Positions 1 through 37,671 of a DNA stretch of 37,671 bases are shown here, in pieces. The position numbers and the translations under genes were made by a program. A model generated the notes under the pieces. That model made no database searches and was not told where the DNA came from. It saw only the letters and a list, made by a program, of their open reading frames with translations. Origin of the DNA: an uncultured Hungatella sp. Its GTDB lineage: Bacteria > Bacillota > Clostridia > Lachnospirales > Lachnospiraceae. How positions within the stretch are numbered: position 1 is the stretch's first letter; each line of letters opens with the position of its first letter. The stretch covers positions 1 through 37,671 of the forward strand of contig CATLBO010000022.1 of NCBI GenBank assembly GCA_949879025.1, given 5' to 3'.

Positions 1-464
1 ATGACTGATCTTCCATTGCATTCGCTTCCACTTCCCGCCGCCGTAGCCACCACCCCAAGAGGCAAAGGCTCAAAGTCAAAGATTCCGGGCCTTGCCCAGA
101 AGTTTTCCCATAGGTTCCCCTCATACCGGACAGTCATGGAGATTGCTTTGCAGCAGTCCATCACCGAACCGCCGCCGACAGCAAGGATCAGCCCCACATG
201 ATGTTTTCTGGCAACTTCCGCTCCTTCCAGGACTTTGGCATAGGTGACATTGGCCATTATGCCTGGAAACTCCACAATCTCTTTTCCCGCCCCATTTAAA
301 ATGGCAGTCACTTCATCATAGACCCCGTTCTTTTTGACCGAACCGCCTCCATAGGCAAGCATGACCGTATCCCCATATCCCTTTGTGAGACAGGCCAGGT
401 ATTCTTTCACACAGCCTCTCCCGAAAAATACCTTTGTCCCGTTTTCAAAAATAAAATTGTTCAC
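1..464 (-). CDS. Iron-containing alcohol dehydrogenase (butanol dehydrogenase-like), N-terminal part, cut by window edge
   Basis: Reading the minus strand from a GTG at 464 gives about 154 residues of a group III (iron-activated) alcohol dehydrogenase. The protein begins VNNFIFENGTKVFFGRG, the usual N-terminus of NADPH-dependent butanol dehydrogenases, followed by the nucleotide-binding stretches YGGGSVKKNG and AVGGGSVMDC and the TAAGSGSE motif. The iron-binding His/Asp residues would lie beyond the window. A TGA lies two codons upstream of the GTG in frame, and GGAAGG sits at ribosome-site distance, so GTG is the only reasonable start. The family reduces aldehydes to alcohols with NAD(P)H in the cytoplasm. 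The family assignment is firm; the exact substrate is not. Confidence 0.9.
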   Translation of the reverse strand, partial: MNNFIFENGTKVFFGRGCVKEYLACLTKGYGDTVMLAYGGGSVKKNGVYDEVTAILNGAGKEIVEFPGIMANVTYAKVLEGAEVARKHHVGLILAVGGGSVMDCCKAISMTVRYEGNLWENFWARPGIFDFEPLPLGVVATAAGSGSECNGRSV

Positions 465-597
465 CCTTCACCATTCCTTCCTGTTATTGCGTCCCCTTAC
501 CTGTATCAATTATAAATAAGTTGCGCCATGAGGAGAAGTCTCCCTTTGTTCATCAGTTGATACTTAATGGTTATAACTTCATTCGGAAAATCGGGAC

Positions 598-636
598 AAA
601 AAAAGAACCGAAATACTCTTCCGGTATCCGGTTCCT
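598..636 (-). terminator. Rho-independent terminator after the 659-1282 gene
   Basis: On the minus strand GAACCG (634-629) pairs with CGGTTC (610-605) and is followed by seven T residues (604-598). It lies about 25 bases past the stop of the upstream minus-strand gene. The remaining 465-597 segment carries no gene that I can see and would hold the promoter of the alcohol dehydrogenase. Confidence 0.7.
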
Positions 637-658
637 TTTCGAAACATTTTCTATTTGC

Positions 659-1282
659 TTAATCCATGCATTCTACGTTCAGCTCAGAGATGAACGCTTC
701 CGTTCCATCATCCACGAAAATCCCCAGAGAACCATGCCGTCCCCTGCCATGTTTCATATCCTTGACTACAAGAACCGGCTGTTCCTGCCCGTTTATATAA
801 AACCTCGCTTGTTCATTTTCTATGACCGCTTTTAAAGTGATCCACTCATCAAGGGCTATATCCACTGGCGCCTCATAATCCCCAATGCCAAATTCCCTGA
901 AGTATTCAAACGTATAACCCGGATAGGAAAAATACTGGCAGCCATGGGCCTTTCGCATCGGTTCCTTACAGTCCCGACCGTTGGCTGGCCTTATATAAAA
1001 AGACTCAAATTCACAATCCGCCTCGTTCGCCCTGTAGACGATACCTATAAAGCCTCTCGCATAATCCGGCGCATCTGGCAAAAGGCGGCTGAGCATCTTT
1101 ACTTCGATCACGCCATTGTGAAATGAAACGCCGTTTACCTTTGCGTAGGTATTTTCATCCCATTTTTCAATCTTTTCGTTTTTTACAACACGCAGCACCG
1201 GTATTTTGTCCAACTCCCTGTTTTCAACAGCGGTGTGTACTGCGTCAAAATGCCCTGCCCTTACATCAATCTTCTGTTTCAT
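659..1282 (-). CDS. Concanavalin-A/DUF1080-like domain protein (3-keto-disaccharide hydrolase fold)
   Basis: A 207-residue soluble protein with no signal peptide or membrane segment. It consists of one jelly-roll-like domain: alternating beta-strand patterns, GFIGIVYR, FESFYIRPANGR, FYINGQEQPV and a C-terminal GSLGIFVDDGTEAFISEL stretch. The last pattern is typical of the DUF1080 / GH16-like lectin fold found in sugar-processing proteins. Catalytic residues cannot be identified with certainty, so it may bind rather than cleave glycans. The start is supported by AGGAGGGG 8 bases upstream of the ATG. It stands alone between a LysR gene and a terminator. The upstream gap (1283-1413) contains a GTTAC-N6-GTAAC inverted repeat (1392-1407) that could be an operator. 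Confidence 0.6.
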   Translation of the reverse strand: MKQKIDVRAGHFDAVHTAVENRELDKIPVLRVVKNEKIEKWDENTYAKVNGVSFHNGVIEVKMLSRLLPDAPDYARGFIGIVYRANEADCEFESFYIRPANGRDCKEPMRKAHGCQYFSYPGYTFEYFREFGIGDYEAPVDIALDEWITLKAVIENEQARFYINGQEQPVLVVKDMKHGRGRHGSLGIFVDDGTEAFISELNVECMD

Positions 1283-1413
1283 ACTGCCCCTCCTGGTTAC
1301 TGTTTATTTTATTTACAGATCACTTCTGTTTGCTGTTCATAGTTTAACCGTTCCTGGCCGTACTGTAAAGCAGGCACAAATTTATCACTTAGTTACTTTC
1401 TGGTAACCTTCCT

Positions 1414-2304
1414 CTACTGTACCGCCGCTTTCACTGCCTCCAAAAACTGTTTCACGATCCCGGAAGGCTGGGGAGAATGGAGCAGGCCGAAGGGAATGCC
1501 GTGTTCCCATTCCACCGGAATCACCTTCAAAAGCGGATGTACGCTGGCCCATCCCGGTATGGCAAGCAGAACGTCATTGCTGTTCTCACATCGGTTAAAA
1601 GCCTCCATACTGTAAAAATCAAAGTCCACAATATGGATCCGGCTGTGGTTCTGCCAGATGTCGTCCCGAAGCCGGTCCACATAATGGCTCCAATCCCGGC
1701 GCATAAGCATCAGGTTTTCCCCATACAGGTCTTCCGGCTTAAGCCTGTCCTTTTCCGCAAGCCTGTGGTGAATGGAAACCGCACAGCAAAAGGACTCACG
1801 GGACAGCTCCAATCCTGCGCAGCGCCGCAGCTCCAGCATGGTTTCGTCAAAAATCCCTCCCACCACATCAATGTTCTTTCCTAAATTTCCCAGGATCTCC
1901 CTGGCGTTTTCCGGCGTATTCTCAAACGGAATGATCTGGAATTTCATGTCCGGACAATGGGTCTGTATCTTGGGCCACAGCGGCATAAGAAGCTGGGCCG
2001 GCGTCATGGGGGAGCTGCCGATCCGGATCACCTTGGTATCCTCCTGCATGGCATTCTTCGCTCTTGTGACAGAATCCCGGCAATACTGAATCACATATTT
2101 CGTATCCTGATACAAGGATTTTCCTGCTTTTGTCAAAATCAGCCCCCTGTGAGTCCTCTCAAATAATTTGACGCCAAGAGAGGCCTCCAGAAGGTTGATC
2201 TGTTTGATGACCGCAGTAGGGGTAATATAGGATTCCTCGGCAGCTTTGTTAAAGCTGCCTGCGTCCGCCACATGGAGAAATGTGTCCAGCTGTGGATTAT
2301 ACAT
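1414..2304 (-). CDS. LysR-family transcriptional regulator
   Basis: A 296-residue LysR-type regulator. The N-terminal winged helix-turn-helix (about residues 1-60) is clear: YNPQLDTFLHVADAGSFNKA, then AVIKQINLLEASLGVKLFER. A periplasmic-binding-like effector domain follows to the C-terminus. An in-frame ATG at 2427 would add 41 unlikely residues; the ATG at 2304 is preferred because AAAGGAG lies at proper distance and the protein then begins at the canonical LysR position. It lies directly downstream of the EFR1 gene in the same direction (119 bases between), so it could be co-transcribed with it. Target genes cannot be read from this sequence. Confidence 0.88.
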   Translation of the reverse strand: MYNPQLDTFLHVADAGSFNKAAEESYITPTAVIKQINLLEASLGVKLFERTHRGLILTKAGKSLYQDTKYVIQYCRDSVTRAKNAMQEDTKVIRIGSSPMTPAQLLMPLWPKIQTHCPDMKFQIIPFENTPENAREILGNLGKNIDVVGGIFDETMLELRRCAGLELSRESFCCAVSIHHRLAEKDRLKPEDLYGENLMLMRRDWSHYVDRLRDDIWQNHSRIHIVDFDFYSMEAFNRCENSNDVLLAIPGWASVHPLLKVIPVEWEHGIPFGLLHSPQPSGIVKQFLEAVKAAVQ

Positions 2305-2423
2305 AAGGCAGGCACTCCTTTGCATTCTTGATCTTTCAGCAGTATTAATAAGAAACAGTTTACCAGATATTCCTAACAAATGTCTAACAATTTGATAAAC
2401 TATTTCTAAACTCCGAAAATTTT

Positions 2424-3200
2424 TCACCCCCTATGCTGATTGTTTGCCTCCACAATCTCCGTCAGGCGGATGAATTCGTTATGATAACGTTTATCCGGAT
2501 TCTTTTCCGGAATGGTCAGCCGGATAGCATTCTTTGGACAGTGGTGGATACACGCCATGCATACCTGGCAGTTTTCTCCCGTATTCACGGCTTTCTGATT
2601 CTCCACACGGATACAGCCCCCGGGACAGACTCTGGTACAGACCCCGCAGCCGATACAATCCCCGGTCACCTCATAAAGATTTTTCCAGAGTTTTTCCGGT
2701 TCTCCTGCCGTTCTCTCTATAAAAGCCCTGTGCCATCCCCGGTCCTCCTCCGTCGCCGGCTGTATCAGGCGCTTCCTGGCGGCAATATCCCGCCGGATGG
2801 CCTCTATGTGTTCCTCCACCTTCTTCTCCGGGTTGATGGCCAGCTGCTCCTCCATGTCAAACCCCGGCAGGTAATTATCCACCATCATTATGGTGTTGAT
2901 GTAATCCGCTTGTCTTTGGCAGGAATCCAAAAACTCTTTGGCAAGCTCCGCCCCTCCCCCATGCCTCTTTCCATAAGTCAGGACCAGGTAAAAATACTCC
3001 GTCCGAAACACGGCTTTCCTCAAAAATTCCTTCACCATGGCAGGCATCTCATGGCCATACAGGGGGCAGACCACCCCAATGGTATCCCCTTCAAAAACCA
3101 GTTCCTCCTCATGGATTGCCTGGGGAATACTGATTCGTTTTTCCTCTAACTTCTTTGCCACATACAGGCTGTTGCCTGTACCCGTAAAATAAAATACCAT
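2424..3200 (-). CDS. EFR1-type flavodoxin-ferredoxin fusion
   Basis: A 258-residue electron-transfer protein. Residues 1-110 form a flavodoxin-like domain with the FMN phosphate loop FTGTGNSLYVAK at residues 5-16. The C-terminal part carries two 4Fe-4S motifs: C182, C185, C188, C192 and C211, C214, C217, C221 (each CxxCxxC followed by CP or a variant). This is the EFR1 family common in Clostridia, expected to pass low-potential electrons between a flavin and iron-sulfur clusters in the cytoplasm. GGAGGGAGAAGGAT precedes the ATG. It is divergent from the LysR gene at 3424, the usual layout for a LysR-controlled gene, and has a clear promoter in the shared gap. The redox partner is unknown. Confidence 0.88.
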   Translation of the reverse strand: MVFYFTGTGNSLYVAKKLEEKRISIPQAIHEEELVFEGDTIGVVCPLYGHEMPAMVKEFLRKAVFRTEYFYLVLTYGKRHGGGAELAKEFLDSCQRQADYINTIMMVDNYLPGFDMEEQLAINPEKKVEEHIEAIRRDIAARKRLIQPATEEDRGWHRAFIERTAGEPEKLWKNLYEVTGDCIGCGVCTRVCPGGCIRVENQKAVNTGENCQVCMACIHHCPKNAIRLTIPEKNPDKRYHNEFIRLTEIVEANNQHRG

Positions 3201-3342
3201 ATCCTTCTCCCTCCTGTATTTGTCAATAGATCCTTATGCCCCAAAGCACCTTTGCTATTGAAAATGTTGTCCCTTTCTGCTATCATCATAACTGATACTT
3301 TGATTCATTGCTCTCACACCATTTTCCTTTGCTTCTGTTGGC

Positions 3343-3372
3343 ATTATAACGGATATTTCCTATAAAGTACAA
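3343..3372 (-). promoter_or_regulatory. Promoter of the EFR1 gene (TTGTAC-N18-TATAAT)
   Basis: On the minus strand TTGTAC (3372-3367) and TATAAT (3348-3343) are separated by 18 bases. The -35 region, CATTGTACTTTA, is repeated almost exactly at the AKR promoter (6036-6065) and as CATTATACTTTT at the PTS promoter. An A/T-rich, imperfect inverted repeat (ACAA...TTGT, about 3388-3402) lies upstream, in the gap shared with the divergent LysR gene, where a LysR protein would be expected to bind. Confidence 0.65.
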
Positions 3373-3423
3373 TGTCGATAAGGAATACAATTATAAATTT
3401 TGTTTATACTGAAAGGACCTGCC

Positions 3424-4263
3424 ATGATCGAACTCTATGAACTTCGGCAGTTCCTGGCCTTTGCAAAGGCCGGAACACTGTCAGAAGCCTCCGAAACCCT
3501 CCACCTTTCCCAGCCCGCCTTAAGCCGCAATATGAAAAAGCTGGAGGAGGATCTGGGCATTTCCCTTTTTCTCCGCCAGAAAAACAAACTGGAACTGAAT
3601 GAAAACGGAATGTATGTGCTGGAGCTTACAAAGAAACTTCTGGAAGACGCGGACCTGCTGGTGGCAAAGGCCAGAGACTATGACAGAAGGAACCGAACCA
3701 TCACCCTGGGACTGTGCGCCCCCGCCCCGGCCTGGCTCCTTACGCCGCTGATCTCCAACCTTTATCCCCATATGACCCTGCAGACCGAACTGAAGGACGA
3801 AGAGCGGCTGTTAAAAGACCTGGAAAATCAAGTGTACCATCTGGCAGTGGTCCACAGGCGGCCCAAAGACGGACCCTATTATGTAAAAGAATGCGGCAGG
3901 GAGAAGCTCTCCTTCTCCCTGCCCAAAGGCCACAGGTACGCCAGGCGAAAGAGCCTGTCCTTTCAGGAGATGAATGGAGAAAACATGCTCCTCATGTCTG
4001 ACATCGGTTTCTGGGACCTTCTCCACAGGGAAAAAATGCCGGATTCCCGCTTTCTCACCCAGTATGACCGTTTCAGTTTCAACGAACTGGTGGAGTCTTC
4101 CACCCTGCCTTCCTTTATCACGGATCTTTCAGAAAAATACATTGAAACAGCCTCCGGCCGTGTGACAGTCCCCATCTCAGATGAGGAGGCATCCGTGACC
4201 TATTACCTTGTATGCGGGAATGATAAAAAGAAAGAATTTTCGGCGCTGTTCGCCGCACTGTAG
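3424..4263 (+). CDS. LysR-family transcriptional regulator, divergent from EFR1 gene
   Basis: A 279-residue LysR-type regulator on the plus strand. It has an N-terminal helix-turn-helix (MIELYELRQFLAFAKAGTLS, then LHLSQPALSRNMKKLEEDLG) and a substrate-binding-like domain with conserved hydrophobic strands. An upstream in-frame ATG (3400) would add eight residues; the ATG at 3424 is preferred because AAAGGA lies 8 bases before it and the protein then starts at the family consensus. It is divergent from the EFR1 flavodoxin-ferredoxin gene and convergent with the AKR gene ending at 4284 (20-base gap, no clear terminator). By position it is the best candidate to regulate the EFR1 gene and perhaps the AKR pair. 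Confidence 0.88.
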   Translation: MIELYELRQFLAFAKAGTLSEASETLHLSQPALSRNMKKLEEDLGISLFLRQKNKLELNENGMYVLELTKKLLEDADLLVAKARDYDRRNRTITLGLCAPAPAWLLTPLISNLYPHMTLQTELKDEERLLKDLENQVYHLAVVHRRPKDGPYYVKECGREKLSFSLPKGHRYARRKSLSFQEMNGENMLLMSDIGFWDLLHREKMPDSRFLTQYDRFSFNELVESSTLPSFITDLSEKYIETASGRVTVPISDEEASVTYYLVCGNDKKKEFSALFAAL

Positions 4264-4283
4264 GGTTTACTCCGCCTATTTTG

Positions 4284-5132
4284 TCATTCCTCTTCAAACT
4301 TGCATTTTGTCGTTGCCATTCTTTCCAGGGACTCCGTTGTCACCTGATAGAACGGCCTGTGTTTGTTGACGTCGGCAATCTGTTCCATCTCTTCCTTCAG
4401 GAGCGCAAAATCAAACAGATTCCCGTTTTCCCGGATATGTTCCTTAGACCTGCTGCCCGGAACCGCTCCCAGTCCCATCTGCATATGCCACCGCAGGATG
4501 ATCTGGGCCGGCGACTTTTTGTACTTGTCAGCCAGCGCCAGAAACACCGGGTCCCCAAGCATATCCGCATTGCCATGTCCTAAGGGAAACCAGGACTGCA
4601 GCGCAATGCCGTTTTCGTCAAGAAAAGGCTTCACATGCTCCGCCGGATAGTAAGGATGGCACTCTGCCTGCATGACCATGGGCCTTACCTCGCACCGTTC
4701 CAGGATTTCTTCTATCTTTTCCACGGGAAAATTTGACAGGCCGATGGCTCTCAATTTGCCTTCCCTGTAAGCCTTCTCCAGCATTTTGTAGGCATACTTG
4801 TAGTTGTTCACTGGATGGTGCAGGATCATCAGGTCGATGTAATCCACCTGGAGCCTTTTCAGCGTGTCGTCAACGGCGTGATCCTGTTCATACAACGTCG
4901 GCCCCAGTTTCGTCTCCAGAAAATATTCCTCCCGTTTCCGCCCCGACTTCTTTAAGCCCTCCCCCACTTCCGCCTCGTTGCCGTAGCGGTTGGCCGTATC
5001 AATCAGGTCATAGCCGTGGTTTAAGGCAAACGCCACATTCTCCACAATCTGGCTGCCGGTCTGGCCAATGGTCCCAAAGCCCAGCTGGGGCATCGTGACT
5101 CCATTGTTTAATATAATGCCTGTATCAGTCAT
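4284..5132 (-). CDS. Aldo/keto reductase (second gene of AKR pair)
   Basis: A 282-residue NAD(P)H-dependent aldo/keto reductase. The catalytic tetrad is visible: D45 and Y50 (LIDTANRYGNE), K75 (FLETKLG) and H105 (LMILHH). The AIGLSNF and PGSRSKEHI segments belong to the TIM-barrel and cofactor-binding parts. The start at 5132 is chosen because GGGAGGAAG sits 5 bases before this ATG and the sequence then matches the family start (INNGVxMPxLGFGT-like). The first codons overlap the last 8 bases of the upstream AKR gene, so the pair is translationally linked. It reduces a carbonyl of unknown identity in the cytoplasm. Confidence 0.9.
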   Translation of the reverse strand: MTDTGIILNNGVTMPQLGFGTIGQTGSQIVENVAFALNHGYDLIDTANRYGNEAEVGEGLKKSGRKREEYFLETKLGPTLYEQDHAVDDTLKRLQVDYIDLMILHHPVNNYKYAYKMLEKAYREGKLRAIGLSNFPVEKIEEILERCEVRPMVMQAECHPYYPAEHVKPFLDENGIALQSWFPLGHGNADMLGDPVFLALADKYKKSPAQIILRWHMQMGLGAVPGSRSKEHIRENGNLFDFALLKEEMEQIADVNKHRPFYQVTTESLERMATTKCKFEEE

Positions 5133-5994
5133 GGATCTTCCTCCCGTTGCACATACGGACAAACTCCGGATCAAAATGTTTCACCGCTGTACCCACATAT
5201 CCCATATCCAGAGAAGAGATCCTCTTCATCTCCTCTTCACTCAAGGTAAAATCCCAGATGTCGAAGTTCTCCTCAATCCGCTCCTTGTGGGTGGACTTGG
5301 GGATGACCACCACGCCTCTCTGCACATTCCACCGCAGGATTACCTGGCCTACGGTCTTCTCATGTGCCGCCGCAATTTCTTTTAACATCTCATTTTCAAA
5401 GGGCTTATAGCGCCCTCCTCCAAGAGGCGCCCAGGCTTCCGGCACCACGTCATAGTAAGCCATAGTCTCCAACGCCTTTTCCTGGGTGTAATAGGGGTGC
5501 AGCTCCACCTGGTTGACCATGGGCCTGATCTTCATGGTCTCGCAGAAGTTGGTCAGCACGTGGGGATAAAAATTGGACACTCCAATAGCCTTTAATTTGC
5601 CCTCCCTGTAAGCGTCCTCCATGGCCCTCCAGGCGCTGAAATAATCCTTCATGGCCTGGTGCATAAGGTAGAGATCTAAGTATTCCAGCCCTGACTTTTC
5701 CAGAGAAGCGTCAATGGCCTTTTTGGCCGTCTCATAGCTTTCCATATCCTGCACCCACATCTTGGAGGTGATGAACAGTTCTTCCCTGGTACAGATTCCT
5801 TCTGCGATAGCATCACGGACCGCTTCCCCCACGGCGTCCTCGTTGGTGTAGGAGGCCGCCGTGTCAATCAGGCGGTATCCGGCCCGGATGGCATCCAGCA
5901 CCGACCTCCTGCATTCCTCCTTATCCCGCACCTGAAACACACCGAATCCTTCCATGGGCATTTTTACGTTATTTGTTAATGTAACAAATTCCAT
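5125..5994 (-). CDS. Aldo/keto reductase (first gene of AKR pair)
   Basis: A 289-residue aldo/keto reductase of the 2,5-diketogluconate reductase-like group. The tetrad is D44, Y49 (LIDTAASYTNE), K78 (FITSKMW) and H112 (LYLMHQ). NQVELHPYYTQ and VVIPKSTHKERIEEN are the family's substrate-loop and cofactor-binding signatures. GGGAAATAGGA precedes the ATG. It is the first gene of a two-gene AKR operon driven by the promoter at 6036-6065. It shares only moderate similarity with its neighbour, so the pair probably handles different substrates. The physiological aldehyde or ketone cannot be named. Confidence 0.92.
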   Translation of the reverse strand: MEFVTLTNNVKMPMEGFGVFQVRDKEECRRSVLDAIRAGYRLIDTAASYTNEDAVGEAVRDAIAEGICTREELFITSKMWVQDMESYETAKKAIDASLEKSGLEYLDLYLMHQAMKDYFSAWRAMEDAYREGKLKAIGVSNFYPHVLTNFCETMKIRPMVNQVELHPYYTQEKALETMAYYDVVPEAWAPLGGGRYKPFENEMLKEIAAAHEKTVGQVILRWNVQRGVVVIPKSTHKERIEENFDIWDFTLSEEEMKRISSLDMGYVGTAVKHFDPEFVRMCNGRKIHD

Positions 5995-6035
5995 TCCTAT
6001 TTCCCTCTCTTTTTGTTATTTTCTGTATGAGCATG

Positions 6036-6105
6036 ATTATAAAGCAGGTTTTCCGTAAAGTACAATGCCCTTTCTGCAATCTGCTATAATTTTAATTTAT
6101 AGCAG
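6036..6105 (-). promoter_or_regulatory. AKR operon promoter with upstream inverted repeat
   Basis: On the minus strand TTGTAC (6065-6060) and TATAAT (6041-6036) are 18 bases apart. Upstream lies a perfect inverted repeat, CTGCTATAA (6081-6089) and TTATAGCAG (6097-6105), centred about 28 bases before the -35, that is near -64. This is the usual position of a LysR binding site (T-N11-A inside a palindrome). The gap 6106-6204 shows nothing further that I can interpret. Confidence 0.65.
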
Positions 6106-6204
6106 TACATTTCTATTAATCCCGGCAGAGATAGCGGCCAATACATGTAACCATGTTTCAAAAACCTTACGCAGTTCCAATAGGCCCTGACTGTTGACAA
6201 ACTC

Positions 6205-7590
6205 TTAAATAACGCTGAACTTCTTCCATGAGCCCTTTACAAACCGAATCCAGAAGATCACTGCCCGGATTCCCCAGTCAAGGCACATGGCAAAAGCCAC
6301 GCCGATGACGCCCATGTTCATCCACACCGCAAAGATGACAGAAAACAGCACACGGCCTGCCACCGTTGAGATAAGACTTACATACATAGTAAATTTCACA
6401 TCCCCTGCTGCACGAAGGCCATTGGACAAGGCTCCCGACAGAGGAAAACACACCGCATTAAACAAGTTGTGTATGATGACCAGAATCACCACCAGTCCTG
6501 ATGCCTCCGCTGACAGCGCATAGCCTTTCAGCACAATGGGAGTTACCGCCAGAATAAGCCCGTTCCATATGATAGAAGACACAAAGGTCAGCTTCAAAAG
6601 CTTTCTCATATAATACTCTGCTGCTTCCTTGTCTCCTGCTCCCACGCACTGTCCCGTCACTGTCACAAACCCCAGCCCCATGGCCGTCCCCATGAGGGCA
6701 GCCACGGACCAGAAACTCTGGGCCACCCCATTGGCTGCGATCTGCGCCGTGCCGAACAGTGCGGTAATGCTGCTTAAGGCTACTTTGGCAAGCTGGAACA
6801 GGCCGTTCTCAATCCCATTTGGAATGGCTATCCCCAGGATTCTGCGAACCATAGCTTTATCCCACAGAAAAATGTGCTGTTTTTCCAGCCGAATCGCATT
6901 TCCTTTCTGAAAACACAGCCATGTGATGGCCACTGCTGAAAAGGCTCTGGCAATCAGGGATGGGTACGCCACTCCCGCCACCCCCGCATGGAGCAGGAAC
7001 ACGCCGACAGCATTTCCCGCCACGTTGATTCCGTTGGAGGCCAGTGAAAGGTACATAGTCACATTGGTTTTTCCCATGCTCCGATGCATGGCGGCGCCTG
7101 CGTTGTACACGGCCAGGGCCGGATAGGAGTAGGCCGATATCTGAAGATAGGTGACACAGGCTTCCATCACGTCAGGCTCCACCTCCCCGAAGAGGAGCTT
7201 TAAAAGCTGACGGTTTAACACCAGCACAACCCCTGTAATGAACAGGGAAAATACTGTTGAAGTCATGAGAAGCTGCCCCGAAGACAGATTGCCGTTGACC
7301 TGGTCTTTGCTGCCGATATACTGGCTCACCACAATGGCTCCACCGGCCGCCAGGGCGGAAAACAGGTAGATGAATATGGTATTAAACATATTCACCAGGG
7401 AAACCCCGGAAACTGCCGCCTCCCCGGCATAGCTTACCATAAACGTGTCCGCCACTCCCACCAGGACTGCCAGGAGCTGTTCCATAAACAGAGGCACAAT
7501 TAGCGATTTTAAATCCCCGTTGGAAAATATCCTTCTTGCTTCCGGAATGGTCTGTTTCGGTTCTATGAGTTTTGCGATTTGCTCTTTCAT
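6205..7590 (-). CDS. MATE-family multidrug/metabolite efflux transporter
   Basis: A roughly 461-residue membrane protein with about twelve hydrophobic segments. It has the MATE pattern of two homologous halves: VGVADTFMVSYAGEAAVSGV near the start, and VSQYIGSKDQ and VTGQCVGAGDKEAAEYYMRK in equivalent places of the two halves. These transporters export organic cations, drugs or metabolites in exchange for Na+ or H+ across the cytoplasmic membrane. Two ATGs lie two codons apart; the second (7590) has AAAGGGG at proper spacing, whereas the first touches it. Its promoter carries the same LysR-type operator as the MerR/flavodoxin promoter 4 kb away, suggesting induction by the same signal. No specific substrate can be assigned. 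Confidence 0.92.
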   Translation of the reverse strand: MKEQIAKLIEPKQTIPEARRIFSNGDLKSLIVPLFMEQLLAVLVGVADTFMVSYAGEAAVSGVSLVNMFNTIFIYLFSALAAGGAIVVSQYIGSKDQVNGNLSSGQLLMTSTVFSLFITGVVLVLNRQLLKLLFGEVEPDVMEACVTYLQISAYSYPALAVYNAGAAMHRSMGKTNVTMYLSLASNGINVAGNAVGVFLLHAGVAGVAYPSLIARAFSAVAITWLCFQKGNAIRLEKQHIFLWDKAMVRRILGIAIPNGIENGLFQLAKVALSSITALFGTAQIAANGVAQSFWSVAALMGTAMGLGFVTVTGQCVGAGDKEAAEYYMRKLLKLTFVSSIIWNGLILAVTPIVLKGYALSAEASGLVVILVIIHNLFNAVCFPLSGALSNGLRAAGDVKFTMYVSLISTVAGRVLFSVIFAVWMNMGVIGVAFAMCLDWGIRAVIFWIRFVKGSWKKFSVI

Positions 7591-7644
7591 CTTCATTCCC
7601 CTTTCAGATTCGATCGGTTATATCATCTGCTATATCATAGCTCT

Positions 7645-7713
7645 ATTATATTAGGGAAACTGATTTATGTCTAATACTTAGTTTTAATTGCTAACTCATG
7701 CCTAAAAAGCATG
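7645..7713 (-). promoter_or_regulatory. MATE gene promoter with LysR-type operator at about -67
   Basis: On the minus strand TTAGAC (7674-7669) and TATAAT (7650-7645) are separated by 18 bases. Exactly 22 bases further upstream is the palindrome CATGCCTAAAAAGCATG (7697-7713), which contains T-N11-A. The whole arrangement is repeated with identical spacing at 11708-11776. Confidence 0.75.
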
Positions 7714-7789
7714 ATTTTAATTTGATCCAATCCACCTCAAGCCAACCGAAAGGAGCCCTTCCATCAGGTATAACTGTCAAGGATTACCA

Positions 7790-7930
7790 TTATTTCGTCA
7801 CATCAAGTTCTCGCAAGTTGTATCTTTTTTCGCTTTCCTGCTGATTCACTTCATTCATTTTGTCATACTTTGCCATCAGCAGATTCCAAACGCCACAAGA
7901 CACTGTAAGCCCCAATGAAAGAAAAGCAAA
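7790..7930 (-). pseudogene. Remnant of a small unidentified coding sequence
   Basis: One minus-strand frame reads a short hydrophobic stretch followed by GVWNLLMAKYDKMNEV and a charged tail ending at the TAA at 7792-7790. It looks like the C-terminus of a small membrane-anchored protein that has lost its start. It overlaps, in a different frame, the tail of the DUF1016 fragment, so the junction of two broken genes lies about 7880-7930. I do not recognise the family. Confidence 0.35.
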
Positions 7931-8022
7931 TCGATTTTATAATCCTCACCGCCAACCTGGACTCTGAATTCTTCATCAATAAACATAAAGTCCCTTCCAA
8001 CCTCCAGAAATAGATCTTTCAT
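7876..8022 (-). pseudogene. Fragment of a DUF1016/YhcG PDDEXK nuclease
   Basis: A 48-codon minus-strand fragment reading LFLEVGRDFMFIDEEFRV, then GGEDYKIDLLFFHWGLQCLV. This matches the core of the DUF1016 (YhcG-type) nuclease domain, whose consensus runs FLLELGxGFxFVGxQ, then DLLFYHxxLxCLV. The catalytic D of the DLLF motif is present, but the following ExK strand is lost: the frame ends with a TGA right after LVAFGIC. No start or complete domain remains. DUF1016 proteins are restriction-associated or mobile-element nucleases, in keeping with the broken defence-like gene next to it. Confidence 0.65.
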
Positions 8023-8100
8023 CATGTGATACCAGCCATTCCGCAATTTCCATAATAAACGGACTCAAAATATCATCATCCTTTGTATACCTTTTTTGCC

Positions 8101-9590
8101 TCAATTCCACTCTGAGAACCCGGAAATATTGCTATCGGCGTGTTCAATCACTCGATCATACAATATAGGTAAATTAACCTTTTCACCATTGTATGTTTTG
8201 CAATACAGAGTAAAGAAAAGCAGATTTGACATTTCATAGCAAAAATATTCCAGTGGTGTAAATGGGATATTATAGTAATTCAGGAATTCTCTTACCGCTG
8301 AAATACTGTTATCCTCAAAACCTCTATGCAGCATGGTTACAATATCTCCCCGACCTTCCAGAAAGGAATCTGGTAAAATCAGCTTTTCATATTCTGGTCA
8401 ATAGGATAGAATCAATTTAACCATAGGGTTCTCTTTAATCTTATCTATGATAGTTTCCAAAATATCAATCAGATCTTCAAAACTGTAGTCAAGTCTTAAA
8501 TTTTTCATAATCTGCTCATGGATTGGATCATCAGAAAAATAGATGCCTGCCACTAATAACAGCTCTATTCGCTTCTCATAAAGTAGCTGCTTTTCTCTTT
8601 CAGAGATTGTTATCCTGTCCGGAAGCTTTATCAATATATCTATGTCACGGCTCTTACTTCCCAGTTTATAGTATTTTTTTAGTGCGTTCTCTCGCTCTTT
8701 CTGCTCTTTTTCGCTGTCATAAGAAAGTATATATTGTTCATTCCTCTCTGCCTCCAGCTTTTTGAGTTCCTCTCCAAAATTATCTATAAAGGTTGCAACA
8801 GCCAATCGAACCGTACTGCTCCATTAGATGGAATGATATAGAGTTTCAATATCCACATCCGGAAGGGTTGAGACAGCTTCTTCCAGTTTCCTTAAATAAT
8901 CTCTTTTGTCGCTTGGTATAACAGTTCGCTTATCTCATTAAGAAGATCTGTCTTCTTCGCATTAAGATATTCTGCCGCTCTTTGATCATGAATGAATAAG
9001 GAAAGTTCATCCGAAAATACAGTTCCAACATTGAAGTCACGGTTATAGCGTTCTCCAAGTTCATCTAGCATATAACTTGTGTGAGTTGCAAACCATTTCT
9101 GCTGAATCGTATGATTTCCAAAATAGTATAAACCAAGGTAAGGATATTTGTTTCTTATGAGATCGAGAACTGTTGTATCCGTAACGAGTTGCATATCTAT
9201 ATTCGCCTTTATTAAACATTCTACTGCATTTACATATTATTTCGTCGTGGATGTAATTGCTTTATTGCAAAAAAGATATACGAGATCAACAACTCCATCT
9301 TTACCTGTATAGTATTCCGCTATCTTCTCGGCAGAATGTTTTATCTGTTCATAATGCACATCCTGATCAAAAAATTTTGCCTGAAAACCATTCCAGCGCT
9401 TGTTCGTTTCATCATAAATAGGTTCTGTTTCCAATCCATGATTATTTGGATTAGTATGGAGATACATGAACTGCTTATTTCCAGATAGATTCTCATTGGC
9501 AAATAACTGATGACACAAGTCTTCGAACTTAAACCGAATTCTGCGTACATCATGATTATATGTAGCAAAACTTTCCCGATTTATTTGCAT
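8101..9590 (-). pseudogene. Degenerate nuclease-like (probable defence) gene, several stops and a frameshift
   Basis: A minus-strand gene of about 500 codons can be followed from an ATG at 9590 (GAGGGA upstream) through a TAA at 9237, a frame change near 8892, a TAA at 8824 and a TGA at 8398, to a TGA at 8101; a possible continuation runs to about 8030 in a third frame. The first 130 residues (FKFEDLCHQLF, then NPNNHGLETEP, then GFQAKFFDQ, then LVYLFCNKAI) resemble a PD-(D/E)XK-like nuclease domain with E and QxK in the expected order. Such a domain precedes NTPase or sensor modules in some anti-phage proteins. The next part (DLIRNKYPYLGLYYFGNHTI and later helical segments) is unassigned, and no Walker A motif is visible. 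All parts remain readable between lesions, so decay is recent or partly due to sequence error. Confidence 0.6.
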
Positions 9591-9819
9591 TTCAATTCCC
9601 TCATCCTTCATATAGTAAACCAATATCACTGTATCCCAAATTTTAGCCTATTCTGTTTACTGATATTAGCATATATTGTCCAATCTGCAATTATTGCACC
9701 TCAGCACCTCTGAGTTTTTAAGTTCTGCTGCCTAATACCAGAAATAAAAATTGGCTTCTAGAATCCTACTCCTACAAGCCAGCTGCTGCAACACCATATA
9801 CAATTATCGCTATTTTGTG

Positions 9820-10204
9820 CATACTGTTCCTATTTCCCCCATTTTACAAACGCTATGCACACAATACATTCTCAAAACCTTGCTCCATATTAGGAAATGA
9901 ATCCATCCAGCCAGGCGGGCTGTATTCCCCGGCATAAGGACGCTGGCAGAAGAAGTTGCGTCTACATCTACCATTTCCGGATGTTCCACCTCTGTATTTT
10001 CTGCCCATGTAAAATTCGCAATCAGAATGCGGCTTTCTGCTTCAGGCTCCTGGGCCTCAACTATTTCAAATGGGGGTCCCTGTCAGACTCTTTGGCAGAC
10101 CCACGGTTTTGGCTTACAAAAGGGGCAGCTTCCGCCATAGAATCACACCCATACAACGCAAAAGCCGTCACCGCCGCCATAATCCATAAACTTACTTTTT
10201 TCAT
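9820..10204 (-). pseudogene. Truncated, frameshifted lipoprotein flavodoxin
   Basis: From the ATG at 10204 (GAGGAGAAG upstream) the minus strand encodes a lipoprotein signal peptide (MKKVSLWIMAAVTAFALYGC, lipobox cysteine at 20). The frame then hits a TAG near codon 49. In the shifted frame the protein resumes: ESRILIANFTWAENTEV, then VDATSSASVLMPGNTARLAG. This is the start of a flavodoxin_4-type domain (a VAYF-like first strand with N at the FMN-phosphate loop). Homology ends abruptly after GWI at about 9905, so most of the domain is missing. It follows the related flavodoxin at 10311-11278 and looks like a decayed tandem copy. The segment 9600-9820 holds only the upstream region of the broken nuclease gene. 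Confidence 0.65.
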
Positions 10205-10310
10205 GTCTTTCTTCTCCTCATTTCCCTCTCATTCTCCTGCCTTTTTGTTTTCTCCCTGCTTTCGGTTTTTCCCTCCGGTTTTGCTATTTCTTCATCTGCC
10301 GGGTATCCTG

Positions 10311-11278
10311 TTACTCCGCCAGTTCAAAAGTAACATCCACCCGTCCCGGAAGCTGGTGAAACACCGACAAGTCTGAGGTTACGATTCCCATAGGGAATAC
10401 TTCCATGGTCAGGTTCGGACGGTCCGTCTGGGCATAAAAGATAGCTGCCGTATTGTTGGCCGGATTGCTGTTTCCCCTTCCTCCGTACCTGCGGCCCCGG
10501 AAGATGTCCGGGATAGTTTTTCCATAATTCCAAGACCCCTGATCCAGTCCTCAACCTGGCTGCCTGCGCCGGGAACATCCTCTGCTTCCACCGCAAAACC
10601 TTTTAGGGTTTCTGCCCCCGGGCACAATCCCGCTACCGTGGTGTAGCTGCGCCCCGCTCCATATCCGTCATGGGTACAGAAAGGAATCACTGTTTTCCCG
10701 GCCGTGTCTGCGGCCTGCAAAAAGGAATGAATGGCTCTGGGCACATCCGTTGCCCATACCGGATATCCTACAAAAACTACATCGTATCCTGACACATCCA
10801 CCGGAGCGCCTTTTAGGGCCGGAATCACGCCCTCATCAGTCTCCTGGTGTCCCTGGTCTACTACATCCTGGAACTCCACAGGGTAGGTTTCCTCGGTCTG
10901 GATCAGATAAAGGTCTCCTCCAGTCACATTCTGAATCATTTTCGCCATATATTCCGTGGTTCCGTACTGCCAGTTTCCGTCTGCCACAATACTGGCAGAA
11001 GTGCTGGCATCCACATCCTCCGGATAGTCTGTATTTCCCCAACGGGAGAAATAGGCAATCAATACCTGGCTTTTTGTTATTTCCTCTGCCCCCAAAGCCT
11101 CTGTCTGACTCCCCTCATTGGTCTCCTGAATGTTTCTCTGAACCTGCGTCTCGCTGCTGTCATCTGCCGTCATCTGTGCCGCGCCTTCGGATACTGTCTC
11201 TGCCTGAGTTATCGTACTGCAGCCTGCAGCCATAGCAAGTATTCCTGCGGCAGCCATAACAAATAATTCTTTTCTCAT
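10311..11278 (-). pseudogene. Lipoprotein flavodoxin with frameshifted C-terminal extension
   Basis: An exported flavodoxin. The signal peptide ends in the lipobox AMAAGC, followed by a Ser/Thr/Glu-rich linker. The flavodoxin domain has VLIAYFSRWGNT, the DVVFVGYPVWATDVPRA strand-loop and VIPFCTHDGYGAG. It would transfer electrons outside the membrane, anchored by lipid. The reading frame leaves the conserved course after the linker GAAGTEEG at about 10490, in a GGAAGGGGAAAC tract. In the -1 frame the protein continues as NPANNTAAIFYAQTDRP and ends with VDVTFELAE at the TAA at 10311. Without correction the product ends about 25 residues later at 10409 with unrelated sequence. It sits 10 bases after the MerR-like gene, so it is part of that operon. 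The frameshift may be real or a homopolymer error. Confidence 0.7.
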
Positions 11279-11288
11279 CTCTTTGTCC

Positions 11289-11627
11289 TCACTTTCCGAT
11301 CTTGTTTTTCTCTCTTATCTTGTAAATCACATAGTCCAGCCGGTCTAAAGACTGCTGTTTCCCATGAATCTCATCCAGCATTTGAAACCGCCACTTTTTC
11401 AACAGTCTTAACTGGTTCTCCTCTGTCCGGCTTCCTTCCATCAGCTCTTTCATCTGCCGCAGTTCTCCGACTCCAAGTCCCAGTCTGGCCAGGTCGTCAA
11501 GAAGCTGAAGCTGTTCCAGCTCCTCATCACTCCGAAGCTCCTCCGGATTCAAAAGCCCCTGGCTTTCATACCACTCCAGTTCTTTCACTTCTATATGGAT
11601 TCGGGTTCCTAATTCCTCCAGCGTCAA
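11289..11627 (-). CDS. MerR-like transcriptional regulator (small)
   Basis: A 112-residue regulator. The N-terminal part (ELGTRIHIEVKELEWYESQG) is a degenerate MerR helix-turn-helix; the C-terminal half is a coiled-coil helix ending LLKKWRFQMLDEIHGKQQSL. I place the start at the TTG at 11627: GGAGGG lies 6 bases before it, and the resulting MTLEEL start aligns with the MTAEEI start of its paralogue at 19992. The upstream ATGs at 11690 and 11633 lack a properly spaced ribosome site. It follows the LysR gene at 11821 and precedes the flavodoxin by 10 bases. With its own LysR-type promoter (11708-11776) it probably forms a LysR-controlled MerR-flavodoxin unit. Confidence 0.75.
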   Translation of the reverse strand: MTLEELGTRIHIEVKELEWYESQGLLNPEELRSDEELEQLQLLDDLARLGLGVGELRQMKELMEGSRTEENQLRLLKKWRFQMLDEIHGKQQSLDRLDYVIYKIREKNKIGK

Positions 11628-11707
11628 CTGCATCCCTCCATTCTTTTTTGCAAACATTAAGGTTAAAAAAATGAGTGTAAAAAGAATCATCTTCTCTTTA
11701 CACTCTC

Positions 11708-11776
11708 ATTATAATCGCTGGGATTTTCTATGTCTAATACCTATATTATATGTGTAGACCATGCTTTTTAGGTATG
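11708..11776 (-). promoter_or_regulatory. MerR/flavodoxin promoter with LysR-type operator at about -67
   Basis: On the minus strand TTAGAC (11737-11732), 18 bases, TATAAT (11713-11708). Exactly 22 bases upstream of the -35 lies CATACCTAAAAAGCATG (minus strand, 11776-11760), differing by one base from the palindrome in front of the MATE gene. The site lies between the stop of the LysR gene (11821) and the MerR start. Confidence 0.75.
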
Positions 11777-11820
11777 TTTTTCTTAATCTTCTACTCCTCT
11801 GCTCTTTGACTTCTCCTGTT

Positions 11821-12702
11821 TCATGCTAAAAAACATTTTATATGCTCAATAAACATTTCAGTAGCCCGGCTGAATGGCTGCTGCCGTTTCCATGCCAGCA
11901 CCGTAGTAGCGGAAAGCTCCGGGTACAGAGGCTTAAAACAGATCTTCTCCTTATCCCAAAGGGAATCCACAAGTCCCCTGACCACCATCGCATAGCCAAG
12001 CCCTTCCTGTACCATAACCGCCCCATTGGTTGGCAGGTTACTCTTAAAAAGGATATTCAGGTCTTTAAAATATTCACCAAACCAATTGCTGACCTCATTC
12101 TGCACATGGGAACGCCTGGCCATAATAACCGGAAGCCTGGCCAGGTCTTTGGCTGTCACAAACTCCTTCCCGGCAAGAGGGTCGTCCGGCCGCATCAGCA
12201 CTCCCCAGTGTTCCCGGATTTCCAGCCGGATATAATCATATTTATCCATGTCAATGGGCTCTAACAGCAGTCCGACATCAATCAGGCCGGATTCCATCCG
12301 TTCCTTCACCTGGTCTGCCGTTGCCGTAAACAGGTCATAGGTTACCCTGGTATGTTTCTTGCTGAACGATTTGAACAGTTCCGAAAGAATACGGACAGCC
12401 GCCAGTTCTCCGCAGCCTACAGAGATACACCCCTCCACCATCTCTTCCTGAAAAGCCAGTTCCTTTTCCGTCTTATTAAGCAATTCCAGGATTTCTTCTG
12501 CTCTCCGCCGCAGGAGCATTCCCTCATTGGTCAGGGTGATCTTTCTGGTTCCCCGGTGAAACAAACGAATCCCCAGACTTTCCTCCAGCTGAACCAGCTG
12601 CCGGCTTAAAGTAGGTTGTGTGATATGCAGCACCTCTGCCGCCCTGGTAATGCTTTCCTCCCGAACTACAGTCAGGAAATAGCGCAAAACACGAATGTCC
12701 AT
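11821..12702 (-). CDS. LysR-family transcriptional regulator (paralogue of the 19989 gene)
   Basis: A 293-residue LysR regulator. The N-terminus (VLRYFLTVVREESITRAAEV, then LHITQPTLSRQLVQLEESLG) is a textbook LysR helix-turn-helix; an effector-binding domain follows, with the DVGLLLEPIDM and PLAGKEFVTAKDL stretches. It is clearly paralogous to the LysR at 19989-20876 along its whole length (same VQNEVSNWFGEYF / VQHELSNWFGDLF segment). GGGAGG precedes the ATG. Each of the two LysR genes is followed by a small MerR-like gene, so the unit was duplicated. This copy most likely binds the T-N11-A palindrome in front of the MerR gene. Confidence 0.9.
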   Translation of the reverse strand: MDIRVLRYFLTVVREESITRAAEVLHITQPTLSRQLVQLEESLGIRLFHRGTRKITLTNEGMLLRRRAEEILELLNKTEKELAFQEEMVEGCISVGCGELAAVRILSELFKSFSKKHTRVTYDLFTATADQVKERMESGLIDVGLLLEPIDMDKYDYIRLEIREHWGVLMRPDDPLAGKEFVTAKDLARLPVIMARRSHVQNEVSNWFGEYFKDLNILFKSNLPTNGAVMVQEGLGYAMVVRGLVDSLWDKEKICFKPLYPELSATTVLAWKRQQPFSRATEMFIEHIKCFLA

Positions 12703-12792
12703 TGGAACCTCCCATTATCTGTCTTTCTGCCATAAGTCCGTAGCGCCGCAGCCATCATAAATGCAGGTATGTACGTCCCCTCTACAAAATTG

Positions 12793-12821
12793 ATTATATC
12801 TCCATTGCCTTTTGAATGCAA
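12793..12821 (-). promoter_or_regulatory. Promoter of the LysR gene
   Basis: TTGCAT (12821-12816) and TATAAT (12798-12793) on the minus strand with a 17-base spacer, about 90 bases before the LysR start. The spacing is the standard 17, unlike the 18-base class of putatively LysR-controlled promoters in this window. Confidence 0.6.
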
Positions 12822-12863
12822 CTTAAAGCGTTCAAACTGCGGGGATAATTCCTCCTATTATAA

Positions 12864-13526
12864 CTATTTTTTAGTTTTGTAACGAATGAAAACCGCGCCG
12901 GAATCATAGGTCCTGGCCTCAATAAGTTTTAAGGGCGTGGGAATGTTCCGGTCATTGTCCTCTCTGTGAAAAACAGGCGGAAACGAAGCTCTGCCATCAA
13001 TCCCGGCTCCTATCAAAACAATAATCTCGTCAAGCAAACCCGCGTCAAGAAATGCCGTATTAATTGCGGGTCCCCCGACAATCCCCAATCTCTCAATGCC
13101 GAAAGATTCCCTTAACGCCTCAGAGGCGGCAGCCAAATCGATTCCGGTATCTCCGGCCACAATATACGATATGTTCTTCTCATCCAAATAGCTTACATAT
13201 TCCGGACTCACCTGTTTTGATGTAATCACAATATGGGGTTTCTCATATTAGCTGTCATGTTTCCAGAGCAGCGTGCCCTTAGTATCCACAACAATGGTGT
13301 ATCCGTTACTGCTGTCTGTTTTCTTAGAAACCGTTTCTCTTCCAAAAGGAACCTTATCTTTTGGTTCAAACTCTCCGGATTCCGACAACTCCAGCCGGGC
13401 AGTTGTCTTTCCGCTGACTGCCGACTGCATGCCCAGTTCCTCACGCAAAGGGTAATAATCCTCCACACCTGCAAGCTGCCCCGCCATATTGCAGTCAATT
13501 TTTGCTTCAGTTCTTCCCGAATCCAC
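12864..13526 (-). pseudogene. Dihydrofolate-reductase-family (RibD C-terminal-like) protein, interrupted by one in-frame TAA
   Basis: The frame from a GTG at 13526 encodes IDCNMAGQLAGVEDYYPL, then EPKDKVPFGRE, then GYTIVVDTKGTLLWKHDS, then a TAA (13250-13248). It continues in the same frame with KPHIVITSKQVSPEYVSYLD, GIERLGIVGGPAINTAFLD and LIGAGIDGRASFPPVF to 12864. Joined, the 220 codons match RibD C-terminal/dihydrofolate-reductase-fold NADPH reductases, with the GGG/S-like cofactor loop as GIVGGPAIN. The extreme N-terminus (normally a short MTSLDG motif) also looks altered. Family members reduce pyrimidine or pterin-like compounds; the substrate here is unknown. The single TAA is either a true nonsense mutation or a base error. 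Confidence 0.8.
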
Positions 13527-13632
13527 GAATATCTTTCCCCTCCAACAGCGATTATATTAACCACTGCCTCTGTCCGTATATTACTCTTGCAGGCCGATAA
13601 AAATAATAACTCTTTTTTCCGCTCTCCTCTTT

Positions 13633-14394
13633 TTATTCTGCCGTTATATCTAATCCCAGTCCATTGATCCACTCCGCCATCTCTTCTCTGGTAGTGTTTC
13701 CCTCTAAACGGGCTCCGTCCAGCCAGACAGCTGTATCCGAACACAGAGCATGGAGATTGGAAGCGCTGGAACCTATGCCGCTGCTTCCGGAGGTACAGAA
13801 GGGGATAATGGTCTTCCCGGAAAAATCATAAGTCTCCATAAACGTGCAGATAATCTTCGGAGCCTGGCCCCACCAGATGGGATAACCCAAAAATACAATC
13901 TCATATTCCTCCATCCCTTCCACGCTGCCGGAAATCTCCGGACGGGAATCCGGGTTGTTCTGCTCTTCATTGGCCCGGCAGTCGGAATTGCTGTAATTTA
14001 AATCTTCCTCCGTATAGGGAGTTTCCGGCACGATCTCATAGATATCCGCCCCCAGGGCGTCTGCCGCATACTCCGCCAGCGGTCTTGTGGTGTTGGTGCA
14101 GGAGAAATATGCGACTAAAACTTTGGCTTCCCCATTTTCTCCCGTTCTTTCTCCAGCGTCCTGCCTTTCCCCGGCGCCTTCTTCCTGGCCATTCTCCACT
14201 CCTGCCCTCGTTGTCTCCCGGCTTTCTTCCTGCTCTTCGTCCTTCTCTGTTTCCTCAGCCCTTTCCTCTTGGCCGGTTTCGGCCTCTGTTTCCACCGCCC
14301 GGGAAGTGGGCGCCGGACCATTGGCATTGCCGCTGCAGGCCCCCAGAACACATACGCTTAATACAGAAAGTAAAATCCCTGTTATTTTCTTCAT
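13633..14394 (-). CDS. Lipoprotein flavodoxin
   Basis: A 253-residue exported flavodoxin. The signal peptide MKKITGILLSVLSVCVLGAC ends at a lipobox cysteine, followed by an acidic, Glu/Arg-rich linker of about 70 residues. The flavodoxin domain has VLVAYFSCTNTTRPLAEY (FMN-phosphate loop), IVFLGYPIWWGQAPKI and TIIPFCTSGSSGIG. The FMN-binding Trp residues of the YPIWW motif are present. It would carry electrons at the outer face of the membrane. The ATG at 14394 is preferred over one at 14418 because AGGAG lies 9 bases before it. It is downstream of a cupin scrap and upstream of the broken reductase gene. Confidence 0.88.
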   Translation of the reverse strand: MKKITGILLSVLSVCVLGACSGNANGPAPTSRAVETEAETGQEERAEETEKDEEQEESRETTRAGVENGQEEGAGERQDAGERTGENGEAKVLVAYFSCTNTTRPLAEYAADALGADIYEIVPETPYTEEDLNYSNSDCRANEEQNNPDSRPEISGSVEGMEEYEIVFLGYPIWWGQAPKIICTFMETYDFSGKTIIPFCTSGSSGIGSSASNLHALCSDTAVWLDGARLEGNTTREEMAEWINGLGLDITAE

Positions 14395-14499
14395 CAATCC
14401 ATTCTCCTTCTTTCTCATAGCAAATAGTTTCTTACTTTATGGCTCTTCTTTTTCCTTACTCTTCCGTTTCCCGCTAAACCACAGCCATCCCCATAACTC

Positions 14500-14590
14500 A
14501 TAATTCTTGCCCCGTCATCTAAACATACCTTGGCCGCCTCCTTTATCTGCATGATGAATATGCCAGTTATTACGGTAGAGAAAACCTTAT
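14500..14590 (-). pseudogene. Scrap of a CMD-cupin gene
   Basis: On the minus strand 14576-14525 reads RNNWHIHHADKGGGQ, the same metal-binding cupin motif as RNNWHIHHASSGGGQ in the intact CMD-cupin gene 1 kb away (about 15600-15660); the DNA is also clearly similar. Stops and frame changes flank it on both sides. It is the leftover of a second copy of the CMD-cupin gene, lost from in front of the flavodoxin at 13633. The stretch 14590-14720 contains one further short open stretch that I cannot assign. Confidence 0.6.
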
Positions 14591-14720
14591 TTCTTTCTGT
14601 CCCTCTAATGTATCAAACACTGCCGTAATATTCCGCCGTATTCCACTGCAGAAATCGTCAGCGGAAAAGCCGTTTTCTCCTTCTCTTCCAAATAGGGGCT
14701 GCCGGTTCCATAGCTGTTAT

Positions 14721-14772
14721 AAAAGGGCCTGCCCCTTACGCCGTCTTTCTCCATCAGACTGGGAACAGGCCC
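14721..14772 (-). terminator. Terminator at the end of the PTS-to-flavodoxin operon
   Basis: On the minus strand GGGCCTG (14772-14766) pairs with CAGGCCC (14731-14725), with further pairing inside (TTCCC/GGGG region), followed by TTTT. It lies 30 bases after the flavodoxin stop at 14802 and would end the long minus-strand operon. Confidence 0.6.
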
Positions 14773-14801
14773 ATTTGCTTATCTTTGCTAAATGTATTTG
14801 T

Positions 14802-15332
14802 CTATGGGAGCAGACCAATACTATTCAGCCAGCTTCGCACCGTATCCGCACCAGCTCCGGTCAAATCCCTTCCGCTAAGGATGGAGGCCCCGGCACAGTA
14901 CCGGTTAATATTGGTCATACTTCCCCGGATTCCGCTTCCGCCGCTGGTGCAGAAAGGAATGACGGTTTTTCCGGCAAAGTCATGGGCGCTCAAAAAGGTA
15001 TTCACCACCGGAGGCGTTGTATCCCACCAGATGGGATATCCGATAAACACCACATTATAATTCTCAAAGTTTTCCACATCTCCTGTCATAGCAGGCAAAG
15101 TCCCCGCACTGATCTCTCTCTGGGCCCTTTGTGTGGTGGCAGAATAGCTGCTGGGATAATCCTCAGCCGGGTAAATCTCAAATAGGGTTCCGCCCATCTG
15201 CTGATGGATCAGGTTTGCTGCGCCTTCCGTTGTATTGGTATGGGAGAAATAAACTACTAAAACATTTCTGTCTGCCACTGTATCCGTCACGGGCAAAGCT
15301 CCATTCCTAGTCTGTACCACTCCGTTTTCCAC
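14802..15332 (-). CDS. Flavodoxin without signal peptide
   Basis: A 176-residue flavodoxin domain: VLVVYFSHTNTTEGAANLIH (FMN loop), VVFIGYPIWWDTTPPVVNTF and VIPFCTSGGSGIRGSM, ending VRSWLNSIGL. Unlike its two lipoprotein relatives it has no signal peptide. It probably starts at the GTG at 15332, with GGAG about 12 bases upstream; no ATG exists in this frame downstream of the preceding stop. The reading frame is open upstream to the stop of the CMD-cupin gene (42 bases away), so it could also be translated by coupling. It may be a cytoplasmic member, or a lipoprotein gene that has lost its signal sequence. It is the last gene of the operon. Confidence 0.78.
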   Translation of the reverse strand: MENGVVQTRNGALPVTDTVADRNVLVVYFSHTNTTEGAANLIHQQMGGTLFEIYPAEDYPSSYSATTQRAQREISAGTLPAMTGDVENFENYNVVFIGYPIWWDTTPPVVNTFLSAHDFAGKTVIPFCTSGGSGIRGSMTNINRYCAGASILSGRDLTGAGADTVRSWLNSIGLLP

Positions 15333-15374
15333 CCAGGCACCGTCTCCATTGACATCATAGCCCTCTGTCTTTTT

Positions 15375-16127
15375 TTATTTCAAACAGCCATAGTAAGCGT
15401 CATCCACTGCCTCCAGCCATTCATTGGAAGCCTCTGCGCCGGGAACTTCAACTGCCAGATGAGAAAACCAACTGTCCGGTGCGGCGCCATGCCAGTGCTT
15501 CACGCCTGCCGGAATGTTGACCACATCCCCCGGATGAAGCTCCCGCACTTCCTTTTCCCATTCCTGATAATATCCGCATCCGCCTACGCATATAAGAATC
15601 TGCCCGCCTCCTGACGATGCGTGATGGATATGCCAGTTATTGCGGCATCCCGGCTCAAAGGTGACATTGAATATCCCCACCTGCTCTGCGCACAGCGGCG
15701 CCAGGTAGCTTTGGCCCGTGAAATACCTGGCCAAATTGTCATTAGGATTTCCCACCGGAAACAACATGCGGTTCGCATGGGCTTCTTTCTCGTTTTCTGC
15801 CGGGGTATCCTCCGTCCAGACCTCCTTTGCCATCCGGAACGCGGCCCACGCTTTCGGCCATCCTGCATAAAAGGCTCCGTGGGTCAAAATTTCCGCAATT
15901 TCTTCTTTTGTGATCCCATTATTTTTTGCCCTCACCAGATGATATTGAAACGAAGAGTCAACCAGCCCCTGAGCCATTAAAGATACCACCGTCACAAGGG
16001 ATCTGTCTCTTAAAGAAAGTTTTTCCTCTCTGCTCCATACCTCTCCGAACAGCACGTCATCATTTAACTGGGCAAATTTAGGAGCAAACCCTCCAAGCTG
16101 ATCCCTTCCCGCTGTCTGTTTTACCAT
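15375..16127 (-). CDS. Carboxymuconolactone decarboxylase-cupin fusion protein
   Basis: A 250-residue two-domain protein. Residues 15-110 form a carboxymuconolactone decarboxylase/AhpD-like helical domain (RDRSLVTVVSLMAQGL, then GITKEEIAEILTHGAFYAGW). Residues 135-240 form a cupin barrel with metal ligands in NNWHIHHASSGGGQ and GVKHWHG. Such fusions are common beside flavodoxin and AKR genes in gut Clostridia, but their reaction has not been settled; possibilities are decarboxylation or isomerisation of a small organic acid, or peroxide-type chemistry. AGGAGGAGAAAAAA precedes the ATG. It begins 15 bases after the AKR stop, so the genes are co-transcribed. A decayed second copy lies at 14500-14590. 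Confidence 0.88.
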   Translation of the reverse strand: MVKQTAGRDQLGGFAPKFAQLNDDVLFGEVWSREEKLSLRDRSLVTVVSLMAQGLVDSSFQYHLVRAKNNGITKEEIAEILTHGAFYAGWPKAWAAFRMAKEVWTEDTPAENEKEAHANRMLFPVGNPNDNLARYFTGQSYLAPLCAEQVGIFNVTFEPGCRNNWHIHHASSGGGQILICVGGCGYYQEWEKEVRELHPGDVVNIPAGVKHWHGAAPDSWFSHLAVEVPGAEASNEWLEAVDDAYYGCLK

Positions 16128-16142
16128 TTTTTTCTCCTCCTG

Positions 16143-17180
16143 CTATATTTTCTGACTGCCTGTTGACCACACATGCTTTGCGTTGGCCGCCGCCATGGTA
16201 TTTTGAGCCATCACGCCCACAAGGGCATGGGGAACATAGAGTTCCTCCAGATAAGCGGCTTCCTCATCTGAAAGTACCAGATCCACCGCTTTTGCCGCGC
16301 CTTCAATATGGTGCAGTTTTGTGGCGCCCACAATGGGGGATGTCACTTTTTTCAGAAGCCACCCAAGGGAAATCTCCGTCATGGATACTCCCCGTCTTTT
16401 TGCAAGCTCCGCCACCCGTCCTATGACAGCCCCATCCTGCGCCACAGTCCCGTCATATTTGAATTTTGCATAACTGTCTTCCTCCAGCCGCTTTGAAGTC
16501 TCTCCGGGAGCTTTGAACAAACGCCCGCCTGCAAGGGCGCTGTAAGGCGTCATGGCAATATGGTCCTCCGCACACAGTTTTGCCATCTCCCGTTCCTCTT
16601 CCCGAAAAATCAGGTTGTAATGCCCCTGAACGGAAATAAATTTTGCAAACCCTTCCTTTTCCGCCAGCGCATTGGCCTTGGCAAGCTGCCATGCGAAACA
16701 GTTGGAAATGCCGATATACCGTACTTTCCCCTCCTTGACAATATGGTTGAGCCCCTCCATGACATCATAAAGCGGCGTCTGATAATCCCACATATGGTAA
16801 ATATATAAATCTACATAATCCATGCCAAGATTGGAAAGGCTTTTGTTTATCATACGCTGAATATGCTGCCGGCCGGTGATTCCCGCTTCAATGTCATCAG
16901 GCGTCCTTGGCAGGAATTTCGTCGCCACAATCACATTCTCCCTCTTTGCCAAATCCCGTAACGCCCTGCCCACATACTGCTCGCTGGTTCCGCTCTGGTA
17001 TCCGATTGCCGTGTCAAAGAAATTGACGCCAAGTTCCAGCCCCCTTTTTATGATCTCACGGGAGTGTTCCTCGTCAATGGTCCATGAATGCTGTCCGTTT
17101 GCCCCGTCGCCAAACCCCATGCATCCCATACAAATACGTGATACAGTTAAATCCGAATCGCCTAATTTCGTGTACTCCAT
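16143..17180 (-). CDS. Aldo/keto reductase (YajO/Tas-like group)
   Basis: A 345-residue aldo/keto reductase starting MEYTKLGDSDLTVSRICMGC, typical of the longer AKR group. The catalytic residues are D56, Y61 (FFDTAIGYQSG), K88 (IVATKFL) and H129 (LYIYHMWD). VRYIGISNC and SPIVGATKLHHIEGA form cofactor and substrate loops. AAGGAAAGG precedes the ATG. It lies between the broken MBL-fold hydrolase (51-base gap) and the CMD-cupin gene (15-base gap), so it belongs to the PTS operon. It probably reduces an aldehyde or ketone derived from the imported glycoside, but this is inferred from position only. Confidence 0.92.
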   Translation of the reverse strand: MEYTKLGDSDLTVSRICMGCMGFGDGANGQHSWTIDEEHSREIIKRGLELGVNFFDTAIGYQSGTSEQYVGRALRDLAKRENVIVATKFLPRTPDDIEAGITGRQHIQRMINKSLSNLGMDYVDLYIYHMWDYQTPLYDVMEGLNHIVKEGKVRYIGISNCFAWQLAKANALAEKEGFAKFISVQGHYNLIFREEEREMAKLCAEDHIAMTPYSALAGGRLFKAPGETSKRLEEDSYAKFKYDGTVAQDGAVIGRVAELAKRRGVSMTEISLGWLLKKVTSPIVGATKLHHIEGAAKAVDLVLSDEEAAYLEELYVPHALVGVMAQNTMAAANAKHVWSTGSQKI

Positions 17181-17231
17181 ATGCTTTGCCTTTCCTTATT
17201 TCTGCGCTGCTTTCCGGCATATCATCGTCTT

Positions 17232-18034
17232 TTACCGCATCTGTTCGGCGTTCAGACAGTATCCTTCTCCCGGCGCCAGCACAACCACTCTCTCCGGATT
17301 TATGATCAGGCTCTTTACCACTTCCGGATCTCCATTAAACTCCTTCCACTCCGGAGCGTCTACACTGCCCCAGTGCCATAAAATCAACGGCGTATCCGGA
17401 TAGGCCGACGCCATTTTCTTCACCCCTTCTAATCCGATGTGCCATCTGCTGTCAGAGATGTCAAAGAGCATGACATCCGGGCGGGGCATATGGAGCTGTT
17501 CTTCCATCAGCCTGCTGTCCCCCACAACCCAGATACTGCCATCTGGCGTATCCAGCCAGAACCCACAGAAATCCTCCATTTTAAAATCCCTTGTATGATG
17601 TTTGGCGGATTCGTTCTGCCATGCGTGATCCGCCGGCGTCGAGTTACGGAAACGTTCCCTGTTTGAAACGTTTCCCTGATGTCATGCCCTATGCCGTCTA
17701 TCCCCTGCTCTTCTCTTAAAAGACCGGCAACATAGTGAGGCCCATGGAATTCTTTTGTCTTCCCCGCCAACTTTTTGCATGTAGCTCTGCTGTAATGGTC
17801 GTTATCGCAGTGAGTGAGAAGAACTGCATCCACATGGGGTACCACCTCCTCTGTTATAGGTACTTTAATCAGCAGCGGCATATCAAACCCGCTGAGTACC
17901 GGATCGATCATGATTGTTGTCCCTCTGCTGTTAATCAGCGCTCCCGCATTCCCCAGCCACCGGATCACCGTTCCGTCTGACGGGGCAAACGCCTCCTTTC
18001 CAAAAGGTTTTGTTTCTGGCGCCTTTGCCTGCAT
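17232..18034 (-). pseudogene. Metallo-beta-lactamase-fold hydrolase (UlaG-like), frameshifted
   Basis: The first 130 residues, from the ATG at 18034, carry the MBL fold: GNAGALINSRGTTIMIDPVL and the metal motif LTHCDNDHYS (THxDxDH type). The frame is lost near 17640: after TGNVSVT it continues out of frame, while the correct continuation, TPADHAWQNES then DFCGFWLDTPDGSIWVVGDS and WHWGSVDAPEW, lies in another frame down to 17232. Together about 267 codons match UlaG/L-ascorbate-lactonase-like hydrolases with all metal ligands. The start at 18034 is chosen for its strong AGGAGG site 8 bases upstream; an open frame further upstream overlaps the GH1 gene. It is either a real two-piece pseudogene or a sequencing indel. 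Confidence 0.78.
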
Positions 18035-18098
18035 TTGTATTACCTCCTCATCAAGTATTATTTTAAAGCCCCCGAAATCCGCAGGGTTTATTAAAACC

Positions 18099-19580
<1,482 letters not shown>

Positions 19581-19632
19581 TCATCCCGAATCTTTCGCAG
19601 CTTTATCCTTCCGGTCTTTTCCGTGTGTCCCT

Positions 19633-19992
19633 TCAAATACCGTCTGAACGTCCGCCCTTAAGCTCATACCGGAGATAGTCCAGCTCCCCCAGGATTTTTT
19701 CCTTCTGATGAATCTCATCCAGAATGTGTCTTCTCTGCTTTTTAAGCATCCCAAGCCTCTGTCCCTTTGTTATCTCTCCCTCCTTTTCCATGCGGACAAA
19801 TATACCGATCTCCTCATCCGGAAACCCCATTTTCCCCAGGGTCATGATCATGCCGATCCGCTCCAGATCCTGGTCATCATAGTCCTTTTCTTTGGTCTGG
19901 TTTTCCTCAGAGACCATTCTCACCTGGTCTTCGTAAATCTTCAGGGCAGCCGCTGAAACGTTATACCGTTTTCTGATTTCTTCCGCTGTCAT
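19633..19992 (-). CDS. MerR-like transcriptional regulator (small), paralogue of 11289 gene
   Basis: A 119-residue regulator starting MTAEEIRKRYNVSAAALKIY, a MerR-type helix-turn-helix with an unusual, Tyr-containing recognition region. The C-terminal helix LGMLKKQRRHILDEIHQKEK is nearly the same as in the paralogue at 11289-11627. The ATG at 19992 overlaps the TGA of the LysR gene (ATGA), with GGAGAGG upstream, so translation is coupled. A longer open frame to 20079 is only the overlap with the LysR gene. It lacks an obvious metal- or drug-binding C-terminal domain, so its effector cannot be guessed. Confidence 0.82.
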   Translation of the reverse strand: MTAEEIRKRYNVSAAALKIYEDQVRMVSEENQTKEKDYDDQDLERIGMIMTLGKMGFPDEEIGIFVRMEKEGEITKGQRLGMLKKQRRHILDEIHQKEKILGELDYLRYELKGGRSDGI

Positions 19993-20876
19993 AATTGCCT
20001 CTCCTCCCGGAAATCCGTATTCCTCAAATATTCCATAAATTTGCCGGCGGCCGGTGAACATACCTGATGTTTCTTCCACACCACCACAGAGCCTGTTTCC
20101 AACGGAGGGTCCAGGGGGACAAAAACCGCGTTTTCATAACCGTTTCCGTGCTGAAAACAAAGCACTGCTCCGCCGAAGTTTTCCGTCATGTGTACCGCAT
20201 TGTAAAGCAGGTTGTAGGTGCCAAGAATGGTCAGACGGTCAAACAGGTCTCCGAACCAGTTGGACAGTTCATGCTGCACTCTCTCCCGCCTGCTGATAAA
20301 CAGCGGCATTTCTGCCAGCTCCTCCCTGGTGACTCCCTTCTTCCCTGCCAGCGGGGAGTCCCGGTTCACCATGACTCCCCACCGCTCTTTCCTGGGGATA
20401 CGGATAAATCCATATTTCCCCACGTCCACAGGTTCCGTTAAAAGCCCGATGTCAACCAGTCCTTTTTCAATCCGGTCTTTGATGTCATCCGCCGTGGAGC
20501 TGTGGAGATGAAAGGTAACCAGGGGATATCTTTCATGAAACTCTGCCGCCGCCTTTCCCAGGAAACCCACGCTCCGGGTCTCTCCGCTGCCGATGACGAT
20601 CTCGCCGGACAGTTCCCCTTCCTCCCTGTGAAACTCCCTCCTGGTTTTGTCTGCCAGGTCCACCAGCTCCTGGGCTCTCCGCTTTAAGAGCAGGCCGTCC
20701 TCTGTCAGGGAAATGCGGTGCTTCTCCCGCTCAAACAGCCGCGTCCCCAGCTCCTCCTCCAACTGCATAAGCTGTCTGGAAAGGGTCGGCTGGGTAATGT
20801 GCAGAAGCTTAGCCGCTTTTGTGATGTTTTCCTCTCTTGCCACCATCAGATAGTACTCCAGTACGCGAAGCTCCAT
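19989..20876 (-). CDS. LysR-family transcriptional regulator within PTS operon
   Basis: A 295-residue LysR regulator: YYLMVAREENITKAAKLL, then LHITQPTLSRQLMQLEEELG, and an effector domain with VDIGLLTEPVDVGKYGFIRI. It is paralogous to the LysR at 11821-12702. ACGGAGG precedes the ATG. It has no promoter of its own in the 56-base gap after the PTS gene, so it is expressed with the operon it probably controls, and its stop overlaps the MerR-like start. An operon of PTS and glucosidase genes would more often carry an antiterminator (LicT/BglG) or a GntR/LacI regulator, so a LysR-MerR pair here is unusual. Confidence 0.9.
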   Translation of the reverse strand: MELRVLEYYLMVAREENITKAAKLLHITQPTLSRQLMQLEEELGTRLFEREKHRISLTEDGLLLKRRAQELVDLADKTRREFHREEGELSGEIVIGSGETRSVGFLGKAAAEFHERYPLVTFHLHSSTADDIKDRIEKGLVDIGLLTEPVDVGKYGFIRIPRKERWGVMVNRDSPLAGKKGVTREELAEMPLFISRRERVQHELSNWFGDLFDRLTILGTYNLLYNAVHMTENFGGAVLCFQHGNGYENAVFVPLDPPLETGSVVVWKKHQVCSPAAGKFMEYLRNTDFREERQL

Positions 20877-20932
20877 AGGTTTCCTCCGTTCTCTCCCAAA
20901 TTCTCTTTTGCCGCCGGTTTTCGCCCCGTAGT

Positions 20933-22906
20933 TTACTTTTCTGTCTGAATCACCAGGTCTCCCACACGAACCGTTCCCTGTTTCACCAGACGGATCTCCT
21001 TGTAATCCCCGCTGTTGGTCAGGAGCACGGCGGTTACGGAAGGATATTTCTCCCCGATTGCCTCAAGGTCAAATTCCATAATAAGCTGTCCTGCGGCGAC
21101 CTGGTCTCCCACGGTAACCTTAGGGTCGAATCCCTGGCCTTTTAATTCCACCGTATCCAGTCCCACATGGATCATCACCTCTATGCCGTTGTCCCCTTTC
21201 AGCCCAATGGCATGCTTTGTCTCCGCCACCAGGATCACCGTGCCGTCAAAGGGCGCGCAGACCCTGCCCTCCCCAGGGCGGATACCGCAGCCCTGCCCCA
21301 GCACTCCTGCGGAAAAGACTCCGTCCCCGATTTCCCCAAGGGGAATCACCTCCCCGTTCATGGGCGCCAAAAGTCCGGCCTCTTTGCTGTTTCCGGCTGT
21401 TTCATCCGCTGCTGCCCTGTCTGCGTTTTTGTTCGTTCCGTCCTTCGTTCCATCCTTTATGTCTTCCATCCTGGTTTCCCTGTTCGCTGTTCTGTCCTTT
21501 TTCTCAGCACTGTTTCTCTGCGCCTTACTTCCCTCCGCCGGAGCCGTCTCATATTTCAAAGACAAGATGTAGGTCAAAATCCCGGTAACCGCACCGGAGA
21601 TTGCCAGGGCGATGATAATATTAATCAAGTAAGTCATCGTGTCATCGCCTATGTAAAGCAGCACCGCCGGAAGCCCGGAAGACCCTGTGGCAAACCGGTG
21701 CGTATGAGTGAGTCCTGCGTACAGGCCGCCGCACCCGCCGCCGATCATAGCTGCCACCAGCGGATACTTTTTCGGAAGATTAACGCCATACAGCGCAGGC
21801 TCCGTAATACCCATAAGAGCCGTCACGCTGGAAGAGCCTGCCAGCTGCTTCATCTTTGCGTCTCTTGTGCGGAATGCCACCACCATGCAGGCCACCCCCT
21901 GGGCAATATTGGAACATACACATCCCGGTCCGAAAATACTGTCATAACCCAGATCCGCCATCTGCATAACCCCCAGAGGAGCCACGCCGTTGTGAAGCCC
22001 AAACATAACCATGACCGGCAAAAAACCGCCGATGAGAAGTGCCGGAGCCCAGCTGGCATTGACGCTTAAGTAATTGAAAAACACCCCCAAACCATCTCCC
22101 ACGATACTTCCTATGGGCCCCAGCACCGACAAAGCCAGGGTTCCCATAACCAGGAATGTCAGCATAGGCACAAACACCAGCTTCACTGCCCTGGGGATCA
22201 CCTTATCCAGCCATTTTTCCACATAAGCCTGCGCCAGCACCACCAGAATAATCGGAATCACACTGGACGTATAGGAAGTCAGAGTAAAGGGAATCACACC
22301 AAAGAACCGCACCGGCTCCCCCGCTGTCACCAATGCCCCCCAGTTGGGATGAAGCATAATGGCTGCTATCCCTGCTGCCAATATGGGATTGCATTTCAGC
22401 TTCTGGGCCTCTGACACTGCCAGAAGCATAGGCAGAAAATAAAACACGCCGTCAGCAAAAAAATTCAGGATATAATAAGTCTGGGAGGTATTGGAAATCA
22501 CATTTCCCACCACCAAAAGGGCCAGCAGCGCCTTCACCATGCCTGCGCCGGACAGGGCCGGGACAATGGGCTGAAAGGTTCCCGACACAAAGTCAATGAC
22601 TGTCTCCGCCAGGTTCCTCCTTGTTTTTGTCTGAACATCCGCCCCGCCTGTCTTTGGCATCACCAGTTTTTCAATCTCCTCAAACACTTCTTTTACATGG
22701 GTTCCGATGACCACCTGAAACACGCCTCCGCTAATCAGTACCTTGGCCACTCCTTCCATGGCGTTCAGGCTCCTCTGGTCTGCTATGTTCTCATCCTTTA
22801 GCTGAAAACGCAGTCTGGTCTGACAATGGTAAACATTTAAAACATTTTCTTCGCCGCCTACCTTTTCCAATATATCCCAGGCCAGCTTTTCATACATTTT
22901 GCTCAT
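20933..22906 (-). CDS. Beta-glucoside-specific PTS transporter, EIIBCA
   Basis: A 657-residue phosphotransferase permease in the order EIIB-EIIC-EIIA. The EIIB active Cys28 is in VYHCQTRLRF. The EIIC membrane domain (about residues 100-465) has ten or so hydrophobic segments and GITEPALYGVNLP. A Glu/Lys/Asp/Asn-rich linker (about 470-510) precedes EIIA with its phospho-acceptor H580 in VMIHVGLDTVELKGQGF. It imports and phosphorylates beta-glucosides such as arbutin, salicin or cellobiose. GGAGGAAAAATC precedes the ATG. It heads the operon whose GH1 enzyme would cleave the product. A CcpA-like cre lies in its leader. Confidence 0.95.
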   Translation of the reverse strand: MSKMYEKLAWDILEKVGGEENVLNVYHCQTRLRFQLKDENIADQRSLNAMEGVAKVLISGGVFQVVIGTHVKEVFEEIEKLVMPKTGGADVQTKTRRNLAETVIDFVSGTFQPIVPALSGAGMVKALLALLVVGNVISNTSQTYYILNFFADGVFYFLPMLLAVSEAQKLKCNPILAAGIAAIMLHPNWGALVTAGEPVRFFGVIPFTLTSYTSSVIPIILVVLAQAYVEKWLDKVIPRAVKLVFVPMLTFLVMGTLALSVLGPIGSIVGDGLGVFFNYLSVNASWAPALLIGGFLPVMVMFGLHNGVAPLGVMQMADLGYDSIFGPGCVCSNIAQGVACMVVAFRTRDAKMKQLAGSSSVTALMGITEPALYGVNLPKKYPLVAAMIGGGCGGLYAGLTHTHRFATGSSGLPAVLLYIGDDTMTYLINIIIALAISGAVTGILTYILSLKYETAPAEGSKAQRNSAEKKDRTANRETRMEDIKDGTKDGTNKNADRAAADETAGNSKEAGLLAPMNGEVIPLGEIGDGVFSAGVLGQGCGIRPGEGRVCAPFDGTVILVAETKHAIGLKGDNGIEVMIHVGLDTVELKGQGFDPKVTVGDQVAAGQLIMEFDLEAIGEKYPSVTAVLLTNSGDYKEIRLVKQGTVRVGDLVIQTEK

Positions 22907-22986
22907 GATTTTTCCTCCATTGTATCGGCATGCGCCCCTTGGGTCCGCCTGCCAGGTTGCCGGAATGATTCCTTCCGTTTTTATTC

Positions 22987-23000
22987 AGAAAGCGCTCTCT
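22987..23000 (-). promoter_or_regulatory. Catabolite-responsive element (cre)-like site
   Basis: AGAAAGCGCTCTCT is a near-palindrome around the CG centre, close to the Firmicute cre consensus. It lies between the putative -10 (23012-23017) and the PTS start codon, where CcpA would act as a roadblock. This fits glucose repression of a beta-glucoside operon. The match is imperfect at the outer positions. Confidence 0.5.
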
Positions 23001-23011
23001 TGGATAACTCT

Positions 23012-23079
23012 ATCGTACTAAATTATGGGCAAAAAGTATAATGCTCTTTTTCTCTGTCATGAAATGCCTTTCAAGCATG
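23012..23079 (-). promoter_or_regulatory. PTS operon promoter with LysR-type operator at about -66
   Basis: On the minus strand TTATAC (23041-23036) is followed after 18 bases by TACGAT (23017-23012). Upstream, on the plus strand, ATGCCTTTCAAGCATG (23064-23079) matches the MATE operator ATGCCTAAAAAGCATG in 13 of 16 positions, keeping the T-N11-A arms. Its distance from the -35 differs by only one base from the MATE and MerR promoters. Confidence 0.6.
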
Positions 23080-23137
23080 ATTTTTAGAACGGTCCCCGCT
23101 TCCCCATTGGATTCCTCATATTGATTCCTCACAGCAA

Positions 23138-23188
23138 GATACCCTCAGCAGACAAGAAAGCCCATGCCCTTTGTCCGCTGAGGGTATC
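23138..23188. terminator. Long hairpin between transglutaminase-like gene and PTS operon
   Basis: GATACCCTCAGC-A-GACAA (23138-23155) pairs with TTGTC-C-GCTGAGGGTATC (23171-23188): an 18-base stem with one mismatch and a 15-base loop, 11 bases after the stop of the 23200 gene. It lacks a strong T-run on either side, so it may be a weak terminator or an mRNA-stabilising structure. Confidence 0.55.
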
Positions 23189-23199
23189 CTTAACGATTC

Positions 23200-24726
23200 T
23201 CACCAGGCAGAAACCTTGTGAGTGATCAGAAACTTCCCATCCCGCAGTTCTTCTATCTCTATTTCCATCTCGCAGGAAGATACTCCCAACTGGATCATGG
23301 CATTCTCCATGTACGCCTCTTTGTAGCGCTCCTCCTCATAGGCCCGGCGCCATTCCTCCAGCAGCTGTTCCTCCTCTATTACGTTATAAAACGTATAGCT
23401 TCCCCTGCCATTTTGTAATAACTGGTCATAGCAATCCCTGTAATAACTGTCCATGTCCCTAAGAATCTGATCCTCTGCCATCCCTAAATCTGCAATACTC
23501 CTCAAACTGCTGTCTTCCGAATTTTGTTCCAGATTGCGGTAGACAGAACCATTGCAGGGCGGCAGATAGACGGATAAGTCCTGCCTCATATGGCTGTCTG
23601 CGTAATCCATGTCTGTCTTGTTAAAGTAATCATAACGTCCCCCGTCTGAATCATCCCATGTGACATCCACATTATAGTACCCGTCATCCAATGCAACGAT
23701 GTTCCATGCATGAGCTTCCCCTGCATAACCGGTACAATAGTAGCAGGGAATACCCAGCTGCTGCAAAAGATACTGAAAAGCCCTTGCATATCCGGCGCAT
23801 ACGGTCCGCCCGTTTACCAGCGCGCTGTATGCGCTTTGGTTCATCTCCGCACCTGAATCATAAGAAACCCGTTCTGTCAATTTGTCGTGGACAAATTTCT
23901 CTTTCTCATAATCGCCGGACAAATTCCGGGCTTCTGAAATAATTTGGCTGGCATTCTCCTGAAAAACAGCCTTTGCCTCATCTATGTTCTGTGCAGCGCG
24001 GTTAAATTCCAGATGAATCTCCACACACCTTCCATCCCTTAAGTATTTGCACGAATACGCCGTTTCCAGCCAAAACAGTTCCGGGTGGTCATTATAAACT
24101 GCCAAAAACACATTCTTCAGCTGGCCTGACGTGATTGGCTCCGCCGGCATAAACACGGCATATTGTTCATTGGCATTGGCATAAATCTGACGGTAAATAT
24201 GTTTTCCTCTGTCATCCAACATGGCATAATAAGGATAGCTGACACCGTCAAAATCCAGTCCATCACCCGTATATCCTGCGTCAATCTGATCTTGGAGTTC
24301 CTCTGCAGCCTCATCATCGATCTGTTCCTTGTTTTCCTGTATCTGCCGATATCCGTTTCTGCCCGATACGTTCTCCGGCACGACGATTTCAGACTGGTTT
24401 GGCAAAATATAATCGGACACGGCCGATTCCGCTATGACATCATTTTCCAGAGGCTCCTTTTCATCCGTCCCATATTCCTCTGCCTCCGGTCCGGTTTCTT
24501 CCCCTTCTGTCTTTTCTACCCTTTCTGCGCTTTCATCCGTATGACTGGCCGTTTCGTCCCACAGGCCCTGGTTCCCTGTTACGGTTTCAGCGTTTTTCTG
24601 CCCTGGATCTAAAACTGTCTCTATCTGATCCATAATATCCGGTCTGAATATGTATACTCCGCTTAATATACTGGAAATGGCAAACACCACAGCCGTAAAG
24701 CATATCAGCTTTTTTAAAAATCTCAT
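23200..24726 (-). CDS. Membrane-anchored transglutaminase-like protein
   Basis: A 508-residue protein. One N-terminal hydrophobic segment (LICFTAVVFAISSILSGVYI, residues 8-27) would serve as anchor or uncleaved signal. A long acidic low-complexity stretch (about 45-105) follows. The transglutaminase-like cysteine-protease-fold domain lies around residues 270-365, with the triad C310 (GRTVCAGYARAFQYLL), H339 (GEAHAWNIV) and D354 (YYNVDVTWDD). Such surface proteins in Clostridia may cross-link, cleave or amidate peptides; the substrate is unknown. It stands alone with a hairpin after it. GGAATGG lies before the ATG, and an out-of-frame ATG nearby ends at once. Confidence 0.85.
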   Translation of the reverse strand: MRFLKKLICFTAVVFAISSILSGVYIFRPDIMDQIETVLDPGQKNAETVTGNQGLWDETASHTDESAERVEKTEGEETGPEAEEYGTDEKEPLENDVIAESAVSDYILPNQSEIVVPENVSGRNGYRQIQENKEQIDDEAAEELQDQIDAGYTGDGLDFDGVSYPYYAMLDDRGKHIYRQIYANANEQYAVFMPAEPITSGQLKNVFLAVYNDHPELFWLETAYSCKYLRDGRCVEIHLEFNRAAQNIDEAKAVFQENASQIISEARNLSGDYEKEKFVHDKLTERVSYDSGAEMNQSAYSALVNGRTVCAGYARAFQYLLQQLGIPCYYCTGYAGEAHAWNIVALDDGYYNVDVTWDDSDGGRYDYFNKTDMDYADSHMRQDLSVYLPPCNGSVYRNLEQNSEDSSLRSIADLGMAEDQILRDMDSYYRDCYDQLLQNGRGSYTFYNVIEEEQLLEEWRRAYEEERYKEAYMENAMIQLGVSSCEMEIEIEELRDGKFLITHKVSAW

Positions 24727-24880
24727 TCCTTTTCATCCATTCCTTCACAGTTTTAATACTTTGTTATTATGGCATAAACAAATAACAGAAACCTAACAAA
24801 AGGATTAAAAATTTCTTAAAAGCAATTCCGAAAAAATCTGTATCCGTACCAGCAATACCGATATAAAAAAGCGGCTGAAT

Positions 24881-25048
24881 GGCTTGGTCCTTATCATTCA
24901 ATATAACTGTAAGCCAGACCCATACAGCAATGCGCTATTCCTGTTCTGCGGCAGGCGGGCAGACCGGATCAAAGCAGTCCGCTATGAAAGAAACAGCTTC
25001 CCTTGGCTGTTGGAGGGACTGCATCCGGATCAGCCAAAAGCTGTTTAA
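24881..25048 (+). pseudogene. IS66-family TnpB (Orf2) remnant
   Basis: The plus strand reads GLVLIIQYNC, then DPYSNALFLFCGRRADRIKA, then a short tail ending at the TAA at 25046. This is the diagnostic core of the IS66 accessory protein TnpB (family pattern DPFSNxLFLFCGRRxDRIK). Start, N-terminus and the rest of the insertion sequence are absent, so it is a scar. The flanking gaps 24727-24880 and 25049-25266 are A/T-rich and show no other gene. Confidence 0.75.
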
Positions 25049-25266
25049 AAATGATTTCCTGGCACAATGCCAGTGATATACAGAAATTTTTCAAAAATAC
25101 TGGGAAACCGACACTCTCATGGTATCATATATCTATTGAAACGAAAGGATTAATGGTTATTGTTATATCCACTATATTATTTGACACTTACATATGGTTT
25201 TACGCCTGCCTATGATTATTACAAAAATTGAGTATATCATAAGAATTTTATATTTGTTTGCAAATT

Positions 25267-25317
25267 AAAAAGCACATATACAATGACTTATAGCAGCCAT
25301 GTATATATGCTTTTTTT
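25267..25317. terminator. Bidirectional terminator downstream of the flavoprotein gene
   Basis: AAAAAGCACATATACAATG (25267-25285) pairs with CATGTATATATGCTTTTTT (25298-25316) with few mismatches. It gives an A-rich 5' arm and a T-rich 3' end in both directions. It is about 100 bases past the stop at 25415. Between them lies a 13-base perfect palindrome, AACGATAATCGTT (25400-25412), of unknown role. Confidence 0.65.
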
Positions 25318-25414
25318 AATTCACCAAGTAATTTTACTTAACTTTTATAAGCTTCTATTACATGCGGTTTTAGTAAATAATTGAATCTTTTCTAAAAATA
25401 ACGATAATCGTTAA

Positions 25415-27439
25415 TTATTTACCCATAACTGATTTGCCAGCTGTACGGCCAGATGTCATAGCTTCAAGCAAACCAGCAACTGTACGTCCGCCAGTAACCT
25501 CACCGGCAGCGTATAATCCAGGAATTGCATTGCCGTCAGTACCAATGACTTCAGTACTTATATTAACCTTTAAGCCGCCTTTCGTAATGTGAGCGGAAGG
25601 AGTTCTTGCTCCGGCATAGAAAGGAGCTTCAAAGATACCAGGGTTACCATTAGGGTTAATAAAGTCGCCGCCAAAAGAAGCACGATTGAATTCCGGGTCA
25701 GAACCTGTCTTAACAGCTTCGTTGAATTTTTCGATGGTTTCAACGAAAGCCGCAGAATCAACACCGAGCAATTCGGCTAATTCTTCTAAAGTATCAGCTT
25801 TCACAACGATACCTGCATCTATTAAATCCTGAATATTTTGTCCGCCATAAGTGGTACCATCTTCGCCGACACCGGCATTGTTTTTATCACATACCATATA
25901 GAAAATTCCGTCTGTCTGAGCTAAAGCGGCATTTGAAAGCGTATCTCTGTCAGAAAGTTCATTTACAAATCGCTTGCCTTCTTTATTAACATACAAGTTT
26001 GTACCTGTACCGATGAACGGATATGCATCACCGGTTTTTGGATCGCAAGTTGGTACTAACTGTAAATGTCCCATGTCAACAACATCAGCGCCCACTTCTA
26101 ATGCCATTTTAATTCCGTCACCAACCATAGCCGGATCATTGTCGGTTTGTAATTTTGAAACGTCAGCCCATCTTCCGTCAGAATATTCAATTAACATCTC
26201 TTTATTGGCTGAGAAACCGCCGGTAGCTAAAACGACACCCTTATTAGCGTTTAATGTATATTCGGTTCCGTCAGAAGCAGTGCCTTTAACACCTACAACT
26301 TTACCGTCAGCAGTAAGTAATTCATTTGCTCTAACTTCTTTAATGATCTCTACATTGTAATTCTTCTCTTCGATTGCATCTGTAAATACTGAAATGAATC
26401 CATCTCCGCCATGTGCTGAAACGGAGGAGAACCATCTGGGCCATGTATCACCTAATAATAAACTGGGTGAATCCGTCCAGTCAAATCCCAGTTCACTTAA
26501 CCATTCTTTCGTTGGTTTAGATTTAGATACTAAATCATATAATAATTCCGGATCAGCAGCCTGACTGAATCTGAAGAAGTATTGTAATGCCATGTATTCT
26601 AATGAATCATAAACCTGAGTTTTACCTTCGGCTTTATAAGCTTCAATATCTTCAGCTACTTTCTTCTGCCAGCTCTTAACTACTTCATTGTCAGTTTCTC
26701 TGGCAATCAAGCCTTCGATTTCAGCCATCTGACCATCTGTCATTTCATGAATTGCGATGGCCTCCGGGTCGCAGGAAGCATAACCGCCGCCTGTACGAAC
26801 CGTATTACCACCGATATAAGCGTTCTTTTCAATAACAATTACGGATGCGCCTTCTTCAGCAGCAGATGTAGCAGCCGCTAAACCAGCTCCGCCGGCTCCA
26901 ACTACGATAACGTCGGTTTCTTTTACAACTGCCTCCCCTGCAGCTTCGTTATCGGCAACTTCTACTTTCTTTAGCGCTTCGGCATCTCCGCCGGCTTGGT
27001 TTACCGCATCAGCAACCGCATTAAGAATTGCATTACTTGTGTTAGTTGCACCTGTAATAGCATCAATGTTCAATGATTGATTTGCTATAATCAATTCCGG
27101 AATTTTTGCGATAGGAGCATCCGAAATACCTGGTGTCTCACCATGCTCTTTTACTTCGATCGATTTGATGACATCAGCATCAAAAGTAACTTCTACAGTT
27201 ACATCACCATTATTTCCTTTGGCTGTAGCGGTATAAGTACCCGCAGTGTATGTTCCGCCACCAGTTTCTTCTCCATCGTTCCCTTCAGCCGCAGTCGTAT
27301 CAGTAGCAGTTGTAGCAGCCGTAGTATCTGTACCTGCTGTTCCACTGGTACTTTCTTCTTTTTGGCCACAGGCTGCCAGGCTAACGGACATCATTGCAGT
27401 TAAGCCAAATAATAAAATTTTTCTTCCTGCGCTTTTCAT
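25415..27439 (-). CDS. Exported lipoprotein flavoprotein reductase (FMN-binding plus FAD fumarate-reductase-like)
   Basis: A 674-residue exported flavoprotein. The signal peptide ends in the lipobox SLAAC (Cys24), then a Thr/Ala/Glu-rich linker (27-62). An FMN-binding domain (about 65-150) carries the flavin-attachment motif DAITGATNTS (126-135), where an ApbE-type flavin transferase would link FMN to a Thr. A FAD_binding_2/flavocytochrome-c-type domain (about 172-674) has the dinucleotide loop VVGAGGAGLAAATSAAEEGA, NELSDRD, SAHITKGGLKVN and LYAAGEVTGGRTVAG. The usual fumarate-reductase arginine region (GANRLGG) is replaced by GLLEAMTSGR, so fumarate is not necessarily the acceptor; a urocanate- or enoate-type anaerobic respiratory reductase is plausible. 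TTTAGGAGGG precedes the ATG. Its base composition is visibly more A/T-rich than the AKR/PTS region. Confidence 0.9.
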   Translation of the reverse strand: MKSAGRKILLFGLTAMMSVSLAACGQKEESTSGTAGTDTTAATTATDTTAAEGNDGEETGGGTYTAGTYTATAKGNNGDVTVEVTFDADVIKSIEVKEHGETPGISDAPIAKIPELIIANQSLNIDAITGATNTSNAILNAVADAVNQAGGDAEALKKVEVADNEAAGEAVVKETDVIVVGAGGAGLAAATSAAEEGASVIVIEKNAYIGGNTVRTGGGYASCDPEAIAIHEMTDGQMAEIEGLIARETDNEVVKSWQKKVAEDIEAYKAEGKTQVYDSLEYMALQYFFRFSQAADPELLYDLVSKSKPTKEWLSELGFDWTDSPSLLLGDTWPRWFSSVSAHGGDGFISVFTDAIEEKNYNVEIIKEVRANELLTADGKVVGVKGTASDGTEYTLNANKGVVLATGGFSANKEMLIEYSDGRWADVSKLQTDNDPAMVGDGIKMALEVGADVVDMGHLQLVPTCDPKTGDAYPFIGTGTNLYVNKEGKRFVNELSDRDTLSNAALAQTDGIFYMVCDKNNAGVGEDGTTYGGQNIQDLIDAGIVVKADTLEELAELLGVDSAAFVETIEKFNEAVKTGSDPEFNRASFGGDFINPNGNPGIFEAPFYAGARTPSAHITKGGLKVNISTEVIGTDGNAIPGLYAAGEVTGGRTVAGLLEAMTSGRTAGKSVMGK

Positions 27440-27489
27440 AATTCCCTCCTAAATTATAGTTTTAGCGTATCGAATCTCTCATTTTTTCA

Positions 27490-27622
27490 TTATAGTTACT
27501 ATAAACGAATTGCTTATAAAAACTATAAAGAATAAGCACCATGAGAATGAACCATACAATTTGTTTGAATATTCCCATAAAATATTCTAATTAGATTATA
27601 TCAAATATTAAAATATTGCCAA
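27490..27622 (-). promoter_or_regulatory. Promoter and leader inverted repeat of the flavoprotein gene
   Basis: On the minus strand TTGGCA (27622-27617), 16 bases, TATAAT (27600-27595). The leader is about 150 bases long and contains a large inverted repeat, TTATAGTT (27490-27497) / AACTATAA (27521-27528), that could be an operator or an mRNA hairpin. Confidence 0.55.
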
Positions 27623-27705
27623 TTTGTTATTCTTCGTTGTTTGTGTCAAGTAATCGTTGGTACTTTTTCACATACAATCTGCCGTCTGTATGCATACCCG
27701 GGTAT

Positions 27706-27731
27706 TAAATTCCCCGCAGCTGGCTGTGGGG
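27706..27731 (-). terminator. Weak terminator after the iron-sulfur fragment
   Basis: On the minus strand CCCCACAGC pairs with GCTGCGGGG (one mismatch), followed by AATTTAA, 10 bases after the stop at 27741. Confidence 0.4.
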
Positions 27732-27740
27732 TAAGCTGTT

Positions 27741-28064
27741 TTATTCTTTATCAAATTCTTCCGAAACATTTTTAAGCAGAGAAATAATCTCCAGATGCTG
27801 AGGACATACTCCCTCGCACTGGCCGCACCCGATGCAGGCTGATGCCGTTCCGTGTCCGTCCCTTGTGTGATTTTTATACCAGGTCTCGTACCTACGGCTG
27901 GGGCCGTAGGTCTTGATACTGTTATACGCCGTAAACAGATCAGGAATCTGGATACTCATAGGACAGCCCGGCACACAATACCTACCCCCTGTGCAGGGAA
28001 TGGTGGGAAAGGACAGCACCTGTGAGGTCACTTCTTTTACCAGGCCATATTCCTCCTGATTCAT
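27741..28064 (-). pseudogene. C-terminal 4Fe-4S fragment of a ferredoxin-type aldo/keto reductase
   Basis: A 107-codon open frame with no ribosome site. It corresponds to the iron-sulfur tail of 4Fe-4S aldo/keto reductases: NQEEYGLVKEV, then CTGGRYCVPGCPMSIQIPDL, then ACIGCGQCEGVCPQHLEI. The first cluster motif should be CTGCRYC; the second Cys is changed to Gly by one base. The reductase barrel of about 250 residues is missing, and homology stops a few bases before the preceding open frame (28074). It is therefore a fragment left by a rearrangement, with a further inactivating change. Confidence 0.7.
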
Positions 28065-28073
28065 GGGAGCAAA

Positions 28074-28403
28074 CTAATTCGGAACCTCTATTATTTTCTC
28101 AATTTTATAAAGCAGTTTACGAAAGTCAATCAAAATCGGAATTTCAAACGGATATAATTCCGGTTCATCTATTGGAAGTTTTATCTTAAGAAGCATTGTA
28201 TGTATATCTTCAAGCTCCTTTAATGGTAAATCTTTACGTTCTATATAATAAGAAACCTTTTGTGTCAAATCCGTAAGACCAGCAATATTACCATATCGAA
28301 TATCACCAATTTCATCAACATATTGATCCGTTCTTGGCAAAGAGTTCTGCCAACTACTCATCTGTTTTTGGCCTTCTAATTCAGCATTAATTTTAGCTAA
28401 CAT
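28074..28403 (-). CDS. Small hypothetical protein
   Basis: A 109-residue soluble, charged protein starting MLAKINAELEGQKQMSSW and ending RKLLYKIEKIIEVPN. It is mostly predicted helix, with no motif that I recognise and no membrane segment. The ribosome site is weak (GATGGGA about 13 bases upstream). It sits upstream of the AKR fragment and downstream of the HepT-MntA cluster, in an A/T-rich segment, so it may be an accessory or immunity-type gene of the mobile region. Confidence that it is a real gene is moderate. Confidence 0.5.
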   Translation of the reverse strand: MLAKINAELEGQKQMSSWQNSLPRTDQYVDEIGDIRYGNIAGLTDLTQKVSYYIERKDLPLKELEDIHTMLLKIKLPIDEPELYPFEIPILIDFRKLLYKIEKIIEVPN

Positions 28404-28534
28404 CTGAGCAGTATCCCATCTGTTTTGCGAACTTTTTGATGGAATGTTGGATTTATGCGGGGTTGAGAGGGGTTCTGTTTTGAGTTTACCAGTTTTCGAG
28501 ATGGTAAAGAATTTTTGCCTCTTATTTTCTTCCC

Positions 28535-28600
28535 TAAATCCAATGGTTTTAAAAATTGGTAAATCCGTTTTGAAAGTTGGTAAAACTGCTTTTCTGCTAT
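28535..28600. repeat. Short direct repeats in an otherwise empty gap
   Basis: The gap 28404-28654 contains no convincing gene. It holds two copies of TTGGTAAA exactly 21 bases apart (28556 and 28577), with a looser related element before them and an inverted TTTACCA further left (28487-28493). Two helical turns between copies suggest a protein binding site, but no partner can be named. Confidence 0.4.
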
Positions 28601-28654
28601 ATACAGAAGAAACAAGCGAAGTTTTCCCCTTTTACTTCCCCTAACTATCCAACA

Positions 28655-29083
28655 TCATTCCTCAAGAACTTTAAACTGCTTCATGCAGTATGTTTCAGTC
28701 AATTTTATAAATTCATCTGCTACGGCAACCTGCCTTTCAGATTCTTCCCGACTGGCAATATAAAAATCATCATAGTCACTCGCATGACGAATTTCTTCAG
28801 CCTCACCGATTTTTCTCCCTATCTCTCTGGGAAAAATCTCATTTTTAACATAGTCCTTATTAAAATTTGCGATAGCATCTTTATGGTGTTTATAAGATTT
28901 TTCGCTCAACGCATGAATCGCATTGATTGCATGAAAAATAGCATAGTAAGCTCGATTATTTGCTCCCTTATATTCCTCTGCCGCCAATAATATTCTTGCT
29001 GATTTCAAATCAGCTTTAGCGGTCTGGAGCCGATAAAGCACAAGGTCTTTTCTCGTTCCAATATCTTTTTTAGGACGCTCCAT
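28655..29083 (-). CDS. hepT: HEPN-domain toxin (HepT-like)
   Basis: A 142-residue all-helical HEPN protein. The putative RNase motif R-x6-H is R44 to H51 in NRAYYAIFHAINAIHAL, the typical Rx(4-6)H arrangement with the YYA-FH context of HepT proteins. It would act as a ribonuclease toxin, or as the target of the partner's nucleotidyl transfer. The start at 29083 is chosen because GAAGGGG lies about 9 bases before it; it overlaps the end of the MNT gene by 14 bases. The MNT gene comes first and HEPN second. In the studied MntA-HepT system MntA adds AMP residues to a HepT tyrosine; the YYA context here is compatible with that. Confidence 0.85.
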   Translation of the reverse strand: MERPKKDIGTRKDLVLYRLQTAKADLKSARILLAAEEYKGANNRAYYAIFHAINAIHALSEKSYKHHKDAIANFNKDYVKNEIFPREIGRKIGEAEEIRHASDYDDFYIASREESERQVAVADEFIKLTETYCMKQFKVLEE

Positions 29084-29411
29084 ATAAAACCACCCCTTCT
29101 TTATTAATATTTGCATAAAACGGATAATTAACTATCCATTTTCTAAAATGATCCTCACTCTTGGCAATAGGCTTTATATCCAAGTCATTATCCAGATTAA
29201 AATCAAAGGTCATATAGGAAAGCTGCTGGCTGTACACCTTTAAGTCCATATCAGACATATCAAGCAATATCATAATATCTATGTCTGAGTCTGCTTTGAA
29301 ATCGCCTCTGGCATAAGAGCCATACAAAATTATCTTGCGTAAATGCGTACCATATATCTTTTTGATTTCTGCAATATACTGTTCTATCACTCTTTTCATT
29401 GACTGTGGCAT
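29070..29411 (-). CDS. mntA: Minimal nucleotidyltransferase antitoxin (MntA-like)
   Basis: A 113-residue minimal nucleotidyltransferase. The signature GSYARGDFKADSDIDIMI (31-48) has the Gly-Ser pair and the two catalytic Asp residues, D43 and D45. It lacks a separate sensor domain, as expected for MNT proteins. It would transfer nucleotides (AMP in the known system) onto the HepT partner and so silence it. The ATG at 29411 is preferred over an earlier in-frame TTG because AGGAGG lies 7 bases before it. It overlaps the HEPN gene by 14 bases, as is usual for the pair. Confidence 0.88.
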   Translation of the reverse strand: MPQSMKRVIEQYIAEIKKIYGTHLRKIILYGSYARGDFKADSDIDIMILLDMSDMDLKVYSQQLSYMTFDFNLDNDLDIKPIAKSEDHFRKWIVNYPFYANINKEGVVLYGAS

Positions 29412-29473
29412 AGCCATACCTCCTGCCGATTGCAATCAGTTGCTTTAATCATATATACTATCAGTATGTCCTA

Positions 29474-29502
29474 TATTCTAATTTATTGCTTCTCTGTGTC
29501 AA
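29474..29502 (-). promoter_or_regulatory. Promoter of the mntA-hepT pair
   Basis: On the minus strand a perfect TTGACA (29502-29497) followed, after 17 bases, by AGAATA (29479-29474), in A/T-rich DNA about 60 bases before the mntA start. Confidence 0.45.
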
Positions 29503-29540
29503 TATATTTTCACTCTGTTTTACAAACTAGTAAATGGCAT

Positions 29541-30170
29541 TTATTTCAAATACATCCTTTCAGATAAATACTCTTCAAATTTCAAAATCATAAGGTCAAA
29601 AATTTCTTGTAACATGCTAATCTTATCCGAAATATTCACATACTCCACAGTTATCCCATTTTCACCATGTGCTATTCTATTTCTTTGATTAACCAATTGA
29701 TTGATTTCTCCTTGATACTTTGTCAAACAATTCTCCATTCCAAATTTCCCCAAAATTACAACCAATTGTTTATAATTCAAATTAGATTTAGCAGTAAGCA
29801 ATGCTGGATCTATATATAATGCTCTATCATAGTTTTCTGTAAACTTTTGAGCGAACTGGCAGGTTTGCTCAAAACTTTGCTTACCTGCAAGGGGCTTTAA
29901 TATGTCTTGTAAAGAAAATGCATACAATTCATTACGAACTAGTTTTTTATCCAAATGCAAATCATTTAAAAACGAAATAAGTTGCTTAAAACTTTCAACA
30001 ATAAAACCTTCCCAATGAGCATATATGTATGGAATACACATTCTATAATATTGATTTTTAACTTTTGGGGGATAAGTATTCAACGCTAAAATTCCAACTT
30101 TTTTCAAATCTTCCAGTTCTCTCATACGCCATTCTCTACTAGCTATTATTTCATTAGTAAGTGGATGCAT
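29541..30170 (-). CDS. MAE_28990/MAE_18760-like HEPN protein
   Basis: A 209-residue HEPN-family protein of the MAE_28990/MAE_18760 type. It has a conserved YAHWEGFIVESF helix and a C-terminal RNase-type motif, R163-x4-H168 in NQRNRIAHGENGI. It would be a predicted RNase (or nucleic-acid-binding toxin) kept in check by, or activated through, its partner. It begins 2 bases after the stop of the DUF262 gene, with GGAGG inside the end of that gene, so the two are translated as a unit. Base composition is lower in G+C than the metabolic region. No nuclease activity is known for this exact pair as far as I can tell. Confidence 0.82.
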   Translation of the reverse strand: MHPLTNEIIASREWRMRELEDLKKVGILALNTYPPKVKNQYYRMCIPYIYAHWEGFIVESFKQLISFLNDLHLDKKLVRNELYAFSLQDILKPLAGKQSFEQTCQFAQKFTENYDRALYIDPALLTAKSNLNYKQLVVILGKFGMENCLTKYQGEINQLVNQRNRIAHGENGITVEYVNISDKISMLQEIFDLMILKFEEYLSERMYLK

Positions 30171-30172
30171 TT

Positions 30173-31252
30173 TTATGCCTCCAATATTCCTAACAAAATC
30201 TGTTTTGCAATTTTAACTTTGTTTGTTATGCTCGTAGGATTACTGCTAGCTGAACCAACATATCTTGTAAATTCTTTTCTTTCCTTTAACTCCGCAATTC
30301 TTTTTCCTAATTCATCGATATTTATTTGTGATAGATTTGCACTTTCTTCTGATAAGCTTAACATTATTGCATCATACATACTTGTCGTAAAATATCTTCT
30401 TCCAAGCTTAAAAATATATTTCTCTTTTAACCCTTTAAGAACATTCATAATATTTTCAAACAGTTGTCTATCACTATTAACTATACTTTCATTAAACTCC
30501 CTACACTGGCTTTCTAAATAATCGTCCATATAATCCTGTATATTAGCTTGAGCATATCTAGTTCCTTGGTTCTTCAAAGTCAAGTATCTCAACACTAATT
30601 CTTCATAATACATCATCTCTTCATTTAATGTACTAATATTTACTATTTCTCTAAAAATCTCATTATTAGATAACTCTGCCACAAAATTACTATATCTACT
30701 ATCCAAACCTCTAAAAATACAATTTCGTATTTCTTGTCTTGACAAACCTTCTCCACCTGTATTTAATCTCTTAAAAAGTTCATACCGCATTTTGAATTCA
30801 CTTTCTTTAAGGATTATTTCCACTCTACATGGTGTACGTTTTATTTGAAGTTTATACTCTAATGGCAGAGTATCTATAGTAATGCCTTTTAGCCCCTTTA
30901 TTAAACTCCCCTCAACTAATTCTAGCCCATTTTTAGGATATGGATCTCCATTTTCATCTTTAAGTTCATTAAAAAATGCCAAAACTGTGGAAACTCTTTG
31001 AAGACCGTCAATTAATTCCCATTTACCATCTGGATTAGTTGCCACAAATATTGAGGGAAAAGGAATTCCCAATAATATTGATTCAATAAAATCAGACTGC
31101 CTCTGCTCATCCCACCTGAATGCCCTTTGATATTCTGGAGATATTATTATTTCCTTATCTTTATACATATTGATTATTTCTCCAAAAGACATATCCATTC
31201 TTTCAGATTTTATCTCTTGACGATACTTTTGAATTTCATCGCTAATATCCAT
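30173..31252 (-). CDS. DUF262 (GmrS/ParB-like) protein lacking an HNH domain
   Basis: A 359-residue DUF262 protein. The N-terminal ParB-fold NTP-binding region has ISPEYQRAFRWDEQRQSDFI (38-57) and the conserved DGxQR motif as IDGLQRVST (81-89). The stretch IFRGLDSRYSNFVAELSNNE and the helical C-terminus complete the DUF262 part. The DUF1524 HNH nuclease domain that follows in GmrSD and BrxU enzymes is absent; total length is about 60% of those. The adjacent HEPN protein could take its place as effector. GGAGG precedes the ATG, after an A/T-rich upstream region. The two genes look like a self-contained defence or toxin-antitoxin unit. Confidence 0.88.
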   Translation of the reverse strand: MDISDEIQKYRQEIKSERMDMSFGEIINMYKDKEIIISPEYQRAFRWDEQRQSDFIESILLGIPFPSIFVATNPDGKWELIDGLQRVSTVLAFFNELKDENGDPYPKNGLELVEGSLIKGLKGITIDTLPLEYKLQIKRTPCRVEIILKESEFKMRYELFKRLNTGGEGLSRQEIRNCIFRGLDSRYSNFVAELSNNEIFREIVNISTLNEEMMYYEELVLRYLTLKNQGTRYAQANIQDYMDDYLESQCREFNESIVNSDRQLFENIMNVLKGLKEKYIFKLGRRYFTTSMYDAIMLSLSEESANLSQINIDELGKRIAELKERKEFTRYVGSASSNPTSITNKVKIAKQILLGILEA

Positions 31253-31384
31253 ATAAACTTTCCTCCTTTTACCACTTATATTTCCCTATATAAAAATATC
31301 TTTTATTGATATAATATATTAGCAGTAGCATCTTCTTATATTCCAATTAAATGAGTTTTTATATTATACCCTCTAATCATTTTT

Positions 31385-31405
31385 TTCAAAACCGAATTTT
31401 TCGGC
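31385..31405 (-). terminator. Terminator after the integrase remnant
   Basis: On the minus strand CCGAA (31404-31400) and TTCGG (31396-31392) pair around AAA; TTTT follows. It would isolate the DUF262 operon from upstream integrative-element genes. The gap 31253-31440 otherwise shows only the A/T-rich promoter region. Confidence 0.5.
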
Positions 31406-31440
31406 TTCCAATTTTAGCAAATGATGGTGTTCTTCCAACT

Positions 31441-31692
31441 TTAATTTTTCCTGTCAGTGTCAGTTATCCAAATCCGTTTTCTTATTATTTTCATTCCCCA
31501 TTTCTTCCGGTTCCATCGCCCTCCCAATTTTCCCAGCTTCTTCCTGATATTTGCTCTCCGACACATGGGTATAGATATCAATGGTTGTGCTGTAATGCTG
31601 GTGCCCCATAATGCTCTGCGCCACTTTGGGGGCTGCATCCCTGCCTCAAAGCAGTGGCTGCAAAAAGTATGCCGGATCGTATGTGGATACAT
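31441..31692 (-). pseudogene. Decayed second copy of the integrase 3' end
   Basis: Positions 31692-31505 repeat the 3' end of the complete integrase gene (about 33429-33245) with only scattered base changes: MYPHTIRHTFCSHCFEAGMQ matches MYPHAIRHTFCSRCFEAGMQ. A run of five G residues (on the plus strand, about 31627) where the intact gene has three shifts the frame, so the catalytic tyrosine segment (STTIDIYTHVSESKYQEE) is read only in another frame. Upstream similarity ends right at the MYPH codon. It is a dead copy left by recombination. Confidence 0.8.
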
Positions 31693-31724
31693 GAGTCACA
31701 AGTACAGATAGCATTCCGCAAAAT

Positions 31725-31940
31725 CTATCCTTTCAACATCCCTGCATACTTAACCTTTTCCTCTTTTGGTACCTTCAATGCCTCCATTGCCTGCTCTGCC
31801 GTCAGCTTCAAAGTCTCCATCAAATTCCGGATCGCATTTAATGTTGTTGTTTCTATACCTCGCTCTAGGCCAATCGCAATTCCTCTCTCCTCTACCCCTT
31901 TACTCAGATTACACATAACTACTGCTTTCTCGCTTTCCAA
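31725..31940 (-). pseudogene. Tandem copy of the 3' end of the PD-(D/E)XK gene
   Basis: An open frame beginning with TTG immediately after the TAA of the 31941 gene, in the same frame. It encodes LESEKAVVMCNLSKGVEERG and continues as a near-exact copy of the last 78 residues of that gene, minus 7 residues of the MERG repeats. It has no ribosome site of its own and only the C-terminal tail, so it is probably a duplication remnant; it could be translated only by readthrough or reinitiation. Confidence 0.75.
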
Positions 31941-32939
31941 TTAGCTCTTCAACATCCCTGTATACTTAACCTTTTCCTCTTCCGGTACCTTCAACGCCTC
32001 CATCGCCTGCTCTGCTGTCAGCTTCAAAGTCTCCATCAAATTCCGGATCGCATTTAATGTTGCTGCCTCCAAACCACGTTCCATACCACGTTCCATACCA
32101 CGCTCCAAGCCAATTGCAATTCCTCTTTCCTCTACCCCTTTACTCAGGTTACACATAGCCGACACCTCACTCTCTAATGTCTTTGTCATCGCAATATCAA
32201 AATCTTCCTGCAGGATTTTCTTCTTCTCTTCCGCCTCTTTTTCTGAAGACAAAAGCACATCCAGCAGTTTTAATATCCCTGTATAATTATTATCTCCTGC
32301 ATGACCCAGGCAGATCATGACCACAGTTAACAGATCATAATTTTCTTTCTGTTCTAACACCTGGCCTACCAGATTTTCTTCCTGAACACAGTATCTGGTG
32401 ATCGTATTCTCTCTCTTCTTTGGCGGATTGGGACATATCCATATGGAATATACCTTCCTTATCTTCTCATAATGGGTTTCCGTAAATTCCGAACCGTACT
32501 GGGAAGAGATCATCCGGCTGCAATAATACAACGCTCTCTTAATGATCGGATATCCTGGATAAAAATCATTTTGCGCTTCTACGTTGATGATCAGGCGGAT
32601 CGTCTCTCCGGTTCCCGGAACGGTTGCCAGAAAACGGATATCATAAGTGATCGTTCCTTCCTGTATCGTACTGTCCTCGTTCTTCGCTCCCCGGATCTGT
32701 TCACTGCCCTCATATCCATCTTCATCCGGATTGACAGCTGCTTCTGCAATCTGAGGGATTCCCTCTATATATCTTTCCGCTATCTCCTTGATACTATGGG
32801 CCTTATACTCTTCCATACAGCTTTTCATGATCCACGCCAGAATGACCTTATTGGCCAGGAGCCGTTTACATGCTGCATCATAAGCGGCCTTTTCACCTGC
32901 CGCTGTAATATTTTTTGCCAGTATATTCTCAATCTCCAT
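31941..32939 (-). CDS. Rpn-family/PD-(D/E)XK nuclease 'transposase'
   Basis: A 332-residue member of the Rpn/PD-(D/E)XK 'transposase' family. The nuclease core has D100 (GTITYDIRF) and the E121-x-Q123 pair (LIINVEAQNDFYPGYP), followed by KRALYYCSRMISSQYG and VYSIWICPNPPKKRENTITR. The C-terminus contains a variable repeat (GLERGMERGMERGLEAA), typical of these proteins and often changing copy number. Rpn proteins are DNA endonucleases that promote RecA-independent recombination. AAAGGAG precedes the ATG. It lies downstream of the integrase in the same direction; its 3' end is duplicated right behind it. Confidence 0.88.
   Translation of the reverse strand: MEIENILAKNITAAGEKAAYDAACKRLLANKVILAWIMKSCMEEYKAHSIKEIAERYIEGIPQIAEAAVNPDEDGYEGSEQIRGAKNEDSTIQEGTITYDIRFLATVPGTGETIRLIINVEAQNDFYPGYPIIKRALYYCSRMISSQYGSEFTETHYEKIRKVYSIWICPNPPKKRENTITRYCVQEENLVGQVLEQKENYDLLTVVMICLGHAGDNNYTGILKLLDVLLSSEKEAEEKKKILQEDFDIAMTKTLESEVSAMCNLSKGVEERGIAIGLERGMERGMERGLEAATLNAIRNLMETLKLTAEQAMEALKVPEEEKVKYTGMLKS
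32074..32109 (-). repeat. Three 12-bp coding repeats (MERG units)
   Basis: CCACGTTCCATA occurs twice in a row and a third time as CCACGCTCCAAG. These encode MERG, MERG and LERG units in the PD-(D/E)XK gene. The tandem copy at 31725-31940 has only one unit, showing copy-number change. Confidence 0.85.
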
Positions 32940-33017
32940 AAAACAGGCTCCTTTCTGCTATCCCTATTTTAACATATGTATCTCTGATAAGCTATATTTT
33001 TCAATAAAACAGCTCAT

Positions 33018-33042
33018 AAAAGAAAAAGGGAGACGGTTTCCC
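33018..33042 (-). terminator. Possible terminator after the integrase
   Basis: On the minus strand GGGAAACCGTCTCCC can form a short stem and is followed by TTTTTCTTT. The rest of 32940-33172 holds no gene; an attachment site would be expected about here, but none can be recognised without the other end. Confidence 0.35.
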
Positions 33043-33172
33043 GTATAGTCCACCTGTCAGCATTTACGTTTCCACCCTTCTTCTTTTGCTGTTACATCCA
33101 ATCATAGCTTATTACAGATTATTATTTTCTTAAATTATATGCAGTCAGCCCCCGAAAATCAATACATCCCCC

Positions 33173-34438
33173 TTAACCGAATGTCTGCATCATTCCAGGA
33201 TCTGTGGTCTCCTCTGGTTCTTCCCCACTGCTACTTTCTTCCAGTTCCATCGCCCTCCCAAATTTCCCAACTTCTTCTTGATATTTGCTCTCCGACACAT
33301 GGGTATAGATATCAATGGTTGTGCTGTAATGCTGATGCCCCATAATACTCTGCACCACTTTGGGCTGCATCCCTGCTTCAAAGCAGCGGCTGCAAAAAGT
33401 ATGCCGGATCGCATGTGGATACATATCTTCAAAATAATGAGGCTCCCTCTGCTCCTGTACCGACTCAAACGCCTCCTGCTCATTGATCTCCTTCACCACT
33501 TTTTTGATTTCCTTTTCCGCATGATAACGGAGCACCGGACTTCCCATGGTGGTGACAAATACCAGATCCGCATATTCACCAGTTGCCCTAAAACGGTTTC
33601 CCAGCGCTTTTTTCAGGCAGTCGGTCTTTGCTTTCTGCTGCAGGAGCATTTCTTCTGCCTCCCCAAAAAATGGAATCTTCCTGTAGGAATTATGGGTCTT
33701 GGGAGACAGGAGGCGCAGCATCTTTTTTCCATATTCGTACTGGCAGGAAAGGGATCGATTGATACGGAGACATTTTTCATTAAAATCTACATCTTTCCAC
33801 ATCAGGCCTCCTACCTCTCCGATCCTCATCCCTGTCAGAAACATCAAATAAAACATTTCCTTATACCAGCTATGCTCTACCGTCTTTAAAAATGTATTCT
33901 GTTCCTCCCTGGACAGAAAGCGGCGTGTCACCTGCCTGTTTTCCCAAGGAACACTGATCTCAAAGCAGGGATTGATCGAAAGGATCTGGTTATTCCTGGC
34001 AGATTCCATACATTCCCGCATTCTTCCAAGCGCCTCCCGCATGGACGAAACCGCCCGTCCATCGCTGCTCATTTGGTTAATGACACTCTGAATGTCAATA
34101 TTGGTGATATCACACAGCTTTCTTTCTCCCAGATATTTGCCGAATGAACCGTAAAATTTATTTTTCATGGGATAAACACTGGTTTCTTTAACTACCGGAA
34201 GCTTATATGTCTGAAACCATTCTTCAAACCATTCATTCAGTGTTATATGTTTCCTTCTAAAATCAATGCTGTTCTGTACCTCTTCCTTTAATTCCTGAAA
34301 TTCTTTTTTCAGTTCCCGCAGATTGAATCCATAGATGCTGACATCACTTCCATTTATCTTTGTTCTGGCCTCATATCTTCCATCCTTTCGCTGATACAGA
34401 CCCTTTCCCAGTTCTCTTCCCTTTAAATCTTTTCCCAT
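33173..34438 (-). CDS. int: Tyrosine recombinase/integrase (Tn916-like)
   Basis: A 421-residue integrase. The N-terminal AP2-like arm-binding domain (LGKGLYQRKDGRYEARTKIN) is followed by a SAM-like core-binding domain. The catalytic domain has R205 (LTGMRIGEVGG), H342 and R345 (HAIRHTF), H368 (IMGHQHYS) and Y378 (IDIYTHV). This is the Tn916/CTn integrase type, which cuts and rejoins element ends through a phosphotyrosine link. It lies 33 bases after the excisionase gene. A decayed copy of its 3' end lies 1.7 kb downstream. The intact catalytic set suggests it could still work. Confidence 0.93.
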   Translation of the reverse strand: MGKDLKGRELGKGLYQRKDGRYEARTKINGSDVSIYGFNLRELKKEFQELKEEVQNSIDFRRKHITLNEWFEEWFQTYKLPVVKETSVYPMKNKFYGSFGKYLGERKLCDITNIDIQSVINQMSSDGRAVSSMREALGRMRECMESARNNQILSINPCFEISVPWENRQVTRRFLSREEQNTFLKTVEHSWYKEMFYLMFLTGMRIGEVGGLMWKDVDFNEKCLRINRSLSCQYEYGKKMLRLLSPKTHNSYRKIPFFGEAEEMLLQQKAKTDCLKKALGNRFRATGEYADLVFVTTMGSPVLRYHAEKEIKKVVKEINEQEAFESVQEQREPHYFEDMYPHAIRHTFCSRCFEAGMQPKVVQSIMGHQHYSTTIDIYTHVSESKYQEEVGKFGRAMELEESSSGEEPEETTDPGMMQTFG

Positions 34439-34471
34439 TTTTGCACCCGCTCCATATAAACGCAGTTGACT

Positions 34472-34738
34472 TTACATCGTCATCTGCATTCCCATGCTGG
34501 ATTCTTCCCTTTTTATTCTTCTATGAATTGTCCGCTTTTTCTCCACCTTATTGCCGCTGTTATGAGCGATCCACTTATCCAACTGAATTTTATTGGCATA
34601 TACACGATTCCCAATTCGTACTGTAAAATTATTGTTTGTTTTTGTCAAAAGCTCTCTTGCCTTGGTCTCTCCTATCCCTAAATATGCACATACCTCTTTT
34701 ACACTCAATAATGCCTTATCTACCTCTATTTTCTCCAT
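34472..34738 (-). CDS. xis: Excisionase (Tn916 Xis-like, helix-turn-helix)
   Basis: An 88-residue basic protein with a MerR-like winged helix: LLSVKEVCAYLGIGETKARE, then FTVRIGNRVYANKIQLDKWI. This is the usual layout of Tn916-type excisionases that bend DNA at the element ends. The C-terminal 25 residues are rich in Lys and Arg. AAGGAGAAGGAT precedes the ATG. Together with the integrase it forms the recombination module. The region 34739-34868 contains no further gene. Confidence 0.88.
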   Translation of the reverse strand: MEKIEVDKALLSVKEVCAYLGIGETKARELLTKTNNNFTVRIGNRVYANKIQLDKWIAHNSGNKVEKKRTIHRRIKREESSMGMQMTM

Positions 34739-34868
34739 ATCCTTCTCCTTATCTGTCTTACATTAAGTTTCTTTTTAACTACTTTTAAAATTAATGCTTC
34801 ATACCTGTCATCCCCTGGGATATATACTGATTTCTTCCTGATCCATCCTACCTTTAGGAAGCAGTTTT

Positions 34869-36065
34869 TCACATCATCTGAAAGTCATTCCCTCTCATGT
34901 GCCGTCTGTCCCCTGGAGCCTTCAGAAGTTCCGGTTTCTGAGCTAAGGATATCCATCCATAGTTCGTTTTCCTCATCCCCGCAGCGTCAAACCGGTTCAT
35001 GCCGTATTCAGCAAAATCAAAATTCCGGAAAGCCGGGTCCGAGCAGTCCACCCCCAGATCCTCCAAGCATTTCCTGCCATAGTGTTCATAGCTGATCTGG
35101 CTGGGATCAAACACATAACAGTCCAGCCGCTCTGTCAGCAGCAGCGCCTCCTCTATATTTTTCCAGTTCTCAAACTGCAGCACGGCCTTATATTTTATCA
35201 GCTCTTTCTGTGGCATCTGCTGCAGCCTTTCAGCCAGTTCATTTAGCATCTCTACATCATCATAAAACTGGATCTTCTTTTCCAGGATGGGGACTGCGCT
35301 GCGGACCTCCCAGATCCTGCACTGTTCCAGGCTTTCCGCATGAAGAGAAGCACATGCAGAAGCCATTCCCTCTGTGCTGCAGGGAAGAGAGAGCCAAACC
35401 TTTCCATGTTCCGAGTGCTTCCGGTTTTCAAGCCTGACGGACAGAATTTCATCCGACCCTGTTTCCTGCTCCGGCAGGTTCTGGCCATTATAGATTTCCT
35501 GCCAGCCCTCCTTTACTCGGTAACAGTAGCCTTCTTTCGTAAAGACACCCTTTTCTGTTTCCCGCAGACAGGATCCTACTTTTTCCTTATCCAAAAACGC
35601 CAGGACCTCATCCGGCAGCCCCTGTAACATTTGTACAGATCCCCCATTCACTGCGCTCTCTCCCAGATCCGTATCACTCACGATCCATGGCAGAAATCCG
35701 AAATATTCCAGGTTGCCGGCAACATTGATCAGATCCTTTACCGATCACTCCCGGCCCCCGCGCTCAGACTCCACACAGTCAATCACTCCCTCATACCAGG
35801 GAATGCTCTCCCTGCCTATCTGATTGATCTTACCTGCCAGAACATTCACCTCCTGAATATCTGCTTCCATCCGTGATAACCGTTCCGCCAGAAATTTCGG
35901 CCATCCATCAAGCCTGGTCAGACGGCAGGATCCACCTTCCGGCACTCTCACCTGTTCCATGGCATCCTGGAGCGCTGCCCTGGTCGCCGGCATCCAAAGG
36001 GTTGCCCCATAATATTCCGGATATTTTTCATACTCTCTTGCCAAAATCGTCACCCACATCTGCAT
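34869..36065 (-). pseudogene. ArdA-like antirestriction-type protein, interrupted by one in-frame TGA
   Basis: The minus strand frame from 36065 encodes MQMWVTILAREYEKYPEYYG, then LWMPATRAALQDAMEQVRVP, and reaches a TGA (35747-35745) after ESERGGRE. The same frame then continues without break: KDLINVAGNLEYFGFLPWIV, SDTDLGESAVNGG, GLPDEVLAFLDKEKVG, TKEGYCYRVKEGWQEIYNG and, near the end, FRNFDFAEYGMNRFDAAGMR. The whole (398 codons) resembles large ArdA-like/antirestriction proteins carried by clostridial integrative elements. A single stop separates N- and C-terminal parts. It is either a true nonsense mutation or a base error; readthrough cannot be excluded. Confidence 0.7.
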
Positions 36066-36199
36066 TCCTCCTAGTATAATAATGATGTAGTCAAGAATGA
36101 CTACTGGTTAATAGTTACAAAATCCAATCTAATAAATCTATACAGATATAACGGAAGGAGGACTTCCCCCCTCCATCAGAAGTTATAGGACAACATTAT

Positions 36200-36448
36200 T
36201 TACTGTGTCTGAGGTTTCCTTAATGCACCAGACAAAATATAGAGGTATAATCACTGAAGGCAGGAGTATTGACGTTTCCTCCTTGGGTACCAGCCTTTCG
36301 GCTGGTGAAACCTCTTAAATAGTCTGTCAATCCATTCGGTGGTGATTTATGTTTTGGCTGGTTGGGAAGCCCCGGGCTATACCTGTATAAGCCGCTAGGT
36401 TGTGTATCCACCTTCTGGAAATGGATACCTGCCGGAAAGGATAAATCG
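36200..36448 (+). ncRNA. Candidate IS110 bridge RNA region
   Basis: In IS110-group elements the non-coding stretch before the recombinase gene encodes the bridge RNA, which pairs with target and donor DNA. This gap of about 250 bases has no gene and several strong pairings: GAGGTTTC (36211-36218) with GAAACCTC (36307-36314), ACCAGCC/GGCTGGT around a TTTC loop (36289-36306), and GTATCCA (36404-36410) with TGGATAC (36422-36428) around an 11-base loop. The boundaries and the target/donor loops are not assigned; the family link and these hairpins are the basis. Confidence 0.6.
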
Positions 36449-37671
36449 ATGCACTCTCAAAAAGTACTCAAGATGCTCCAATGCATCCCCTACCTCTCAG
36501 TCGGGCTTGATGTCGGCGCAGATTTCACATGGATGTCCATCATGCTCCCCAATGGCATTCTCACTGGAAAACCTTTTAAGATCATTCACTCGGTTCCCGA
36601 GTCCCGTGAGCTTGCCGTCACAAAAATAAAGGAAGCGCAAGAGACGTATTCTCTCGAAAGCCGATGCTTCCTTGAGTCCACCGGGATCTACCACATCCCG
36701 CTCCTGTGCTTCCTTCGTGATAAGGGTTTTGACTGCTCCGTCATTAATCCTATCATTACTAAGAATAGCACAAATATGAACGTCAGGAAACTGCATAATG
36801 ATAAATTTGATTCAAAAAAGCTGCTAAAGTCGGCCTGGATGCCTCTCTTAAGACTTCCATTGTCCCGGATGACACTATCATCGGCCTGCGCAATCTCGTG
36901 CGTGACTACTTTTATTTCAAAGATCTCCAGTCCGCCATCGTGCTGAAGCTTCATGCGGAACTCAAAGTGTCCTTCCCCGCATACCTGAAGGTGTTCAGCA
37001 AAATCACAACGCAGACTTCCTTAAAGCTTCTGGAAACTTACCCCCTTGCAGCGGATATGCTTGCCGCCCCAAAAGACGAGCTTGTGAAAACCATCCGCAG
37101 CACGGCACGCTTTGGGGAGACGTATGCCCTTGCCAAATATGATGCCATATGCACCGCCGCAAAGGATGCCGCTGTTTTCGGACGTTCACTTCCAAGCGGC
37201 GCACTCCGGATCCGGCTGTATATCAAAACCTGCCGGGAATACCAGGAGTATCTGGACAGCATACTCAAAGAACTGCATAAGGCTGTTAATACGCTGGAAG
37301 GGACACCCGTCTATGACCGTATCCTCCTTCTCCAGTCTCTGCGGGGCGTTGGTTTCCTCAGCTCAGTTGTCCTGATTGCTGAAATGGGTTCCTTTGACCT
37401 GTTTTCCTCCCCAAAGAAGCTTTATGCCTACTTCGGTTTGGATCCTGCCGTAAAGCAGTCCGGCAAGTTCAACGGTGATAAAGTCCACATGTCCAAGAGA
37501 GGTTCCAGCCTTGCCAGACGTATCCTGCATATGGCAGCGCTCAATAACCTTAAGGTGGAGCAAATCATTCACATGGAAGGCACCTTTGAGGAATACCTCA
37601 GTGACTTTCTTTCCCTCTTTGACCTCCATGTTCTGGGCGATTGTGAAACCTCCCTTGGAGCAGTTAGAAAT
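36449..37671 (+). pseudogene. IS110-family recombinase/transposase, frame break at an A6G run, 3' end beyond window
   Basis: From the ATG at 36449 (GGAAAGG upstream) the protein has the DEDD/RuvC-like N-terminal domain: VGLDVGADFTWMSI, FLESTGIYHIPLLCFL and VRKLHNDKFDSKK. At 36814-36820 (AAAAAAG) the open frame departs from the family and would end at about 36946. The -1 frame continues it exactly: AAKVGLDASLKTSIVPDDT, then a long coiled-coil part and the Tnp_20/IS116-like domain (LLLQSLRGVGFLSSVVLIAE, AYFGLDPAVKQSG, SKRGSSLARRILHMAALNN) with the catalytic Ser region. The sequence after ALNN no longer resembles the family, so there may be a second lesion, or a junction, before the window edge. 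Confidence 0.78.

Follow-up and report, generated by a model that had tools for sequence, protein, structure and literature searches.

What might a DUF262 protein do when it stands without the HNH nuclease part, and with a HEPN gene close behind it? The question is posed by a locus of an uncultured Hungatella sp., within a stretch of 37,671 nucleotides that was analysed as a whole and is called the window here. A sequence-only reading had described a solo DUF262 gene for 359 residues, a HEPN gene lying 2 bases past its stop, a ribosome site for the latter inside the former, and three motifs: PEYQRAFRW (residues 39-47) and IDGLQR (81-86) in DUF262, and RNRIAH (R163, H168) in HEPN. Direct reading of the sequence bears out this anatomy in full (Table 1), and the DUF262 protein gives no Pfam match to DUF1524. 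NCBIfam supplied no name for either gene, and promoter-like sites around the pair were not above shuffled sequence (8, against a shuffle mean of 13.2). The reading went on to propose a split defence unit in which an RNA-cutting HEPN replaces the DNA-cutting HNH, with the neighbouring MntA-HepT genes as support. How much of that proposal survives?

Table 1. The DUF262-HEPN pair and its neighbour in the window
Feature	Coordinates	Strand	Remarks
DUF262 (GmrSD_N) gene	31252..30173	minus	359 aa; ATG start; DUF1524 absent
HEPN gene	30170..29541	minus	209 aa; ATG start; RiboL-PSP/MAE_28990 type; predicted RNase effector
Junction	30171..30182	minus	GGAGG ribosome site within the final DUF262 codons, stop, 2 bases, HEPN start
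DUF262 leader	31253..31275	minus	AAAGGAGGAAAG-type ribosome site, read from sequence
MntA-like nucleotidyltransferase + HEPN (PF05168) pair	28655-29435		own HEPN gene at 28655-29116; toxin-antitoxin-like

The window's DUF262 protein matches Pfam PF03235 (GmrSD_N) at 94.3 bits over residues 25-180, and the HEPN protein matches PF18735 at 101 bits, the one PF18735 match in its genome, and PF18737 at 62 bits. No DUF1524/HNH match was found by Pfam among nine window proteins, the DUF262 protein included, and as none is fused or adjacent, membership of GmrSD is rejected. In PADLOC 2.0.0 the best match of the DUF262 protein is NsnA, at 213 bits; the Nsn names (NsnA, NsnB, NsnC) we take to be those of Menshen. 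PD-T4-2_A is matched at 148 bits, its 363-position model spanning residues 24-353. NsnA outscores PD-T4-2_A in 11 further DUF262 proteins too. The window's HEPN protein has no match to the 168-position PD-T4-2_B model at a limit of E<=10, with filters that drop most matches above about 0.1, and its PADLOC matches are weak ones (16 bits at most) to CARF-HEPN, Csm6 and a DRT HEPN. A single one of 11 further partner genes, from an Akkermansia phage, matches PD-T4-2_B (18.5 bits); at E<=0.001 none of 299 genomes from the window's phylum gave a match to this model, and of 14 control genomes one did. A search for solved structures found none for either family, returning three sequences for DUF262, over short stretches (best E 9.7e-5), and unrelated molecules for HEPN (best E 0.16). 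A DUF262-HEPN fusion was not found among the ORFs of 224 records.

Is the adjacency a peculiarity of this one contig? We took as bait an alignment of five DUF262 proteins, the window's own and those of four plasmid relatives, each with HEPN next door. Genomes were scanned with it, one per species, and the best 80 of at least 551 DUF262 relatives were taken. The gene next on the same strand is a HEPN gene by profile in 77 of these 80 loci. The sequence-only reading had proposed such a count; rare adjacency was not seen, and the count rules out chance adjacency of DUF262 and HEPN. Because the bait consisted of pair carriers and the best 80 of at least 551 were taken, the figure describes one clade and not all DUF262 proteins. 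The 80 loci come from 11 named phyla, with 76 in Bacteria, 3 in Archaea and 1 without a domain; the HEPN-paired 77 span 10 named phyla, since the sole Acidobacteriota locus (L107) is one of those that have no HEPN, an apparent transposase, judged by eye, following its DUF262. Of the other two exceptions, L079 has no HEPN beside DUF262, and L046 lacks the usual HEPN and has directly upstream of DUF262 another gene, one that bears an RNDAGH motif in its C-terminal part (2982-3905). As an aside, positions 8092-8807 of L079 read as short peptides repeated over several reading frames (e.g. SIPYGYGS), and look like a CRISPR array.

The two genes are also closely coupled. In 74 of the 77 pairs from the best 80 of at least 551 the stop-to-start distance lies between -20 and +18 bases, a measure that favours short gaps in that the start nearest the stop was chosen; in L094, L101 and L109 a HEPN start overlapping DUF262 by 8, 8 and 11 bases exists. 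Among viral contigs, 73 of 80 DUF262 loci meet the adjacency rule for HEPN. As for the seven that fail it, one has an overlapping HEPN (L180), four end right after DUF262 (L171, L193, L194, L199) and two have none (L192, L202). Of eight plasmid regions with relatives, seven bear HEPN; among six phage regions four have a HEPN profile match, and the other two (L122, L123) carry a gene with an R-x4-H motif that the profile missed.

How common is the pair? When the window's DUF262 protein alone served as query against 398 genomes from its phylum, 25 gave a match, and HEPN lay next door by profile in 8 of the 25: the six best (G000, G211, G155, G116, G348, G325), and G097 and G207. Three genomes that rank above the last two (G084, G276 and G310, E 1e-36 to 1e-30) have no HEPN by profile next door. 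The weaker matches among the 25 showed no HEPN in 1.5-kb flanks, apart from G311, in which the gene after DUF262 has an RNKLAH motif and no profile match. From the HEPN side, the PF18735 cut-off was passed in 9 of the 398 genomes, and 7 of the 9 have DUF262 directly upstream; of the other two, G376 has a ParA-like gene upstream, by eye, and G307 has no DUF262 in the stretch examined. Overall, few of the genomes carry the pair, yet it is constant wherever the window's DUF262 clade occurs. A PF18735 HEPN behind a ParA/Soj-like ATPase, judged by eye, was noticed in L211 as well (1477-3134), and fits the MAE_18760 operons listed in 2013.

In both proteins the catalytic residues hardly vary. An alignment of 76 HEPN proteins from the best 80 of at least 551, with two broken copies (L039, L074) and the three loci without HEPN left out, matches PF18735 and PF18737 throughout at E<=0.01; R163 is conserved in 75 of the 76, the exception being a C in L056, and N164, H168, Y50 and E54 are conserved in all. 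In the DUF262 proteins of the same set, with the broken L087 and with L039 omitted, P39, Q42, R43, R46, W47 and D82-R86 (DGLQR) are conserved in 79 of 79. Among viral HEPN loci the stricter pattern RN-x3-H is not universal: 69 of 74 have it. DGLQR was considered as a mark of HEPN partnership and rejected: it occurs also in three of six long GmrSD-type proteins and in both Menshen-labelled ones.

Do the two proteins diverge together? Over 75 loci the DUF262 and HEPN distance matrices correlate with r = 0.82, a value reached in none of 2000 permutations, and when far pairs alone are taken the correlation is 0.55; it is in part the product of shared descent. The HEPN protein diverges faster, that of L044 being 50% identical to the window's as against 76% for DUF262. 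Compared with a 91%-identical relative (L040), DUF262 shows dN 0.047 and dS 0.77 (dN/dS about 0.06), and HEPN dN 0.077 and dS 0.81 (dN/dS about 0.10), rates that suggest purifying selection on each. Interruptions occur in either gene, HEPN being interrupted in L039 and L074, with two stops reported in L209, and DUF262 in L087, with L003 annotated as two pieces. DUF262 was the bait, and no asymmetry between the two is claimed for that reason.

What is already known of such pairs? In 2013 Anantharaman et al. (PMC3710099) drew up a table of such HEPN families that stand in operons with ParB-type genes; it lists the MAE_28990 HEPN "in operon with a ParB nuclease and DNA methylase genes", RiboL-PSP as "operon with ParB", and one HEPN fused to ParB (DUF262) and HNH. 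The window's pair, too, joins a HEPN of these families and a ParB/DUF262 gene in a single operon; it differs in that no methylase was found in the window, and the 2013 entry is itself a genomic prediction. The closest system with a phenotype is PD-T4-2 of E. coli, found by selection against T4 by Vassallo et al. in 2022 (PMC9519451) and placed under both DUF262 and PF18735 HEPN in a 2023 review (PMC10952713). The solo DUF262 of the window is homologous over its length to PD-T4-2_A, even though NsnA scores higher, and its partner is likewise a PF18735 HEPN. The partner lacks a PD-T4-2_B match, however, so that we regard the window's pair as working like PD-T4-2 and not as a member of it; authentic PD-T4-2 was represented in this comparison by the PADLOC models only. 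On these sequence matches the pair is a divergent relative of PD-T4-2. The passages on PD-T4-2 in these papers give no mechanism, and the text of PMC9519451, where 12 of 21 systems are abortive, does not class PD-T4-2 itself as one or the other. No study of the window's DUF262-HEPN clade appeared among the literature matches listed, and the NsnA names gave nothing relevant.

As a kind, then, the DUF262-HEPN pairing is already in print (PMC3710099, PMC10952713, PMC9519451), and would not surprise a specialist; the observation itself is confirmed, and its functional reading is plausible. Where there had been a 2013 table entry and a single E. coli system, the counts now give a defined and widespread two-gene clade. 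What is new is that the clade spans phyla, that its pairing is constant and that PADLOC 2.0.0 does not call it as a pair. It may be used to ask what DUF262 senses when there is no HNH, and whether the adjacent methylase, where present, protects self.

Did HEPN take the place of HNH? The window's pair shares with GmrSD, BrxU and SspE the DUF262 domain and its DGxQR motif, and differs from them in having no DUF1524/HNH. We made a quick tree of 53 chosen DUF262 proteins, in which the label Menshen for L017 and the gene types of L021 and L107 were judged by eye. A branch of 30 that includes the window has 97% SH-aLRT support, and 27 of the 30 have HEPN, the exceptions being L046, L079 and L107. 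Outside it stand further proteins paired with HEPN or a HEPN-like gene: L007 (E. coli plasmid), the phages L119, L120, L122, L123 and L124, L224 (Exiguobacterium), and L020 and L021. The NsnA proteins are separate, and the long GmrSD-type proteins, from which the window lies apart, group with 20% support only. Because the deep branches are weak, with 19 of 50 inner branches weakly supported, the direction of any HNH/HEPN exchange is not to be read from the tree. The tree is compatible with a long-standing lineage in which solo DUF262 goes with HEPN, and a recent swap of HNH for HEPN is not seen in it. The replacement claimed earlier is thus not borne out, the window belonging to a supported solo-DUF262 clade.

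How might such a pair work? It probably serves in defence against phages as a two-gene unit of the PD-T4-2 kind, with DUF262 as sensor and brake, HEPN as RNase, and a presumed abortive outcome. DUF262, the regulator, would recognise some feature of an invader through its nucleotide-binding DGxQR site; if GmrSD, BrxU and SspE are a guide, that feature is probably phage DNA. In GmrS the corresponding DGQQR is an NTP pocket (PMC10952713). In the uninfected cell DUF262 would hold HEPN quiet. HEPN, the putative effector, would be a metal-independent RNase with an R-N-x3-H site, and once released would cut cellular or phage RNA, so that the infected cell is stopped. The regulator-then-toxin order, the close coupling and the constant pairing support joint action of the two proteins. 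A defence role is favoured by PD-T4-2, which is listed with these two domains (PMC10952713) and whose deletion raises T4 plaquing (PMC9519451). The RNase site is supported by the conserved residues and by the account in PMC3710099 of Rx4-6H as an RNase site, in which mutants of RNase L, RloC and PrrC are described. We infer the interaction, the restraint, the trigger, the RNA target and the abortive outcome. Of the sequence-only proposal, what stands is a conserved unit with correlated divergence, an intact-looking HEPN motif and the domain make-up of PD-T4-2; the HNH replacement is not borne out, and the support from MntA-HepT falls away.

An alternative, which we judge unlikely, is a two-step defence of the restriction type, in which DUF262 itself would act on invading DNA and HEPN would be a fail-safe RNase, freed when DUF262 is blocked or overwhelmed, as with PrrC. 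Such an arrangement has been proposed for restriction-tied HEPNs, whose partners would restrain the RNase (PMC3710099), and it would suit the listing there of MAE_28990 with a ParB nuclease and a DNA methylase, and the DNA nicking by ParB/Srx proteins cited in PMC12839542. The flanks analysed contain a methylase-like ORF at 11 of 80 genome loci (best 80 of at least 551) and 22 of 80 viral loci; at 5 and 11 of these, respectively, it is the immediate neighbour on the same strand. These are raw counts from a detector whose reach is limited, being built on four seed proteins and motifs, and they include near copies among the viral loci, and L107 and L202, which have no HEPN. In an Akkermansia phage (L123, 1803-4613) an annotated DNA methyltransferase gene shares 8 bases with DUF262, and next, after a gap of 2 bases, comes a gene with an RNLLVH motif. 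Against the two-step scheme, the same detector found no methylase in the window, nor in the flanks of 69 of the 80 genome loci (best 80 of at least 551) and 58 of the 80 viral loci, and nuclease activity of DUF262 is putative in the window's clade. One might go further and imagine an immune family, as yet without a name and spread over several phyla, whose GmrS-type domain senses DNA or its modification and gates an RNase directly, a DNA methylase being an optional third member to mark self; the logic would be that of restriction-modification, the outcome RNA cutting. This we offer as a doubtful speculation.

Could the pair be a plain toxin-antitoxin system that stabilises a mobile element, DUF262 being an antitoxin only and sensing no infection? 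The regulator gene does come first and the toxin second, and the setting is mobile: integrase, excisionase-like and ArdA-like genes lie upstream of the pair, and relatives are found on plasmids and in phages. We nevertheless think this quite improbable, since deletion of PD-T4-2 from ECOR65 raised T4 plaquing (PMC9519451), and since DGLQR in 79 of 79 DUF262 proteins (best 80 of at least 551) seems beyond the need of an antitoxin that merely binds. DUF262 persists without an intact HEPN in L039, L046, L079 and L107, a finding that does not decide the matter. That the two genes are an incomplete Menshen or GmrSD system, a DUF262 leftover with HEPN a chance neighbour, is very hard to credit: NsnA, a solo DUF262, is the best PADLOC match, yet the 77 of 80 adjacency (best 80 of at least 551) over 10 named phyla contradicts it, purifying selection seems to act on the two genes alike, and the strong NsnA of L008 has NsnB, an ATPase, and NsnC adjoining, not HEPN.

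Related memberships were tried and rejected. In the four window proteins run through PADLOC there was no NsnB or NsnC match, the Rpn and integrase neighbours having been scanned by Pfam only, and Menshen is set aside on that account. MntA-HepT (type VII toxin-antitoxin), PrrC and RloC likewise have a HEPN toxin under a regulator, but their HEPN families are other ones and the regulator is a nucleotidyltransferase or an ABC ATPase; type VII is rejected, the partner here being DUF262.

What of the MntA-HepT genes in the window? The MntA-like gene scores 35.9 bits against the NCBIfam MntA model, below the cut-off of 60. Among eight relatives compared, MntA-HepT adjoins the pair in L039 and L041, which are near-identical strains, and was not found near it in L040, L042, L043, L044, L045 and L011, the flanks of L043 and L011 being short. 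We therefore reject it as a member of the module, and the neighbourhood lends the defence unit no such support as had been drawn from it. In one of these strains (L039, 2888-3517) a HEPN gene with an early stop stands beside a DUF262 identical to the window's, while HEPN is intact in the window and in L041.

Most likely the DUF262-HEPN pair sits as cargo at the edge of an integrated element. Two copies of the integrase gene's 3' end, 95% identical, lie at 31501-31692 and 33235-33424, and the duplication is perhaps the trace of an earlier element. Part of an Rpn-type nuclease gene is also duplicated, at 31732-31917 and 31948-32157 (85-90%).
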